Shown here: in pieces, positions 1 to 64,000 of the stretch | How positions within the stretch are numbered: position 1 is the stretch's first letter | Layout: each line of letters opens with the position of its first letter | NCBI RefSeq assembly: GCF_001270745.1 | Contig: NZ_KQ434754.1 | Location: 377,792 to 441,791, forward strand | Length of the DNA stretch: 64,000 nt | Source of the DNA: Jiangella muralis | GTDB taxonomy: Bacteria > Actinomycetota > Actinomycetes > Jiangellales > Jiangellaceae | Reading direction: 5' to 3' | The notes under the pieces: generated by a model | The model's input: the letters and a program-made list of their open reading frames with translations, nothing else | Told to the model about the DNA's origin: nothing | Databases searched by the model: none | Made by a program: the position numbers and the translations under genes

Positions 1-839
1 AGGACCGAGGCGAACACCGTCAGCACGGGCGAGCAGCCGGCGTCGACCTTGACGGTGGCGAGGTCGTCGCCGCGGGTGGCGCCGCGGTTGACGATGACCA
101 CCGGCCGGCCGGTCCGGTGCGCGTGCCGCACGAACCGCAGCCCGGACATGACGGTGAGCGACGACCCGGCGACCAGCAGTGCCGCCGCGGAGTCGACCAG
201 CGCGTACGCCGCCTCGACCCGCGGCTTCGGGACGTTCTCGCCGAAGTAGACGATGTCCGGTTTGAGGATGCCGCCGCACACCTCGCAGTCGGCCACCCGG
301 AAGTGGGCGGTCGCCTCGATGACGGCGTCGGCGTCGGGCGCGATCTCGGCGTCGGCGACCTCGTCGGCGAAGTCGGGGTTCAGCGCCGTCAGCCGGGTGG
401 CGACGTGCTCGCGTGGCACGACGCGCCGGCAGCTGAGGCAGACGACGCGGTCGTAGCGTCCGTGCAGGTCGATGACGTTGCGGCTGCCGGCGGCGTCGTG
501 CAGGGTGTCGACGTTCTGGGTGATGACGCCGACCGCGGCCGCGCCGGCCTCCAGGCGGCTGACGGCGACGTGGCCGGGGTTCGGCCGGGTGCGGTGGACG
601 TGTCGCCAGCCGACGTGGTTGCGCGCCCAGTAGTGGCGGCGGCGGTCAGGATCGCCGACGAACTGCTGGTACGTCATGGGGGTGCGCGGCGGGGAGTAGG
701 GGCCGCGGTAGTCGGGGATGCCGGAGTCGGTCGAGATGCCGGCCCCGGTCAGCACGGCGAACGGACGGCCCGACAGCACCGCGGTCGCCTCGCCGACGGC
801 CGGCCAGGCCGAGTGGCCGGGGTCGATGCGGTCGAGCAC
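1..839 (-). CDS. SIR2-family NAD-dependent protein deacylase (C-terminus outside window)
   Basis: Sirtuins remove acyl groups from lysines and consume NAD+. The reading frame is open from a GTG at 839 to the window edge (279 codons), with an in-frame stop just upstream of that GTG. Visible family motifs are GAGIST (about residue 32), TQNVD, the catalytic-histidine region LHGRYD, and two CxxC zinc pairs (VCLSC and DCEVC). It lies downstream of the NrtR-like gene on the same strand across a gap of about 95 bp and could share its transcript. The C-terminus is missing because the window ends. Confidence 0.9.
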   Translation of the reverse strand, partial: MLDRIDPGHSAWPAVGEATAVLSGRPFAVLTGAGISTDSGIPDYRGPYSPPRTPMTYQQFVGDPDRRRHYWARNHVGWRHVHRTRPNPGHVAVSRLEAGAAAVGVITQNVDTLHDAAGSRNVIDLHGRYDRVVCLSCRRVVPREHVATRLTALNPDFADEVADAEIAPDADAVIEATAHFRVADCEVCGGILKPDIVYFGENVPKPRVEAAYALVDSAAALLVAGSSLTVMSGLRFVRHAHRTGRPVVIVNRGATRGDDLATVKVDAGCSPVLTVFASV

Positions 840-933
840 GCTTTGAGCCTATGTCGGCGACGGCGGCGAGAACACCCGGGTCGGGTGCGGCCCGACGCGC
901 GGGCACGTGGCGTGGGGAGCGGGCGGCGATGGG

Positions 934-1626
934 TCAGGTGCGGAGAAGGGGCGGCATCAGCGTGCGGGTGGGACCACGGCGGTAGAGCTGGGCCGGCCGT
1001 CCGCCGCCGCGGGTGGTGGAGGCGCCGGTGGATGCGAGGAAGCCGGGTGTGCCGGTGACCTTGCGGTGGAAGTTGCGCGGATCCAGCTCGACCCCCCAGA
1101 CGGCCTCGTAGACGGCGCGCAGCTCACCCACCGTGAACTCGGCGGGGCAGAACGCCGTGGCCAGCGACGTGTACTCGAGCTTCGCCCGGGCCCGTTCGAC
1201 GCCGTCGGCGAGGATCGCGTCGTGGTCGAAGGCGAGCGACCCGGCTGTCCGCAGCAGCGAGTCGACCGGCATGAACTGGCTGGCCGCGGCATCGGTGCCG
1301 GCGACGGGTTCGGGGAGGTCCGGCACCAGCCCGAGGTAGGCGACGGAGACGACGCGTTGGCGGGGGTCGCGGCCGGGGGCTCCGTAGCTGGCCAGCTGCT
1401 CGAGATGGCCCAACGACGGCGCCAGCCCAGTCTCTTCACGCAGCTCGCGCAATGCCGCGTCGGGGAGGTCCTCGTCGGGGTGGACGAAGCCGCCGGGCAG
1501 GGCGAGCCGGCCGCGGAACGGCTGCTCCCCACGCTCGACGACGAGGGCGGCGAAGCGTCCGGATCGCACCGTGAGGAGCACGAGGTCGACGGTGACCGCG
1601 AACGGCGGGTGATCGGAACCGGCCAT
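934..1626 (-). CDS. NrtR-type regulator: Nudix domain plus winged helix
   Basis: This 230-residue protein has an intact Nudix box (G-x5-E-x7-REL-x-EE-x-GL, starting at GGFVHPDED) in its N-terminal half. The C-terminal part (FTVGELRAVYEAVWG, NFHRKV, GGGRPAQLYR) matches the DNA-binding winged helix of NrtR, the ADP-ribose-sensing repressor of NAD genes. The intact box means catalysis cannot be excluded. It is divergent from the SPFH/NAD-kinase-like pair, and two identical-core operators lie between them. I infer that it controls that pair and its own transcript, which may include the sirtuin. The ligand is inferred from the family. Confidence 0.85.
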   Translation of the reverse strand: MAGSDHPPFAVTVDLVLLTVRSGRFAALVVERGEQPFRGRLALPGGFVHPDEDLPDAALRELREETGLAPSLGHLEQLASYGAPGRDPRQRVVSVAYLGLVPDLPEPVAGTDAAASQFMPVDSLLRTAGSLAFDHDAILADGVERARAKLEYTSLATAFCPAEFTVGELRAVYEAVWGVELDPRNFHRKVTGTPGFLASTGASTTRGGGRPAQLYRRGPTRTLMPPLLRT

Positions 1627-1640
1627 GCCATCACCCTATC

Positions 1641-1691
1641 TCGTCACCTTGACGATTACTGGCAAACGGCTTATCGTCCAAACGACGATAA
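1641..1691. promoter_or_regulatory. Two tandem palindromic operators, probably for the NrtR-like regulator
   Basis: Site 1 is TCGTC-N5-GACGA at 1641-1655. Site 2 has the same core at 1674-1688 and extends to perfect 8-bp arms, TTATCGTC (1671-1678) and GACGATAA (1684-1691). The two centres are 33 bp apart, close to three helical turns. They lie between the divergent regulator and SPFH starts. Binding by the adjacent regulator is inferred. Confidence 0.7.
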
Positions 1692-1711
1692 ACGACGAGA
1701 GGACACCAGAG

Positions 1712-2716
1712 ATGGCAGAGATCCGCAGGTTCGGCCTCGTCCGGCACGTCCGGTCGACCCCGACCGAACACGTCGTCCACCAGCGCGGCGACCGTGTCGT
1801 GCGCAGCGGCACCAGCTGCTCGTTCTGGTTCCGGCCCCTGACGGCCGCCCTCAGCGAGGTCCCCGTCGACGACCGAGAGTTGCCGTTGCTGTTCCACGCC
1901 CGCACCGGCGACTTCCAGAAGGTGGCGGTTCAGTCGACGGTGACGTATCGATTCGCCGACCCCGAGCAGGTCGCCGGGCGCATCGACTTCGCCATCGACA
2001 CCGTGACCGGCCGCTGGCGCTCGGCACCACTCGACCAGGTCGCCCACCTGCTGACGGAGACGGCGCAGCAGCACGCCGCCGACCTGCTCGTGACGATCCC
2101 GATGGCCGACGCGCTCGGCGCGGGCGCCACGGCGATCCGCGAGCGGCTGCGCACCGGCCTGGTCGGCGACGCCAGGCTGGGCGACACCGGCATCGTCGTG
2201 CTGGATGTGCGCGTCGTCGCGGTCCGGCCCGATCCGGACATGGAGCGCGCGCTGCAGACGCCGGCCCGCGAGCTGATCCAGGAGGAGGCGGACCGCGCCA
2301 CCTACGAGCGCCGCGCGCACGCCGTCGAACGGGAACGGGCGATCAGCGAGAACGAGCTGCAGTTGAAGATCGAGCTGGCCACACGCGAGGAACGCCTGGT
2401 CGCGCAGCACGGTGCCAACGAGCGGCGACGGGTGACGGAGGAGGCTGCGGCCGCGCGGATCGCCGCCGCGTCCGCGGCGGAGCGGGTCGGCCTCTCCGCC
2501 ACGGCGGAGGCCGACCGCGTCCGGCAGACGGGGGCCGCCGCGGCGGAGGCGGAGGCTGCGCGGATGGCCGTCCTGTCTGAGCTGGACCACAGCACGCAGC
2601 TGGTGCAGGCGCTGCGGGACCTGGCCGGCGGGCTGCCCGAGATTGGCATGGTCAACGTGACACCGGACCTGGTCACGTCCGTGCTGGCCAAGCTGACCGA
2701 CGGCGCGGCACGCTGA
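1712..2716 (+). CDS. SPFH/Band-7 domain protein (stomatin-like)
   Basis: A 334-residue protein. The frame is open from 1625, but the ATG at 1712 (MAEIRRFG) is preferred because it follows an AGAGG-like site and leaves the operators outside the gene. The N-terminal two thirds resemble the SPFH fold (LLFHARTGDFQKV, VTYRFADPEQV, VLDVRVVAVRPDPDME). The C-terminal third is Ala/Glu/Arg-rich and probably a coiled coil. No hydrophobic N-terminal anchor is visible, which is unusual for membrane-scaffold SPFH proteins. Its stop overlaps the next start (TGATG), so it is probably translated together with the NAD-kinase-like gene. Its function is unknown. Confidence 0.75.
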   Translation: MAEIRRFGLVRHVRSTPTEHVVHQRGDRVVRSGTSCSFWFRPLTAALSEVPVDDRELPLLFHARTGDFQKVAVQSTVTYRFADPEQVAGRIDFAIDTVTGRWRSAPLDQVAHLLTETAQQHAADLLVTIPMADALGAGATAIRERLRTGLVGDARLGDTGIVVLDVRVVAVRPDPDMERALQTPARELIQEEADRATYERRAHAVERERAISENELQLKIELATREERLVAQHGANERRRVTEEAAAARIAAASAAERVGLSATAEADRVRQTGAAAAEAEAARMAVLSELDHSTQLVQALRDLAGGLPEIGMVNVTPDLVTSVLAKLTDGAAR

Positions 2717-3609
2717 TGCTCGCGCCGCGGGTGGTGGTCGTGCACCGTCGCACCGAGTTGGAGGAACTGGTCGACTGCCACGGCACCCGAGGCCAGGCCG
2801 AGTTCTTCCTGCGGGGACGCGGCCGCGACCTCGCCGCCGTCCAGCACCGGCACGACGCCGACGAGGCGGCACGGCAGCAGGTCGCGGTCGCGGTGCCCAG
2901 TGACTGGCGACGCGGCACGGTCGAGCGGGCCGACCTCGACCGGTTCCGCTTCGAGGACGGCGACGTCGTGCTCGTCGTCGGGCCGGACGGGCTGGTCGCG
3001 AACGTCGCGAAGTACCTGGACGGCCAGCCGGTCGTCGGCGTGAACCCGGACCCGGACCGCAACCCGGGCGTCCTCGTCCGGCACCCGCCGGACCGGGTGG
3101 CGCGGCTGCTGGCGGACGTCGTCGCGGACCGGGCCGGCATCGAGCGGCGGACCATGGTCGCGGCTGAGCTGGACGACGGTCAGCGGCTGCTCGCGGTGAA
3201 CGAGGTCTTCGCCGGTCACGCCAGCCACCAGTCGGCGCGGTACCTACTGACGGCGCCGGGCCGCGAGCCGGAGCGGCAGTCGTCATCGGGGATCATCGTC
3301 GGGACCGGCACCGGGGCGACGGGGTGGTGCGCGTCGCTCGTGCGAGGCCGGACCGCGCCGCCACGGCTGCCCGGTCCGGCCGACCGCACGCTCGCGTGGT
3401 TCGTCCGCGAGGCCTGGCCATCGCCGTCGACCGGGACGAACTGCGTCGACGGCCTGCTGGCGGCCGGCGACCGGCTGGCGCTGGCCGCCGAGACCGACGG
3501 CCTGGTGGTGTTCGGCGATGGTCTGGAGCCGGACCGGCTCGTGCTGAGCTGGGGTCAGCAGCTGCTGATCGGGGTGGCGGAGGCGACGCTCTGCCTGGTG
3601 ACCGGGTGA
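2716..3609 (+). CDS. NAD-kinase-like protein with altered GGDG motif
   Basis: This 297-residue protein follows the NAD kinase plan: VVGPDGLVANVAKYL near residue 88 at the GGDGT site, an NE pair at 162-163 (AVNEVFAGH), and a glycine/threonine loop IIVGTGTGATGW near 194. NAD kinases phosphorylate NAD+ to NADP+. Here the first motif reads GPDGL instead of GGDGT, so activity or phosphate donor may differ. It is coupled to the SPFH gene, and the NrtR-like operators lie upstream, supporting a role in NAD(P) balance. It is unlikely to be the housekeeping NAD kinase, which normally lies elsewhere and keeps GGDG. Confidence 0.7.
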   Translation: MLAPRVVVVHRRTELEELVDCHGTRGQAEFFLRGRGRDLAAVQHRHDADEAARQQVAVAVPSDWRRGTVERADLDRFRFEDGDVVLVVGPDGLVANVAKYLDGQPVVGVNPDPDRNPGVLVRHPPDRVARLLADVVADRAGIERRTMVAAELDDGQRLLAVNEVFAGHASHQSARYLLTAPGREPERQSSSGIIVGTGTGATGWCASLVRGRTAPPRLPGPADRTLAWFVREAWPSPSTGTNCVDGLLAAGDRLALAAETDGLVVFGDGLEPDRLVLSWGQQLLIGVAEATLCLVTG

Positions 3610-3615
3610 GACGGC

Positions 3616-3993
3616 TCAGCCGAGGTGGTCGCCGAGGACCTTCCGGTGGGTGTCGCGGGCTGCGGCGTGCCGGGCGCGGCCGTCGTCGGTGGCCCTGACG
3701 AACATGGCGCGGCGGTCGTCCATGCACATGGAGCGCCCGACCAGGCCGGCTCGTTCGAGCCGGGCGACGGTGCGGGAGAAGGCGCTCTGGCTGAGGTACA
3801 TGCCTTCGGCGAGCTCGTGCATGCGGAGCTTTTCTTGCCCCGACTCGATCAGCCGGTCGAGCGCCTCGAACTCGCTGAGGCCGAGCCCGTGCTGGTCCTG
3901 TAGCTCGCGATCGAGGTCGCACGCGACCTTGTTGTAGCAGGTCATGAGGTCGCGCCACTGGTCGACCAGCTCACGCTCCCCGGTGCTGCCCAT
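3616..3993 (-). CDS. MarR-family transcriptional regulator
   Basis: A 125-residue winged-helix protein. The recognition region reads LRMHELAEGMYLSQSAFSRTV, followed by a DDRRA wing typical of MarR proteins. The start at 3993 (MGSTGEREL) is preferred over one 14 codons upstream, which would place coding sequence across the repeats facing the MFS gene. It is divergent from the DHA2-type exporter, and the shared intergenic region holds several ATGCAT-type inverted repeats. I infer that it represses itself and the exporter, the usual MarR arrangement. Confidence 0.88.
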   Translation of the reverse strand: MGSTGERELVDQWRDLMTCYNKVACDLDRELQDQHGLGLSEFEALDRLIESGQEKLRMHELAEGMYLSQSAFSRTVARLERAGLVGRSMCMDDRRAMFVRATDDGRARHAAARDTHRKVLGDHLG

Positions 3994-4016
3994 GCAGCGC
4001 ACTTTAACACCGGGAC

Positions 4017-4072
4017 TGCATCTATGCAACGACATTTAATGCTTGTGCATCTCATGCATGTGCATGTAACGT
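4017..4072. promoter_or_regulatory. MarR-type operator cluster and likely leaderless promoter of the exporter
   Basis: TGCAT-CT-ATGCA lies at 4017-4028, ATGC-N4-GCAT at 4039-4050, and the palindrome CATGCATG at 4053-4060. A -10-like TAACGT at 4067-4072, with TTGTGC at 4043-4048 as a possible -35, would put the transcript start at about the GTG at 4081. That gene lacks a ribosome binding site, so a leaderless mRNA under repressor control is likely. Protein binding is inferred. Confidence 0.5.
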
Positions 4073-4080
4073 CTCGCTCC

Positions 4081-5565
4081 GTGACTGCAACCGCCGCACC
4101 GCGTTCCACCTCTTCTGCACACGACGACCAGCGCTGGAGCCCGCGCCTGTGGGGCGTCCTCGGCGTGCTGTGCCTGGTGATGTTCCTCGACGGGCTCGAT
4201 GTGTCGATGGTGGGCATCGCGCTCCCGTCCATCGGCACCGAGCTGGGTCTGTCGACCACCTCGCTGCAGTGGATCGTCAACGGCTACGTGCTCGGCTACG
4301 GAGCGCTGCTGCTCCTCGGCGGCCGCACGGCCGACCTGCTCGGCCGCCGCCGGGTGTTCCTGATCGCCCTCGCCGTCTTCGCCGTCGCCTCGCTGATCGG
4401 CGGGCTCGTCGACGACGGCACGCTGCTGATCGTCACGCGGTTCGTCAAGGGTGTCGCCGCCGCGTTCACCGCGCCCACGGCGCTGTCCATCCTGACCACC
4501 ACCTTCCGCGAAGGTCCGGAGCGCAACAAGGCGCTGTCGATCTTCGCCGTCTTCGGCGCGAGCGGGTACTCGTCCGGGCTCATCCTCGGCGGCCTGCTGA
4601 CCAGCGCCGGCTGGCGCTGGAACTTCCTCATGCCGGTGCCGCTCGCGATCCTGGCGCTGGTCGCCGGCATCGCGCTGATCCCGCGCGACCGTCCCGCCGA
4701 CGCCGGGGGCCACGACCTCGCCGGCGCGGCCACGCTCACCGCCGGCATGCTGCTCGCCGTCTACTCCGTCGTGTCCGCGCCGGAACGCGGCTGGGTCGAC
4801 CCCATCACCCTCGTGCTGTTCGTGCTGGCCGTCGCGCTGCTGGCGGCGTTCGTCCTGATCGAGCAGCGAGTCGCGCACCCGCTGGTCCGGCTCGGCATCC
4901 TGCGCATCGCCACGATCGTCCGGGCCAATCTCGGGATGATCGCGCTGTTCGGGTCGTACCTGAGCTTCCAGTTCATGTTGACGATCTACTTCCAGGCGGC
5001 GCTCGGCTGGACGCCGCTGCGGATGGCGCTCGCGCTGCTGCCGGCCGGCCTGATCGTCGCGTTCGGCTCGCCGTACATGAGCCGGGTCATCGACCGGTAC
5101 GGGACACAGCAGCCGATCATCGCGGCGCTGGTGTCGCTGAGCGGGGCGTACCTGTGGTTCCTGGTGTTCGGCGGCGACCCGACCCCGGCCTACGCGACGG
5201 ACATCCTGCCCAGCGTGGTGCTGATCGGGCTCGGCTTCATGCTCGCGTTCTCCGCGCTCATGTCGCAGGCCACCGCCGGCGTCGACGACTCCGAGCAGGG
5301 GCTCGCGGCCGGGCTGGTCCAGACGTCCGGGCAGATCGGCGGCGCCGTGGTGCTCGCGGCGACGACGGCGCTCGTGACGGCCGGGTCGCACTCGGCCGAG
5401 GGCATGGACGCGGCAACGTTCGACCAGTTCCGGCCCGGCCTGGTGCTGGTGACGGGGGTCGCGTTGGCCGGCCTGGCGGTGATGGTGCTCAGGCGGCGCC
5501 GTCACGACGACGTCGAGCCCGACCCCGTCGAGGAGGACGAGCTGCTGGAGCCGGCCGTGCCCTGA
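4081..5565 (+). CDS. MFS drug-resistance transporter, DHA2 type (14 TM)
   Basis: A 494-residue integral membrane protein. It has the DHA2 hallmark FLDGLDVSMVGIALPSIG in the first helix, the WIVNGYVLGYGALLLLGGR segment and the loop motif DLLGRRRVF, with about 14 hydrophobic segments and an acidic cytoplasmic tail. It probably exports small toxic molecules using the proton gradient. The GTG at 4081 is chosen because upstream in-frame ATGs lie within the operator-like repeats. Divergent MarR control is inferred. A strong hairpin follows the gene. Confidence 0.88.
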   Translation: MTATAAPRSTSSAHDDQRWSPRLWGVLGVLCLVMFLDGLDVSMVGIALPSIGTELGLSTTSLQWIVNGYVLGYGALLLLGGRTADLLGRRRVFLIALAVFAVASLIGGLVDDGTLLIVTRFVKGVAAAFTAPTALSILTTTFREGPERNKALSIFAVFGASGYSSGLILGGLLTSAGWRWNFLMPVPLAILALVAGIALIPRDRPADAGGHDLAGAATLTAGMLLAVYSVVSAPERGWVDPITLVLFVLAVALLAAFVLIEQRVAHPLVRLGILRIATIVRANLGMIALFGSYLSFQFMLTIYFQAALGWTPLRMALALLPAGLIVAFGSPYMSRVIDRYGTQQPIIAALVSLSGAYLWFLVFGGDPTPAYATDILPSVVLIGLGFMLAFSALMSQATAGVDDSEQGLAAGLVQTSGQIGGAVVLAATTALVTAGSHSAEGMDAATFDQFRPGLVLVTGVALAGLAVMVLRRRRHDDVEPDPVEEDELLEPAVP

Positions 5566-5574
5566 CCGGCAGAC

Positions 5575-5611
5575 GGTCCGTGGAGCCGGGGTCACCCCGG
5601 CCCCACGGACC
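5575..5611. terminator. Bidirectional terminator hairpin
   Basis: GGTCCGTGG at 5575-5583 pairs with CCACGGACC at 5603-5611, and a second GC-rich stem (GCCGGGG/CCCCGGC) lies inside. It separates the convergent MFS and PAP2 genes. There is no T-tract, as is usual for actinomycete terminators. Confidence 0.75.
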
Positions 5612-5622
5612 AGCCGGGGGCT

Positions 5623-6483
5623 TCAGCGCACCCGCGAGAGGTTCGGGGTGCGTTGCGACGGGATCGCCCCGCCCGGCGCTCCGCCGTCGTCTGACGAGGA
5701 CTCGTGCGCGTCGTCGATGGCGGCCTGGACCGCCCGCTTGCGCTTGGCCCGCTCGATCAGCACGGCCACCCCGATGCCCGCGACGACCACGCCGCCGCCG
5801 ACGATGGCGTCGACGACGTAGTGGTTGCCGGTGAGGACGATGGTGGCGAACATCAGCAGCGGCATCGTCGCGCCGATGATGCGGACGACGAGCACCCGCG
5901 ACAGCGCCACCCACGCGATGCCCAGCAGCAGGATCCAGCCGAAGTGCAGGCTCGGCATCGCCGCGTACTCGTTGACGAACGTGGGCGAGTTCATCTCGCG
6001 GTACGTCGGCGCCTCGAGCGAGATGGTGTCGACGAAGCCGTGCCAGGGCAGGAACCGCGGCGGCGCGAGCGGGTAGAACGCGAAGATGACCAGGCTGAAC
6101 GCACCCGACGCGAGCAGCGCGTTGCGGTAGAACGGATACGCCGCCGGGCGGCGGACGATCAGCCAGACCAGCGTGAGCACGAACACCGGCCAGTAGCCGT
6201 AGATGTAGAACCCGTTGGCGGCGTCGATCGCCCATTCGTGGTCGAAGATCAGGCCCTGCAGGTCGGTCTCGACGTTGATGCCGAGCGTCTTCTCGAACGA
6301 GATGACGTCCTCGGCGTGCCGGAACGCGGCGTCGACGCGGTCGCTGGTGAGGCCGCGGACCAGTGTGTAGAGCAAGGCGGCCGAGAGCAGGAACGCGATC
6401 TCTTTGGCCGCCGTGGCGAGTCGTGAGTCGGAGCGGACGCGGCGCAGCGTGGGCGGGCGCCGCGACATGGTGTCCGAGGCCAT
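5623..6483 (-). CDS. PAP2-family membrane phosphatase
   Basis: A 286-residue protein with about six hydrophobic segments. The PAP2 acid-phosphatase motifs are present: APPRFLP, then AAMPSLHFGW with the catalytic histidine, then GNHYVVDAIVG, the final H-x-x-x-D block. The family dephosphorylates lipid pyrophosphates or phosphatidate and includes inositolphosphotransferase-like enzymes, so the substrate is uncertain. The charged C-terminal tail is probably cytoplasmic. It is divergent from a TetR regulator across two near-identical palindromes, the nearer ending 57 bp from this start, which suggests direct regulation. Confidence 0.85.
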   Translation of the reverse strand: MASDTMSRRPPTLRRVRSDSRLATAAKEIAFLLSAALLYTLVRGLTSDRVDAAFRHAEDVISFEKTLGINVETDLQGLIFDHEWAIDAANGFYIYGYWPVFVLTLVWLIVRRPAAYPFYRNALLASGAFSLVIFAFYPLAPPRFLPWHGFVDTISLEAPTYREMNSPTFVNEYAAMPSLHFGWILLLGIAWVALSRVLVVRIIGATMPLLMFATIVLTGNHYVVDAIVGGGVVVAGIGVAVLIERAKRKRAVQAAIDDAHESSSDDGGAPGGAIPSQRTPNLSRVR

Positions 6484-6539
6484 CGGTCCTCCAAGCTGGC
6501 GGCGTGCGGAGCGCCAGCACCCCCTTGGCGTTTGCCTCT

Positions 6540-6600
6540 ACTTGTCGGCCGACAAGTGGTGTGGGTCTCACGCTACGACCGCACTTGTCGGCCGGCAAGT
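6540..6600. promoter_or_regulatory. Two 18-bp TetR operators
   Basis: ACTTGTCGGCCGACAAGT at 6540-6557 is a perfect 18-bp palindrome. A second copy at 6583-6600 differs at one base in the right arm. The copies are 43 bp apart, about four helical turns, and sit between the divergent PAP2 and TetR genes. Binding by the adjacent TetR protein is inferred. Confidence 0.8.
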
Positions 6601-6655
6601 AGTTAACGTATTGTGTGGCCGCCCTCACTTCCCGATCAGCGAGGCGGCGACGGAG

Positions 6656-7243
6656 ATGACCGACGAGGGGCGGCCCAGCGCGGATACGGCCGGAAACATC
6701 CGCGAGGTCGCGCTCGGCCTGTTCTCCCGAGAGGGCTACGAGCGTTCGACGCTGCGTGAGATCGCCGACGCCCTGGGCATCACCAAGGCGGCGGTCTATT
6801 ACCACTACCGGACGAAGGTCGAGATTCTCGACGACCTGTTGCGGCCGATGGTCGACGGCGAGGACTGGATCATCGCCGACGCGGAATCCGACACCGCGGC
6901 CATCGGCACCGAGGGCTGGCGGCTGACGCTGGTCGAGCGCTACATCGACCTGTTGCTGGCGCACCGGCGGGTCGCCACGTACGCGATGAACGATCTCGCC
7001 GGCGTGTCGAACTCGACGCTGCTCGGCCGCATGCGCGCCAACGACGTGCGGCTGGCGGCGCTGCTGGCCAACGGCGATCTGTCGGTCGAGCAGCGGGTGC
7101 GGACGTCGGCGGCGCTGGGCGTGATCGTCGCGATCCTGGCGCTGCCGGACGTCTCGAACGAGGAACTGCGGCCGCAGTTGTTGAGGGTGGTGCGCGACGT
7201 GCTGGGGCTGGCGGAGCACGCGCGCGACGCGGCGTCGGCCTGA
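6656..7243 (+). CDS. TetR-family transcriptional regulator
   Basis: A 195-residue protein starting at MTDEGRPSAD. The N-terminal TetR helix-turn-helix is clear (REVALGLFSREGYERSTL, then IADALGITKAAVYYHYRTK). The C-terminal ligand domain is helical and unassigned. The frame is open further upstream across the operators, but the ATG at 6656 has a GAGG site and begins where homology normally starts. It probably controls itself and the divergent PAP2 gene through the two palindromes. The inducer is unknown. Confidence 0.88.
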   Translation: MTDEGRPSADTAGNIREVALGLFSREGYERSTLREIADALGITKAAVYYHYRTKVEILDDLLRPMVDGEDWIIADAESDTAAIGTEGWRLTLVERYIDLLLAHRRVATYAMNDLAGVSNSTLLGRMRANDVRLAALLANGDLSVEQRVRTSAALGVIVAILALPDVSNEELRPQLLRVVRDVLGLAEHARDAASA

Positions 7244-7271
7244 CGCGGGGCGACCCGGGCCGGACACGCCC

Positions 7272-7309
7272 GAGCGGCACCACCCCGGGGGGCGAGAATG
7301 GTGCCGCTC
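7272..7309 (+). terminator. Terminator hairpin after tetR
   Basis: GAGCGGCACCA at 7272-7282 pairs perfectly with TGGTGCCGCTC at 7299-7309, with CCCC/GGGG pairing possible in the loop. It lies 29 bp after the TetR stop and before the lipoprotein gene. No T-tract is visible. Confidence 0.7.
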
Positions 7310-7364
7310 TCGAACTCGAGGCTAGTCCGGCCGTGGTCGAACGCGAAGAGAACGGGGAAAAATC

Positions 7365-8393
7365 TTGCGCGTCGCCGTGACACGTGGGGCAACGGGGAGT
7401 TGTGTGCTTGTCGTGACGCTTGCGGTGGTCCTGCCGCTCGCGGCCTGCTCGGATTCGACGGGGACCGGCTCACCCTCCGGCTGGGGTACGCCCGCCGCGA
7501 CCTCGGCGCAGCCGTCGTCGCAGGCGCCGGCGGAGCCGCAGGAGCCCGGCTGCGACAGCCCCTGCTACGGCGCCGCCGAGAATGTCGGCACGCTCGGCGA
7601 GGACACCGTCGTCGAGGTCAGCGGGATGGCGGGCAGCGTCCGCACGCCGGGCCTCTACTACGTCGTCAGCGACGAGCCCGGCACGTCGGAGGTGGCGGTG
7701 GTCCGCGACGACGGCACGCTCGTCGCGTCGATCGAGCTGGCCGGGATGGACACCGAGAACGCCGAGGCGCTCGCCGTCGGCCCGTGCGGCGACGATCCGG
7801 GCACGTCCTGCCTGTACGTCGGCGACATCGGCGACCACGTCGGCCGCGACCACGTCGTCGTCTACCGCGCGCCGGAACCGGACCTCGACGACCCGCCGGG
7901 CACCGTCGACGCCGACGCGCTGGAGTACCGCTACGAGGACGGCCCGACCGACGCCGAGGCGCTGCTCGTGGACCCGGACGGCCGGCCGCTGATCGTCAGC
8001 AAGGCGCCGTTCGACGAGGACACCGGCGAGACCGGCAGCACCCGGCTCTACCGTGGCCCGGCCGACGGCGGTGAGCTGGCGCTGCTGGGCGAGATCGAGC
8101 TGCCGGAGCCGGAGGACGGGTTCCTCGCGGGGCTGGTCGGCAACGTCGTCACGGACGCGTCGGCCGACCTCGCCGCCGGCCGGGTGCTGCTGCGCACGTA
8201 CGACGAGGTGTTGGAGTACCGGGCGCCCGGCCAGGGCGCCGACGTCGGGACCTTCCCGGACTGGCCGTCGCGGCGGGTCCCGCCCGGGAACGTGCTGCAG
8301 GCCGAGACCGTCGCGTATGTCGTCGGCGGCTGCGGCTACCTGACGACGTCCGAGCTGACGGGGTCGGTCGACGCGGTCGGCTGCACGGACTGA
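7365..8393 (+). CDS. Secreted lipoprotein, unknown function (possible beta-propeller)
   Basis: A 342-residue protein beginning at a TTG preceded by GGGGA. It has a signal peptide and lipobox (LAAC, cysteine at 28), a Pro/Ser/Ala-rich linker (about 30-58), and a folded domain rich in short beta strands and Asp/Gly turns (YVGDIGDHVGRDHVVVYRA, TDAEALLVDPDGRP). This resembles the NHL/phytase-like proteins that report on extracellular solutes, but I recognise no named family. Paired cysteines (CDSPC; CGDDPGTSC) may form disulfides. It sits 43 bp before the alpha-mannosidase, and a shared role in glycan use is possible but unproven. Confidence 0.75.
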   Translation: MRVAVTRGATGSCVLVVTLAVVLPLAACSDSTGTGSPSGWGTPAATSAQPSSQAPAEPQEPGCDSPCYGAAENVGTLGEDTVVEVSGMAGSVRTPGLYYVVSDEPGTSEVAVVRDDGTLVASIELAGMDTENAEALAVGPCGDDPGTSCLYVGDIGDHVGRDHVVVYRAPEPDLDDPPGTVDADALEYRYEDGPTDAEALLVDPDGRPLIVSKAPFDEDTGETGSTRLYRGPADGGELALLGEIELPEPEDGFLAGLVGNVVTDASADLAAGRVLLRTYDEVLEYRAPGQGADVGTFPDWPSRRVPPGNVLQAETVAYVVGGCGYLTTSELTGSVDAVGCTD

Positions 8394-8436
8394 CCGGGCC
8401 GTAACGTGTCGTCCACCCGACGGAGTTTGGAACCCT

Positions 8437-11400
8437 ATGCATGACAACCGCGCCCTGGTCGAGAAGCGCCTGAAGCGAATCCTGGGCCAGCGGCTCAGGC
8501 CGGCCGTCCATCGCACGGTCGCACCCTTGTCCCTGACGGTCTGGCACGTCGACGGCGGCCAGGGCGAGCCGGTCCCGCCGCGGGTCGCGCTGCCCGGCGG
8601 CGAGGCGATCGCCGACGGCCGCTACGTCCCGGTCGAGGTGGGTGAGCGCTGGGGGCCGCCGTGGGGCACGTCCTGGTTCCACGTGACCGGCGAGGTGCCG
8701 GCCGAGGCGGCCGGCCGGCGCGTCGAGCTGGTGCTCGACCTCGGCTGGGAGAACCGGTTCGCCGGCTTCCAGGCCGAGGGCCTGGCGTACCGGCCGGACG
8801 GCACGGTCGTGAAGGGCCTGCACCCGCGCAACGTGTGGCTGCCGGTCGGCGATGCGGTGTCCGGCGGCGAGCGGATCGACCTCTACGTCGAGGCCGCCGC
8901 CAACCCGCGGCTGGAGGGCGACTCGCCGTTCGCCGTGACGCCGCTCGGCGAGAAGTCGACCGCGGGCAGCGAGCCGCTGTACCGCATCAACCGCGCCGAC
9001 GTCGCCGTGTTCGAGCAGGACGTGTGGGAGCTGTGGCAGGACCTCGAGGCGATCGGCGGCCTGATGCCGCAGCTGCCCGAGGGCGAGCCGCGACGGTGGC
9101 AGCTGCTGCGCGCCGCCGAGCGGGCCCTGGACGCGCTGGACCTGCAGGACGTCGCCGCCACCGCGGCCGCCGCCCGGGCCGAGCTGACCGACGTCCTCAC
9201 CAGGCCGGCCAACGCCAGCGCGCACCGGCTGTCCGCCGTCGGGCACGCGCACATCGACAGTGCGTGGCTGTGGCCGGTCCGCGAGACCGTCCGGAAGGTC
9301 GCGCGCACGACGTCGAACGTGGTCAGCCTGCTGGACGAGTACCCGGACCTCGTCTACGCGATGTCGTCGGCGCAGCAGTACGCCTGGATCGAGGAGCACC
9401 GTCCCGGGGTCTTCGAACGCGTCGCGGCGCAGGTCGAGGGCGGCCGGTTCGTGCCGGTCGGCGGCATGTGGGTCGAGTCCGACACCAACCTGCCCGGGTC
9501 CGAGGCGATGGCCCGGCAGCTGGTGCACGGCAAGCGGTACTTCCTGGACCGGTTCGGCGTCGACACCCAGGAGGTCTGGCTGCCCGACTCGTTCGGCTAC
9601 TCGCCGGCGTTGCCGCAGCTGGTGACGCTGTCGGGGTCGCGCTGGTTCCTCACCCAGAAGATCTCCTGGAACAAGCAGAACGTCTTCCCGCACCACACGT
9701 TCTGGTGGGAGGGGCTGGACGGCACCCGCGTCTTCACCCACTTCCCGCCGGTCGACACCTACAACTCCGACCTGTCCGGCGGTGAGCTGGCGCACGCCGT
9801 GCGCAACTTCCGCGACAAGGGCGACGCGAACCGCTCGCTGGTCCCGTTCGGCTGGGGCGACGGCGGTGGCGGCCCCACCCGCGAGATGATCGCGCAGGCC
9901 CGCCGGACGGCCGACCTGGAGGGCTCGCCGCGGGTCGCGATCGAGAAGCCGGCCGAGTTCTTCGCCGCCGCCGAAGCCGAGTACCCGAACGCGCCGGTGT
10001 GGTCCGGCGAGCTGTACCTGGAGATCCACCGCGCCACGTACACGTCCCAGGCCAAGACCAAGCAGGGCAACCGGCGCAGCGAGCACCTGCTGCACGAGGC
10101 CGAGCTGTGGTCGGCGACGGCGGCCGTGGCGGGCGCGGCCGAGTACCCGTACGACGACCTGGACCGCAGCTGGAAACTGGTGCTGCTCAACCAGTTCCAC
10201 GACATCCTGCCCGGCTCGTCCATCGCGTGGGTGCACCGCGAGGCCCGCGACCAGTACGACGGCATCGCCGCCGAGCTGACCGAGCTCATCGGACGGGCCC
10301 AGCGCGCGCTCGCGGGCGACGGCGACACCACCGTCGCGTTCAACGCGGCGCCGCACGGACGCGGGGACGTGCGCGCGTTCGCGGCCGCCCCGGTGCCGCC
10401 GTCGTCGCCGTCGACCGAGGTCGTCGCTGCCGACGGCGGCTACGTCCTCGACAACGGCCTGCTCCGGGTCACCGTCGACGGCCGCGGGCTGCTCACGTCC
10501 GTGCTGGACCTCGAGGCCGGCCGCGAGGTGCTGGCCGGTCCCGGCAACCTGTTGCAGCTGCACCAGGACCTCCCCAACCAGTGGGACGCCTGGGACGTCG
10601 ACGAGTTCTACCGCAACACCGTCACCGACCTCGTCGGCCTCGACGAGCTGAGCGCCACCGGCCCGTCCGCCGTCCGGGTCGCACGCACCTTCGGTGACTC
10701 GCACGTCGTCCAGGAGATCGCGCTCGCGCCCGGCGCCCGCCGCGTCGACGTCAGCACCGAGGTCGACTGGCACGAGCGGGAGAAGTTCCTCAAGGCGGCG
10801 TTCCCGCTGGACGTGCAGACGCAGCGGGCGGCGTACGAGACGCAGTTCGGGCACCACTACCGGCCCACGCACGAGAACACGTCGTGGGACGCGGCCCGGT
10901 TCGAGGTGTGCGCGCACCGGTTCGTGCACGTCGAGGAGCCCGGCTACGGCGTCGCGTTGGTCAACGACTCGACCTACGGCCACGACGTCCGCCGCGGCGC
11001 GTCGCCGTCCGGCGGCACCACGACGACCGTGCGGCTGTCGCTGCTGCGGGCGCCGCGCTACCCCGACCCCGAGACCGACCAGGGCGTGCACACGCTGCGG
11101 TACTCGCTGGTGCCGGGCGCGTCCATCGACGATGCGGTGCGCGAGGGGTACGCGCTCAACCTGCCGGCGCGGGTGGTCGAGGGCGCCGGTCACGAGGTCG
11201 AGCCGCTGGTCCGGGTGAGCGGCGGGTCCGTGGTCGTGTCGGCGGTCAAGCTGGCCGACGACCGCTCCGGCGACGTCGTCGTGCGGCTCTACGAGTCCGG
11301 CGGCGGCCGCGCGACGGCGACGCTGACGCCGTCGTTCCCGCTCGCGGGCGTGGAGGAGACCGACCTGCTGGAACGGCCGGTCGAAGCGTCAGCGCTGGTC

Positions 11401-11472
11401 ACCGGCGGTGACGAGGTGACGCTTCGACTGCGGCCGTTCCAGATCGTGACGCTGCGGCTGCGCCGGGCCTGA
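8437..11472 (+). CDS. Alpha-mannosidase, GH38
   Basis: A 1011-residue enzyme, full length for the GH38 class. Metal and active-site motifs are intact: GHAHIDSAWLWP (H270, H272, D274), WVESDTNLPG with the likely nucleophile D349, LPDSFGYSPALPQ, GDGGGGPTREM, and QFHDILPGSSI. C-terminal beta-sandwich domains follow. It hydrolyses terminal alpha-mannosides. No signal peptide is visible, so it is probably cytoplasmic and acts on imported oligosaccharides. The ATG at 8437 has GGAG 12 nt upstream. It converges on a secreted GH16 gene, suggesting a local carbohydrate-use cluster without a transporter. Confidence 0.93.
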   Translation: MHDNRALVEKRLKRILGQRLRPAVHRTVAPLSLTVWHVDGGQGEPVPPRVALPGGEAIADGRYVPVEVGERWGPPWGTSWFHVTGEVPAEAAGRRVELVLDLGWENRFAGFQAEGLAYRPDGTVVKGLHPRNVWLPVGDAVSGGERIDLYVEAAANPRLEGDSPFAVTPLGEKSTAGSEPLYRINRADVAVFEQDVWELWQDLEAIGGLMPQLPEGEPRRWQLLRAAERALDALDLQDVAATAAAARAELTDVLTRPANASAHRLSAVGHAHIDSAWLWPVRETVRKVARTTSNVVSLLDEYPDLVYAMSSAQQYAWIEEHRPGVFERVAAQVEGGRFVPVGGMWVESDTNLPGSEAMARQLVHGKRYFLDRFGVDTQEVWLPDSFGYSPALPQLVTLSGSRWFLTQKISWNKQNVFPHHTFWWEGLDGTRVFTHFPPVDTYNSDLSGGELAHAVRNFRDKGDANRSLVPFGWGDGGGGPTREMIAQARRTADLEGSPRVAIEKPAEFFAAAEAEYPNAPVWSGELYLEIHRATYTSQAKTKQGNRRSEHLLHEAELWSATAAVAGAAEYPYDDLDRSWKLVLLNQFHDILPGSSIAWVHREARDQYDGIAAELTELIGRAQRALAGDGDTTVAFNAAPHGRGDVRAFAAAPVPPSSPSTEVVAADGGYVLDNGLLRVTVDGRGLLTSVLDLEAGREVLAGPGNLLQLHQDLPNQWDAWDVDEFYRNTVTDLVGLDELSATGPSAVRVARTFGDSHVVQEIALAPGARRVDVSTEVDWHEREKFLKAAFPLDVQTQRAAYETQFGHHYRPTHENTSWDAARFEVCAHRFVHVEEPGYGVALVNDSTYGHDVRRGASPSGGTTTTVRLSLLRAPRYPDPETDQGVHTLRYSLVPGASIDDAVREGYALNLPARVVEGAGHEVEPLVRVSGGSVVVSAVKLADDRSGDVVVRLYESGGGRATATLTPSFPLAGVEETDLLERPVEASALVTGGDEVTLRLRPFQIVTLRLRRA

Positions 11473-11475
11473 CCG

Positions 11476-14088
11476 TCAGGGCGCCGGGACGAACTTCACC
11501 GCGCTGGTGCGCAGGTACGTCCCGCCGCCGGCGGCGTTGGCGACGGTGACGTCGCCGCCCGTCCCCGCGGCGAAGTCGTACCGGCCGAGGAGGATCCACT
11601 GGTTGCCGCCGGTGGTCTGGTTGACGTCGACGCTGTCGGCGCCGGCCAGGTGCGTGACGGTGTAGCGGGCCGCCGTGGAGCTGTTGGCGTGGTTCGGGAC
11701 CCAGGCGTACACGTCGTAGCCCCCGGCCGTGGGCAGGTCGGGCCGCCAGGTGGCCGTCGCCGTCGTGGCGTTGCTGGTCCGCGTGGCGGAGCGGAGCCAG
11801 CCCGGCACGCTCGACCCGGTCCACGTCCCCTGCTCCGTGTACGCGGCGTCGGTGACGCCGATGATGCTCATCGGGAGCGGCGTGACGGAGACGGCGGCCG
11901 GCCCCGACTCGTTGCCGGACAGGTCGACGGCGCGGATCTCCAGCTGGTGCGCCGTGCCGTTGGCCAGGCCCTCGACCGGGAAGCCCAGCCGGGTGAAGCC
12001 CGGGTCGGCGATGTGCCCGACCGGACCCTTGGTGTTCACCAGCTCGCCGTCGGCGTAGACGTTGTAGCCGAGCAGGTCGACCTCGGCGTTCTGCGACCAG
12101 TAGAGGATGGCCCGCCCGTTCGCCGCCTCACCCGTCAGGCCGGTGGGCGTGGCGGGCGCACGCGTGTCGACCGGGATGCGCACCGGCGCCGGGCTGGACG
12201 GCGCCGACTCGCGCCCGGCGCTGTCGACGGCGGTCACCGTGATCTCGTAGCGCTGGCCCGCGAGCATCTCCCGCATCCGGAACCACGGACGCGCCACCGG
12301 CTGCCAGCTCACCCGCTGCCCGTCGAGGTAGACGTGGTAGCCGACGACATCCGGGTCGTTGACCTTCCGCCAGTGCCAGGTCAGGACGGCGTCGCCGGTC
12401 GTCGGGGTCGCGCTGACGGTCCCGCGCACCCCCGCCGGCGCCGGCGCCGCCGTGTCGCGAGCCGGGGGCACGGGGACGAACTTCACCGTGTCCGCGCGGA
12501 GGAACCCGGTGACGCCGTAGTCCTTGCCCAGCTCGACGTAGCCGTCGCTGCCCGCGGCGAAGTCGTACCGGCCGAGGTGGGTCCACCGGTCCACGACGCC
12601 GTCGGCCGGGACCACCGTGCTGCCGTCGGCGTGGGCGACGGTGAACCGTGCGGCGCCGGTGTTCAGCTCGTTACCGGGCGTCCATGCGTAGACGTCGTAC
12701 GCGCCGCCGTCCGGCAGGTCGGGCGTCCAGCGCGCGGTCGAGCTGGAGCCGCTGGCGTAGCGGGTGCCGGCGCCGAGCCAGCCGGTGATCGTCGACGACC
12801 CGGCCCAGCTCCCGGCCTCGGTGTACCCGGGGTCGGTGTCGTCGACGACCACCGCGGGGGTGAAGCGAGCGGCGTCGGCGCGCAGCGTGCCGGAGCCCGC
12901 CGCGTCGCCTGCGACCCGGACGCCGTGCCCCGCCCCGGGCGTCAGGTCGAACGAGCCGAGACTGACCCAGCGCTGTCCGGCCGTGCGCTGGTCGACCACG
13001 ACCTCGCTGGTGCCGCCGGCGTGCGTGACCGTGTAGCGGGCGGCCGTGTGCCCGGTGGCGAGGAAGCTCGGGTTCCAGACGTAGACCTCGTACTCGCCGG
13101 CGGCGGCCAGCTTCGGCGTCCATGCCGCCGTCGCGCCGGGCTCCGTCGAGCCACGGGTCTCACGGTCCTGGTAGCCGAACGCCTGTCCGGTGTCCGACCA
13201 GACGCCGGTCTCGGCATAGCCCTGGTCACCGTTGTCGACGACGACGCTGCCGGGCGTCGCGCGCTCGCCGTCGTCCGTCGGCGCGTAGTAGCGGAAGTAG
13301 TCCCAGGTGGTGACGCCGGGCAGGTTGGTCTCGTCGACCGGCGCCGTGTAGCCGAGCGTGGTGAGCCAGATGCTCTGCAGCCCGTGCGGACCCGCGTACG
13401 GCTGCACCCGGGCCAGGACGCCGTCGACGTAGTAGCGGATCTCGTTCGGCAGCCACTCGAAGCCGTACGTGTGGTAGCCGTCGGAGCTGTCCGGGCCGAC
13501 GTAGACGCCGCCCTGGTTGCCGATGTGCTCGGGCACGAACCAGTGCGAGTGGTGCTGGATGCGCTCCGGCGCGTGCGAGTCGATCTCGAACCCGTCGATC
13601 TCGTTCACCCGGTTGTTCGGGCCCTTGTAGAGCGGCGCGTCCGGCATGCTGTCGCCGAGCCCCGTCGTCCACATCGCCGAGTGGAAACCCTGGTCACCCC
13701 AGAGTTGCGCGCGGGTCTCGTAGTAGCCGTAGCCGAACCACTGCCGGCTGATCACGCCGCCGCAGGTGTACGGCATGCCGTTGCGGTCCTCGCGCTTCAA
13801 CGCGATGTGCAGCAGGCCGTCCGAGACCGTCACGTTGTCCGGCGAGTTGGAGCAGATGACCTTCTCGCCCTCGCGGTAGTACCAGTCGCCGGTGTCCAGC
13901 CCGGTCCCGTCGGCGTCGACCCCGTCGAACTCGTCGGCCCAGGCCAGCTCGTACCCGGGAAGGGGCGCGGTGTCGGCGGCGGGCTCGGTCGCGGCCGCCG
14001 GTTCGGGCGCGGCGGACAGCGACGCCGCGCTCACGACGGCGACCGTGCCGACGGCCAGCGCGGACCAGACTCGTGCGGTGACGATCAC
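11476..14088 (-). CDS. Secreted GH16 endo-glycosidase with multiple golvesin-like and Fn3 domains
   Basis: An 870-residue exported protein. A signal peptide (to about residue 33) is followed by a GH16 jelly-roll domain (about 43-270) with the catalytic signature EIDGFEID (E163, D165, E168). Next come two golvesin-C/xanthan-lyase-like modules (each with a GYTE/GYAE opening, an AAR(Y/F)TV strand and a LRADxxxF end), two fibronectin type III-like domains (about 545-735), and a third golvesin-like module. GH16 enzymes cut beta-1,3 or beta-1,4 glucans and galactans; the exact substrate cannot be read. It is a paralogue of the next GH16 gene and has the same orientation. Confidence 0.88.
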   Translation of the reverse strand: MIVTARVWSALAVGTVAVVSAASLSAAPEPAAATEPAADTAPLPGYELAWADEFDGVDADGTGLDTGDWYYREGEKVICSNSPDNVTVSDGLLHIALKREDRNGMPYTCGGVISRQWFGYGYYETRAQLWGDQGFHSAMWTTGLGDSMPDAPLYKGPNNRVNEIDGFEIDSHAPERIQHHSHWFVPEHIGNQGGVYVGPDSSDGYHTYGFEWLPNEIRYYVDGVLARVQPYAGPHGLQSIWLTTLGYTAPVDETNLPGVTTWDYFRYYAPTDDGERATPGSVVVDNGDQGYAETGVWSDTGQAFGYQDRETRGSTEPGATAAWTPKLAAAGEYEVYVWNPSFLATGHTAARYTVTHAGGTSEVVVDQRTAGQRWVSLGSFDLTPGAGHGVRVAGDAAGSGTLRADAARFTPAVVVDDTDPGYTEAGSWAGSSTITGWLGAGTRYASGSSSTARWTPDLPDGGAYDVYAWTPGNELNTGAARFTVAHADGSTVVPADGVVDRWTHLGRYDFAAGSDGYVELGKDYGVTGFLRADTVKFVPVPPARDTAAPAPAGVRGTVSATPTTGDAVLTWHWRKVNDPDVVGYHVYLDGQRVSWQPVARPWFRMREMLAGQRYEITVTAVDSAGRESAPSSPAPVRIPVDTRAPATPTGLTGEAANGRAILYWSQNAEVDLLGYNVYADGELVNTKGPVGHIADPGFTRLGFPVEGLANGTAHQLEIRAVDLSGNESGPAAVSVTPLPMSIIGVTDAAYTEQGTWTGSSVPGWLRSATRTSNATTATATWRPDLPTAGGYDVYAWVPNHANSSTAARYTVTHLAGADSVDVNQTTGGNQWILLGRYDFAAGTGGDVTVANAAGGGTYLRTSAVKFVPAP

Positions 14089-14107
14089 GTGACGACCTCC
14101 TGGATGC

Positions 14108-15301
14108 TCACTGACGGACGAACTTGACGGCGTCGGCGCGGACGCAGCCCGCGCCGGTCCGTTCGACGCGGACGGTGTAGGGCCGGCCGGCGGTCAGCGA
14201 CAGGGCGCCGCCGACCGGCACCCACGCACTCCCTGCCGCGCCGAAGTCGACGGCCGCGGTGGCCAGGGTCGTGGCGCCGTCGGCCACCGTCGCCGGGGCG
14301 TCGGGCTGTCCGCCGTCGCCGCCGACGCGGTACAGGTACGCGCGGTAGGAACCGGTCGACGGCGGTCGCAGCGTCCAGTGCGCCGCGGCGCCCGCGGTAC
14401 AGCTGTACCGGCTGCTCAGGCGGCCGAACGCGGGCAGGCCGGAGGTGGCCCAGCCGGTGCCGGACTCCGCGTAGCCGCCGGCCGGGTCGTCGTTGTCGCC
14501 GTAGACGTCGCGCTGGTAGAAGCGGAAGTAGTCCCACTGCACCTGGCCCGGCAGCGCGCTGTCGTCGACCCCGGGGCTGTTGTTGAGGTCGATGGCGATG
14601 GTGCTCAGCCAGACGTTGAGGAAGTTGTGGACGTACGTGCTCGGCGAGTACGGCGTGCTCCAGGTGAGCTGGCCGTCGACGTAGAACCGCAGCTCGCCCT
14701 CGAGCCACTCGTAGCCGTAGACGTGCCAGCCGGCCGAGCTGTCGAAGCCCAGTTCGCGGATCTTGCTGGTCAGGTGACCGCCGTGGTTCCAGGCGATGAC
14801 GTTGTGCCGGACCATGCCGGGGACGTGCGAGTCGATCTCGAACCCGTCGATCTCGGTGAACGCGCCGGTGGCGCCGACCTCTGCCGACCAGAACGCCGAG
14901 TGCCAGCCGGCGCCGACGTTGGTCCGCATCCGCGTCTCGTAGTAGCCGTAGCGCGGCTTGGCCTTGCTGATCAGGCCGCCGCCGGTGTACAGCGTGGCCG
15001 CGCTGGTCGGCTCACACGTCGGTCCGGACGTGGCCGCGGGGCACAGCTGGATGGTCATGACCCCGCCGCCGACGCGGACGTTCTCGGGCAGCTGCGTGCT
15101 CCAGCCGTTCCAAGGGGTGCCGGTGCGGAAGTCCCAGCGGCCCGTGTCGACCGTCGTGCCGTCGAACTCGTCCGCCCAGCTCAGCGTGTAACCGGGTGGT
15201 GCGGCGAGGACCGCCGCCTCGTCCGCCGCCGGGGCCCGGCCCGTGGGGACCAACGGCAGCGTTCCCGCCACGACCAAGGTGATGAGCGCACGAACCCGCA
15301 T
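14108..15301 (-). CDS. Secreted GH16 endo-glycosidase with one golvesin-like domain
   Basis: A 397-residue exported protein: signal peptide (MRVRALITLVVAG onwards), GH16 domain (about 37-275) with catalytic EIDGFEID (E150, D152, E155), then a single golvesin-like C-terminal module ending LRADAVKF-type (here VRADAVKFVRQ). It lies 19 bp upstream of the larger GH16 gene and is probably its operon partner. The ATG at 15301 has a strong AGGAGG, but SD and start can both be buried in a leader hairpin. Targets could differ from the paralogue because the loops before the catalytic strand differ. Confidence 0.88.
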   Translation of the reverse strand: MRVRALITLVVAGTLPLVPTGRAPAADEAAVLAAPPGYTLSWADEFDGTTVDTGRWDFRTGTPWNGWSTQLPENVRVGGGVMTIQLCPAATSGPTCEPTSAATLYTGGGLISKAKPRYGYYETRMRTNVGAGWHSAFWSAEVGATGAFTEIDGFEIDSHVPGMVRHNVIAWNHGGHLTSKIRELGFDSSAGWHVYGYEWLEGELRFYVDGQLTWSTPYSPSTYVHNFLNVWLSTIAIDLNNSPGVDDSALPGQVQWDYFRFYQRDVYGDNDDPAGGYAESGTGWATSGLPAFGRLSSRYSCTAGAAAHWTLRPPSTGSYRAYLYRVGGDGGQPDAPATVADGATTLATAAVDFGAAGSAWVPVGGALSLTAGRPYTVRVERTGAGCVRADAVKFVRQ

Positions 15302-15345
15302 GGCGACCTCCTCGTTGCCGAGGAGACTACGGCCATGCGGGTTCG
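15291..15345 (-). promoter_or_regulatory. Leader hairpin covering SD and start codon of the GH16 gene
   Basis: In the minus-strand transcript, CGAACCCGCATGGC (15345-15332) can pair perfectly with GCCATGCGGGTTCG (15304-15291), which contains the start codon. Inside, CTCCTCG pairs with CGAGGAG, part of the SD, across a GCAA (GNRA) tetraloop at 15318-15315. Both ribosome-recognition elements are sequestered. The pairing is visible; a regulatory role is inference. Confidence 0.6.
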
Positions 15346-15381
15346 TTGTCTATAATGTGAATACGGCATCTACGCCGCGGG

Positions 15382-15564
15382 CTACTGTCCGATCTGACCG
15401 TTGCGGCGGTTGCGCAGCTTGCGCCGCTGGGACGGGTCGAGCATGAGGTAGCCGGCGACCGGGACACCGATCAGCAGCACGACGAAGAGCCAGAAGGGCA
15501 GCAGCCAGAGCGCGAGGATCACCGCGGCTGCACCTCCGAGGATCCAACGGGTGTTCTTGCCCAT
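15382..15564 (-). CDS. Small membrane protein, 60 aa
   Basis: This 60-residue protein starts at MGKNTRW after an AAAGGA ribosome site. It has one long or two closely spaced hydrophobic segments (about residues 8-46) followed by a very basic tail (RRKLRNRRNGQ). I recognise no family. Small one- or two-pass proteins of this kind are common in actinobacteria. It lies between the GH16 leader and the divergent transhydrogenase operon. A longer open frame runs upstream across the transhydrogenase gene and is a shadow. Confidence 0.7.
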   Translation of the reverse strand: MGKNTRWILGGAAAVILALWLLPFWLFVVLLIGVPVAGYLMLDPSQRRKLRNRRNGQIGQ

Positions 15565-15715
15565 GGCGGGTCCTTTCTCAAGGGTTGCTCCTCCCATTGT
15601 CCCCGGTGGAGGGCGTTTCGTCTCCATCCACGGGAGGGCGCGTCCCCTACGGGACCGACCAACCCGTGGCGAGCCTCTGTCGATCGCCACGGTTGACGGG
15701 TAACGTCTGCGACCG

Positions 15716-16840
15716 ATGAAGGTCGTCGTCGCTGCCGAGACCCGTGACCATGAACGCCGGGTTGCGCTTGTTCCTGACCTCGTCGGGCGGCTGACCAGCG
15801 CCGGCCTGGAGGTCGTCGTCGAATCCGGGGCCGGGCTGGGCGCCCTGCACACCAATGAGGTGTACGAGGCGGCGGGCGCCGCCGTGGCCGGACCGGACGC
15901 GCTGGCGAGCGCTGACGTCGTCGTGTCGGTGCAGCCGTTGCCGCCCTCGCGCCTCGCGGGCCTGCGGTCCGGCGCCATCACCGTCTCGTTCCTGCCCGCG
16001 ACGCAGGAGCTGGACGTCGTCCGCGCCGCCCGCGACGCCGGGGTGACGGCGTTCTCGCTGGAGCTGGTGCCGCGCATCTCGCGGGCGCAGTCGATGGACG
16101 CGCTCACGTCGCAGGCATTGGTCGGCGGGTACCGCGCGGTGCTCGTGGCGGCCGAGAAGCTGCCCCGGTTCTTCCCGCTCTCGATGACCGCCGCAGGGAC
16201 GATCCCGCCGGCCGAGGTGCTCGTGCTCGGCGCCGGCGTGGCCGGGCTGCAGGCCATCGCGACGGCGCGCCGGCTCGGCGCCCGCGTCCAGGCCTACGAC
16301 GTGCGCGCCGCGTCCGCCGACGAAGTACGCAGCCTCGGCGCGAAGTTCGTCGAGCTCGACCTGCCCAGCCTCGAGGGGTCCGGCGGCTACGCCCGCGAGA
16401 TGACCGAGGACCGCGCCCAGCTGCAGCGCGACCTGCTGGCGCCGCACGTGTCCGCGTCCGACGTGCTGATCACGACGGCGGCAGTGCCGGGCCGCACCGC
16501 GCCGCTCCTGGTGCAGCGGCCCGCCGTCGAGGCGATGAAGCCCGGCAGCGTCGTCGTCGACCTCGCTGCGGAGTCCGGCGGCAACGTCGAGGGCAGCGTC
16601 GCGGGCGAGGAGGTCGTCGTCGGCGGCGCGCTGGTGTGGGGTGCGCGGAACGTGCCCAGCCAGCTGCCGGTGCACGCGAGCCGGCTGTTCGCCGCGAACG
16701 TCGTCAACCTCGTGCTGCTGATGACGGCCGACGGCAAGGTCACGCCCGACTTCGCCGACGAGATCGTCGACGGCGCCGCCGTCACCCACGACGGCGCCGT
16801 CCGGCATGCACCGACCCGCGAGCTGCTGGAGGCCGAGTGA
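15716..16840 (+). CDS. pntAA: NAD(P) transhydrogenase subunit alpha, part 1
   Basis: A 374-residue soluble subunit (domain I) that binds NAD(H). It begins KVVVAAETRDHERRVALVP as in alanine dehydrogenase/PNT proteins and has the nucleotide fold VLVLGAGVAGLQAIATARRLGA. With PntAB and PntB it forms the proton-translocating transhydrogenase, which transfers hydride between NADH and NADP+ using the proton gradient. Alpha is split into two genes, the common arrangement outside enterobacteria. Its stop overlaps the pntAB start (GTGA). Confidence 0.93.
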   Translation: MKVVVAAETRDHERRVALVPDLVGRLTSAGLEVVVESGAGLGALHTNEVYEAAGAAVAGPDALASADVVVSVQPLPPSRLAGLRSGAITVSFLPATQELDVVRAARDAGVTAFSLELVPRISRAQSMDALTSQALVGGYRAVLVAAEKLPRFFPLSMTAAGTIPPAEVLVLGAGVAGLQAIATARRLGARVQAYDVRAASADEVRSLGAKFVELDLPSLEGSGGYAREMTEDRAQLQRDLLAPHVSASDVLITTAAVPGRTAPLLVQRPAVEAMKPGSVVVDLAAESGGNVEGSVAGEEVVVGGALVWGARNVPSQLPVHASRLFAANVVNLVLLMTADGKVTPDFADEIVDGAAVTHDGAVRHAPTRELLEAE

Positions 16841-17154
16841 CCGAGGGCGTCGCGCTACTGACGGTGTTCGTGCTGGCGGTGTTCGTGGGGTTCGAGGTCG
16901 TGTCGAAGGTCTCGTCCACGCTGCACACCCCGCTGATGTCCGGCGCCAACGCGATCCACGGCGTCATCCTCGTCGGCGCGGTCATCGTGGCCGGGACGGC
17001 GGACGAGGCCGGCGTGCTGGTGGTCGCGCTGATCGCGGTCGTGCTGGCGACCCTGAACCTGGTCGGCGGGTTCGTCGTCACCGACCGGATGCTGGAGATG
17101 TTCGGCGGGAAGCGCGCGGATGCTCCGTCCGCGGCGAAGGAGGGCGGCGAGTGA
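16837..17154 (+). CDS. pntAB: NAD(P) transhydrogenase subunit alpha, part 2
   Basis: A 105-residue membrane subunit beginning at GTG 16837. It has three hydrophobic helices, including the characteristic HTPLMSGANAIHG segment, and contributes to the proton channel (domain II). GTGA overlaps join it to pntAA upstream and pntB downstream, so the three subunits are translationally coupled. The short charged tail (GGKRADAPSAAKEGGE) is probably cytoplasmic. Confidence 0.93.
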   Translation: MTEGVALLTVFVLAVFVGFEVVSKVSSTLHTPLMSGANAIHGVILVGAVIVAGTADEAGVLVVALIAVVLATLNLVGGFVVTDRMLEMFGGKRADAPSAAKEGGE

Positions 17155-18521
17155 TCCCCGTCTGGGCGCAGGTCTGCTACGTCGTCGCCGCCGTCTGTTT
17201 CATCCTCGCCCTCAAGGGCCTCTCGTCGCCGAAGTCCGCCCGGCGCGGCAACCTGATCGGCGCGGTCGGCGCGCTGCTCGCCGTCGTCGTCACGTTCATC
17301 GCCTACGACATCGACAACCTCGGCTGGATCCTGCTCGCGGTCGCCGTCGGTGCCGTGCCCGGCGCCTTGGGTGCCCGGCGGGTCGCGATGACGGCGATGC
17401 CGCAGCTGGTCGCCCTCTTCAACGGCGTCGGCGGCGGCGCCGCTGCCCTCGTCGCACTGCTGGAGGTGCGGCATTCCGAGCTCCTGAGCGACGGCGCGCT
17501 GCTCGCGTCCGCGTTCACGATCCTGATCGGCGCGGTGTCGTTCTCCGGATCCGTCATCACCTTCCTCAAGCTGCAGGAACTGATGACCGGCCGCCCCATC
17601 ACCTTCCCCGGCGGACCGTTCGTGTTCGGCGGCGTGCTGGTGGCGTCGGTGGGCCTCGGCGTGTGGACGGTCGCGACCGGCAGCATGACGCTGGCGATCA
17701 TCCTGGCGCTCGTCGGGCTGCTGGCCGGTGTGCTGCTGGTGCTGCCCGTCGGCGGCGCGGACGTGCCGATCGTCATCTCGCTGCTCAACGCGTTCACCGG
17801 GCTCGCGGTGGCCGCCGGCGGGTACGTGCTGGAGAACGCGCTGCTGCTGGTGGCCGGCACGCTGGTCGGGGCGAGCGGCACGATCCTCACCCGGGCCATG
17901 GCGCGCGCGATGGGCCGCTCGGTGTCGTCGATCCTGTTCGGCGCGTTCAAGGGCGGCTCGTCCGCGGGCGGCGGCGAGGTGTCGGACCGTCCGGTCCGCT
18001 CGGCCGGCCCGGACGACGTCGCGATCATGCTCGCGTACGCGCGCAGGGTCATCGTCGTGCCGGGGTACGGGCTCGCGGTCGCGCAGGCTCAGCACACCAT
18101 CCGCGAGCTGGTCGACCTGCTGGAGAAGCGCGGCGTCGAGGTCGGCTACGCCATCCACCCGGTGGCCGGGCGCATGCCGGGACACATGAACGTGCTGCTC
18201 GCCGAGGCGAACGTGCCGTACGAGCAGCTGCTGGAGATGGACACCGCCAACGGCCAGCTGCGCACGGCCGACGTCGCGCTGGTGGTCGGGGCGAACGACG
18301 TGGTCAATCCGGCGGCGCGGACGTCGCCGGGGTCGCCGATCTACGGCATGCCGATCCTCGACGCCGACCACGCCGGCGCGATCGTGTTCCTCAAGCGCTC
18401 GATGCGGCCCGGGTTCGCCGGAATCGAGAACGAGCTGCTCTTCGACGCCAAGACGACGCTGCTGTTCGGTGACGCGAAGGCGTCGCTGACGGCGCTCGTG
18501 ACGGCGCTGAAGTCGCTCTGA
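17151..18521 (+). CDS. pntB: NAD(P) transhydrogenase subunit beta
   Basis: A 456-residue protein beginning at GTG 17151. The N-terminal half has about nine membrane helices (proton channel). The C-terminal domain III binds NADP(H), with VPGYGLAVAQAQ, HPVAGRMPGHMNVLLAEA and GANDVVNPAA as family motifs. It completes the pntAA-pntAB-pntB operon and interconverts NADH and NADPH, which is notable given the NAD-related cluster at the window's left edge. Confidence 0.94.
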   Translation: MIPVWAQVCYVVAAVCFILALKGLSSPKSARRGNLIGAVGALLAVVVTFIAYDIDNLGWILLAVAVGAVPGALGARRVAMTAMPQLVALFNGVGGGAAALVALLEVRHSELLSDGALLASAFTILIGAVSFSGSVITFLKLQELMTGRPITFPGGPFVFGGVLVASVGLGVWTVATGSMTLAIILALVGLLAGVLLVLPVGGADVPIVISLLNAFTGLAVAAGGYVLENALLLVAGTLVGASGTILTRAMARAMGRSVSSILFGAFKGGSSAGGGEVSDRPVRSAGPDDVAIMLAYARRVIVVPGYGLAVAQAQHTIRELVDLLEKRGVEVGYAIHPVAGRMPGHMNVLLAEANVPYEQLLEMDTANGQLRTADVALVVGANDVVNPAARTSPGSPIYGMPILDADHAGAIVFLKRSMRPGFAGIENELLFDAKTTLLFGDAKASLTALVTALKSL

Positions 18522-18528
18522 GCGGGCG

Positions 18529-19170
18529 TCAGTCGACGACGCCGTAGAGGCGGTCGCCGGCGTCGCCGAGGCCGGGCACGATGTAGCCCTTCTCGTTCAG
18601 CCGCTCGTCGACCGCCGCCGTCACCACCGTGACCGGCACGCCCAGCTCGCGCGTCTCCTCGTCCAGGTGCTGCACGCCCTCGGGCGCGGCCAGCAGGCAG
18701 ACCGCCGTGATGTCGTCGGCGCCCCGGTCGACGAGGAAGTGGACTGCCGCCGCCAGGGTGCCGCCGGTGGCCAGCATCGGGTCGAGCACGTAGCACTGCC
18801 GCCCGGTGAGGTCGTCGGGCAGCCGGGTGGCGTACGTGGTGGCCTGCAGGGTGTCCTCGTCGCGGATCATGCCGAGGAAGCCGACCTCGGCCGTCGGCAC
18901 CAGCCGGGCCATGCCGTCGAGCATGCCGAGGCCCGCACGCAGGATCGGCACGATCAGCGGCTTCGGCGAGCTGAGCTTCACGCCCGTGGTCAACGAGACC
19001 GGCGTCTGGATCTCGACGGTGTCGACGCGCGCCTCGCGGGTGGCCTCGTAGGCCAGCAGCGTGACCAGCTCATCGGCCAGTCGCCGGAACGTGGGCGAGT
19101 CGGTGCGGACGTTGCGCAGCACGGTGAGCTTGTGCGCGACGAGAGGGTGGTCGACGGCCAGCAAACGCAT
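18529..19170 (-). CDS. upp: Uracil phosphoribosyltransferase
   Basis: A 213-residue enzyme of typical length. It converts uracil and PRPP to UMP in pyrimidine salvage. Visible motifs are [11 protein letters not shown], the PRPP-binding loop DPMLATGGT, and the uracil-binding end [12 protein letters not shown]. It converges on pntB with a 7-bp gap and is divergent from a small conserved reading frame. The start at MRLLAVDHP fits the family. Confidence 0.95.
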
Positions 19171-19274
19171 GCGAGGAACTTATAGGAATACGGGCACGCT
19201 CTCGACCAGTTGGGTGCGCTGGTGCTAGCGTCCCCGAGAGTGTGCAGGGGTTGCGTCTGAAGAACGGAGGCAAG

Positions 19275-19487
19275 ATGCCCGAGGGCGCCATAGCCGAGCC
19301 CGTCGGCTCGGGTACAGACGATCCCCCATCCGCCGGCGGCGAACTCGTCGCCGATGCCGCACGTCTGCGTCAGCGGGCGGTCTTCCTCCGCGAACTGGCG
19401 GAGGCCCGCGCGCTGCTCGCTCGTTCGACCCCCTGGCACGGCCGGACCGCGGGACTGCGCAACCGGCTACGGCAGAGCACGCCCTAG
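19275..19487 (+). CDS. Hypothetical protein, 70 aa
   Basis: A 70-residue protein starting at MPEGAIAEP behind a GGAGG site, with the C-terminal half rich in Arg/Leu (ARLRQRAVFLRELAEARALLARS), probably a single amphipathic helix. A start 11 codons upstream exists but lacks a ribosome site. No function is recognised. It lies 27 bp upstream of the tRNA adenosine deaminase-associated gene and could be co-transcribed with it. Confidence 0.55.
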   Translation: MPEGAIAEPVGSGTDDPPSAGGELVADAARLRQRAVFLRELAEARALLARSTPWHGRTAGLRNRLRQSTP

Positions 19488-19514
19488 GAACGCTTCGGTC
19501 TCCGGACAGGCGCC

Positions 19515-19991
19515 GTGGTGTCCGACGATGAGGGTGTCGTCGACTTCGTGGTCGTGGTGTACCGCGAGGCCGGACGCTGGCTGGTCGAGACCGCGCCGCG
19601 ACAGCTCGGGAACGACCTCGGCAAGCTGGTCGACCTGCTGCGCGAGCGGCCGGGCGACGACGGGTCGCTGGCCTTCGTCTCCGTCGACGAGGACTTCTTC
19701 TACGCCGTCCGGCTGATCGGCGGCGACCTGCGGATGCTGCTGTCCGACGTCACCGCCGCGACCGACTGGCCGATGGCCCGCGACGTCGTCGAGCGGCTCG
19801 GGCTGCCGTACCCGGACGATGACGACCCGGTGCAGCCGGCCGGCGATCTGACGATCTTCGCCGACCTCGGCCTCGACCCGATGTCGCTGGCCGCGATCTG
19901 CGACGACATCGACACCTACCCCGACGAGCTGCTGCTACGCATCGCCGCCCGGGCCGGCTTCGGCCCACAGCTCGACGACGTGCTCCCCTAA
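19515..19991 (+). CDS. Putative tRNA adenosine deaminase-associated protein
   Basis: A 158-residue acidic protein starting at GTG 19515. It resembles the actinobacterial family usually encoded beside tadA (DFVVVVYREAGRWLVE, LRMLLSDVTAATDWP, GDLTIFADLGLDP). The biochemical role is unknown; partnership with TadA is inferred from conserved neighbourhood. Here tadA lies about 1.4 kb downstream because an opposite-strand GDH-like gene is between them. The stop codon overlaps the stop of that convergent gene. Confidence 0.78.
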   Translation: MVSDDEGVVDFVVVVYREAGRWLVETAPRQLGNDLGKLVDLLRERPGDDGSLAFVSVDEDFFYAVRLIGGDLRMLLSDVTAATDWPMARDVVERLGLPYPDDDDPVQPAGDLTIFADLGLDPMSLAAICDDIDTYPDELLLRIAARAGFGPQLDDVLP

Positions 19992-21259
19992 ATGCCGCCG
20001 CGCAACCGCATGGCCGCCGCGACGCGGTCGACGGCGAGCGCGTAGCCGGCCTGCCGGTAGCTGCAGTGGTGCTCCTCGCTGAACTCCGCGACCTCGGTGA
20101 ACGTCCGCTCGATGCGTCCGCGCAGCTCCGTCGCCAGCCGCAGCTCGTCCCACGGCACGCCAGCGACGCCCTGTGCCCACTCGGCGTACGCGGCGATGGC
20201 CGCGCCGCCGCCGGCCAGGAGGTCGGGCACGACCCGCACCCCGCGCGCGTCGAGGACGGCGTCGGCCTCCGGCGTGACGGGGTGCGCGGCGCCCTCGACC
20301 ACGATGCCCGCGCGCACGCCGTCGACGTTGAACGCCGTCAGCACCTCGCCGGTGGCCGCCGGGATCAGCACGTCGCAGTCGAGCGTCAGCAGCTCGTCCG
20401 GCGCGATGCGCTGCAGCGGCGCCCGGGAGTCGGCGACGGAGTACCCGGCGGCGGTGGCGCGCAGCAGCTCGGGGACGTCCAGCCCGCGCTCGTTCAGCAC
20501 CGTGCCACCGGCGTCGCCGACCGCGACCACCCGCACGCCGCGCACGAACAGCTCGCGCGCCACCCACGAGCCGACGTGGCCGAAGCCCTGGATCGCCACG
20601 CGCTGCGCCCCGAGGTCGATGCCCCAGCGCCGGGCCGCCGCCTCGAGCACGTACACCAGCCCTCGCCCGGCCGCGGCGTCGCCGCCTGGCACGCCGCCGA
20701 GGCCGAGCGGCTTGCCCGTGACCACGCCGGGCGCGTGCCCGTGCCGGCTTCCGTACGCGTCGAGGAACCAGGCCATGACGCGCGCGTCGGTGTTGAGGTC
20801 GGGCGCGGCGATGTCGAGCCGCGGCCCCATGACGTGGCTGACGGCCAGCGCGTAGCGCCGCGTGAGCGCCTCCAGCTCCGTCGTCGAGTAGTCGGACAGG
20901 TCGATCAGCAGGCTGCCCTGGGCGCCGCCGAATGGCAGGCCGTGCAGCGCCGAACGCCACGTCGTCAGCGACGCCAGTGCGCGGGTCTGCTGGAGGTCGG
21001 CGCGCGGGTGGAAGCGCAACCCGCCGAAGTACGGCCCGCGGGCGGCGTTGTGCTGGACGCGGTACCCCTGCACGACGGCGATGCTGCCGTCGTCGCGGCG
21101 CAGTGGCAGCTGCACGCCGAGCTCGCGGTCGTGCAGCTTGAGCAGCTCGTTCACGCCGGGACGGAGTTCGAGCTGCTCGGCCGCGCGGTCCACCGAACCG
21201 GCCACGGCGATGTCGGGGGTGAGGCCGCGGTCGATCATCGAGAGGGAGGTGAGGGTCAT
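19988..21259 (-). CDS. Glu/Leu/Phe/Val dehydrogenase-family protein lacking catalytic lysines
   Basis: A 423-residue protein with the whole GDH-family architecture: N-terminal substrate domain, then a Rossmann domain with VAIQGFGHVGSWVA. Family enzymes carry three key lysines in GPYKGG, (F/W)KxxL and GGAKGG. Here these read GPYFGG (F78), WRSAL (R102) and GGAQGS (Q114), while the catalytic aspartate of APDLNT (D154) is retained. Normal oxidative deamination therefore looks impossible. The frame is intact, so the gene is probably functional in another role (regulatory, binding, or altered chemistry). It lies between tadA and its associated gene. Confidence 0.85.
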   Translation of the reverse strand: MTLTSLSMIDRGLTPDIAVAGSVDRAAEQLELRPGVNELLKLHDRELGVQLPLRRDDGSIAVVQGYRVQHNAARGPYFGGLRFHPRADLQQTRALASLTTWRSALHGLPFGGAQGSLLIDLSDYSTTELEALTRRYALAVSHVMGPRLDIAAPDLNTDARVMAWFLDAYGSRHGHAPGVVTGKPLGLGGVPGGDAAAGRGLVYVLEAAARRWGIDLGAQRVAIQGFGHVGSWVARELFVRGVRVVAVGDAGGTVLNERGLDVPELLRATAAGYSVADSRAPLQRIAPDELLTLDCDVLIPAATGEVLTAFNVDGVRAGIVVEGAAHPVTPEADAVLDARGVRVVPDLLAGGGAAIAAYAEWAQGVAGVPWDELRLATELRGRIERTFTEVAEFSEEHHCSYRQAGYALAVDRVAAAMRLRGGI

Positions 21260-21382
21260 GGAATCTCCCGTAAAGCGAACGCTCGTTCTTCTAAGTGTGC
21301 ATCGGTGAGACGTGTGTCGTCAAAGCATCCTGTGTCGTTCCTGTGGCCACGCTGAGAAGGCCGGCCGCGTAGGGTCTGGGGC

Positions 21383-21853
21383 ATGTTCGCGGGACCGGCC
21401 GGCCGCCGCCACGAGCCGCTCATGCGCCTCGCGCTGGCCGAGGCCGAACTGGCGCCGTCGACCGGCGACGTCCCGATCGGGGCCGTCGTGGTCGATGCGG
21501 GCGGCGCCGTGCTCGGCCGCGGCCACAACCGGCGCGAGGCCGACGCCGACCCGACGGCGCACGCGGAGGTGCTGGCGCTACGCGCCGCGGCGGCCGTGGC
21601 CGGCGCGTGGCGGCTGGAGGGGTGCACGCTGGTCGTCACGATGGAGCCGTGCTCGATGTGCGCCGGCGCGCTCGTCCTGGCCCGCGTCGACCGGTTGGTC
21701 TACGGCGCGCCCGACCCCAAGGCGGGCGCCGTCGGCTCGCTCTGGGACCTCGTCCGTGATCGCCGGCTCAACCACCGCCCGGAGGTGGTGTCCGGCGTCC
21801 TCGCCGACGAGTGCGGCGCGCTCGTCCGCGAGTTCTTCGCCGCCCAGCGGTGA
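21383..21853 (+). CDS. tadA: tRNA-specific adenosine deaminase
   Basis: A 156-residue zinc deaminase that converts wobble A34 to inosine in tRNA-Arg(ACG). The zinc and proton-shuttle motifs are intact: HAE at 60-62 and PCSMC at 89-93. The family end LWDLVRDRRLNHRPEV is present. The first ATG (21383) is used; an internal start at MRLALAE (codon 14) is also possible. The gene ends four bases before a 35-bp palindrome that overlaps the next start. Confidence 0.94.
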   Translation: MFAGPAGRRHEPLMRLALAEAELAPSTGDVPIGAVVVDAGGAVLGRGHNRREADADPTAHAEVLALRAAAAVAGAWRLEGCTLVVTMEPCSMCAGALVLARVDRLVYGAPDPKAGAVGSLWDLVRDRRLNHRPEVVSGVLADECGALVREFFAAQR

Positions 21854-21856
21854 CTT

Positions 21857-21891
21857 AACATTCATTTATGTATGATACATAGATGAATGTT
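21857..21891. promoter_or_regulatory. 35-bp near-perfect AT-rich palindrome over the ATPase start
   Basis: The 17-base arms (21857-21873 and 21875-21891) flank one central base and are complementary except for one pair. The arms start AACATTCAT and end ATGAATGTT, and the latter supplies the ATG at 21883. Neighbouring DNA is GC-rich, so this block stands out. TATGAT at 21871-21876 could be a -10 for a leaderless transcript. It could be an operator, a terminator for tadA, or both. Confidence 0.65.
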
Positions 21892-23343
21892 GACCCCGGC
21901 CGGTTCTACGGGCGGCGGGCGCTGCTCACCCGGCTGGGCCGCGAGCTCGCGCAGGTCGCCGCCACGGGCCGCGGCCGCATGCTCGCCGTGCGCGGCCGGC
22001 GGCAGGTCGGCAAGTCGCGCCTGCTGACGCACTTCGTCGAGACGTGCGGGCGGCCGTACCTCTACACGACCGCCGTCAAGAACGCCTCGCCGAGCGTGCA
22101 GCTCGCCGGCCTCACCCGCGACGCCCTCGCGTCGACGACGCCGCTCCCGGAGGCGTCCGCGGTGTTCGCCTCGCCGCCGGCGTCGTGGGACGAGTTCTTC
22201 GGCCTCCTCCGGCTCACGCTGCAGCGGTCGCCGGCGGTCGTGGTCGTCGACGAGTTCCCCTGGGCCGTGCAGGCCGACCCGACGCTGGAAGGGACGCTGC
22301 AGAACGCCTGGGACCGCACGCTCGAGAACCTGCCGGTCCTGCTCGTGGTCGTGGGGTCCGACGTCGCCATGATGGAACGGCTGACCGAGCACGACCGCCC
22401 GCTGTTCGGCCGCGCCGGCATCGTCGTCGTCCAGCCGTTCGACCCGTACGAGTGCGCGGAGCTGCTCGGCCCGGACCGCACCGCGGTCGCCGCGTTCGAC
22501 GCGCACCTCGTCACCGGCGGTTACCCACGGCTGCTCGGACGGCTGGCCGCCTCCGGCACGGCGGAGGATTTCGTCCGCGAGCAGCTGGCGGACGAGACCT
22601 CCGACCTCGCCGTGCTGGCGCAGCTCGCCCTCGACGCCGAGTTCCCACCCGACTCCCAGGCCCGCCGGATCCTCACCGCCATCGGCAGCGCCGAGGCCGG
22701 CCCGGTCACGTTCTCGCGGGTCACCCAGACCATCGACGGCGACACCGCGACCGTGCAGACCGCGGTCACCCGGGGCCTGAAGGTCCTCGCGGGCATCGGC
22801 GGGGTGGTCGCGGTCGACCTGCCCGCCGGCGCGGCGCCGAACAGCCGGCTGCGGCGGTACCGCGTCGCCGACCCGTACCTGCGGTTCTGGTTCCGGTTCG
22901 TCGGACCCCAGCTGGCCAACATCGCCCGTGGACGCGGAGACCTCGCGATCGACGCGTTCGGCCGCGGCTGGCCGTCGTGGCGGGGCAAGGCGATCGAGCC
23001 GGTCGTCCGTGCCGCCGTGCTGCGGCTGGCGCCCGACCTCGGGCCGCTGAACGACGCCGACGCCGTCGGGGGCTGGTGGAACCGCGACAACTCGACGGAG
23101 GTCGACCTCGTCGCGGCGCATGGCCCGCTGGTCCGGGCGGTCGGGTCGGTCAAGTGGCGGACGACCACGCCGCTGACCGCCGCCGACGCCGCCGCCCTGC
23201 GCAGTGCCCGCCACGTCCTCCCGGGCGCCGACGCCGCCGCCCTCGTCGCCGTGTGCCCGGCCGGCGCGGCCGGCGACGCCGACGTCGATCTCGTCCTCCG
23301 CGCCGACGACCTCCTCGCCGCCTGGGCCGTCCGCACCTCATGA
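21883..23343 (+). CDS. AAA-type ATPase with C-terminal DUF234-like domain
   Basis: This 486-residue protein belongs to the STAND-like/archaeal-type ATPase group: Walker A RRQVGKSRLL near residue 39, Walker B VVVVDEFPW, then a winged-helix part and a C-terminal DUF234-like segment (RVADPYLRFWFRFV). In related proteins the end forms a PD-(D/E)xK-like nuclease; here EVDLVA is present, but the expected E-x-K reads SVK, so cutting is doubtful. There is no SD; ATG 21883 lies in a palindrome, suggesting leaderless translation. The role is unknown. It separates tadA from tRNA-Ser and may be acquired. Confidence 0.8.
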   Translation: MNVDPGRFYGRRALLTRLGRELAQVAATGRGRMLAVRGRRQVGKSRLLTHFVETCGRPYLYTTAVKNASPSVQLAGLTRDALASTTPLPEASAVFASPPASWDEFFGLLRLTLQRSPAVVVVDEFPWAVQADPTLEGTLQNAWDRTLENLPVLLVVVGSDVAMMERLTEHDRPLFGRAGIVVVQPFDPYECAELLGPDRTAVAAFDAHLVTGGYPRLLGRLAASGTAEDFVREQLADETSDLAVLAQLALDAEFPPDSQARRILTAIGSAEAGPVTFSRVTQTIDGDTATVQTAVTRGLKVLAGIGGVVAVDLPAGAAPNSRLRRYRVADPYLRFWFRFVGPQLANIARGRGDLAIDAFGRGWPSWRGKAIEPVVRAAVLRLAPDLGPLNDADAVGGWWNRDNSTEVDLVAAHGPLVRAVGSVKWRTTTPLTAADAAALRSARHVLPGADAAALVAVCPAGAAGDADVDLVLRADDLLAAWAVRTS

Positions 23344-23399
23344 TCTCGACGGCCCGCTCGATTTCCTACAGCCCCCGAGGCTCCGGTACCCTCGACGGC

Positions 23400-23486
23400 G
23401 GTAGCGTGTCCGAGCGGCCTAAGGAGCACGCCTCGAAAGCGTGTGTGGGGGCAACTCCACCGTGGGTTCAAATCCCACCGCTACCG
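23400..23486 (+). tRNA. tRNA-Ser (CGA)
   Basis: The acceptor GGTAGCG (23400-23406) pairs with CGCTACC (23479-23485), with G as discriminator, and CCA is encoded at 23487-23489. The anticodon stem CACGC/GCGTG holds the loop CTCGAAA, anticodon CGA at 23434-23436. A long variable arm and GGTTCAAATCC T-arm are typical of serine tRNAs. Confidence 0.96.
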
Positions 23487-23492
23487 CCAGCC

Positions 23493-23527
23493 GAAGGGCC
23501 CCACTCGCGTCACCGGTGGGGCCCTTC
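23493..23527 (+). terminator. Terminator after tRNA-Ser(CGA)
   Basis: GAAGGGCCCCAC at 23493-23504 pairs perfectly with GTGGGGCCCTTC at 23516-23527, starting four bases after the encoded CCA, with an 11-base loop. Confidence 0.8.
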
Positions 23528-23606
23528 GTCGTGCCGGCGCTCCGGACCACGTCAGACCAGCTCAGTCGCCCCCACCTGGTCGCCCTTCTAGCCTGGTGGG
23601 AGCTCC

Positions 23607-24869
23607 ATGACGAGGGGGACGGCCATGGCTGGGCACGAGAACATCGCCATCGATCCGAGGCTCGAGGACCTCTACAAGGACCTGCACCGGCATCCGGAAC
23701 TCGGCTTCCAGGAGCATCGCACTGCTGGAATCGTCGCGGATCGGCTACGGGCATCCGGGTTCGACGTGACGACCGGCATCGCCACCACCGGGGCCGTCGG
23801 CATGCTGAGGAACGGATCAGGCCCGACTGCTCTGCTCCGCGCCGACATGGACGCGCTTCCGGTCAAGGAGGACACCGGGCTGGACTACGCCAGCACGGAG
23901 ACCATGACTGACGCGAGCGGCGCGACCGTTCCGGTCGATCACGCGTGCGGCCACGATCTGCACACGACCTGCCTCCTGGGCGCCGCCGACGCGCTCGCCG
24001 CCGACCGGACGAGCTGGTCGGGCACGCTGCTGGTGGTGTTCCAGCCGGCCGAGGAGCTCGGCGCGGGGGCGCAGGCGATGGTGGACGACGGCCTGTACGA
24101 CCGCTTCCCGAAACCCGATGTCGTCCTCGGCCAGCACGTGGCACCGTTGCCGGCTGGCAAGATCGCGGGGCATCCCGGCGCGTCCTACGCGGGCTCGGAC
24201 TCCTTGCGCGCGCGACTCGTCGGCCGCGGTGCACACGGGTCGATGCCCGAGGCCTCGATCGATCCGATCGTGATGGCGGCCGAGACGGTCCTGCGGCTGC
24301 AGACCGTGATCTCCCGCGAGATACCGAGCACCGCGACGGCCGTTCTCACCGTCGGCTCGATCCATGCCGGCGACGCCGCCAACGTGATCCCCGGAGCGGC
24401 CGAGCTGCAGCTGAACATCCGCAGCTACGACACAGGGGTGCGCCAGCGCATCCTCGACAGCGTCGACCGCATCGTCCGCGGAGAGGCCGCGATCGCCGGC
24501 GCGGCCGAGGAGCCCACCATCACCGAGATCGAACGGTTCCCCGTCGTCGTCAACGACCCCGCGGCCCTCGGCCGGACCCTGGACGCGTTCGCCGCATGGC
24601 TCGGACCGGACAACATCCTCGACCCCGGCGCCGGTGCGGGCAGCGAGGACGTCGGCATCCTGGCGACGAGCGCCGCCGCACCCTTGTCCTACTGGTTGCT
24701 CGGTGGCACCGACCCGGCGCTGTTCACGACCGGCGACATGACCGATCCCGCCCTCCTCACCGTGCCGTCCAACCACTCGCCCCACTACGCCCCCGTCGTC
24801 CAGCCGACGCTCACGAACGGCGTCACCGCACTCGTCACCGCGGCCCGCACCTGGATGCCGTCGGCGTAG
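23607..24869 (+). CDS. M20-family amidohydrolase/peptidase (M20D-like)
   Basis: A 420-residue zinc hydrolase of the M20D type (hippurate/indole-acetyl-amino-acid hydrolase-like). Motifs are HRHPELGFQE, ADMDALPVKEDTG, the metal block DHACGHDLH, PAEELGAGA, GQHVAP, dimerisation-domain GRGAHGSMPEASIDP, and SEDVGILA near the end. Either ATG 23607 (GGGAG upstream) or ATG 23625 (AGGGGG upstream) may be used. It cleaves N-acyl or peptide amides; the natural substrate cannot be told. It is probably cytoplasmic and stands alone after tRNA-Ser. Confidence 0.9.
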   Translation: MTRGTAMAGHENIAIDPRLEDLYKDLHRHPELGFQEHRTAGIVADRLRASGFDVTTGIATTGAVGMLRNGSGPTALLRADMDALPVKEDTGLDYASTETMTDASGATVPVDHACGHDLHTTCLLGAADALAADRTSWSGTLLVVFQPAEELGAGAQAMVDDGLYDRFPKPDVVLGQHVAPLPAGKIAGHPGASYAGSDSLRARLVGRGAHGSMPEASIDPIVMAAETVLRLQTVISREIPSTATAVLTVGSIHAGDAANVIPGAAELQLNIRSYDTGVRQRILDSVDRIVRGEAAIAGAAEEPTITEIERFPVVVNDPAALGRTLDAFAAWLGPDNILDPGAGAGSEDVGILATSAAAPLSYWLLGGTDPALFTTGDMTDPALLTVPSNHSPHYAPVVQPTLTNGVTALVTAARTWMPSA

Positions 24870-25019
24870 TGTGCGGGTAGCTCCGCCCTGTCACGCCCCG
24901 CACCCGCCGTCGCCGCCACGTCGCGCTCACCTGTTCGTTACGCCACCAGGCCCGTCGCACTTTAGGCTCAATGCCTGCCGCGACGTGGGTCGCCGGGGAC
25001 GAGGGACGGGGGGTGCGGC

Positions 25020-26534
25020 GTGACCGTCGACTCGCTCAACGTCTTCCTGCTCGCCGGCGCCCTCGTGCTCATCGCCGCCGTCGTCGCCGTCCGGGCCAGC
25101 GTGAAGCTGGGACTGCCCAGCCTCGTGCTGTACCTGCTGATCGGTGTCCTCATCGGCGAATCCGGTCTGGGCGTCCAGTTCTCCGACCCCGACCTCGCGC
25201 AGTCGTTCGCCTACGCCGCACTCGTCGTCATCCTGGCCGAGGGCGGCCTGACGACGCACTGGGACGAGGCGCGGCCGGTGTTCGGCATCGGGCTGTCGCT
25301 CGCGACCGTCGGCGTGGTGGTGAGCACGGCGGTGGTCGCGGTCATCGGGCACTTCCTGCTCGGGCTCGACTGGCTGCCGGCGATCCTGCTCGGCGCGATC
25401 TTCGCCCCCACCGACGCCGCCGCGGTGTTCTCGACGCTGCGGCGGCTGCCGTTGAGACGGCGGGTGTCCGGCGCGCTGGAGGCCGAGTCCGGTCTCAACG
25501 ACGCGCCGGCCATCGTGCTGGTGACGATCCTCAGCACCGGATACGGCTCCGGCGAGGGGTTCCTGCTGATCGGGCTGACGGTCGTGTACGAGCTGATCGG
25601 CGGCGCCGCGCTGGGCTACGTGGTGGGGCGGGTGGGTGCGGCCATCCTGCGCCGGACCGCGCTGCCGGCGTCCGGGCTGTACCCGCTGGTCGTGCTGACG
25701 CTGACGGTGCTGGCGTACGCCCTCGGCGCGTTCGCGCACATGAGCGGGTTCGCGGCGGTGTACATCGCGGCGCTCGTGCTGGGCAACTCGCAGCTGCCGC
25801 ACCGCGCGGCCACGCGGTCGTTCGTCGAAGGGCTGGCGTGGCTGGCGCAGATCGGGCTGTTCGTCATGCTCGGCCTGCTGTCGTCGCCGTCGGACATGCC
25901 GGGCGCGTTCGTCACGGCCGTCGTCGCGGGGGCGGCGCTGACGTTCATCGCGCGGCCGATCTCGGTGTGGGCCGCGACGGCGCCGTTCATGATGTCCATC
26001 CGCGAGAAGGTGTTCGTGTCGTGGGCCGGGCTGCGCGGTGCGGTGCCGGTCGTGTTCGCGACCATCCCGCTGGCCGAGGGCGTCGAACGGGCCGAGTGGC
26101 TGTTCGCCGTCGTCTTCATCGTCAGCGTCCTCTACACACTGATCCAGGCGCCGACGCTGCCGTGGCTGGCGACGCGGCTCGGCATGGTGCCGACCTTCCC
26201 GACCCGCGACGTCGAGGTCGAATCCGCGCCGCTGGAACGCCTGGACGCCGACCTCATCCACGTCCGCGTGCCGCCCGGCTCGAAGCTGCACGGCGTCGAG
26301 ATCGGCGAGCTGCGGGTGCCGCCTGGCGTCGGCGTCGCGCTGATCGTCCGCGGCGACACGTCGATGGTGCCCGGCCCACGGACCAAGCTGCAGCAAGGCG
26401 ACGAGATCCTCATCGTCGCGCCGCGGGCACTGCGCCGCGCCACCGAGGCCCGGCTGCGCGCCGTCGGACGGCGCGGCCGGCTGGCCGGCTGGTTCGGCGA
26501 GCGCGGCGGGGCCGACCCGGACGAGGACGACTGA
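25020..26534 (+). CDS. Potassium/proton antiporter, CPA1 NhaP2/CvrA type with TrkA-C domain
   Basis: A 504-residue protein. It has about 12 membrane helices with the CPA1 core FAPTDAAAVFSTLR and ESGLNDAPAIVLV (acidic ion-binding residues), followed by a cytoplasmic TrkA-C-like domain (LIHVRVPPGSKLHGVEIGELRVP and DEILIVAPRAL). It exchanges K+ (or Na+) for H+ and helps pH and potassium homeostasis; the TrkA-C domain probably senses a nucleotide. The GTG at 25020 follows a G-rich ribosome site. It converges on the LytR_C gene. Confidence 0.9.
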   Translation: MTVDSLNVFLLAGALVLIAAVVAVRASVKLGLPSLVLYLLIGVLIGESGLGVQFSDPDLAQSFAYAALVVILAEGGLTTHWDEARPVFGIGLSLATVGVVVSTAVVAVIGHFLLGLDWLPAILLGAIFAPTDAAAVFSTLRRLPLRRRVSGALEAESGLNDAPAIVLVTILSTGYGSGEGFLLIGLTVVYELIGGAALGYVVGRVGAAILRRTALPASGLYPLVVLTLTVLAYALGAFAHMSGFAAVYIAALVLGNSQLPHRAATRSFVEGLAWLAQIGLFVMLGLLSSPSDMPGAFVTAVVAGAALTFIARPISVWAATAPFMMSIREKVFVSWAGLRGAVPVVFATIPLAEGVERAEWLFAVVFIVSVLYTLIQAPTLPWLATRLGMVPTFPTRDVEVESAPLERLDADLIHVRVPPGSKLHGVEIGELRVPPGVGVALIVRGDTSMVPGPRTKLQQGDEILIVAPRALRRATEARLRAVGRRGRLAGWFGERGGADPDEDD

Positions 26535-26548
26535 CGCGCCCGCGTCAG
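26531..26548. terminator. Bidirectional hairpin overlapping two convergent stop codons
   Basis: CTGACGCG (26531-26538) and CGCGTCAG (26541-26548) are perfect inverted arms. The antiporter TGA and the LytR_C-gene TGA (read as TCA on this strand) lie in opposite arms, so the stops form part of the shared hairpin. Confidence 0.45.
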
Positions 26549-27105
26549 GGCGCGGCCTGGCAGGGCGGCAGCTCGGCCGACGGCGTCGGCGGCGGCGCCG
26601 CGGGATCGGCCAGCGCCTCGAACGTGTCGCCGAGCACGAGGTCGATGGTCGCCTCGGTGCGCTCGTCGGGCACGTACACGGCGCCGGGCACCAGGGTCGC
26701 GACGAGTTCGGCGGCGGCCTGGTCGTCCGGCCGGGACCGCACCTCCGCCGTCCCGGCGATGGACCGGCTCAGCGGGTCGTTGTCGACGTCGACAACGGTG
26801 AAGCCGCGGTCGCGGACCTGCCGGGCGACCGCCGACGCGAGCCCGCTGCGGTCGGTGGCGTTGTAGACGTTCACCTGCACGTCCGCCGGTGCCGGCGCGG
26901 ACGTCGGCACGCCCGGTGCGCACGGCTGGCCGGTGGCGCCCGCGGCGCCCGGCTCCTCGTCGTCGACGACGTTGGCCCAGCTGTACCAGGCGGCCCCGAT
27001 GACCACACCGATCAGGACCAGCAGCGTCACGGAGGTGCGGATGCGCCGCCAGTGATGCCGGCGTGCGCTCTCCTCCTCGGTGAGCTGCTCATCCTCGAAC
27101 GCCAT
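26545..27105 (-). CDS. LytR_C-domain membrane protein
   Basis: A 186-residue protein. The acidic N-terminus precedes one transmembrane helix (about 25-45, SVTLLVLIGVVIGAAWYSW); the extracytoplasmic part has the LytR_C fold (VQVNVYNATDRSGLASAVARQVRDRGF, then SIAGTAEVRS). Such domains accompany or resemble the C-terminus of LytR-CpsA-Psr proteins that attach glycopolymers to peptidoglycan, but the catalytic LCP domain is absent. It is downstream of the ParB-like small gene in the same direction, a frequent actinobacterial pairing. Confidence 0.85.
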   Translation of the reverse strand: MAFEDEQLTEEESARRHHWRRIRTSVTLLVLIGVVIGAAWYSWANVVDDEEPGAAGATGQPCAPGVPTSAPAPADVQVNVYNATDRSGLASAVARQVRDRGFTVVDVDNDPLSRSIAGTAEVRSRPDDQAAAELVATLVPGAVYVPDERTEATIDLVLGDTFEALADPAAPPPTPSAELPPCQAAP

Positions 27106-27191
27106 GGGTGCTCCGGGGTCGGCGGCGGTGCCGCGGGACAGGGGTGTGGGGTGATCTGGTCAGCCTAATGTGCAGGTGCCGTTTCCGCAGG

Positions 27192-27497
27192 TCATGCCTC
27201 GGCGTCGGGTACCAGGAGCACGCGGGCGTGGATGACCGGCCGCTGTTGCAGCGCCGCGCGGAGCGCACGGTGCAGCCCGTCCTCGAGGTACAGCTCGCCG
27301 CGCCACTCGACCACGTGGGCGAAGAGGTCGCCGTAGAACGTGGAGTCGTCGGCCAGCAGGGTCTCGAGGTTCAGCGTGCGTTTGGTGGTGACCAGTTCGT
27401 CCAAGCGGATCTGGCGCGGGGGAAGCTCGGACCACGCCCGCAGACCCGTGTCGTGCTCGGGGTAGGGCTTGCCGTCTCCGACGCGCTTGAAAATCAC
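27192..27497 (-). CDS. ParB-like small protein (often named VapB-family antitoxin)
   Basis: A 101-residue actinobacterial protein starting at GTG 27497 (MIFKRVGDGKPYP). The conserved stretch LDELVTTKRTLNLETLLAD and LYLEDGLHRALRAALQQ resembles the ParB/sulfiredoxin-like fold. Databases often label such proteins VapB-type antitoxins, but no toxin gene lies next to it, so that label is doubtful. It precedes the LytR_C gene by 87 bp on the same strand. Confidence 0.78.
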   Translation of the reverse strand: MIFKRVGDGKPYPEHDTGLRAWSELPPRQIRLDELVTTKRTLNLETLLADDSTFYGDLFAHVVEWRGELYLEDGLHRALRAALQQRPVIHARVLLVPDAEA

Positions 27498-27834
27498 CTA
27501 GCGCAGTCTAAACTGCGGGCGTCGTTTTGCCTGGCATATGCCGCACGACGTGCGAACGCGGCCGACGAGAGCTCGCCGGCCGCGTTACACGGGTCCAGGG
27601 TCAGCAGTACGCCAGCCTGGTATTCGAGCAGTTGCGCAACTGGCCGGTGGTCATCCCGGCGGTCCTCCGCGAAGTCGTAGGTGTACGTCTTCTTGTCGAT
27701 CGCGCCCTGGTCGGGACCGCTGTCGCGGTGCTGCCAGCCGCTGGAGGTCGATGGCGACTCGCGCCAGACGCGCGTTCGTGTACTCCAAGCTCGGTCGGAC
27801 AGCTGCTCGGAGTGTGCCGGCGTTCAGGGCTACG
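27498..27834 (-). other. Gap with a possible C-terminal gene remnant
   Basis: No complete gene is convincing here. On the minus strand a frame with protein-like composition (KKTYTYDFAEDRRDDHRP, QLLEYQAGVLLTLDP) runs without an ATG, GTG or TTG start after an in-frame stop and ends overlapping the next GTG (GTGA). It could be the tail of a decayed gene. The plus-strand frames look like shadows. Confidence 0.3.
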
Positions 27835-29235
27835 TCAGCCTGACGTCAGCTCGGCCAGCCGCCGCGCGAGGTAGCGGCGCTCGCCGTCGTTGCCGGCCGC
27901 CGCCAGCGCCGCGCGGTACTGCGTCGCGGCGGCCGCATGGTCACCGGCCCGGCGGAGCAGGTCCGCGCGGGTCGCGGGCAGCAACGGGTAGCCGACCAGC
28001 TCGGCCGCGACGGCGTCGACCTGCGCGAGCCCGGCAGCCGGGCCGTCCGCCATCGCGACCGCGACCGCCCGGTTCAGCCGGACCACCGGCGTCGGCTGGT
28101 GCTCCAGCAGCTGGTCGTAGAGCCGGACGATGCGCGGCCAGTCGGTGTCCTCGGGGCGCGTAGCGACGGCGTGACAAGCGGCGATCATCGCCTGTAGCTG
28201 GTACGGGCCGGGACGTTCCCGCGTCAGCGCCCGCTGGAGCAGTGCGACGGCGCCGGCGATGGCCGGGCGGTCCCAGCGGCCGCGGTCCTGCTCCTCCAGC
28301 GGGACCAGCTCACCGTCCATGCTGGTGCGCGTCGCGGCGCGGGCGTCGTGCAGGCGGAGCAGCGCGAGCAGGCCGAGCGGCTCGGGCTCGCCGGGCAGCA
28401 GCTCGGTCACCAGGGCGGCCAGCCGGAGCCCTTCGCGGGTGAGCTCCGGCCGCGTCAGGCCGTCGCCGCTCGTGGCGCCGTAGCCCTCGTTGAAGAGCAG
28501 GTAGACGACGCCGAGGACCGCGTTCGTGCGCTCCGGCAGTTCCGCCGGCGGCGGCACGCGGTACGGGATCGCGGCGGCCCGGATCTTGCCCTTCGCCCGG
28601 ACCAGCCGCTTCGCCATCGTCGCCTCGGGCACCAGGAACGCCCGCGCGATCTCCGCCGTCGTCAGGCCGGTCAGCGTGCGCAGCGCCAGCGCGACCTGCG
28701 CCTCGAACGCCAGCGCCGGATGGCAGCACGTGTAGAGGAGCCGCAGCCGGTCGTCGTCGAGGCGTTCTCGCGGCCCGCCCGGCGGCTCGTCCGGCCGCCC
28801 CACCGGGGACCCGCCTGATCCCTCGCCCGCCGTCGCCGCCAGCAGCCGCAACTTCGCATCGCCGGTCTTCGCGCGGCGCAGCCGGTCCAGCGCCCGGCGC
28901 CGCGCCGTCGTCGTCAACCAGGCGCCGGGCCGGTCCGGGACGCCGTCGCGCGGCCAGGTCTCCAGCGCCGCCGCGAACGCGTCGGCGGCGGACTCTTCGG
29001 CGAGGTCCCAGTCGCCGGCCCACGCGATCAGCGTCGCGACGACGCGGCCCCACTCGTCCCGGAACGCTGCGGCGACGGCGGCGCCGACGTCCGCCCCGGC
29101 GCCTTCCGCCGGTGCGGCGTTGGTCTCGGCGCTGTTCGCGTGGCCGGCGTGCGCCCCGGCGCCGTTCGCCTGGCCGACGTGGTCCGCGGGGCCGGCGTGG
29201 TCTCCGGCGCCGTTCGCCTGAGTCACGTCCTCCAC
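27835..29235 (-). CDS. ECF sigma factor, ECF42-like
   Basis: A 466-residue sigma factor of the long, TPR-tailed group. Region 2 reads AWAGDWDLAEESAADAF and WLTTTARRRALDRLRR; region 4 reads LTTAEIARAFLVPEATMAKRL; the long tail has PYRVPPPAEL, GYGATSGDGLTRPEL, ACHA and LNRAVAVAM. This group (ECF42) pairs with YciI/DGPF proteins rather than anti-sigma factors, and such a gene lies just upstream on the same strand. The first 50 residues are an unusual Ala/Gly/Asn/His low-complexity repeat. The start is GTG at 29235. Confidence 0.87.
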   Translation of the reverse strand: MEDVTQANGAGDHAGPADHVGQANGAGAHAGHANSAETNAAPAEGAGADVGAAVAAAFRDEWGRVVATLIAWAGDWDLAEESAADAFAAALETWPRDGVPDRPGAWLTTTARRRALDRLRRAKTGDAKLRLLAATAGEGSGGSPVGRPDEPPGGPRERLDDDRLRLLYTCCHPALAFEAQVALALRTLTGLTTAEIARAFLVPEATMAKRLVRAKGKIRAAAIPYRVPPPAELPERTNAVLGVVYLLFNEGYGATSGDGLTRPELTREGLRLAALVTELLPGEPEPLGLLALLRLHDARAATRTSMDGELVPLEEQDRGRWDRPAIAGAVALLQRALTRERPGPYQLQAMIAACHAVATRPEDTDWPRIVRLYDQLLEHQPTPVVRLNRAVAVAMADGPAAGLAQVDAVAAELVGYPLLPATRADLLRRAGDHAAAATQYRAALAAAGNDGERRYLARRLAELTSG

Positions 29236-29329
29236 GTTCGCCTCGCATCGCTCGCGTCGACGTTGGCATGACCCGCCCGGATCGGGAGGGATCCCACCCT
29301 ACGGGCGGGCACTGACACCCTTGCGTCGT

Positions 29330-29683
29330 TCATCGAAGCGGACGGATCTCGACCTGCCCGAACCGGGCGGCGGGATGGCCGGCGGCGATCTCGACCGCCT
29401 CGTCCAGGTCGGCGCACTCGATCACCGCGAAGCCGCCGATCTGGTCCTTCGTCTCCATGAACGGCCCGTCCGTGCGCAGCACATCGCCATCGCGCACCCG
29501 CACCGTCGTCGCCGTCCGGCTCGGGTGCAGGCCCTCGTGCGCCCGCAGCACGCCGCGTCGCTCCAGGTCGGCCATCCAGGCGTCGAACCGGCGCCGCCCG
29601 TCGCCGTCGGCGATGTCGGGCTCGCGCTCCTCGTCGGCGCTGATCAGCAGCAGGTACCGAATCGGCGGGCTCATGGTGTCCAT
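29330..29683 (-). CDS. YciI-like (DGPF domain) protein
   Basis: A 117-residue protein of the YciI/DGPF family (YLLLISADE, TDGPFMETKDQIGGFAVIE, HPAARFGQVEIRPL), with the DGPF motif itself visible. In actinobacteria these are encoded beside ECF41/ECF42-type sigma factors and may regulate them. It precedes the sigma gene by about 95 bp on the same strand. Enzymatic activity is unknown. MSPPIRYLL (29674) is an alternative start. Confidence 0.87.
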   Translation of the reverse strand: MDTMSPPIRYLLLISADEEREPDIADGDGRRRFDAWMADLERRGVLRAHEGLHPSRTATTVRVRDGDVLRTDGPFMETKDQIGGFAVIECADLDEAVEIAAGHPAARFGQVEIRPLR

Positions 29684-29739
29684 CGTGCGCCATACCGTTC
29701 GTCGTGGGGTCGACCCGTCGCTACTTCGAGGAGCAACCG

Positions 29740-30528
29740 ATGTTCACCACCACGTCCGCCGACGGCACCACGATCGCCTACGACCGCTCCGGCTCCGGCG
29801 CCCCGATCGTCTTCGTCTCCGGCGCGTTCAACGACCGGCACACGCTGGCGCCCGTCGCCGCCGAGCTGGCCTCGTCCCACACCGTCGTCTGCTACGACCG
29901 GCGCGGCCGCGGCGACAGCGGCGACACCGCCCCCTACTCCGTCGACCGTGAGATCGACGACCTCGCCGCCGTTCTGGCCTCGGTCGGCGGATCGGCGGCT
30001 GTGTTCGGCTTCTCGTCCGGTGCGAACCTCGCCCTGCTCGCCGCCTCTCGCGGCGTCGCCGCGTCCGCGCTGGTCCTGTACGAGGTGCCGTTCGCGCTGA
30101 CGGCGGAGGATCGGCGGCCTGCCGACCTGCCCGCGCGGCTGGCGGCGCTGATCGCGGCCGGGCGTCGCGCCGACGCCGTCACGACGTTCCAGCTGGAGGG
30201 GATCGGGCTGCCGCCGGAGATGGTCGCCGGGATCAGGCAGTCGCCGTTCTTCCCGCAACTGGAGGCGATCGCCCCGACCGTCGTCTACGACGCCACCCTC
30301 ACCGCGCCCCCGTACGACCAGCCGAACCCGGAGATGCGCGCGGTACAGGTGCCGGTGCTGGTCCTGACCGGCGCGGAAACCTGGCCGGTCCTGCGGCGGA
30401 CGGCCGAAGCCCTGCCGTCCCTCCTGCCCGACGCCCGCTACCTCACCGTTCCCGGTGGCGCCGACCACAGCATCTCCCCGCCCGACACCGCCGCTGTCGT
30501 GCGGGATTTCCTGCTTGGCGGAGGATAG
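29740..30528 (+). CDS. Alpha/beta hydrolase
   Basis: A 262-residue alpha/beta hydrolase. It has an oxyanion-region GAPIVFVSGAFNDRH, the nucleophile elbow GFSSGAN, and the catalytic histidine in GGADHSISPP. ATG 29740 follows GAGGAG and is preferred to ATG 29704. The substrate is unknown. Its last three glycine codons and stop lie within the 3' end of the antisense tRNA-Ser(GGA) gene, an overlap of 10 bases with the mature tRNA. It is divergent from the YciI/ECF pair. Confidence 0.85.
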   Translation: MFTTTSADGTTIAYDRSGSGAPIVFVSGAFNDRHTLAPVAAELASSHTVVCYDRRGRGDSGDTAPYSVDREIDDLAAVLASVGGSAAVFGFSSGANLALLAASRGVAASALVLYEVPFALTAEDRRPADLPARLAALIAAGRRADAVTTFQLEGIGLPPEMVAGIRQSPFFPQLEAIAPTVVYDATLTAPPYDQPNPEMRAVQVPVLVLTGAETWPVLRRTAEALPSLLPDARYLTVPGGADHSISPPDTAAVVRDFLLGGG

Positions 30529-30603
30529 GGGATTCGAACCCCTGAGGGATTGCTCCCAACACGCTTTCCAAGCGTGCGCCCTAGGCCACTAGGCGAATCC
30601 TCC
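30519..30603 (-). tRNA. tRNA-Ser (GGA)
   Basis: On the minus strand, the acceptor GGAGGAT pairs with ATCCTCC, with G as discriminator and CCA encoded (30516-30518). The anticodon loop TTGGAAA between CACGC and GCGTG gives anticodon GGA. A long variable arm (TTGGGAGCAATCCC) and GGTTCGAATCC T-arm identify a serine tRNA. Its 3' end overlaps the hydrolase gene on the other strand. Confidence 0.96.
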
Positions 30604-30688
30604 GCCGGAGAGGTTATCGGACGAGGGCGCTCCGGCTGAAATCGGAGCGGATGTGAAGCGTCGCCGCGGACCACGTACACTGGCAGCC

Positions 30689-30776
30689 GACCCCTCGCGT
30701 GGCGGCACCCCGCCTAACTCCCCCAGGGCCGGAAGGCAGCAAGGGTAAGTGGGCTCTACCGGGTGCGCGAGGGGTC
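30689..30776 (+). ncRNA. ffs: Signal recognition particle RNA, bacterial small type
   Basis: The hallmark apical loop GGCCGGAAGGCAGCAAGGG is at about 30728. Terminal strands GACCCCTCGCG (30689-30699) and CGCGAGGGGTC (30766-30776) pair perfectly. The RNA binds Ffh for co-translational membrane targeting. Its position directly before dnaX is typical of actinobacteria. Confidence 0.95.
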
Positions 30777-30828
30777 CTTTCACGTCCGCGATGGGAATCT
30801 GTCGGTGCGGACGACTAGGGTTCGCAAG

Positions 30829-33198
30829 GTGTCGTCGCTCGCTCTGTATCGCACCTATCGGCCAGGCCGGTTCGCTGACGTGGTCGGGCAGGAGCATGTC
30901 ACCGTCCCGCTGATGCGAGCGCTGGCCAACGACCGCGTCCACCACGCCTACCTGTTCTCCGGCCCGCGCGGCTGCGGCAAGACGTCGTCGGCGAGAATTC
31001 TGGCGCGGTCGCTGAACTGCGAGAAGGGCCCCACCGACGAGCCGTGCGGGCAGTGCCAGTCGTGCCTCGACCTCGCGCCGAACGGTTCCGGCAACATCGA
31101 CGTCGTCGAGCTCGACGCCGCCACGCACGGGTTGGTCGACGACGCGCGCGACCTGCGTGAGAAGGCACATTTCGCGCCGGTGTCGTCGCAGTTCAAGATC
31201 TACATCATCGACGAGGCTCATCAGCTCGGGCCGGGCGCGGCGAACGCGCTGCTCAAGCTGATCGAGGAGCCGCCGGCGCACCTGAAGTTCATCTTCGCCA
31301 CCACGGCGCCCGACAAGATCATCGGCACCATCCGGTCGCGCACGCACCACTACCCGTTCCGGCTCATCCCGACGAAGACGCTGCAGCAGAACCTCGGCTG
31401 GATCTGCGAGCAGGAGGGTGTGCCCATCGAGCCCGCCGCGCTGGCGCTGGTCGCCCGGGCCGGCGCCGGGTCCGCGCGCGACGCCCAGTCGATCCTCGGC
31501 CAGCTCATCGCCGGTGCGGGCGACGACGGCGTGACGTACGACCTCGCGGTGGCGCTGCTGGGGTTCACCGACGCCGCCATGCTCGACCAGGTCGTCGAGG
31601 CCGTGTCGGCAGGCGACGGGCGCTCCGTCTACGCCGCGGTCGACCAGGTCATGGACGCCGGGCACGACCCGCGCCGATTCCTCACCGACCTGCTTGAGCG
31701 GTTCCGCGACCTCATCGTCCTGCGCGCCGCCCCCGACGCCGTCGCCGAGGGCCTGCTCGACCTGCCACCCGAGCAGGCCGAGCGCATGGCCATCCAGGCG
31801 TCGCAGTTCGGTCCGTCCGACCTCGTCCGGCTCGCCGCCGTGGTCGACGAGGGCATCACCGCCATGAAGGGCGCCACGCCGACTCGGCTGCAGCTGGAGC
31901 TGGTGTGCGCGCGGCTGCTGCTGCCCGGCGCCGACGACACCGTGTCCGGCATCCAGGCCCGCCTCGACCGCGTCGAGCGACGACTGACCGGTGCCGAGCC
32001 GCTGCCACCGGCGGAGGCTGCTCCGGCTCCAGCTCCGGCGCCGGTCGCCGAGGCGGCGCCGGGCGCTTCCCAGCGGGCGGCCGCGTTCGCCCGGGTCGGC
32101 CCGCCTGCCGAGGCTTCGACGACGCCAGCGGTCGCTCCGCCCGCGGCGGCCGAACCCCGCACCACTCCGCCGGCGGCGACCGAGTCCTCCGCCGCTCCGC
32201 CGGCGCCGGCCGGGCCGGAATCGTCAGCGCCCGTCGCGCCGCCGGTCGAGCCGACACCGAGCACGCCGCCAGCGGAACCGCCCGCCGACCTTGCACGGCC
32301 GGCGCCCGACCCCGAGCCGGCCGCGGTCGAACAGGCGGCCGTGCCAGAACAGCCGACGGCGCCCCCGGCCGGCCAGTCGCCGCCTGCCCAAGCACCGCCG
32401 GCGGCGCCGCCCGCCCCGTCCACACCAGCTACGCCGGCCGCACCATCCGCACAGGCGGCGCCACCAGCGCAGACCGCACCGGCCGAGCCGGCGACCGGTG
32501 CGCAGCCCATCCCGTCGGCAGGCGCGTCCGGTGCCACCGGCGGCGTCGCCGACCTGCGCCGCATGTGGCCGGAGGTGCTGGTCCGGCTCAAGGAGATCAA
32601 GCGCACCCCGTGGAGCCTGATCTCCCAGGAGTCGGTCGTCTCCGACGTGTCCGACGGCGTGCTGACGCTGGCTTTCCGCCAGCCGACCCTGCGCGACACG
32701 TTCGCCCGCCGCGCGGACTTCCAGGAGAGCCTGCAGCAGGCCATCAAGGACGTCCTGCTGCTCGACCTGCGCGTCGAGGCCATCGTCGACCCGTCCGCGG
32801 ACCCGTCGGCGCAGAACCGCGCCGCACCCGCAGCGCCGTCCGCCCGGTCCGCACCCGCGCCTCGGCCCACGCAGCCGGGCCCGCCGGCCGCCGCTGAACC
32901 GCAGGCGCCCCCGCCGGCGACCGACGACCCCGGCCCCAGCGACCCCGGCCCCGGCGACCCCGGCCCCGGCGACCCCGGTCCTGGGCGGGCCGCCGCGGCC
33001 AAGGCAGCAGCTCGCCGGGTCCAGGGGCAGGCCGGTGCTCCGGCCGCAGCCGGGGCCGCCGCACCGTCGCACCGGACGGCGACCGACGACGACGCCGACC
33101 CCGACGACGAAGACCTGGCCGACGACGGCGTGTCCGAGCGCGAACTGCTCGAACGGACCCTCGGCGCCACCGTCATCGCGGAGATCGAGCACGAGTGA
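30829..33198 (+). CDS. dnaX: DNA polymerase III subunits gamma/tau
   Basis: A 789-residue clamp-loader ATPase. The GTG at 30829 (VSSLALYRTYRP) fits the family; upstream in-frame codons would run into ffs. Walker A is GPRGCGKT (45-52), a zinc-type CGQCQSC follows, and Walker B lies in IIDEAHQLGPGAANALL. Residues about 390-570 are a long Pro/Ala-rich linker; the tau-like C-terminal domain (WPEVLVRLKEIKRTPWSLI) follows, then a DPGPG-repeat and an acidic end. I see no clear programmed frameshift site, so a single tau-like product is likely. Confidence 0.93.
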   Translation: MSSLALYRTYRPGRFADVVGQEHVTVPLMRALANDRVHHAYLFSGPRGCGKTSSARILARSLNCEKGPTDEPCGQCQSCLDLAPNGSGNIDVVELDAATHGLVDDARDLREKAHFAPVSSQFKIYIIDEAHQLGPGAANALLKLIEEPPAHLKFIFATTAPDKIIGTIRSRTHHYPFRLIPTKTLQQNLGWICEQEGVPIEPAALALVARAGAGSARDAQSILGQLIAGAGDDGVTYDLAVALLGFTDAAMLDQVVEAVSAGDGRSVYAAVDQVMDAGHDPRRFLTDLLERFRDLIVLRAAPDAVAEGLLDLPPEQAERMAIQASQFGPSDLVRLAAVVDEGITAMKGATPTRLQLELVCARLLLPGADDTVSGIQARLDRVERRLTGAEPLPPAEAAPAPAPAPVAEAAPGASQRAAAFARVGPPAEASTTPAVAPPAAAEPRTTPPAATESSAAPPAPAGPESSAPVAPPVEPTPSTPPAEPPADLARPAPDPEPAAVEQAAVPEQPTAPPAGQSPPAQAPPAAPPAPSTPATPAAPSAQAAPPAQTAPAEPATGAQPIPSAGASGATGGVADLRRMWPEVLVRLKEIKRTPWSLISQESVVSDVSDGVLTLAFRQPTLRDTFARRADFQESLQQAIKDVLLLDLRVEAIVDPSADPSAQNRAAPAAPSARSAPAPRPTQPGPPAAAEPQAPPPATDDPGPSDPGPGDPGPGDPGPGRAAAAKAAARRVQGQAGAPAAAGAAAPSHRTATDDDADPDDEDLADDGVSERELLERTLGATVIAEIEHE

Positions 33199-33299
33199 TC
33201 AGGTCGTCAACGCACCTGGTCAGATCGGGCCGGGTCGGTGACGTAGGCTCGCTGTGACCATGTGCCATGACAAGACCCCACGTGGGTGAGGAGGCAGCC

Positions 33300-33770
33300 G
33301 TGTTTCCGCCTGGTTCCGAAGGCTTCGACATGAGCCAGCTGCTGCAGCAGGCCCAGCGCATGCAGGAGCAGCTCCTCTCCGCCCAGCAGGACCTCTCCGA
33401 GGCCGAGGCCACCGGCAGCGCCGGCGGCGGGCTGGTCCGGGCCACCGTCACCGGTGCCGGCGAGCTCACCGACCTGCAGCTGGACCCGTCCGTCGTCGAT
33501 CCCGACGATGTCGAGACTCTGGCCGACCTCATCATCGCCGCGGTCCGCGACGCGCACGCCGAGATCCAGCGTCGCGCCAACGAGCAGCTGGGCTCGATCA
33601 ACGACGATGTCGCCGGCCTGCTCGGCGGTGCCGGCGGCGCGGCCAACCCGCTGGCCGGCCTCTTCGGCGGCGGCGCGCCCGGCGCCCCCGGCGCGCCGGA
33701 CACCCCGACCGCCCCCGGCACCATCCGGGGCGAGATCGAGGGCGACGACCGCCCGTCCGGCCAGGGCTAG
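33300..33770 (+). CDS. YbaB/EbfC family nucleoid-associated protein
   Basis: A 156-residue protein. GTG 33300 has a strong GAGGAGG site and yields the usual actinobacterial N-terminus ([20 protein letters not shown]). The YbaB core is helical with [24 protein letters not shown]. It binds DNA as a dimer and is regularly encoded between dnaX and recR. The C-terminal tail is Gly/Ala/Pro-rich and longer than in E. coli. Confidence 0.92.
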
Positions 33771-33781
33771 CCGAGGCCGTC

Positions 33782-34381
33782 GTGTACGAGGGCGTCGTCC
33801 AGGACCTCATCGACGAGCTGGGGCGGTTACCCGGCGTCGGGCCGAAGAGCGCCCAGCGCATCGCGTTTCACCTGCTCGCCGCCGACGCCGACGACGTCCG
33901 GCGGCTGGTTTCCGCGCTCACCGAGGTCAAGGAGAAGGTCCGGTTCTGCACGGTGTGCGGCAACGTCGCGCAGCAGGAGCAGTGCCGCATCTGCCTCGAC
34001 CCGCGCCGCGACCTGTCCGTGCTCTGCGTCGTCGAGGAGCCGAAGGACGTCGTCGCCATCGAGCGCACGCGCGAGTTCCGCGGCCGCTACCACGTGCTGG
34101 GCGGCGCGATCAGCCCCATCGAGGGCGTGGGGCCCGACGATCTGCGGGTGCGAGAGCTGATGACGAGACTGGCCGACGACACCGTGCAAGAGATCATCCT
34201 GGCCACCGACCCGAACCTCGAAGGCGAGGCTACGGCGACGTATCTGGCCCGGATGATCAAGCCAATGGGGTTGCGCGTCACGCGGCTGGCCAGTGGACTG
34301 CCTGTGGGCGGTGATCTCGAGTACGCCGACGAGGTCACTCTGGGCCGCGCATTCGAGGGACGGAGACTGCTGGATGTCTAG
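33782..34381 (+). CDS. recR: Recombination protein RecR
   Basis: A 199-residue protein beginning at GTG 33782. It has the helix-hairpin-helix ([20 protein letters not shown]), the four-cysteine zinc finger ([16 protein letters not shown]), and the Toprim domain ([13 protein letters not shown], then [15 protein letters not shown]). With RecO it loads RecA on SSB-coated gaps. It is in the order dnaX-ybaB-recR, and its end overlaps the next gene by eight bases. Confidence 0.95.
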
Positions 34382-34976
34382 CGCTGTTGCACGACCTGCC
34401 GACGACCCTGCCGCCGAGTACGGTGATTTCGCCGCGGAGATCGCCGACCAGATCGAGAGCTTCCTGCTGGCCATCCGCGAGATCGCCCGTGGCGCCGACC
34501 CCGGCAGCACGCTGTCGCTGCTGCTCCTCGAGGTCAGCCAGCTGTGCCTTGCCGGCGGCCGCCTCGGCGCCATCAGCGATGTCGTGCCGGATGAGCGGTT
34601 CGAGCCTGACGCGGGTCCCGACGCCGACGTCGACGAGCTGCGGTTGCGCATCGCCGCCCTGCTCGAGCCGGTCGACGGCTACGTCGAGGTGGTCGACCCC
34701 GTCGACCCCGAGCGCGGCGCCACCGGGTTCCGGCTCTCCGACGACCTCGCCAGCATCGCCCAGGACCTCCTGCACGGCCTGACGCACTACAAGGACGGCC
34801 GGGTCATCGAGGCGCTGTGGTGGTGGCAGTTCTCCTACCTGTCCTCGTGGGGCGCGACGGCAGGCTCGGCGCTGCGGGCGCTGCACTCGCTGATCGCCCA
34901 CACCCGCCTCGATCACCACGACGAGCAGATCGAGGTCGCGCACGAGGCGCTGCTCCCCGTCGAGGCCGAACTCTGA
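34374..34976 (+). CDS. DUF5063-domain protein
   Basis: A 200-residue acidic protein starting at ATG 34374 inside the end of recR, with GGAG upstream. The family is an actinobacterial neighbour of recR ([60 protein letters not shown]). Function is unknown. Overlap with recR suggests translational coupling and a link to recombination or repair. Confidence 0.85.
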
Positions 34977-35067
34977 ACATCTTGTCCCGCGATCCGGACG
35001 TCTCGGGGCACAGCCAGCAGGTCGCCTAGACTGCCAGGGGCACTGAAGGCTGTGGGAGGAGTGTGCC

Positions 35068-36342
35068 GTGGGGCTGGTTGTGCAGAAGTACGGAGGTTCT
35101 TCCGTCGCTGACGCCGCGGCCATCAAGCGGGTGGCGCAGCGCATCGTCGCCACCAAGAAGGAAGGCCACGAGGTCGTCGTGGTCGTCTCCGCCATGGGCG
35201 ACACGACCGATGAGCTGCTCGATCTCGCACAGCAGGTCTCGCCGCTGCCGCCGGTCCGCGAGCTGGACATGCTGCTCACGTCCGGTGAGCGCATGTCGAT
35301 GGCGCTGCTGGCCATGGCCATCGGCGACCTCGGCCACGAGGCCCGGTCGTTCACCGGCAGCCAGGCCGGCGTCATCACCGACTCCGCGCACGGGCGGGCC
35401 CGCATCATCGACGTCACGCCCGGCCGCATCCGCCAGGCGCTCGACGGCGGCGCCATCGCCATCGTGGCCGGCTTCCAGGGCGTCAGCCAGGACAGCAAGG
35501 ACATCACGACGCTGGGCCGCGGCGGCTCCGACACCACGGCCGTCGCGCTGGCGGCGGCGCTCGACGCCGACGTGTGCGAGATCTACACCGACGTCGACGG
35601 CGTCTTCAGCGCCGACCCTCGCATCGTGCCGACCGCGCGCCGTCTCCCGAACATCACGTACGAAGAGATGCTCGAGATGGCCGCCTGCGGGGCGAAGATC
35701 CTGCACCTGCGCTGCGTCGAGTACGCGCGCCGTTACGGCATCCCGATTCACGTGCGATCCAGTTTCTCGACGCTCACCGGCACGTGGGTGTCCGATTCCC
35801 AGGGAAGCGAGCAGGCCGACATGGAGCAGCCGATCATCTCCGGCGTCGCGCACGACCGCAGCGAGGCGAAGATCACGGTCGTGGGCGTCCCCGACAAGGT
35901 CGGCGAGGCGGCCACGATCTTCAGCTCGGTCGCCGCCGCCGACGTCAACATCGACATGATCGTGCAGAACGTCTCGGCCATCGACACGAACCGCACGGAC
36001 ATCTCGTTCACGCTGCCGGCCAGCGACGGGCGCAAGGGCGTCGAGGCGCTGACGGCCATCCAGGACACGGTCGGCTTCGAGTCGCTGCGCTACGACGACG
36101 GCATCGGCAAGGTGTCGCTGATCGGCGCCGGCATGCGCAGCCACCCGGGCGTCAGCGCGAAGTTCTTCAGCTCGCTGGCCGACGCCGGCGTGAACATCGA
36201 GATGATCTCGACCTCCGAGATCCGCATCTCGGTGGTGGTCCGCGCCGACGACGTCGATGCCGCGGTCACTTCCCTTCACCGGGCTTTCGACCTCGATGCC
36301 ACCCAAGTCGAGGCGGTCGTGTACGGGGGGACCGGGCGATGA
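35068..36342 (+). CDS. lysC: Aspartate kinase
   Basis: A 424-residue enzyme for the first step of the aspartate pathway (Lys, Thr, Met, DAP). GTG 35068 follows GGGAGGAG. Motifs are [11 protein letters not shown] at the start, [18 protein letters not shown], and two C-terminal ACT domains ([36 protein letters not shown]) that bind lysine/threonine for feedback control. Its stop overlaps the asd start (ATGA). Confidence 0.96.
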
Positions 36343-37403
36343 GCGACAACCGTCCCACCCTCGCCGTCGTCGGGGCCACCGGCGCCGTCGGCACCGTCAT
36401 GCGCGACATCCTCTCGACCCGCCAGAACGTCTGGGGCGAGATCCGGCTCATCGCGTCGGCCCGGTCGGCCGGCCGCCGGCTCACCGTCCGCGGTGAGGAG
36501 GTCGAGGTCCAGGAGCTGACCGCCGACGTCTTCGACGGCGTCGACGTCGCCATGTTCGACGTCCCCGACGAGGTGTCCGCCGAGTGGGCGCAGGTCGCCG
36601 TCGACCGCGGCGTCGTCGTGGTCGACAACTCCGGCGCGTTCCGCATGGACCCCGACGTCCCGCTGGTGGTGCCCGAGGTCAACGCGCGCATGGCCCGCAA
36701 CCGCCCGCGCGGCATCATCGCGAACCCCAACTGCACGACGCTGTCGATGATCGTGGTGCTCGGCGCGCTGCATGCCGAGCTGGGGCTGACGGCGCTGAAC
36801 GCGTCGTCGTACCAGGCCGCGTCCGGTGCCGGTCAGGCCGGCATCGACACCCTGCACGACCAGCTCAACAAGGTCGCCGGCAACCGGGAGCTGGGCACCC
36901 ACCCGGGTGACGTCCGCCGCGTCGTCGGCTCCGACCTCGGGCCGTTCCCGGCGCCGCTCGCGCTGAACGTCGTCCCGTGGGCCGGGTCGTTGAAGAACGA
37001 CGGCTGGAGTTCCGAGGAGCTGAAGATCCGCAACGAGTCGCGGAAGATCCTCGACCTGCCCGACCTCAAGGTCTCGGCGACGTGCGTCCGGGTGCCGGTC
37101 GTCACCACCCACTCAGTGGCCATGCATGCCACGTTCGAGAACGAGGTCACCACCGAGCGGGCCTGGGAGATCCTGCGCGACGCCCCCGGCGTCGTGCTGT
37201 ACGACGATCCCGCCCGCGGCGAGTTCCCGACCCCGGCCGACGTCGTCGGCACCGACCCCACCTGGGTCGGCCGCATCCGCCGTTCGCTCGACGACCCGAA
37301 CTCGCTCGACCTCTTCGTCTGCGGCGACAACCTGCGCAAGGGCGCGGCGCTGAACACCGCGCAGATCGCCGAGCTGCTGGCGGCCGAACTCACCACCGCC
37401 TGA
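36339..37403 (+). CDS. asd: Aspartate-semialdehyde dehydrogenase
   Basis: A 354-residue enzyme making aspartate semialdehyde from aspartyl phosphate with NADPH. The nucleotide loop [13 protein letters not shown], the catalytic cysteine motif NPNCTT, and the VRVPV-TTHS segment with the catalytic histidine are intact. It starts at ATG 36339, overlapping lysC. A stop-codon hairpin ends the operon. Confidence 0.95.
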
Positions 37404-37419
37404 CGGCGGGCCCGTCAGG
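37399..37419. terminator. Bidirectional hairpin overlapping asd and downstream stops
   Basis: CCTGACGG (37399-37406) and CCGTCAGG (37412-37419) pair perfectly across five bases. The asd TGA is in the left arm and the TCA of the convergent gene is in the right arm. Confidence 0.5.
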
Positions 37420-38047
37420 GCGCCGGCCGCACCGCCGCGAGCGTGGCCGGCCCGCCGTTCGTCCATGTGCCGGTCAGGACGTGATCGGCGTCCGGCTCGG
37501 CGCCGACGACGCGGACGACGATGAGGTCGAGGCCACCGGTTCGCACGACGGTGGTCGGGCCGTCGTCGTACGGGGTCAGCGGCGCGTCGGCGGGCAGTAC
37601 GGGGTTTGCGCCGTCCGCACTGCCGCTGCCGGTGACGCGGGCGGACGGCTCGCGCGGGACCAGGTCGCCGTCGACGTCGACCAGTTCCTCGGCCTGCGGC
37701 GCGCCGGTCAGGGCGGCGCTGGCGAGCGCCGCGACCCAGACCGGATCGGCGCACCCGTCGTAGACCCAGCGGGTGCCGAGGACGGAGTGCTCCATGGTGC
37801 CGACGAGCGCGTGCTCGGCGCCGGCCAGCGGGGCGCCGCGGTAGCTGAGCGGCACGTGCAGCACCGCTCCGCCGTCAGTGCGCAGCAGGTGCGCCTCGAG
37901 GCCGACCTCGCCGGCGGGGTCGTCGTACCGGTAGGCGCCGGCCGCCTCGAATCCCGTGGCGCCGTTGGCCCACGGCCGGTCCGGCAGCCACGTCGCCAGC
38001 AGTTCCAGCTTGCCCGGCCGCAGCGTCGCGCGGTGGATCAGCGCCAT
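37415..38047 (-). CDS. Maltokinase N-terminal cap-like domain protein
   Basis: A 210-residue protein related to the N-terminal cap of actinobacterial maltokinases (MALIHRATLRPGKLELLATWLP; HVPLSYRGAPLAGAEHALVGTMEHSVLG; RWVYDGCADPVWVAAL), but without the kinase domain. Stand-alone copies are common in actinobacteria and have no assigned function. A Ser/Gly-rich linker precedes a small C-terminal beta segment. It overlaps the convergent asd terminator and lies 2 bp after the YqeY gene. Confidence 0.75.
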   Translation of the reverse strand: MALIHRATLRPGKLELLATWLPDRPWANGATGFEAAGAYRYDDPAGEVGLEAHLLRTDGGAVLHVPLSYRGAPLAGAEHALVGTMEHSVLGTRWVYDGCADPVWVAALASAALTGAPQAEELVDVDGDLVPREPSARVTGSGSADGANPVLPADAPLTPYDDGPTTVVRTGGLDLIVVRVVGAEPDADHVLTGTWTNGGPATLAAVRPAP

Positions 38048-38049
38048 CG

Positions 38050-38502
38050 TCAGGCCAGCTTCGCCTTGACGGCGGCGGCGACCTTGCTGCCCTCGACCCG
38101 GCCGAGGACCTGCGGCTGCACCAGCTTCATCACCTTGCCCATGTCGCGCGGCGTCTCGGCGCCGGTCTCGGCGATGGCGGCCGTGACGATGGCGTCGAGC
38201 TCCGTGTCGGTGAGCGGCTGCGGCAGGTACTCGGCGATGACGGCGGCCTCGGCATCCTCGTTCTCGGCGCTGTCGGCGCGGCCGCCGGTGCGGAACGCGT
38301 CGGCCGCCTCGCGCCGCCGCTTGACCTCACGGGTCAGCAGCGCCGTGACCTCGTCGTCGGTGAGCTCACGGGCGGCCGAGCCAGCCACTTCCTCGGTGCC
38401 GATGGCGGCGAGCACCATGCGGAGCGTGGCCTTGCGCACGTTGTCCTTGGCGCGCATCGCCGCGGTGAGGTCGGTACGGAGTCGGTCCTTGAGGGCTGCC
38501 AT
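38050..38502 (-). CDS. GatB/YqeY domain protein
   Basis: A 150-residue helical protein of the YqeY family (MAALKDRLRTDLTAAMRAKD; TEEVAGSAARELTDDEV; RDMGKVMKLVQPQVLGRVEGS), related to the tail domain of GatB that grips tRNA. As a free-standing protein its role is unclear. The start at 38502 is fixed by the family N-terminus. It is directly upstream of the cap-like gene (2-bp gap), so both are probably one transcript. Confidence 0.9.
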   Translation of the reverse strand: MAALKDRLRTDLTAAMRAKDNVRKATLRMVLAAIGTEEVAGSAARELTDDEVTALLTREVKRRREAADAFRTGGRADSAENEDAEAAVIAEYLPQPLTDTELDAIVTAAIAETGAETPRDMGKVMKLVQPQVLGRVEGSKVAAAVKAKLA

Positions 38503-38516
38503 GCGCCTAGTCTGCC

Positions 38517-39989
38517 TCAGCCGCCGTGCGACGGCGGCAGGCCCGGCGCCGAGCACGGCGCGGGCGTCGGCTCCGGTTCGGGCAGCGCGGTGGTCGGCGG
38601 CTCGGTGAGCGCCCGCGGCCGCAGCGTCATGGCCGCGACGGCGCCGACGGCAAGGAGGCCGGCGCAGACGCCCATCGCGATGCGGTAGGCGTCGGTGAGC
38701 AGCTGCGGGTCCTCGTACGCGGCGCCGGACAGCCCGGCGATGGCGGGCAGCGCGGCGACGGCGAGCAGTCCGGCCGCGCGGGCGACGCCGTTGTTGACGC
38801 CGCTGGCGACGCCGGCCAGGTGCTGCGGCGCCGACGCCATGACCGTCGCCGTCAGCGTCGGGACCAGCGTCGTGAGGCCGACGCCGAGCAGCGTCACGCC
38901 CAGCAGGACGTCGGCCAGATAGCTGTCGCCGTCGCCGACCGTCACCAGGAGCGCCACTCCGACCGCGCCGCACAGCGAGCCGATGACCAGCGGCGGCCGG
39001 ATGCCGAAGCGCTTCGCGAGGTCGGCGGACCTGCCGGAGAACAGCAGCATGAGGATGGTCGTCGGCACCGTCGCGATACCGGCCTCGAGCGGCGACCAGC
39101 CCAGCGTCACCTGCAGTTGGATCACGATGAAGAACATGACGCCGGACAGCCCGGCGTAGACCGCGAACGTCATGAGGTTGATGCCGCTGAACGTGCGATC
39201 GGAGAACAGCGACAGCGGGACCATCGGGTGCGCGGCCGTCCGCTCGCGGTAGAGGAACCCGGCCGCCGCCGCGAGGGACAGCACGACCATGCCGACGTTC
39301 AGTGTGGACGCACCGTTCTCTGGCCAGCTGATCAGCGCGTACGTGCTGGCTCCGAGCGCGACGGCCCCGAGCGCCGCCCCCGCGACGTCGAACCGGCCGC
39401 CGGCCTCCTCGTCGCGGCTCTCGGGGGCGCTGACGGCGATCAGCCACACCGTGATGGCGGCCAGGGGGACGTTGATGGCGAACACCCAGCGCCAGTCGTA
39501 CTCCAGCAACCAGCCGCCGAGCAGCGGGCCGAGCACGCCGGAGACGCCCGTGAGGCCGGCCCACGCCCCGATGGCCCGTGGCCGGTCGTCGGGGTGCATG
39601 GTGGTCTGCAGGATGGCCAGCGCGCCCGGCGTCAGCAGCGCGCCGCCGATGCCCTGCAGCGCCCGCGCCGCGATCAGCACCTCGACCGTCGGCGCCAGCG
39701 CGCACAGCACCGACGCCGCCGTGAACCACACGACGCCGACGAGGTAGACGCGCCGCCGGCCGAGACGGTCGCCCAGGGAGCCGCCGAGCAGGATGAGCGC
39801 GGCCAGCGTCAGCGTGTACGCGTTCACCGTCCATTGCAGGGCCGCGAGGGTCGCGTCCAGCTCGCGGCCGATGGTCGGCAGCGCGACGTTGACCACGGTG
39901 CTGTCGAGGAACGCCATGCCGGACCCGAGCGCCGTCGCGGCGAGCAGCGCGCGGCCGCGCGGAGTGGCGAGGCGTACACCGTCGCTCAT
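38517..39989 (-). CDS. MFS multidrug transporter, DHA2 type
   Basis: A 490-residue membrane protein with about 14 helices and the DHA2 motifs FLDSTVVNVALPTIG, WTVNAYTLTLAALILLGG and DRLGRRRVYL. MSDGVRLATPRG at 39989 is the preferred start; a start 16 codons upstream would overlap the divergent phosphoesterase start. No good SD is seen for either, so a leaderless transcript is possible. No local regulator is present, unlike the first MFS gene. Confidence 0.87.
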   Translation of the reverse strand: MSDGVRLATPRGRALLAATALGSGMAFLDSTVVNVALPTIGRELDATLAALQWTVNAYTLTLAALILLGGSLGDRLGRRRVYLVGVVWFTAASVLCALAPTVEVLIAARALQGIGGALLTPGALAILQTTMHPDDRPRAIGAWAGLTGVSGVLGPLLGGWLLEYDWRWVFAINVPLAAITVWLIAVSAPESRDEEAGGRFDVAGAALGAVALGASTYALISWPENGASTLNVGMVVLSLAAAAGFLYRERTAAHPMVPLSLFSDRTFSGINLMTFAVYAGLSGVMFFIVIQLQVTLGWSPLEAGIATVPTTILMLLFSGRSADLAKRFGIRPPLVIGSLCGAVGVALLVTVGDGDSYLADVLLGVTLLGVGLTTLVPTLTATVMASAPQHLAGVASGVNNGVARAAGLLAVAALPAIAGLSGAAYEDPQLLTDAYRIAMGVCAGLLAVGAVAAMTLRPRALTEPPTTALPEPEPTPAPCSAPGLPPSHGG

Positions 39990-40035
39990 GGTGAAGGAGA
40001 GTACCCGGGGCGTCCGACTGTGGGATTCTGGACGC

Positions 40036-40956
40036 ATGGTCGTGAAGCGGGTGGCGCTCGGGCTGGCGGCGACGGCCGCCGCCGGGCTCGTCTACTCGGC
40101 CGGCTACGAGGTGCGGTCCTACCGGCTGCGCCGTTTCGACGTCCCGGTCCTGGCGCCGGGCAGCCGGCCGCTGCGGGTGCTGCACCTGTCCGACCTGCAC
40201 CTCACCCCAGGTCACCGCGGCCGGGCGGCCTGGGTGCGCAGGCTCGCGGCGCTCGAGCCGGACCTCGTCGTCAACACCGGCGACAACCTCGCCCACCGGG
40301 AGGCGATCCCGACGGTGCTCGAAGCGCTCGGGCCGCTGCTCGACCTGCCCGGCGTGTTCGTCTTCGGCTCCAACGACTACTTCGCGCCGCGCCCGAAGAA
40401 CCCGGCGCGGTACCTGCTGCCGCTCGAGCGCATCCGCCACCAGAACGCCCGCGACCATTCCGAAGCCGTCGACCTGCCGTGGAAGGAGCTGCGCGACGAG
40501 CTCAGCTCGGCCGGCTGGCTCGACCTCACCAACACGTTCGGCTCCCTCACCGTCGACGGCCGCCGGCTCGCCTTCGCCGGCGTGGACGACCCGCACCTGA
40601 ACCGCGACCGCCTCGGCGACGTGGCCGGGCCCGCGGCCGACGCGGACCTCGCGATCGGGGTGGCGCACGCGCCGTACCAACGGGTCCTGGACGCCTTCCA
40701 CCGTGACGGGTACGAGCTGCTGCTCGCCGGTCACACCCACGGCGGCCAGCTGTGCATCCCCGGCTACGGCGCGCTGGTCACCAACTGCGACCTCGACACC
40801 GCCCGCGTCAAGGGCGTCTCCCGGCACCCCCGCGTCGGCGGTCCCGGCGCCGCCTGGATGCACGTCTCGGCCGGCCTCGGCACGTCGCCGTACGCGCGGG
40901 TCCGATTCGCCTGCCCGCCCGAGGCGACGCTGCTCACGCTGACCGGCGAGCGCTGA
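40036..40956 (+). CDS. Membrane-anchored metallophosphoesterase
   Basis: A 306-residue calcineurin-like phosphoesterase. An N-terminal transmembrane anchor (VALGLAATAAAGLVYSAGY) precedes the metal-binding motifs LSDLHL, NTGDN, FGSNDYF and GHTHGGQ. Family members act on nucleotides or lipid phosphates; the substrate is unknown. ATG 40036 fits the anchor. It lies immediately before tRNA-Pro and the integrated element, so it probably marks the last chromosomal gene on this side. Confidence 0.88.
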   Translation: MVVKRVALGLAATAAAGLVYSAGYEVRSYRLRRFDVPVLAPGSRPLRVLHLSDLHLTPGHRGRAAWVRRLAALEPDLVVNTGDNLAHREAIPTVLEALGPLLDLPGVFVFGSNDYFAPRPKNPARYLLPLERIRHQNARDHSEAVDLPWKELRDELSSAGWLDLTNTFGSLTVDGRRLAFAGVDDPHLNRDRLGDVAGPAADADLAIGVAHAPYQRVLDAFHRDGYELLLAGHTHGGQLCIPGYGALVTNCDLDTARVKGVSRHPRVGGPGAAWMHVSAGLGTSPYARVRFACPPEATLLTLTGER

Positions 40957-41019
40957 CCGACCGAGGGGTGAACCGGATTTCGATCCTGCGCCCGGCTCGG
41001 ATATGCTGACTCAGCACTT

Positions 41020-42503
<1,484 letters not shown>

Positions 42504-42805
42504 TCGCCCCTCCTGCACCACGTTTGGGTTTCTTCGCCGTCGGGGACTACTGCGAGGCGATCAGCACCCCCGCGATGCGACTCCCGGCGCCTTGTAGCTG
42601 GACTGACCGGTAGATGGGGTGAAAGTGCGCCGCGCACACTGCGCGGCCCGTCCCCGGGGCTCCTGGCAAACGGTCGCCATGTCTCGGGCGATGAGGAGGC
42701 GCGGGAGCCAGCAGGCCCTGGACAATTTCCTTCATCGTCATGCGCAGCACGGCTCACCAGATGCCGGGCGTTGCCGCGGCGCCGCGGATGCCAGGCGTCA
42801 GCCTG
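42504..42805. other. Gap upstream of the integrase, no convincing gene
   Basis: An excisionase gene would be expected here, but the short minus-strand frames (for example 42547-42750) have no helix-turn-helix. A 14-bp perfect palindrome CCGCGGCGCCGCGG at 42774-42787 lies just after the small membrane gene and could terminate it. Confidence 0.4.
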
Positions 42806-43027
42806 TTATGCGATTACAGCAGCGACGATGATCACCACGACCTCGACGGCCAACGCGACTGCGGAGACAGTGAGGGTGAGGCGCAGGACCCTGACGAGAA
42901 GGTGACCCCATCCTCGACCTCTGGATCGGTTAACCGTGGCGGCCACGGCGAACACGGCGACGATGCCTGCACAGCCGATGGTCAACACGACGACTGCCGT
43001 GATCGCGGTGACCTCAAGGAGTTCCAT
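42806..43027 (-). CDS. Small membrane protein, 73 aa
   Basis: A 73-residue protein (MELLEVTAITAVVVLTIG) with two hydrophobic segments separated by a basic loop (NRSRGRGWGHLLVRVLR). No family is recognised. It begins 14 bases inside the end of the DUF2637 gene and is therefore probably co-translated with it. Two-helix proteins accompanying a DUF2637 membrane protein suggest a small membrane complex, perhaps for plasmid spread, but that is inference. Confidence 0.6.
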   Translation of the reverse strand: MELLEVTAITAVVVLTIGCAGIVAVFAVAATVNRSRGRGWGHLLVRVLRLTLTVSAVALAVEVVVIIVAAVIA

Positions 43028-43868
43028 CGACCGGCCGCCTTCCGTTGCCGCGCTGAGCGACTTCAACCATGGCGTCGGGTCGAGTCGTGCGTAGCGCCCG
43101 CAACCGACGCCGGCCGGTCGCTGGGGACATCCCGATCCGGGCTGCGACATCGTCGCCGGTGACCGTCCGCCCCGCCTGCAGCTCCGCCACCACCCAGGCT
43201 GCGAGTAGGTCGTCGTCGGCCCGATTTCGCGCAGGACCGCCGATGCCTGCAGGAGAGCCGGACGCACGCCCCGGGCTTGACCGTTCGCCAGCGCCTCGGT
43301 TCGACATTGCGGATCTCCTGATCGACTGCTCGATCCCTTGATCGCTCACACGATGAGCCGACCATCCGCCACGCTCGGCGCGAGGTGGATTCCGCCGGCG
43401 GGCAATGAGCAGGACAACGATCAGATGGCTGATGATCAGGAGCGCAACCGCCGGAATTGCGCTCACCACGGCTGCCACCGGAACACTGATCACGTCCATG
43501 TCGGCATGCCGGGCAGCGTGCAAGCCGTTCCCAGCGATGCTCACTACCGCGAAGACGACTAAGGCGATGCCCGGATACCAGGCGGCTCTGGGAATGCGTT
43601 CGCTGAGAACGACGGCGTTGATGGTGGACACGACCATGAACCCGTCCACTACGAGTGGCCAGATCCATACAAGTTCCGTGCGCAATCCTGCCGCAAGTGC
43701 AAGCTCCCTGAGCGCATCGAACGACAACGCGAACGCGCCGAGCGCCAGTAGGGCATCGGCGAAGACCGTGACGATGAGTGCGACGTCCGGGTCGCTGACC
43801 CAGACACGCAGCCGCTCACCGATTGATGTGCGCTCGACTGTCCCGTGAGGGTCCTGAGCATGCTCCAT
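43014..43868 (-). CDS. DUF2637 membrane protein with C-terminal helix-turn-helix
   Basis: A 284-residue protein. Four or five membrane segments in the first 160 residues match DUF2637 (SFDALRELALAAGL, VWIWPLVVDGFMVVST), a family found in actinomycete plasmids and integrative elements and linked by context to conjugal spread. A disordered linker leads to a C-terminal HTH-like part (TVTGDDVAARIGMSPATGRRRLRAL). Combining a membrane module with a DNA-binding end suggests tethering or signalling to element DNA. An inverted repeat lies before its start. Confidence 0.82.
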   Translation of the reverse strand: MEHAQDPHGTVERTSIGERLRVWVSDPDVALIVTVFADALLALGAFALSFDALRELALAAGLRTELVWIWPLVVDGFMVVSTINAVVLSERIPRAAWYPGIALVVFAVVSIAGNGLHAARHADMDVISVPVAAVVSAIPAVALLIISHLIVVLLIARRRNPPRAERGGWSAHRVSDQGIEQSIRRSAMSNRGAGERSSPGRASGSPAGIGGPARNRADDDLLAAWVVAELQAGRTVTGDDVAARIGMSPATGRRRLRALRTTRPDAMVEVAQRGNGRRPVDGTP

Positions 43869-43883
43869 GCGTTCCTCCTGAGG

Positions 43884-43917
43884 CTACCGAGCGCGCTCGG
43901 CGCTCGCGCTCAGGTAG
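43884..43917. promoter_or_regulatory. Inverted repeat upstream of the DUF2637 gene
   Basis: CTACCGAGCGCG (43884-43895) and CGCGCTCAGGTAG (43905-43917) are inverted with a one-base bulge. A 14-bp perfect palindrome (43887-43900) lies at the left part. The repeat begins 16 bp from the ATG, suiting an operator or leader hairpin. The binding protein is unknown. Confidence 0.35.
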
Positions 43918-44076
43918 GGCCTCGCCGCGCACCGTCCGGCTGCCGGCCTCCCGACGCCATCACCGCCAGCAAGCCAGCATGCCCCCGGGGCACTGGTGAA
44001 GTGAGGCAACTCAATGGATCAGTCTCGAGGCGACGGTGATCTTTCAGTTTGGTGCGGAATCGGTGAGAATTCGACC

Positions 44077-46155
44077 ATGGAGCAAGATCGCGATGCGATG
44101 GACGGAGACGTCCAGGCTCTGGTCGCTGACCCTGGCGATCAGGACGCAATCAAGGCGGCCATCTTGCTCGGGAATGGCTCGCGATCGACGCTCGGGCACA
44201 TGCCCTTCGCTGCCTACTACGCGGCCGCCGCTGAGGGATGCCTGCTCCTGGCTTGGTCGGGCGCTCGAGTCGTTGGATACGCGCTATTCGGCCTCGCTCG
44301 GAGCCGCGTACGACTGAGCCATCTCTGTGTCGACAAGGCCTTCCGGGGACGCGGTATCGCACGACTGCTTATCGAGCACATCAGGACAGATCACGCGGAC
44401 CGGCTCGGCATACAGGCTCGGTGCAGGCACGATTACGACCTCGGCGATATGTGGATCAAGCTTGGCTTCACGCAGGTCAGCGAGGGTCCGGGACGAAGCA
44501 AAAAGGGTCTCCCTGTCGTCAACTGGTGGCTCGATCATGAGCATCCCAACCTTTTCACCAGTGAACCGACCACCACGCTCGTAAGCGCCGCGATCGATCT
44601 GAACATCCTCAGAGACTTCGCCGACTCCACACGGGCCGGGGCAGATGAGGCAGCTGCACTGCGCGCTGATCATCTCTCCGACCAGCTCGAGCTCGTACGC
44701 ACGGCGGCGCTCGATGCCGAGATCAACGAAATGCAAAGCTCGCTGCGCGGCGCCTGCACGAGCCAAGCTCACCAACTCCGCAGGGTCCACGACCCCAGCC
44801 ATGGCCGCCGCGCAGCAGAGATCGAGCACCAGCTAAGGCAGGACGCTCAACGCGCCGACGCGGGCTACCCTCGCAGCTCGCAGGACTCTCGCGACCTACA
44901 GCATGTAGCCCAAGCCGCAGCGGCCGGCCTCAACGTGCTCATCACACGTGATCAGCAGCTTGCGAGGCTTCATAGCGCATCTGCACAGCGATTCGGGCTC
45001 CGAATCCTGCGTCCAGTGGATGTCATCATCCACCTCGACGAACTGGTCCGAGCCGAGGCATACCGGCCGGCCATGGTTCTGAACACCTCGTATTCGGAGC
45101 GCCTCCTGGGTAGCGGGCAAGAGACCCAGGCGGAACCCCTGGCCGACGTGGCGAACGGCGAGCGGCCCCAGCAGTTCCTCAGAAGGCTACGAGGGCTAGG
45201 AGCGGCACGTCACGAGCGAGTGGGCCTCCACGATGGCGACGGTCGGATGGTCGCCATCTACGGACTGGTCGCCGGAAAGCACACGCTCGAGGCCCCGCTC
45301 CTCCGCGTACTCAACAACACAGTGAGCGACACCCTGGCCCGCCAACTTGTCTTCCGTCTGCGCGTGCGCGCCCAAAGCGCAGGATTGCCGATCCTTCGGA
45401 TCACCGATCCGCACGTCTCGCAGCACGCCAGGCTGGCGGCAATCGGCGATGGCTTCCGCGCCGCGGACAACGGCGACCTGTACACGTTCGTTCTCGCACG
45501 GGCCGGCCTTGCCGCCATCGTCGAACATGACGCCGTCGTCGCGGCGCGTCAAGCCGATCTGGCCGAGCCAGCTTCCTTACGATCAAGCATGCCCACCTTG
45601 GTTGCCGCAGCACTTGAGCGTGCGTGGTGGCCCGCCAAGATCCTTGACAGTGATCTCGCCAACTACCTGATCCCGATTCAACAGAGATTCTCCGCGGACC
45701 TACTCGGCACGCCGGACACGCTGGTGCCCCGCAACGATGCACTGGGACTGGCGATCGAACACGTGTACTATAATAGTTCGAGCGGACTTCGAATGACGCC
45801 CCCAGCGCGGCTGCTGTGGTACATGAGCGAAGGAGGCCGAGGCGTGGTTCATCGTGCCAGCGTTATCGCCTGCTCGCAGTTGGAAACCGTCGCGATCGGC
45901 GGCCCAGTGGAGCTACATAGCCGCTTCCAGCACCTGGGCGTGTGGCGGAAGGAGACCGTCGAAGCCGCCTCCAAGGACGGCAGGGTTCAGGCCCTCCGAT
46001 TCACACATACGGAGATCTTCGCTCGACCGATCAGCCGTCAACGATTCCTGGAGCTGAGCATCGCCCACGGATCGCTCGGCCAGCCACCACGAGGTCCGCG
46101 ACAGATCCCGACAGCCCTATTCGAGGCTCTCTACAACGAGGGCCGCAGCGTATGA
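44077..46155 (+). CDS. GNAT acetyltransferase-PIN nuclease fusion protein
   Basis: A 692-residue multidomain protein. The GNAT fold covers about residues 15-150, with acetyl-CoA loop FRGRGIARLL (89-98). Next is a PIN-like nuclease: acidic residues at D174 (AAIDLNIL), a central DAEI, D270/D273 (QDSRDLQ) and D292 (ITRD), the usual PIN arrangement. The remaining 390 residues include a second GNAT-like stretch (VFRLRVRAQSAGLPILRITD) and an unassigned end. Start ATG 44077 has a GGTGAGA site; ATG 44098 is possible. Its stop overlaps the ASCH gene (ATGA), so both work together. A toxin or RNA-modifying defence role is inferred. Confidence 0.75.
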   Translation: MEQDRDAMDGDVQALVADPGDQDAIKAAILLGNGSRSTLGHMPFAAYYAAAAEGCLLLAWSGARVVGYALFGLARSRVRLSHLCVDKAFRGRGIARLLIEHIRTDHADRLGIQARCRHDYDLGDMWIKLGFTQVSEGPGRSKKGLPVVNWWLDHEHPNLFTSEPTTTLVSAAIDLNILRDFADSTRAGADEAAALRADHLSDQLELVRTAALDAEINEMQSSLRGACTSQAHQLRRVHDPSHGRRAAEIEHQLRQDAQRADAGYPRSSQDSRDLQHVAQAAAAGLNVLITRDQQLARLHSASAQRFGLRILRPVDVIIHLDELVRAEAYRPAMVLNTSYSERLLGSGQETQAEPLADVANGERPQQFLRRLRGLGAARHERVGLHDGDGRMVAIYGLVAGKHTLEAPLLRVLNNTVSDTLARQLVFRLRVRAQSAGLPILRITDPHVSQHARLAAIGDGFRAADNGDLYTFVLARAGLAAIVEHDAVVAARQADLAEPASLRSSMPTLVAAALERAWWPAKILDSDLANYLIPIQQRFSADLLGTPDTLVPRNDALGLAIEHVYYNSSSGLRMTPPARLLWYMSEGGRGVVHRASVIACSQLETVAIGGPVELHSRFQHLGVWRKETVEAASKDGRVQALRFTHTEIFARPISRQRFLELSIAHGSLGQPPRGPRQIPTALFEALYNEGRSV

Positions 46156-46613
46156 GCCAGCCAACAGCGGTCCTACTCTCGCTTCGGCCGCGCTTCGCCA
46201 CTGCCATCCTCGACGGTTCCAAGACCGTTGAGGTACGCCGACGACCAACAAGGGCGCCGGCCGGCACGCTCCTCCTCCTCTACGCCAGCTCGCCCACCAT
46301 GGCCATCGTCGGTACGGCAGAGCTCGAGGCTGTCGAGGTGCATGATCCTGATGTGGCCTGGAAGGAACACGAATCGAGCCTTGGGCTTTCTCGCGATGAA
46401 TTCGATCAGTACCTTGAGGGATCGGGCATCGCCTGTCTGATTCACATCCGGGAGCCGAGGACTTTTGCGGCGCCCATTCCGCTAAGTCGCTTGCGCGCCG
46501 CAACAGATAGATTCAACCCCCCGCAGAGCCTCCGCTACATAACGAATCAAGACCCGCTTCTGCTTCTGAATGCCGTTTCAAATGCAGCTCGATCGCGGGT
46601 AGCCTCGTCCTAG
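46152..46613 (+). CDS. ASCH-domain protein (PUA-like)
   Basis: A 153-residue protein with the ASCH signature LLSLRPRFATAILDGSKT followed by EVRRR, which in this family lies along an RNA- or nucleoside-binding cleft; some members hydrolyse N4-acetylcytidine. It starts at ATG 46152 within the end of the GNAT-PIN gene and has no separate promoter. As partner of an acetyltransferase-nuclease it could bind the same RNA, or reverse or guard against acetylation. That idea is inference. Confidence 0.82.
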   Translation: MSQPTAVLLSLRPRFATAILDGSKTVEVRRRPTRAPAGTLLLLYASSPTMAIVGTAELEAVEVHDPDVAWKEHESSLGLSRDEFDQYLEGSGIACLIHIREPRTFAAPIPLSRLRAATDRFNPPQSLRYITNQDPLLLLNAVSNAARSRVASS

Positions 46614-47232
46614 AGGGGGCGGTCGAGTCAGCTACGGCGGCAAGCTGGTGCTGGACGCGTCGCTTGCAAGTCGTAGGTCGTTCCTCTATCGGCGCATCGC
46701 TTGCATCGACACTTCCTTGGCGGCGCCGATGAGGGATCCAGGAGTTGAGAAATGCGAGCCCTCGCCTGGCGCCGGCTTCGGGCGCCTAAGGCTTGACCAT
46801 TTGGTCCAATCCCATCGACGGTCCCTCGCCGAAGTGACCGCCACTCGTCCTCTTGGTCGGGGTCCAGCTGCCCCCTCACATCCGGCTGTGTCGGCGTACG
46901 CCGTCTGGTTCAGACGGTCGGATCAGCAGGTCAGGGAAGTCGGCCGTATCGTTCACCGGCGGCCCCTGTGCAGCGGTCGAGCTGATTACGAGCATGGCCG
47001 TTAGCCGGATCTGGATCGGGCGCCCCCTACCTGCAGTAGCTGATGTCCACGGTTGCGCACAAATTGGTCCCGCCGGCCAGCTGTAGGCGGTCCGTACGCC
47101 GGATACCAGCGGCACGATGTGAACAGCCTGATCAGAGGCCGAGACCGTCCCGACCGACACGCGTGCCCGCCTCCTCCGGACCCAGCTTGCGTCATCATGA
47201 GAGACTCATCTCCACGCGTCAGGGTTGGGGAC
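46614..47232. other. Gap before the methyltransferase, no convincing gene
   Basis: About 620 bp with only weak short frames on both strands (for example minus 46876-47160 and plus 46853-47086). None has a ribosome site or recognised family. It should contain the promoter of the methyltransferase gene and perhaps the remains of an older cargo gene. Confidence 0.4.
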
Positions 47233-50200
47233 ATGGGTGTACTTCAGGATTATCTAAGCGCCATGGCAAGAATCCGCGAGACTGGCGAGGCCGTTGAGGA
47301 GACCTCCTACTACGGCCAGTTGGAGAGGCTGCTCAACGAAGTTGGTGGCCATCTGTCTCCGAAGGTCCTGTGCGTACTGACGACGCGGAATCGTGGCGCA
47401 GGGGTGCCTGACGGTGGCTTCTTCCTTCGCAGTCACGCCGTTGCGTCCGCGGGCGAGCGAGCGATGGCTACCCGAGTGCCCGAACGCGGAGTCTTGGAGG
47501 TCAAGGGTCCTGGCCGAGACGTTCGGCGCATCGCCCGCTCACAGCAGGTCCGCAAGTATCTCGGCCGCTACGGCAAGGTGCTGGTGTCGACCTACCGTGA
47601 GTTCCTTCTCGTGAGCCTCGGTAAGGACGGAGAGCCCATCGAAGGAGAACTGTTCTCGATCGCAAAGAATGAGCAGAGCTTCTGGGAACTGACCAATGAT
47701 ACTGAGAATGTCGATGGAAACCTTGAAACCCAGTTTTTCGAATTCCTAGCACGTGCCTTGCTCGGTGATGCACCCTTGTGGCAGCCCGCCGACCTAGCGT
47801 GGTTCCTTGCAGCTTACGCGCGTGAAGGCCGGCGGCGTCTAGACCTGGCGGACGAGCAACACCTTGAGGCACTGGGAACGTTGCGTTCTGCACTAGAGGA
47901 TGGACTTGGCTTAAAGTTCGAAGGAAGCGAGGGTGAGAAGTTCTTCCGCTCAGCCCTCGTACAGACGTTGTTCTATGGCGTATTCGCAGCCTGGGTCGTC
48001 TGGAGCGAGTCGCAGCCCGTGGGTAGCAAACAGCGCTTCAGTTGGCGCGCCGCACAATGGACCCTCAATGTCCCAATGGTAAGAGTGCTGTTTCAACAAT
48101 TGACGACAAAGGCGACATTGCCGGTCGGTCTCAATGAGGTGCTCGACTGGACCGAAGACGCCCTGCTTCGTGTAGATCGCCGGCTCTTCTTCGACCGCTT
48201 CGAGTCGGCGAATGCGGTTCAGTATTTCTACGAGCCGTTCCTCCAAGCGTACGACCCAGAGATGCGGCGTCAATTGGGAGTTTGGTACACGCCTCCTGAA
48301 GTCGTTCGCCACATGGTGGCGAGCGTTCACCGTGCGCTTAAAGATGATCTAGGGCTCGAGTTGGGGCTAGCGGATGAGAACGTCCACGTACTCGATCCCT
48401 GCACTGGAACCGGTTCATTCTTGGTCGAAACCATCGGGACCATTGCTCGCGTATTGGAGGAACGGCATGGCGACGCGTTAGTAGCGCAGGATACGAAGGC
48501 GGCCGCCTTGACCCGGATACACGGGTTCGAATTGCTTCCTGCGCCGTTCGTAATAGCTCACCTTAACGTGGGCTTGGCGCTAGATCGCCTGGGGGCTCCT
48601 CTCGTAGAGGCTGCAGGGGAGCGCGCAAGCGTCTACTTGACAAATGCGCTCACAGGTTGGGTAGAAAGCGATGAGCACCCACGACTGCCTTACCCTGAGT
48701 TCGAAGACGAGCGCGACGCCGCAGAAGCAGTTAAGCGCGAAAATCCCATCCTCGTCGTCCTAGGCAACCCACCCTACAACGGATTCGCAGGCGTGAGTGG
48801 CCGCGAGGAAGGGGGTCTAGTAGCGCCATACAAGCAGGGTCTCGCGGATAGATGGGATATCACAAAGAACAAACTCGACGACCTATACGTGCGGTTCTTT
48901 CGGGTAGCTGAGCGGCGTATTACTGAAGAGACCGGGCGAGGCATAGTTTGCTATATCACCAATTTCTCATGGCTCGCTGACCCATCGGCTGTTGTCATGC
49001 GGCGCCAACTAGTCAGTGAATTCGACCGGGTCTATATTGAGAACCTCAATGGCGACAGTCGCGAGACCGGCAAGAAGACGCCGGATGGATTGCCGGACCC
49101 AAGCATCTTCTCGACCAGGCTCAATCCGGCTGGCATCCAGGTCGGCACTGCGATCAGTTTGCTTGTTCGATCCAAAGCGGCTAACGCTCCCGGTTTCAAA
49201 GTGCGTTACAGAGATTTCTGGGGCGCGGGGAAACGCGCTGAACTTGATTCATGTAATGTAGGCGCTGATGCACCTGAATTTCAGGATCTGAATCCCACGC
49301 CCGAGAACTGGTATCGCTTGCGGCCCTGGTCACCCAGGAGGGGGTACGATCGTTGGCCGCGCGTCGTTGATCTCACGTCAGATGATCCTTCGCTCGGGCT
49401 GAATGAGAACCGCGGGGAAGCGCTAATATCGCATGACCGAGTCACGCTTGCGGCAAGGATGAGACATTACTTGGACGAAGGCGTCGAGTTCAATGTTCTT
49501 AGGGACGAGGGCGACCGACTGACCTACAGTTGGGCCCGTTTCGGCCCGGAAGCGACGCGTAAGCGGCTCCTCAGGGACAGCCCCTTCAATGAAAGGAAGA
49601 TCGTCCGATTTCAAGTCAAGCCTTTTGATCTTAGGTGGGCATACATTGATCCGACTAGGAAACTGTGGAATGAGCCGCGACCACAATACATTAGGTCAGC
49701 TGAGCTAGGAAGCAATTCCCTCGTCGTGCGCCGTCGCGCACCTCGATCACTCGACGGAGCCGCCTTCTTGCACTCAAATGCGCTCATCGATCAGCATGCG
49801 ATGCATAAGGACGCGTATGTCATCCCCTTTTGGCTTCCAACTGGTTCGGATTCGGCCGCTGGTAGTGGGATGCTGTTTGAGTTGGAGACCGAGAATGAAA
49901 GTGGTCTCGCGTGGCGCCCAAACTTGTCTGCAACTGCGCGGGCATACCTCACCGATATCGGTCTCAGCGACATGGAGACGTCACAGGAAACTGCGAGTTT
50001 GATTTGGCTGCATGCTCTCGCCGTCGGGTACTCGCCTCTCTATCTCGAGGAGAATGGCGATGCGATCCGGGACGACTGGCCCCGGCTTCCCCTCCCCGCC
50101 AAGCTGGCCGATCTCCTGGCGTCCGCACGCCTTGGCCAACGGATCGCTGATCTGCTGAGCATGGATGCCGACGGACGGGTCTGGGATAGGGAAGGTATAG

Positions 50201-50730
50201 CTCGCCGACGCAGCTTGGCTCGGATCGGCCGCAGGGACGACCGACCCTTGGCCACAGACGATGGTGACCTTGCCGTCACCGCTGGTTGGGCCGTCACGCA
50301 GAAGCGCGAACAGCAGAGTGGCGCAGTGTCACGGATCGTCATGCCGGGCAGTGGAAGGGTTGAGATTCGCGGCCGAACGGAGGTCGAAGCAGCTGCGTTG
50401 CGCGACGAGGAGTTGGGACTTCTGGGAGCCGAGGTGGTTGACGTTTACCTCAACGATGCGGTGTGCTGGCGCGGCGTTCCCGAGGCGGCCTGGGACTTCA
50501 AGATTGGCGGCTACCAAGTGCTGCGAAAGTGGCTGTCTTACCGTGACAAGGGCGTACTAGGTCGTGACCTGACAGTGGCTGAGGCGAGGGAGTTCGCAGA
50601 GATTTGCGGTCGGCTGACGGAGCTCGTCTTGCTGGGTCCTGAACTGGATGCCAACTATCGCGCAGCGACGAACTTGTCTGATCAAGAGCAAGACACGGCG
50701 TTGTTCCATGATGTAGAGGGCGATGCTTAA
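47233..50730 (+). CDS. Type ISP-like DNA adenine methyltransferase with N-terminal nuclease motif
   Basis: A 1165-residue restriction-modification protein. The N-terminal part holds a PD-(D/E)xK-like motif (D60 in GVPDGGFF, E89-V-K91 in GVLEVKG). The methyltransferase core has motif I LDPCTGTGSF (about 387) and the amino-methyltransferase motif NPPY (512). The C-terminal half resembles the type ISP target-recognition domain (WAYIDPTRKLWNEPRP, DKGVLGRDLTVAEA). The SF2 helicase domain of classical type ISP enzymes is absent. ATG 47233 is chosen because homology begins there. Lower GC suggests recent acquisition. Confidence 0.82.
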   Translation: MGVLQDYLSAMARIRETGEAVEETSYYGQLERLLNEVGGHLSPKVLCVLTTRNRGAGVPDGGFFLRSHAVASAGERAMATRVPERGVLEVKGPGRDVRRIARSQQVRKYLGRYGKVLVSTYREFLLVSLGKDGEPIEGELFSIAKNEQSFWELTNDTENVDGNLETQFFEFLARALLGDAPLWQPADLAWFLAAYAREGRRRLDLADEQHLEALGTLRSALEDGLGLKFEGSEGEKFFRSALVQTLFYGVFAAWVVWSESQPVGSKQRFSWRAAQWTLNVPMVRVLFQQLTTKATLPVGLNEVLDWTEDALLRVDRRLFFDRFESANAVQYFYEPFLQAYDPEMRRQLGVWYTPPEVVRHMVASVHRALKDDLGLELGLADENVHVLDPCTGTGSFLVETIGTIARVLEERHGDALVAQDTKAAALTRIHGFELLPAPFVIAHLNVGLALDRLGAPLVEAAGERASVYLTNALTGWVESDEHPRLPYPEFEDERDAAEAVKRENPILVVLGNPPYNGFAGVSGREEGGLVAPYKQGLADRWDITKNKLDDLYVRFFRVAERRITEETGRGIVCYITNFSWLADPSAVVMRRQLVSEFDRVYIENLNGDSRETGKKTPDGLPDPSIFSTRLNPAGIQVGTAISLLVRSKAANAPGFKVRYRDFWGAGKRAELDSCNVGADAPEFQDLNPTPENWYRLRPWSPRRGYDRWPRVVDLTSDDPSLGLNENRGEALISHDRVTLAARMRHYLDEGVEFNVLRDEGDRLTYSWARFGPEATRKRLLRDSPFNERKIVRFQVKPFDLRWAYIDPTRKLWNEPRPQYIRSAELGSNSLVVRRRAPRSLDGAAFLHSNALIDQHAMHKDAYVIPFWLPTGSDSAAGSGMLFELETENESGLAWRPNLSATARAYLTDIGLSDMETSQETASLIWLHALAVGYSPLYLEENGDAIRDDWPRLPLPAKLADLLASARLGQRIADLLSMDADGRVWDREGIARRRSLARIGRRDDRPLATDDGDLAVTAGWAVTQKREQQSGAVSRIVMPGSGRVEIRGRTEVEAAALRDEELGLLGAEVVDVYLNDAVCWRGVPEAAWDFKIGGYQVLRKWLSYRDKGVLGRDLTVAEAREFAEICGRLTELVLLGPELDANYRAATNLSDQEQDTALFHDVEGDA

Positions 50731-50938
50731 GGAAGGACGTCGGCGCGGCGCGCCGGCTGCTGCGCTGCCCGTCGCGGTAGGCCCCACCAGTGGTTACGCG
50801 ACCCGCTCTCGTGAGGTCGAGGACCAACAGGGCGCGGAACCCCGCGCTGCCGAGAGCGACTACGCTGACATCGACAGCGATGCCGACTTCCTATGGGCCG
50901 CTCAGGACGTACATGAGTCCGATCTCCGGGGCCGCTGA
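50723..50938 (+). CDS. Hypothetical small protein overlapping the methyltransferase end
   Basis: A 71-residue frame starting at ATG 50723, eight bases inside the end of the methyltransferase gene, with acidic C-terminal half (ESDYADIDSDADFLWAAQDV). The overlap and GATGTAGAGGG upstream make translation possible. No family is recognised. It could be a small accessory of the methyltransferase or a chance frame. Confidence 0.35.
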   Translation: MLKEGRRRGAPAAALPVAVGPTSGYATRSREVEDQQGAEPRAAESDYADIDSDADFLWAAQDVHESDLRGR

Positions 50939-51223
50939 CAATTGCGTTCCGGCCGGGGCGCCGTGGTCAACGCCTGAGTTCTGTGCCCAGAGGGCACGAG
51001 CCAACAGCGTCCGGTGCCAACGATGAAGCGGTGACTTGCCCCGCACTGCTCGACGCCGTCGCCGCACTCGACTGGTTCCGGGGGAGCTAGAGTCGCGACT
51101 CAGCGTCGGCGGCGGGAGGAGCCAAGACCCACCGGCCCTTTGAACAGGCTGTCGAGAGCTTCGGCTGAGGCGGATTGACTGGCCGGGCCGCCGCCGTCCA
51201 CGGGCCCCCGACCAGGTGTCCGG

Positions 51224-53278
51224 CTAGGCCTCGTCCTGGGCACCTTGGCCGGTTGAACCGTCGAGGCGCGCGATCCACTTCGCCGGGATGAGACCCACTG
51301 GGCCGTCACTCTGGTCTCGCCAGTTCTTTACGATCGACGATTGGAACCACGTCTCCTCGAAGTCTGCGTGGTCGACCGTGATGACCTGGAAATTGCCGTC
51401 GTTTTCGGCGACGAAGTCGTACATCTTCCTGAACAGCTTCCGGACCGCGAGGTCGTCCGCGTCCGTGGCCGTTTCTGCCTGACGGTCCATTTCTGAGGGG
51501 TAGTGACCCTGCGATGGCTGATCGAGGACAAGGAACCGGGGCACCGGGCGGTCGTGCCGGATGAACGACTGATGCAGCGCGAGGTGGCTGGTGACGTGGT
51601 AGCCGATCCAGTTCTCGGCACTGCCGATCCGATGGAGCGGCACGGGATCATCGTCGACCTCTGCCACGACGGTCAGCTCTGCGAGGTCGATGCGGACGTT
51701 CTTATCGCTGTGCTCGAGCCCGAGCTCTTGGGCGTACTTGGTCAGGTCGCGCCCGACGCCGTTGAGCCTGGTGGTGAGGCGTTCACGCGCGGAGTCATCG
51801 GAGAGCTGCCGCTGCAGTTCCTCGATGGTGCCCTCGGCCACCGTGATGCGTTCACGGATGAGGGCTGCGTGGCCTTCGTCGGCTTCCGGTGCTCGGGCGA
51901 TGATGGCGTCTATGCGTCCTCGGGTGAAGTCCTGGCGGCGATTGGCGTCGCGGCCGACGGCTGATGTGGCTGCGAAGGTGGAGTCCACTGCTAAGCGCCC
52001 CCGTCGCACTCGTCCCTGCACTTCTGCGATGCGGCGGTTGATGTCGTCGAGAGCCTCGCTCTTCGCGGGTGATGCTCCGCGGATGTTCGCCAGTTGGGAC
52101 TTGAGCTTCTCGAGAGTTGTCCGCATCTGCCCACTGGTCGGATCCTCGGACTCTTGGCCGCAGACGGGACAGCGGCCGGCCACGACTGGCTTGGCGGGCT
52201 CTTCGGTGTCCTCAGCGCCTTCGTTGTGTTCGGGGCCTGGGGACGGCCCTTCGGAAGCGAGCGGAAGCAGGTCGAGGCTCGTCAACCGGCCAACCTGGAT
52301 GTTGAGTGCGTCTTCGTAGTCCGAGCTTCCTTCGGCTTCGTCGAGGAGTAGCAGGCGTTGCTGGAGCAGCTGGTAGAGGTCGTCTTCAGCGAGCTCAAGC
52401 TCGTTCCGTGCGCGTCGTTCTGCGTCCTGGCTCTGCGCAGGTGCGGTGTCCGGGGGGACGAGTGAAGCGTCGCGGCTGGCGCGGTGGAGGAGCGTGACGA
52501 GCTCAGCGCGAGACCGGCCCGGGGTTTCGGGGTCGAGAGGTTCTGCGAGGCCCGCTTCGATTGCTTCGGTGTGGAGGGCGAGCAGTTCCGAGTCGATGGT
52601 CGCCACGGCGTCGATCGCGTCTCTCAGGTCTCGTTCGAGCTTCTGGAGGCGCCGCTGTTCGTGTCGGAGCAGCGCCTTCTGTAGAGCCTGGTCAGGCGGG
52701 ACTGCACCGAGGAAGTACGGGATGGTGTCGCGCAGTGCGTCGTCTACTCCGCGTTCGCCGGAGCGGTGGAAGATGCGGGTGGATGAGGAGATCTCATCCT
52801 GGTTCTGGATACAGAGAAACGCGGCGTGCCCGAGGTGGGTCCGGAGCGGGTCTCGCAAGGAGCCGGGTGGCGGGTCGATCTGGCTCTCGTCGATGCCGAT
52901 GCGTTGGCCCAGAACGAGGCGCATCGTCTTGGTGTTCATGTTCGGCTCTAGCGGCGGCGTCGGCGGCTGGAGGGCCGCGTCACCAATAATGAGCAGGGCT
53001 TGTTCGTTCTTCTTCTGGCCCTGCGGTAGCGGCCGGCCGACGTACGCCCGGCCGCCGTCGTTGAGTTGCCAGAGTGCGCCAACCCAGCTCAGTGCCTTCT
53101 CAACGTTGCCTGCCGAGGTCGGGATGTCTGAACGGCCAAGGCAGTAGTCGATTATCTTCACCAGGACGGACTTGCCGGTCCTGGAGACGCCGGTGACGAT
53201 GTTGAGGCGCCCCGGGTTGAATTCGATCGTTTCGAGTTCACCCAGGGTGGAGTACAGGCACACGGACACGAGTTGCAC
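51224..53278 (-). CDS. ABC-3C system ATPase (DUF3732, Rad50-like)
   Basis: A 684-residue ABC ATPase of the DUF3732 group. Walker A is GVSRTGKS (30-37); long coiled coils flank a zinc-hook-like CPVC (C370, C373); the conserved DQPSQGHYP end block (D586) is the DUF3732 form of the Walker B/ABC region. Rad50-like proteins bridge or sense DNA. It is the third gene of a minus-strand operon with the middle component and nuclease-like gene, the ABC-three-component layout described for prokaryotic conflict systems. It probably triggers the partner nuclease. Confidence 0.88.
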   Translation of the reverse strand: MQLVSVCLYSTLGELETIEFNPGRLNIVTGVSRTGKSVLVKIIDYCLGRSDIPTSAGNVEKALSWVGALWQLNDGGRAYVGRPLPQGQKKNEQALLIIGDAALQPPTPPLEPNMNTKTMRLVLGQRIGIDESQIDPPPGSLRDPLRTHLGHAAFLCIQNQDEISSSTRIFHRSGERGVDDALRDTIPYFLGAVPPDQALQKALLRHEQRRLQKLERDLRDAIDAVATIDSELLALHTEAIEAGLAEPLDPETPGRSRAELVTLLHRASRDASLVPPDTAPAQSQDAERRARNELELAEDDLYQLLQQRLLLLDEAEGSSDYEDALNIQVGRLTSLDLLPLASEGPSPGPEHNEGAEDTEEPAKPVVAGRCPVCGQESEDPTSGQMRTTLEKLKSQLANIRGASPAKSEALDDINRRIAEVQGRVRRGRLAVDSTFAATSAVGRDANRRQDFTRGRIDAIIARAPEADEGHAALIRERITVAEGTIEELQRQLSDDSARERLTTRLNGVGRDLTKYAQELGLEHSDKNVRIDLAELTVVAEVDDDPVPLHRIGSAENWIGYHVTSHLALHQSFIRHDRPVPRFLVLDQPSQGHYPSEMDRQAETATDADDLAVRKLFRKMYDFVAENDGNFQVITVDHADFEETWFQSSIVKNWRDQSDGPVGLIPAKWIARLDGSTGQGAQDEA

Positions 53279-53357
53279 GCCGCTAGATTGCCATCTTTTC
53301 GGTTGCGGTGCGATGAATGCGGAGATGGACTCATCGCCGCTGCTGGAGACGGTCAGT

Positions 53358-53885
53358 TCACGGTTGCACTCCGAGGGCGCTGTAGATCGACGCCGCGTTT
53401 CCTGCGCGGCCGAAAACGCGGCCGATCATCCCGGACGCCCTGTAGACGACCGGAAGGTCACCGGCGGCCTTGCGGGGCTGGATCTGCGGCTCGGCGAGAC
53501 TGCGCAACCCATCGCCGTCGACGAGTTCGACGGTTCCTTCCCGGAGCCCGAACCTGAGCCCTTCCCGCACGTACGGCGCCATCTGATTCGCTCGTGCCGG
53601 GAAGCCGGCAATCAGCACCGCGTTGTCGCCGGCCCACTTCGTCAGGCTGGTCGCCTTGGTCCTCGGGAGAGCTTCGCGAGTCGGGCGGTGGAGAACGAGT
53701 GGAGTCACGAGATGGGCGAGCGGCCAAGGCATCGGGAAGCCCGCAGTCTCCTCGTATTGGTTCGCTGCCGTTGCGATCGTGACCGCAACGAGGGCCGGGT
53801 TGAACATCGCAGCAGGAACGGGCGACCGCTGGTCCCACCCGGGGAGCTGGGAATGGATCGTGACGGGGCTGGCGTCTGCTGTCAT
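53358..53885 (-). CDS. ABC-3C system middle component
   Basis: A 175-residue alpha-helical protein (FNPALVAVTIATAANQYEE; PWPLAHLVTPLVLHRPTRE) similar to the middle-component family of three-component ABC conflict systems, which is thought to bridge ATPase and effector. It starts at 53885, overlapping the nuclease gene stop (ATGA). The ATPase starts about 80 bp downstream. A toxic activity is not expected. Confidence 0.78.
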   Translation of the reverse strand: MTADASPVTIHSQLPGWDQRSPVPAAMFNPALVAVTIATAANQYEETAGFPMPWPLAHLVTPLVLHRPTREALPRTKATSLTKWAGDNAVLIAGFPARANQMAPYVREGLRFGLREGTVELVDGDGLRSLAEPQIQPRKAAGDLPVVYRASGMIGRVFGRAGNAASIYSALGVQP

Positions 53886-55108
53886 TGCACTGTCACCGCC
53901 CCCAGCAACAGATCTTCTACCTTCTTCTTGAAGTTCGGGTGCCAGCCGAGGTCTGAGCCCTGGGCCATCATGTGGTGCTTGCCCCGGTAGTAGAAGTCTT
54001 GGTCGACGCGGTCACGGATGCGGATCGCCGGAGCAGTCAGCACGTCCTGGAGCAGCTTCCGCCCGGCAGCGATCGCGTCGTCCTCGGATCCGCCCGCCGG
54101 CAGCCCAGTGAGCATCAACCCGAACAAGACGTCCCAAGCGTCCCGTAGTCGCCGTTCGTAACCCTGGACCTCGTCGCCGCGGAGGAAGTCGCGTTCGAGC
54201 CACTTCACCTCGCTGTGGGTCGCACGGAAGTAGTCGACGATCGCCCGGCGCACGACCCGGTCATGAACCTTCACAAACCCGAGCTGGTGCACGAACATCT
54301 CTTCGTCGAGGCCGGCGAGTGCCTTGTCGGTGTAGTCGAGGTCGAACTCAGCAAACTCTGGAAGACCCTGGTCGCTATACGCGATCGTGAGTTGGATGAG
54401 CTTCGCGTTCAGGTCAGCGGCTGTCACGGCCTCGCGAAGGTTGTCGTCGTCCGGGAAGTAGCGTTGGCTGAGCATCTCGACCACGCGACCGCGCCACCAA
54501 CCCCAGAGGTTGTCGAGAAAGTCGGCATGCTTGTTCGTGTCGGAAGGCAGGTGCGTCCAGACGCGGTCCTTCACCGCGTCTGCGATGTTCACGATCGTCG
54601 GGGCGCCGTCGACGACGGTGATCCGGGAGACAAACGCGTTCTGCGCGGGAACTGCGAGCTTCTTGAAGGCAGCGAACGCGGCCTGCATCGCAGGGTCTTG
54701 GGTCTCGCTGCCCTCGGCAGCCTTGCGGAGCTTGTTCGCCACATCGACCGGGTTTCGGTCATTGGTGGCCCTCAGGGTGTAGGCGGCAGAACCCTGGCTT
54801 GCCGTGCCGGTGGAGACCAGGACGAGTGCAGGTCCATCGATGTTGGCCGCCTGGCCGTCGTCGAGCCAGGCCTTGATGGTTCGCCACATGGCCGGCGACT
54901 TGTCGCCTAGGCCTCCAGTTGCGTTGACGCTGTGCTTTATCTGGAGCTTCTCCAGCGGCGTTCCGTCATCTTCCCAGGCGACGTCATCGTGCAACTCGAG
55001 GGTGATGGCGCGCCCGGGGCCTCCATCGAGGAGGAGCGCGTATAGGCAATAGTCGGCTTGGTACTGGTAGCCAGCAGCGGATCCGGCTGCCGAGTGGGTG
55101 TTGGTCAC
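53882..55108 (-). CDS. ABC-3C effector component with N-terminal nuclease-like domain
   Basis: A 408-residue protein and first gene of the three-gene operon. The N-terminus has the DUF4297/Cap4-like pattern: GYQYQ (13-17), then ITLELHDDVAW with E38 and D41/D42, and LQIKHS with the Q-x-K of a PD-(D/E)xK nuclease (K58). The C-terminal half (YFRATHSEVKWLERDFL) is the ABC-3C family domain. I infer that it cuts DNA when released by the ATPase and middle component. Confidence 0.8.
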   Translation of the reverse strand: MTNTHSAAGSAAGYQYQADYCLYALLLDGGPGRAITLELHDDVAWEDDGTPLEKLQIKHSVNATGGLGDKSPAMWRTIKAWLDDGQAANIDGPALVLVSTGTASQGSAAYTLRATNDRNPVDVANKLRKAAEGSETQDPAMQAAFAAFKKLAVPAQNAFVSRITVVDGAPTIVNIADAVKDRVWTHLPSDTNKHADFLDNLWGWWRGRVVEMLSQRYFPDDDNLREAVTAADLNAKLIQLTIAYSDQGLPEFAEFDLDYTDKALAGLDEEMFVHQLGFVKVHDRVVRRAIVDYFRATHSEVKWLERDFLRGDEVQGYERRLRDAWDVLFGLMLTGLPAGGSEDDAIAAGRKLLQDVLTAPAIRIRDRVDQDFYYRGKHHMMAQGSDLGWHPNFKKKVEDLLLGAVTVQ

Positions 55109-55701
55109 GATTTCCCCTACCTCTCGACAGCCACTTTTCCGCTATGGCCGCTCGCTAGCTAATGCCCGGGGGTCCCGCATCCAGGTTGGCTGAACTTTGC
55201 CACGTCCGCCAGGCTTGCACACCGTCTACGACGAGTTCGCCGTCGTAAGAGCGACGCAGGCAGCGAGCAGACGATCAGCCCAAGGCGCAGACGTCGCCAG
55301 CACGACGAACCAGAACGCCCCGCAGCCCGCACCGCACCAGTCCAGGCTCGCGATTTCCTGCTCGCCGCCATAGACCAGCTCCCACGGCTGCCGCTCTGCA
55401 GTCGACCTGGGCGGCGGCCGCGGCCACAGCGTCGAGCTGCTGCCCGCCGCGGACCGAGGCCATCAAGCGAGTCGTCGCGTGCGTCGTCGTCGCCGCGATC
55501 TTCACCGTCACCGACCCCGCCCGGTCCGCGTCCGGATCCTGACCCTCCTCCCCGAACCCAAGCAGTTGCACGGACGCACGGGAGCCGGATCGAAGCCTCA
55601 TGGCCTGGAGGAAGCCTCACTGCCTTACACGTCTGGCATTGGGCGGCGTATCCGGTCGCGGATCGGCTTCGCGGTGCGCGGCGGCTCGTCACCGAGGTGT
55701 C
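55109..55701. other. Gap between the ABC-3C operon and relaxase operon
   Basis: About 590 bp without a convincing gene; frames on both strands are Arg/Pro/Ala-rich and lack ribosome sites. It separates the divergent ABC-3C and transfer operons, so promoters for both are expected. An oriT would also be plausible before the relaxase, but I cannot identify one. Confidence 0.4.
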
Positions 55702-56097
55702 ATGGACGAGCAGTTCTCTACGGGTTCGAAGGCGTGCTGGGAGTGTGGCTGGGGGTTCGCGGCCGCGACTGTGACGCAGCGGTGGTGTTCGCGTCGGTGC
55801 GCCCAGCGAGCGCGTCGTCGGCGTCAGCGTGACCACGTCCGCGCGGTCGCGGGTGAGCGGTCGCGGGTCTGCGCTCAGTGTGGCCGCTCATGGGTTCCGG
55901 TCCGCCGTGACGCGAGCTTCTGCTCGCAGTCGTGTCGTGCGCGGGCCCGCCGTCAGCGTGAGCGCACCGAGTCGCGGCGGCGAGCGTGTGGTTGGTGCGG
56001 GCGCACGTTCGTGCCACGTCGTGGCGATGCGCGCTCATGCTCGCGCCGTTGCGCTCAGCGTGCTCGACGTGCGGAGATGCGTCGTTCGGCTGAGTGA
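55702..56097 (+). CDS. Triple zinc-ribbon protein coupled to the relaxase
   Basis: A 131-residue basic protein of three tandem zinc-ribbon repeats, each C-x2-C-x13-C-x3-C (first cysteines at 12 and 15; typical ends CSRRC, CSQSC, CSRRC). Arg-rich linkers separate them. It starts at ATG 55702 after GAGG; a frame extension upstream has no support. Its TGA overlaps the relaxase GTG (GTGA), so the two are co-translated. Such a protein could bind oriT or the relaxase. No family name is known to me. Confidence 0.75.
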   Translation: MDEQFSTGSKACWECGWGFAAATVTQRWCSRRCAQRARRRRQRDHVRAVAGERSRVCAQCGRSWVPVRRDASFCSQSCRARARRQRERTESRRRACGWCGRTFVPRRGDARSCSRRCAQRARRAEMRRSAE

Positions 56098-59000
56098 TCT
56101 CGGTCAAGCGGGTCTATGCCGGCGACGGGTACCGGTACCTGCTGCGTGGGATCGCAGATCAGGAGGATGTGCCCGGCGCGTCGGCGGTGACCAGCTATTA
56201 CACGCAGCCGGGTAACCCGCATGGCCGGTGGGTGGGCGCCGGTCTGGCTGGTCTGGGCGAGGGCGCGGGCCTTTCGGCCGGTTCGAGGGTGAGCGAGCAG
56301 CAGCTGGAGCGGATGTTCCGCGAGGGGGTGGATCCGCTCACCGGGCAGCCGCTCGGGCGCCGGTTCCGCCAGGTGATCGGGTGGCGTGAGCGCGCGGATG
56401 CGCGCATTGCCGCATTGAGCGCTCAGCTGAGCGCTGATGAGCGCGCGGCCGCGGTCGAACGGATCGAGGCCGAGGAGAAGGCTCGCCCGACGGTCAGGCC
56501 GGTCGCGGGGTTCGACGTCACGTTCTCCCCGCCCAAGAGCGTGAGCGTGCTCTGGGGATTGGGCGATCAGGGGGTGCGCGAGCAGGTCTACGAGGCGCAT
56601 CAGGCGGCGATCCGGGACGTCCTCAGCGTGCTCGAGCGGGATGTCGTGCGCACCCGGATCGGCGCCAACGGGGTCGCCCAAGTCGAGACCAGGGGCGTGA
56701 TCGGGGCAGCGTTCGACCATTGGGACAGCCGTTCCGGTGACCCGCAGCTGCATACGCACGTGCTGCTGCTCAACCGGGTCCAGGCCACCGGTGACGCCCG
56801 GTGGCGCACCCTGGACTCGCGCGGTGCCCTGTATCCGGCCGTGGTGGCGCTGTCGGAGCTGTACGACAACGTCCTGGCCGACCACATCACCGCCCGGCTC
56901 GGCGTCGGGTGGGAGAACCGCGGCACTCGGCACAAGGCGAAGAACACGGTGTGGGAGATCGAGACCATGCCGGGCGAGCTGATCGCGGCGTTCTCCAGCC
57001 GTGGCGCGGACATCGAGGCGGAGAAGGACCGGTTGGTCGACGCCTACCGGCGCCAGCACGGCCGCAGCCCGAGCGATCGGACCGTCATCCGATTGCGCCA
57101 GATCGCCACGCTGGCCACCCGCCCGGCGAAGGAGGTCCGCTCACTCGCTGAGCTGACGACCGACTGGGCCGAGCGCGCTCGCGTCGTACTCCGTGACGAC
57201 CCGGCGGAGTGGGTGAGCAGTCGTACCCGGTTCGCGCCCGCCCGACGAGATCGCCCGTTGCTGTGGCGGGTGGACGATCTCGCGGCGGGTGGTGCGCTCG
57301 ATCAGCTGGTGCGCGACGCCTTCGACGAGTTAAGCACCGAGCGCTCGACCTGGACGGTGTGGAACGTCCGAGCCGCGGTCGCGCGGGCCGCGATGGCCTA
57401 TCGCATGGTCGACGCCGACGAGCGGGACCGGCTCATCGGCGACGCCACCGATCGGTTGCTCGCGCTGTCGGTCGACCTCACCCCGCGCGAGCGCGCCTTC
57501 ACACCTGCCAGGTTCCGCCGACGTGATGGCCGCTCGGTCTTCGCGCCCGGGCGGGTGTTCACATCTGCCGCAATGCTCGCCGCCGAGCAGCGGCTGCGCG
57601 CAGGACTGCGCGCCATCGATGCGCCCGCGCTCAGTCTCGCCGCGATCGACACAGCGACCCGTAACCCCACCAGGAACGGGCACCTGCTCACAGCCGACCA
57701 GGCCGACGCGCTCACCCGTATCGCGGTCAGCGGCCGCCGGGTCGATGTCCTGCTCGGCCCGGCCGGCTCCGGCAAGACCACCACTCTCGACGTCCTCCGG
57801 CACGCCTGGGAGCACGAGCACGGCGCCGGGTCGGTGGTTGGGCTTGCACCATCGGCGGCGGCCGCCGGCGTGGTGGCCGAATCGTTGGGGATCCCGACTG
57901 ACAACACCGCGAAATGGCTCCACGAGGCCCACCGCAACACGCATCGCCAACGCGAACTAGACCACCTGCTGCTCGCGTTGCCAGGGATCGGTCTAGACGA
58001 CCAGGGATGGCGCGACCACTTGAGCCGCGCCGAGTGCTCCTGGTCGGAAGCACGACCATGGCGGCTGCGCGGATCAGGGAGCATCTCGGCTGCCGGGAGG
58101 GCCAAGCTCGCCGCAGCGGTGCGAGAGCGCATCGCCGAACTCACCACCGAGATCCGGCGCTGGCGCTTCACCGACGGCCAGCTGGTCATCGTCGATGAAG
58201 CATCGATGGTGGGGACGCTCGCGCTGGATGCCCTCGCCGGCGCCGCGTACGAGGCTGGCGCGAAGCTGCTGCTGGTTGGCGACCACGCTCAGCTCGGCGC
58301 CGTCGACGCTGGCGGCGCCTTCGGGCTGCTCGTCCGCGACTACGGCGACGACCTGGTGCCTGAGCTCACCGCGCTGCACCGATTCCAGGTAGCCTGGGAG
58401 GCCGCTGCGACGCGGAGTCTCCGGCGCGGCGACGCCGAGATCCTGACCACCTACCAGGAGCACGGCCGGCTCCACGCGGGCGAGACCGACGACGTCACCG
58501 ACCACGCGTACAGGTCCTGGCTCGCCGACGAGACCGCCGGCCGGACGTCGCTGCTGATCGCGGCGTCCACTGACGCCGTCCGCGAGCTGGCCATGCGCGC
58601 CCGCGCCGACCGGGTCGCGGCCGGGCACGTCGAACCCGGCGGTGTCGTCCTGCACGATGGCAGCCTGGCCGGGCGCGGGGACCGGGTCGTCACCCGCAAC
58701 AACGACCGGCGCCTGTCCACCGGTCGCCGCAATTGGGTCAAGAACGGCGACACCTGGATCGTGCAGCGCCGTCACCGCGACGGCTCCCTCACCCTCCGCC
58801 GACACCGCAGTGTCGGCACCATCACCCTCCCGGCGGACTACGTGCGTCAACACGTCGAACTCGCCTACTCGACCACCGCACACCGCGCACAAGGCGCCAG
58901 CGTCGACACCGCCCACGTGCTCGTCAGCGGAACCAGCACCACTCGCGAGGTCTTCTACGTCGCCATGACCCGAGGACGCCTCGCCAACCACGCCTACGTC

Positions 59001-59849
59001 GCCACCGACCTCGACCCCGATGACCGACACCTGGGCGACGGCACCGAACCGACCGCGATCACCGCACTCACGGCCGTCCTGCGGCGCACCGCTTCCCCAC
59101 TTTCCGCACACGAGACCGTCGGCGACCTCCAGGACAGGGCGGAGTCGTTCGGACAGCTCGCCGACGAGTACACCACCCTCGCAGCCCAAGCACTCGCCGA
59201 CCACGTCGCACTAATCATCGACGCCAGCCCGCTCACCCACACCGTCGACCCGACGACCTCACCGGCCTACCCAGCACTTGCCGCGACGATTCTCCACGCC
59301 CACGACCTCGGCATCGACGTCCTGGACCTGGTTCCCCTGATCGGCGTCCAAGACCAGCACGACGGCGACCCCATCGTGGTCCTGAGCCAACACTTTGCAG
59401 TCCTCGTCGACGCGACACGGCCCACCCACCGACTAGTGCCCCGCCGTCTCGTCGCCGGCCTCATCCCGGCCGCCATCGGCACACGCGACCCCGAACTCCG
59501 ACGTGCCCTCCAGGAGCGGGAACACCTACTCGAACACCGCGCCGATGCCCTGGCTCGGCTGGCGATCGCCGAACGTCCGCTATGGCTCCAGGAACTCGGT
59601 CCATCACCGTCAGCTCCCGATGACCAGAGCCAGTGGGTCCGGTACGTGGCGACGATCGCCGCCTACCGTGAACGGCACGAGGTCACCAGCGGCTACCCGC
59701 TCGGCGACAGCCCGCAGAAGGACGGGCATCGCGACGTCCGTCTCGCGTTCGAGGCCCTGCGCCGGGCTCAGCAGTTGAGCGGTCTGCTCAAGTCCCACCA
59801 CGAGCACGTGCCGACGGATCGGGGATATCGTCCCGGCATGCAGCGATGA
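56094..59849 (+). CDS. MobF-family relaxase with helicase (TraA-like)
   Basis: A 1251-residue conjugation protein. The N-terminal TrwC-type relaxase has the tyrosine-rich start (YYT near 36), FSPPKSVSVLWG, and the three-histidine motif ending HTHVLLLN (about 217). The helicase follows with Walker A GPAGSGKTTTL (about 553), Walker B VIVDEASM (about 695), and TTAHRAQGASVDTAHV. It nicks one strand at oriT and unwinds it. It starts with GTG 56094. It is typical of actinobacterial integrative/mobilisable elements. Confidence 0.93.
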   Translation: MISVKRVYAGDGYRYLLRGIADQEDVPGASAVTSYYTQPGNPHGRWVGAGLAGLGEGAGLSAGSRVSEQQLERMFREGVDPLTGQPLGRRFRQVIGWRERADARIAALSAQLSADERAAAVERIEAEEKARPTVRPVAGFDVTFSPPKSVSVLWGLGDQGVREQVYEAHQAAIRDVLSVLERDVVRTRIGANGVAQVETRGVIGAAFDHWDSRSGDPQLHTHVLLLNRVQATGDARWRTLDSRGALYPAVVALSELYDNVLADHITARLGVGWENRGTRHKAKNTVWEIETMPGELIAAFSSRGADIEAEKDRLVDAYRRQHGRSPSDRTVIRLRQIATLATRPAKEVRSLAELTTDWAERARVVLRDDPAEWVSSRTRFAPARRDRPLLWRVDDLAAGGALDQLVRDAFDELSTERSTWTVWNVRAAVARAAMAYRMVDADERDRLIGDATDRLLALSVDLTPRERAFTPARFRRRDGRSVFAPGRVFTSAAMLAAEQRLRAGLRAIDAPALSLAAIDTATRNPTRNGHLLTADQADALTRIAVSGRRVDVLLGPAGSGKTTTLDVLRHAWEHEHGAGSVVGLAPSAAAAGVVAESLGIPTDNTAKWLHEAHRNTHRQRELDHLLLALPGIGLDDQGWRDHLSRAECSWSEARPWRLRGSGSISAAGRAKLAAAVRERIAELTTEIRRWRFTDGQLVIVDEASMVGTLALDALAGAAYEAGAKLLLVGDHAQLGAVDAGGAFGLLVRDYGDDLVPELTALHRFQVAWEAAATRSLRRGDAEILTTYQEHGRLHAGETDDVTDHAYRSWLADETAGRTSLLIAASTDAVRELAMRARADRVAAGHVEPGGVVLHDGSLAGRGDRVVTRNNDRRLSTGRRNWVKNGDTWIVQRRHRDGSLTLRRHRSVGTITLPADYVRQHVELAYSTTAHRAQGASVDTAHVLVSGTSTTREVFYVAMTRGRLANHAYVATDLDPDDRHLGDGTEPTAITALTAVLRRTASPLSAHETVGDLQDRAESFGQLADEYTTLAAQALADHVALIIDASPLTHTVDPTTSPAYPALAATILHAHDLGIDVLDLVPLIGVQDQHDGDPIVVLSQHFAVLVDATRPTHRLVPRRLVAGLIPAAIGTRDPELRRALQEREHLLEHRADALARLAIAERPLWLQELGPSPSAPDDQSQWVRYVATIAAYRERHEVTSGYPLGDSPQKDGHRDVRLAFEALRRAQQLSGLLKSHHEHVPTDRGYRPGMQR

Positions 59850-60014
59850 TCATTCCGCTTCATGCGTCGGGTCGTGCTCAGCCAGGTATGCCTCCAGCGC
59901 GAACATGATCAGCCCGCCCATGGAGAGTCGGTGCGCTTCCGCATACCGGGCGGCTCGCTCCCAGAGCTCGACGTCCTGCTCGCGAATGTAGATGTGCTTT
60001 CGATCGCTGGGCAC
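59850..60014 (-). CDS. Small RHH-type DNA-binding protein
   Basis: A 54-residue protein starting at GTG 60014 (PSDRKHIYI). The short strand KHIYI followed by two helices (DVELWERAARYAEAHRL, MGGLIMFALEAYLAEHD) fits the ribbon-helix-helix fold. A longer frame from 60119 runs through the promoter repeats and is unlikely. It faces four phased TGTGTG repeats and a plus-strand promoter, so autoregulation or control of transfer genes is likely. Confidence 0.6.
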   Translation of the reverse strand: MPSDRKHIYIREQDVELWERAARYAEAHRLSMGGLIMFALEAYLAEHDPTHEAE

Positions 60015-60030
60015 ATACAGATGATGCCAG

Positions 60031-60084
60031 TGTGTGCGGCCAGTGGAACTTTGTGTGCTGAGTGTGTGCTTGATGTGTGTCGTA
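60031..60084. repeat. Four helically phased TGTGTG repeats
   Basis: TGTGTGC units start at 60031, 60052 and 60063, with a TGTGTGT variant at 60074. Spacings are 21, 11 and 11 bp, so all face one side of the DNA. Short tandem repeats of this kind are usual RHH-protein operators. The last unit overlaps the -35 of the plus-strand promoter. Confidence 0.65.
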
Positions 60085-60099
60085 GGTGGGACGTATACT
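60070..60099 (+). promoter_or_regulatory. Promoter of the small-protein operon
   Basis: TTGATG at 60070-60075 and TATACT at 60094-60099 are spaced by 18 bp, a good -35/-10 pair in a GC-rich host. It would start a transcript at about 60106 for the genes from 60131. The -35 lies within the last TGTGTG repeat. Confidence 0.6.
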
Positions 60100-60130
60100 G
60101 GCGCTGGTTGAGCGAGCATTGGAGGACGCG

Positions 60131-60364
60131 ATGAGCACGACCCCTGACGACTGGCCGACGGAGCGGACGTTGATCCTGCGTTACGACCCGCAGCAGGAGC
60201 ACGAGTGCGTGATCGGGCTCAGCCCCGGACAGGTCCAGCTTGCGGTGACGTTCGGGCCGAACAAGCCGCTGCCGACCACGCACCTGGACGACACGCTGCT
60301 GATCAACACACTGCGTTCGCTCGTCGTACCAATGGAGGATTCTCGACCGAACCGCGAGAGCTAG
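60131..60364 (+). CDS. Hypothetical protein, 77 aa
   Basis: A 77-residue protein beginning MSTTPDDWP behind GGAGGAC. It has several short beta strands (TLILRYDP, QEHECVIGLS, QVQLAVTFG). No family is recognised. It is the first gene of a three-gene set transcribed away from the RHH gene. Confidence 0.6.
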   Translation: MSTTPDDWPTERTLILRYDPQQEHECVIGLSPGQVQLAVTFGPNKPLPTTHLDDTLLINTLRSLVVPMEDSRPNRES

Positions 60365-60435
60365 GCGTTCCTGCCCGGTGCGTCAACACCGGACAGGAAC
60401 TTGATCCCCAACCTGAACTGAGCAGGAGGAGACCC

Positions 60436-60990
60436 GTGGCAACCGTATCTACCAACGAGCGCAAGAACGTCATTACCCGTAGACCGTTCGTGAGTGACCA
60501 GGTCGGCGAGATGATCGCCTGGCACGACATCGAGGGACCGTCGATCGACATCCGTATCGAGCCCCTCGACTCCGGGCAGCGGGCCGACATCTGCCTCGCC
60601 CCCTCCGAGGCCCGCGCCCTGGCACGGCAGTTGAGCGAGATCGCCGACACAGCCCAGCGGGCCGGTTGGACTCCGGCCGTGCTGGCCGAGGCACGCGAGC
60701 GCTATCTGCCCGGTCTGTCCGACGAGCAGATCATCGAACGCCTGGACGCTCTCACCGCTCGTCTCGGTGGGCTCGTGCTGGGTCACCGGGGACGGATCGA
60801 CTGGCGGGCCGGGCGCATGCTCATCGCCGAGACCGGCAACGAGCTGCTCGACCGCGCTGCCGCTGCGGTCGACACGGCCGAACACCACCTGTCCGACTAC
60901 CGGCAGGCCGTCGAACAGCTCGGGACCGTGAAGGCCAGGCTCGATGACGTCCGCCGGTTCTTCGAACAGGAGAGCGAGCGGGGCACATGA
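60436..60990 (+). CDS. Hypothetical protein, 184 aa
   Basis: A 184-residue protein starting at GTG 60436 with a strong AGGAGGAG site. Its N-terminal half is beta-rich (MIAWHDIEGPSIDIRIEP), followed by APSEARALARQLSEIADTA and a helical C-terminal half. A similar DxCLAPSEA-type stretch appears in element-encoded proteins of unknown role. Its stop overlaps the next start (ATGA). Confidence 0.65.
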   Translation: MATVSTNERKNVITRRPFVSDQVGEMIAWHDIEGPSIDIRIEPLDSGQRADICLAPSEARALARQLSEIADTAQRAGWTPAVLAEARERYLPGLSDEQIIERLDALTARLGGLVLGHRGRIDWRAGRMLIAETGNELLDRAAAAVDTAEHHLSDYRQAVEQLGTVKARLDDVRRFFEQESERGT

Positions 60991-61259
60991 CTGCCACCAC
61001 GAACGACGAATGCGTCCTCAAGTGGTGCAACGAGGCCGGTGAGCACCGCACGCACCGGCAGTACGTCATGTCCTCGGTCTGCTGGCACCGCACCTGGCTG
61101 GTTGGGGTCAACGTCGCCCAGCCCGAGGGCGAGCCGCGGCGCGTCGAGTTCACCGCCGCATCCCGGTGGGCCGCGCCGGTGGCGGTGACGCTGCAGCCCG
61201 ACGAGGCCGAGGCGGTCGGGCAGGCCCTCATCGAGGCCGCTGCCCGCGCCACTCGCTGA
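60987..61259 (+). CDS. Hypothetical protein, 90 aa
   Basis: A 90-residue protein (MTATTNDECVLKWC) translated from an ATGA overlap. It has three cysteines, a WLVGVNVAQP strand, and LQPDEAEAVGQALIEAA at the end, similar in layout to the end of the first domain of its upstream neighbour. Function unknown. Confidence 0.6.
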   Translation: MTATTNDECVLKWCNEAGEHRTHRQYVMSSVCWHRTWLVGVNVAQPEGEPRRVEFTAASRWAAPVAVTLQPDEAEAVGQALIEAAARATR

Positions 61260-61337
61260 CACCGTCCGGCTGGGCGCCGCCGATCGTGGAACGGCAGCGT
61301 CCAGCCGGACTCATGCCTGGCCCGGATTGACGGGCCA

Positions 61338-62138
61338 CTATCTCCCACTCACGCCTCGACTGGCGGCGACGTGGCTGACCACGGCCCGCGCCTCGTCCGC
61401 TGGCAGGCCCGCACGCAGCGCGGCCGCGATCAGTGGGGTGAGATCGGCGGAGCCGTTGTCGATGGCCCGATGGGCGGCCCAAAGCAGACCCGGGTGCCGC
61501 TGCCCATCGGGTCGGGTTTCCACGTGCCGGACCAGGTAGGTGAGACGACGCCCGGCATCACCGGTTCCAACGGCGGCGGCGAGCCGGGTCGGCGGCTGGT
61601 GCCGTGGCGGGGTGAGGTGTGTACGGATCGCTTCCCAGCCGACCGCGCCGGCTCGGTGGGCGTCGCGGATGTCGATGGTCTGGTACGAGCCGCGGGTGCC
61701 AGCGAGGTGGACACGTGATGGGGGCACGAGGACGTATCCACCGAGGCCGCGGAAGTCGATGCCGTTGGCGGGGATGCTGCTGCTGGGTTGTTCGGTGCCG
61801 CCGAAGTAGAGGTGTAGGCCCCTGGACGGGGTGGCGACGGCGTGTGACCAGCCGTCGACGAGTCCGGCTGCTCGGAGTCGGCGGAGTGTGGCGTAGCCGG
61901 GGGCGCCGTTCTTGACGTCGACGTCGACGACGTCCCAGTGCGGTTGCCCGGTGGGCATGGCGATGTTCGCCGCCGGCCATCTGGCCCACCAGGCCTGGAT
62001 GCGGTCGGGGTCCGTGGTCGCGGCGTAGAAGCCGGCCTTGACCAGCGGGCGCTTGCGCAGTGGCCAGCAAGGGAAGACGGCGATGCCAGCTGCGGCGTAG
62101 CTCAGCGCAGCCGCACCCATGGTGTCGCGCTCGGTCAC
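61338..62138 (-). CDS. Bifunctional DNA primase/polymerase (Prim-Pol)
   Basis: A 266-residue protein with the Prim-Pol catalytic site VVDVDVKNG (D72, D74) and the later family motifs HLYFGG and GIDFRGLGGYVLVPPSR. It makes primers or copies element DNA, so the element may replicate after excision. It is the last gene of a minus-strand set with the 175-residue gene and cytosine methyltransferase, each overlapping the next start. Confidence 0.88.
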   Translation of the reverse strand: MTERDTMGAAALSYAAAGIAVFPCWPLRKRPLVKAGFYAATTDPDRIQAWWARWPAANIAMPTGQPHWDVVDVDVKNGAPGYATLRRLRAAGLVDGWSHAVATPSRGLHLYFGGTEQPSSSIPANGIDFRGLGGYVLVPPSRVHLAGTRGSYQTIDIRDAHRAGAVGWEAIRTHLTPPRHQPPTRLAAAVGTGDAGRRLTYLVRHVETRPDGQRHPGLLWAAHRAIDNGSADLTPLIAAALRAGLPADEARAVVSHVAASRGVSGR

Positions 62139-62662
62139 GGCGGTGGGCTGGTTGGCGGGCCGACGATGCTGTCAAGGTGGATGTAGAAGCCGGTGGTCCA
62201 GCCCGATCCTTCGGGGTCGGCGGCCCAGGGTTCGATGCTGTCCGGGCGGTGCTCGCGCTGCCGACATCCGGTGCGAATCGCCCATTCCCGCAGGCGTTGG
62301 CGGCCGTAGGCGAGCGTGGCGTGCCAGTCGACGGCGGCGGTGGCCGGCTGGGCGGGGTCGTAGGCGATCTGCCAGGCACCCCGCAGCGCGGAGAGTTCCT
62401 CGACCAGCGCGGCGTGGCGATACCAGCACGTCGGTACGTCGCGCTGGTCCAGGGCGTAGCGGACGACGAGCCAGCGCACCCAGTCGGCCAGATCGTGCAG
62501 CGCCGCGGCGTGAGCGTGCGGCTCCAGGTCGTCCCAACGGATCGGCCGGGGAAGCTGTTGCGGCGCGCCGAGGAACTCGGCGAACGGGTCGACACCCTCG
62601 ACGCCGTCGCGGCCCTCGCCGGGTTCGGCCGGGTGTCCGGCGCCCGGACCCGTGCCGCTCAT
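62135..62662 (-). CDS. Hypothetical element protein, 175 aa
   Basis: A 175-residue protein beginning MSGTGPGAGHP. It is conserved-looking in the middle (DWVRWLVVRYALDQRDVP, CWYRHAALVEELSALRGAW, DWHATLAYGRQRLREWAIRTGC). This layout resembles small proteins from actinobacterial plasmids, but I cannot name the family. It overlaps the methyltransferase end (ATGA) and the primase start. Confidence 0.65.
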   Translation of the reverse strand: MSGTGPGAGHPAEPGEGRDGVEGVDPFAEFLGAPQQLPRPIRWDDLEPHAHAAALHDLADWVRWLVVRYALDQRDVPTCWYRHAALVEELSALRGAWQIAYDPAQPATAAVDWHATLAYGRQRLREWAIRTGCRQREHRPDSIEPWAADPEGSGWTTGFYIHLDSIVGPPTSPPP

Positions 62663-63954
62663 CGCGGCGCCCCTGGCGGCAGCACCTGGCGGAGAACGGC
62701 TGCCGCCAACCCGGGCGGAACAGCGTTGCCGATCTGAGCGAACGCACGCGTGGTCGAGCCCTGCCACGGATAGTCCGGCGCGAAGCCCTGCAGAACCGAC
62801 GCCTCCGCCATCGTGATGCGGCGAGTGCCCGGGCAGGCGGTGCAGCGACGCAGCCATTGACCGCCGGACTTACCGGTCAGCGTCGGGGCCGGACGTCCGG
62901 CCTGCACCGGCGGTGTCGGATACCGGGCGCCGCAGCGGTCCGTGGTCACGCTGCGCCGGTCCAGCACCCAGCTGACGGCGTTCAACCGCTTCCCGAACAC
63001 GAGCGTGGGCGCAGGCTGGTCGAGCCCGCGAGCAGGCCGTGGCCGACCGCCACGGCCCGGGCGGGTGTCAGTGCGCAGGCTCACCTGCCCGCAGCGCCAG
63101 GTATCCGAACGCGCCTTGCTGGTGATCGATGGCGCCGGCTGATCGACCGGCCGGTCTGGGCGAGCACCGTGGCGGGCCGTCCAGCCCGTACCGCGAGTTC
63201 GGTGGTAGGCCGCGCGGTGCCGGTCCACGCCGCCAAGGGCTTCTGCCATGCTGACCCACCGGCGCCGGCCCGGCCCGATGAGGCTGTGTGGCTCCGGGTC
63301 GTGGGCGTGCGTTGGCGGTGGCGGGTGTGGTATCCGGCCCTTGACGGCGATGAGGACCTCCCGGCGCCGGTCCTGCGGGACGCCGTAGTCAGCCGCGTTG
63401 AGCACGCCGCTCCATGCGCCGTAGCCGAAGTCACGAAGGGCAGCGACGTATGCGGTCCAGATCGGCCCGACGGCTCGGACCTGCTCCATCACCAGCCACT
63501 CCGGGCGCAGCGCCGCGACCCACCGCGCCGGCTCCAGCACCAGCACCGACGTCGCAGCCGCGAGAGCGACGGCTTCGTCATCGCCACTCGACACGACGCC
63601 CTCCAGTACCTGGCGGCATGTCTGTGCTACCTCAGCTATCGACGTCGTCCCGTGCATCACCGGCGCCGTCGCGGCCGCCAGCATGCCCACCAGCTGGCGG
63701 CCGAGACCGGACCCAGCCGACGAGAACGTGGTGCACGGCGGGGACGCCACCACCCCGCGAACTGTCCCGAACCCGAACGGGTCGAGCAGGCTCACGTCCG
63801 CGCACACGCGTCGATGCCCGGCAGCTCTGGCCGTGGCGCACGCGTACGGGTCGTTGTCGATGCCGACGACATCGGTCACATCCTGCGAGCGCAGACCTTC
63901 ACTCCATCCTCCCGGCCCGGCGAACAGCTCCACCACGCCCGCCTGCGCCGCCAT
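62659..63954 (-). CDS. DNA (cytosine-5) methyltransferase
   Basis: A 431-residue C5 methyltransferase. It has the SAM motif ELFAGPGG, catalytic SPPCTTFSSAG (C74), EQV at the usual ENV site, and DYGVPQDRRR; GNAVPP is near the end. It probably marks element DNA against host restriction or regulates it; no cognate nuclease is visible. ATG 63954 has no proper SD and the frame stays open to the window end, so the real start may be to the right of 64000. Confidence 0.9.
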   Translation of the reverse strand: MAAQAGVVELFAGPGGWSEGLRSQDVTDVVGIDNDPYACATARAAGHRRVCADVSLLDPFGFGTVRGVVASPPCTTFSSAGSGLGRQLVGMLAAATAPVMHGTTSIAEVAQTCRQVLEGVVSSGDDEAVALAAATSVLVLEPARWVAALRPEWLVMEQVRAVGPIWTAYVAALRDFGYGAWSGVLNAADYGVPQDRRREVLIAVKGRIPHPPPPTHAHDPEPHSLIGPGRRRWVSMAEALGGVDRHRAAYHRTRGTGWTARHGARPDRPVDQPAPSITSKARSDTWRCGQVSLRTDTRPGRGGRPRPARGLDQPAPTLVFGKRLNAVSWVLDRRSVTTDRCGARYPTPPVQAGRPAPTLTGKSGGQWLRRCTACPGTRRITMAEASVLQGFAPDYPWQGSTTRAFAQIGNAVPPGLAAAVLRQVLPPGAPR

Positions 63955-64000
63955 CTCCGCGGCGATGTCGGCGACGTCGACGGCGCTGGGTCGGCGCGGC

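What the first reader, a model, noticed from the sequence alone, without database searches (positions are those of the whole stretch)
19988..21259. GDH-family protein with all three active-site lysines replaced
GPYKGG, xKxxL and GGAKGG of family dehydrogenases read GPYFGG (F78), WRSAL (R102) and GGAQGS (Q114), yet the aspartate (D154), the Rossmann motif and the reading frame are intact. These lysines bind substrate carboxylate and drive catalysis in clostridial GDH. Loss of all three with a preserved fold implies a pseudoenzyme or new chemistry rather than decay.
Basis: partly seen in the sequence, partly recalled or inferred. Interest (0 to 1): 0.74.

Follow-up and report, generated by a model that had tools for sequence, protein, structure and literature searches.

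The report
Catalytically dead glutamate dehydrogenase relative
In soil bacteria of the genus Jiangella, a glutamate dehydrogenase has lost its catalytic lysines and most of its substrate- and nicotinamide-binding residues, yet selection still keeps the rest of the protein intact, so it is probably a non-enzyme with a regulatory or structural role that can now be tested.

Summary
The gene (minus strand, 423 aa) is a full-length S_50-II glutamate dehydrogenase (GDH) homologue. F78, R102 and Q114 replace lysines invariant in 35 canonical relatives; D154 is kept. No lysine has moved nearby: the protein has only K41 and K183.

The loss is wider than reported: nicotinamide and carboxylate residues (T197, N325, N350, S357) are also replaced, while the ADP-ribose side of the NAD site is kept.

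It is a lineage trait, not decay. Eight Jiangella genomes carry it at one locus (upp–TIGR03941–gdh–tadA) with omega about 0.06–0.1, like housekeeping neighbours. Two other Jiangella have an intermediate (K,K,H); a sister genus has the canonical enzyme there. So the catalytic lysine went first.

Best reading: a GDH pseudoenzyme, probably an oligomeric regulator or scaffold. The known analogue, Thermus thermophilus GdhA, needs an active GDH partner; five of the eight genomes have no other 50-kDa GDH, so that model fits poorly. All ten Jiangella promoters carry GAACN4GTTCG, resembling the recA operator of this genome (candidate LexA box, untested). Partner, ligand and function remain unknown.

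The parts
19988..21259 (-). GDH-like pseudoenzyme CDS, 423 aa (PF02812 + PF00208), ATG start
   Evidence: model mean pLDDT 91.8; Z 60.0, rmsd 1.3 A over 410 residues to Arabidopsis GDH1 6yei
21026..21028 (-). codon 78, Phe (Leu in the seven closest orthologues) at the gamma-carboxylate lysine (C. symbiosum K89, E. coli K92)
20954..20956 (-). codon 102, Arg at the alpha-carboxylate lysine (C. symbiosum K113, E. coli K116)
20918..20920 (-). codon 114, Gln at the catalytic lysine (C. symbiosum K125, Arabidopsis K102); His in the two intermediate Jiangella
20798..20800 (-). codon 154, Asp: retained catalytic-aspartate position (C. symbiosum D165, Arabidopsis D142)
20669..20671 (-). codon 197, Ala at nicotinamide-site Thr (Arabidopsis T185)
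20285..20287 (-). codon 325, Ala at nicotinamide/carboxylate Asn (Arabidopsis N312, E. coli N348)
20210..20212 (-). codon 350, Gly at nicotinamide-site Asn (Arabidopsis N337)
20189..20191 (-). codon 357, Ala at gamma-carboxylate Ser (E. coli S380)
21265..21269 (-). GGGAG Shine-Dalgarno-like sequence before the ATG
   Evidence: conserved in all 10 Jiangella orthologues
21276..21288 (-). palindrome GAACGAGCGTTCG, candidate LexA (SOS) operator
   Evidence: GAACN4GTTCG in all 10 Jiangella, disrupted in the canonical orthologue of G001
21293..21324 (-). promoter-like block: TTTGAC (21324-21319) and a TGC-ACACTT -10-like element (21301-21293)
   Evidence: position conserved in the orthologues including G001; its role as a promoter is inference
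18529..19170 (-). upp, uracil phosphoribosyltransferase: syntenic neighbour, apparently unrelated function
19515..19991 (+). TIGR03941 tRNA adenosine deaminase-associated protein: convergent neighbour, overlapping the gdh-like 3' end by 4 bases
21383..21853 (+). tadA, tRNA adenosine(34) deaminase: divergent neighbour

Best explanation
This is a glutamate dehydrogenase pseudoenzyme. SHOWN from sequence: a canonical S_50-II GDH at the upp/tadA locus was inherited vertically into Jiangella; its catalytic lysine (K125 position) was lost first, then the substrate-carboxylate and nicotinamide residues, while the predicted fold, the catalytic-aspartate position and the ADP-ribose half of the NAD site were kept; the product is now under strong purifying selection. 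INFERRED: it no longer deaminates amino acids but still folds as an oligomer, probably the family's hexamer, and acts by binding. Most likely it regulates or scaffolds another protein, perhaps gated by an adenine nucleotide or by domain closure. INFERRED and weaker: its expression may be under a LexA-type operator.
For: K is 35/35 in canonical relatives at all three sites, and the protein's only lysines are K41 and K183. All four residues said to form the nicotinamide site in Arabidopsis GDH1 are replaced (T197A, N325A, N350G, N228H; position 228 is N or K in canonical relatives), while GxGxxG, D249, R82 and H84 are kept. Fixed changes concentrate in the catalytic set: 7 of 9 near-invariant catalytic columns against 6 of 91 others, one-sided Fisher p = 3e-6; the roles come from published structures, but the set was assembled after the changed columns had been seen. 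Eight orthologues without internal stops at one syntenic locus. Grid-best omega 0.06, about equal fit at 0.1; 2dlnL 639 against omega = 1; neighbours tadA 0.1, pntB 0.06. Tree: canonical G001, then the K,K,H pair, then the L/F,R,Q clade. Mean pLDDT 91.8 and Z 60 to GDH1. This genome and the 12 relatives searched also carry a large GDH-180, so the old reaction has another gene.
Against: No biochemistry. The catalytic-aspartate position and the Rossmann motif are retained, so weak or altered activity is not excluded. Oligomerisation and partner binding are assumed from the family, not tested. Two Jiangella genomes (G012, G015) lack the gene with the locus otherwise intact, so it is dispensable in the genus. 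No co-varying partner gene was found in the neighbourhood.
Confidence: 0.65

Rival explanations
1. Inactive regulatory subunit that co-assembles with an active GDH subunit, as Thermus thermophilus GdhA does with GdhB.
For: A catalytically inactive GDH subunit in a 4:2 GdhA:GdhB hexamer is established for T. thermophilus (PMC9570180). The leucine-site positions R135 and D167 are present. A chain of the Thermus hetero-hexamer superposes at Z 56.8. One of the eight genomes (G014) has a canonical S_50-II paralogue.
Against: Seven of the eight genomes have no canonical S_50-II paralogue, and five (G006, G007, G009, G010, G013; listed as at least 99% complete) have no other 50-kDa GDH, only LeuDH-like proteins and the GDH-180. 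In G008 and G011, which carry the intermediate form and do have the paralogue, R135 is Q.
Confidence: 0.1
2. An enzyme with altered substrate or chemistry: the pocket is made hydrophobic and carboxylate anchors are removed, as in leucine dehydrogenase or engineered amine-forming GDHs.
For: L78 is the residue that the genome's own leucine-dehydrogenase-like paralogue has at this site (GPALGGTR). K102 and N325 are the carboxylate pair whose replacement widened the substrate range of E. coli GDH (K116/N348; PMC8784811). The aspartate position and GxGxxG are kept, and selection is strong.
Against: The LeuDH-like paralogue keeps the catalytic lysine (GGGKA), as does the engineered E. coli enzyme; here it is Gln, and T197, N350 and N228 of the nicotinamide site are changed too. 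Several formerly invariant active-site columns vary among the eight orthologues (78, 99, 181, 192, 196, 200), as if no longer constrained.
Confidence: 0.13
3. Non-catalytic sensor that still binds an amino acid or keto acid in the old active site, with R102 on the alpha-carboxylate and D154 on the amino group.
For: R102 and D154 are invariant in the clade; L78 and A357 would make a hydrophobic side-chain pocket.
Against: N325, the second carboxylate ligand, is lost, and neighbouring pocket positions drift within the clade.
Confidence: 0.1
4. Recent pseudogene or sequencing artefact.
For: The gene is absent in G012, G015 and G002.
Against: Eight separate assemblies agree; no stops or frameshifts; omega about 0.06-0.1 over a mean dS of 0.28.
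Confidence: 0.02

Closest known systems
Canonical S_50-II (50-kDa hexameric) glutamate dehydrogenases, e.g. Arabidopsis GDH1, Thermotoga maritima GDH, Thermus GdhB
   Same: Full-length homology (39-41% identity in structure alignment), same fold, same two domains, GxGxxG, catalytic-aspartate position
   Different: All three lysines, the gamma-carboxylate Ser and the nicotinamide Thr/Asn residues are replaced
Thermus thermophilus GdhA, inactive leucine-responsive subunit of a GDH hetero-hexamer (PDB 3aoe)
   Same: Inactive GDH-fold protein related to active GDHs (GdhA inactivity taken from PMC9570180)
   Different: No active S_50-II partner in seven of eight genomes and no other 50-kDa GDH in five; lies at the upp/tadA locus without a gdh partner beside it. 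The GdhA residues at the lysine sites could not be read here
Bacillus subtilis RocG/GudB moonlighting (RocG acting on GltC; GDH-glutamate synthase counter-enzyme complex, PDB 7mfm)
   Same: GDH-fold protein acting through binding to another protein
   Different: RocG and GudB are active enzymes; no such partner has been shown here
Leucine dehydrogenase
   Same: Leu at the gamma-carboxylate lysine position
   Different: Leucine dehydrogenase keeps the other two lysines and is a shorter protein

Membership tests
ELFV dehydrogenase fold family (Pfam PF02812 + PF00208) | Both domains above the curated cut-off | tested here: met
   PF00208 186.8 bits (cut-off 23.4), PF02812 147.2 bits (cut-off 25.3)
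ELFV dehydrogenase fold family (Pfam PF02812 + PF00208) | GDH fold | tested here: met
   Predicted model, pLDDT 91.8; Z 60.0, rmsd 1.3 A over 410 residues to 6yei
Functional glutamate dehydrogenase | Catalytic lysine (C. symbiosum K125) | tested here: not met
   Q114; K in 35/35 canonical relatives
Functional glutamate dehydrogenase | Substrate-carboxylate residues (E. coli K92, K116, N348, S380) | tested here: not met
   F/L78, R102, A325, A357
Functional glutamate dehydrogenase | Catalytic aspartate (C. symbiosum D165) | tested here: met
   D154 in all orthologues
Functional glutamate dehydrogenase | Nicotinamide-site residues T185, N312, N337 (Arabidopsis GDH1) | tested here: not met
   A197, A325, G350
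Functional glutamate dehydrogenase | Adenosine/pyrophosphate side: GxGxxG and the following Asp | tested here: met
   GFGHVG and D249 conserved
Functional glutamate dehydrogenase | Enzyme activity | not testable with these tools
   Needs purified protein
Thermus GdhA-type regulatory subunit | An active S_50-II GDH partner in the same genome | tested here: not met
   Absent in seven of eight genomes, including this one; five have no other 50-kDa GDH
Thermus GdhA-type regulatory subunit | Leucine-site Arg and Asp | tested here: met
   R135 and D167 present, but also present in canonical relatives such as G001 and T. maritima, so not discriminating
Thermus GdhA-type regulatory subunit | Hetero-hexamer formation | not testable with these tools
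   Needs purified complexes
LexA (SOS) regulon | GAACN4GTTC-type operator in the promoter | tested here: inconclusive
   Present and conserved in 10 Jiangella; similar boxes before recA and lexA; no binding or induction data, and 90 strand hits genome-wide

The most novel reading that the evidence does not exclude
A stand-alone GDH pseudoenzyme: an inactive GDH-fold protein that keeps only the ADP-ribose half of the NAD site and works as a nucleotide-responsive regulator or scaffold without any active GDH partner, possibly induced through LexA in the DNA-damage response.
Probability: 0.15. Interest if true: 0.75.

Novelty: new variant of a known kind. Interest (0 to 1): 0.52.

Why it matters
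The inactive GDH homologue found in the literature searched here is Thermus GdhA, which works inside a hexamer with an active partner. Jiangella offers an inactive form that mostly lacks such a partner, together with an ordered series at one locus: canonical enzyme in a sister genus, catalytic lysine lost in two species, whole active site lost in eight. That makes the usually invisible transition from enzyme to pseudoenzyme testable with sequenced, named species, and it warns that an automatic 'glutamate dehydrogenase' annotation of this gene is probably wrong about activity.

Tried and rejected
1) Reading the Thermus GdhA chain (3aoe_E) at the lysine sites: six PDB sequence searches with whole, composite and fragment queries never brought it into the printed alignments, so its inactivity is cited from PMC9570180 only. 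The two primary Thermus papers looked up are not held.
3) Looking for the same loss elsewhere: a class-wide draw of 394 genomes gave no relative outside the family closer than about 47% identity. Lysine sites were read only for some of the fetched loci, so independent losses elsewhere are not excluded.
4) Antisense ORF of 429 aa over the gene: regarded as a GC-rich shadow ORF, not pursued.
5) A partner gene in the neighbourhood: the extra ORF between TIGR03941 and gdh in some genomes looks glyoxalase-like by eye and is absent in others.
6) Link to upp by analogy with the Thermus GDH/APRT-homologue complex: dropped, because upp meets the ordinary upp model and stays in place where the gdh gene is missing.
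7) iqtree did not print omega; it was obtained by fixing omega on a grid and by NG86. A first species-tree run failed on thread count (rerun).
8) The species tree from neighbouring genes is poorly resolved at the base, so whether G012/G015 lost the full-loss form or an intermediate is open.
9) No paper in the library mentions both Jiangella and glutamate dehydrogenase.

Full report
THE OBSERVATION. The ORF at 19988-21259 is on the minus strand and encodes 423 aa. Pfam places both ELFV dehydrogenase domains far above cut-off, and phmmer aligns residues 21-421 with S_50-II GDHs of known structure (best E 5e-101, 8s38). The three family lysines read F78, R102 and Q114 in ungapped alignment with Thermotoga, plant and Thermus GdhB GDHs; the catalytic aspartate position is D154. 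No lysine has migrated: the protein holds only K41 and K183, and K183 is present in every canonical relative listed.

IT IS WIDER THAN REPORTED. Against 35 canonical relatives with 100 near-invariant columns, the clade has fixed K78L/F, E91Q, K102R, K114Q, G116S, R193G, T197A, L303T, N325A, N350G, G353A, V354A and S357A. Using residue roles from published structures (Arabidopsis GDH1, PMC7326016; E. coli GDH, PMC8784811), 7 of 9 near-invariant catalytic columns changed against 6 of 91 others (one-sided Fisher p = 3e-6). The set of nine was put together after the changed columns had been seen, so the p-value is descriptive. Three of the six 'others' (R193, G353, V354) are, from general knowledge of clostridial GDH, also active-site positions. 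The nicotinamide site described for Arabidopsis (T185, N216, N312, N337) is A197, H228, A325, G350 here; position 228 is N or K in canonical relatives, so it carries less weight. The ADP-ribose side (GFGxVG, D249, R82, H84) is intact.

ORIGIN AND DISTRIBUTION. Named hits identify the genus as Jiangella: J. rhizosphaerae, J. endophytica, J. anatolica, J. aurantiaca (91-94% identity) and J. asiatica (71%). Of twelve Jiangella genomes searched, eight carry the L/F,R,Q form, two (G008, G011) an intermediate K,K,H form, and two (G012, G015) none. All ten genes, and the canonical K,K,K gene of the sister-genus genome G001, sit between the TIGR03941 gene and tadA next to upp. In G012 and G015 the locus is intact without it. 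The protein tree gives G001 outside, then K,K,H, then L/F,R,Q (support 97/90 with G001, 100/100 for Jiangella, 100/100 for the eight). The catalytic lysine was therefore lost first, together with N325; the carboxylate lysines, T197 and S357 followed on the stem of the eight-genome clade.

NOT DECAY. Among the eight genomes the codon fit is best at omega 0.06, with nearly equal likelihood at 0.1 (lnL -3586.5 and -3586.7; -3906.1 at omega 1; 2dlnL 639); mean NG86 dN 0.039, dS 0.280. Neighbours on the same grid: tadA 0.1, TIGR03941 0.15, upp 0.03, pntB 0.06. AlphaFold2 with a 39-sequence alignment gives mean pLDDT 91.8, and VIA-align 2 puts the model on Arabidopsis GDH1 at Z 60.0, 1.3 A over 410 residues. 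Within the clade several formerly invariant active-site columns vary (78, 99, 181, 192, 196, 200), which suggests that the old active site itself is less constrained than the rest.

HOW IT MOST LIKELY WORKS. Shown: loss of the catalytic and nicotinamide residues, a retained predicted fold and nucleotide half-site, purifying selection. Inferred: no dehydrogenase activity; an oligomer; function by binding. The precedent for an inactive GDH subunit is T. thermophilus GdhA, which forms a 4:2 hexamer with active GdhB and mediates leucine activation (PMC9570180). That scheme lacks its partner here: this genome has only a divergent 465-aa NADP-type GDH (31% identity), a LeuDH-like protein and a GDH-180, and five of the eight genomes have no other 50-kDa GDH. 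Binding-based roles of GDH-fold proteins are otherwise known in Bacillus (RocG with GltC; GDH-glutamate synthase complex 7mfm, listed). A partner of that kind is the most likely role but is untested.

NEW CHEMISTRY. L78 matches the LeuDH-like paralogue (GPALGGTR), and K102/N325 are the pair altered in engineered E. coli GDH, so a changed substrate was considered. Those enzymes keep the catalytic lysine; this protein does not, and it has also lost the nicotinamide site. Probability kept at 0.13.

EXPRESSION CLUE. All ten Jiangella promoters share a TTTGAC and a TGC-type -10-like element, then GAACGAGCGTTCG (GAACGAACGTTCG in G013) and a GGGAG ribosome site; the canonical orthologue in G001 has GAACGAATATCCG instead. 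recA of this genome has TCGAACACCCGTTCG about 120 bases before a likely ATG, and TTCGAACAGATGTTTGA lies before the lexA DNA-binding domain. GAACN4GTTCG has 90 strand hits genome-wide, and the match was noticed after the fact, so this is a lead, not a result.

VERDICT. Filed as a new variant of a known kind (inactive GDH homologue), notable for mostly lacking the usual active partner and for its preserved intermediates.

Noticed in passing
window 21276-21288 (-): Conserved palindrome GAACGAGCGTTCG before the gdh-like gene in ten Jiangella genomes, resembling the operator-like boxes before recA and lexA of the same genome; possible SOS control.
   Followed up: partly
L082:8001-9224 (Acrocarpospora phusangensis): A GDH relative with GPARGG and GGAQAG and with the TGKP loop missing: apparently an independent loss of GDH catalytic residues in Streptosporangiaceae.
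   Followed up: no
L076:8001-9185 (Spongiactinospora gelatinilytica): GDH relative reading GGANGG at the catalytic-lysine motif while the other two lysines are kept.
   Followed up: no
L102 (G012), L103 (G015), L104 (G002): The upp-tadA locus is present without the gdh-like gene; in G012 the TIGR03941-tadA gap holds a glyoxalase-like ORF that also lies beside the gdh-like gene in G009.
   Followed up: partly
window 21883-23343 (+): A 486-aa ATPase-like gene next to tadA that was found in full in only some Jiangella (G006, G007; a fragment in G005), suggesting a mobile or frequently lost gene.
   Followed up: no
G008:C37 and G011:C1: The canonical S_50-II GDH paralogue lies about 10 kb from the GDH-180 gene in both genomes.
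   Followed up: no
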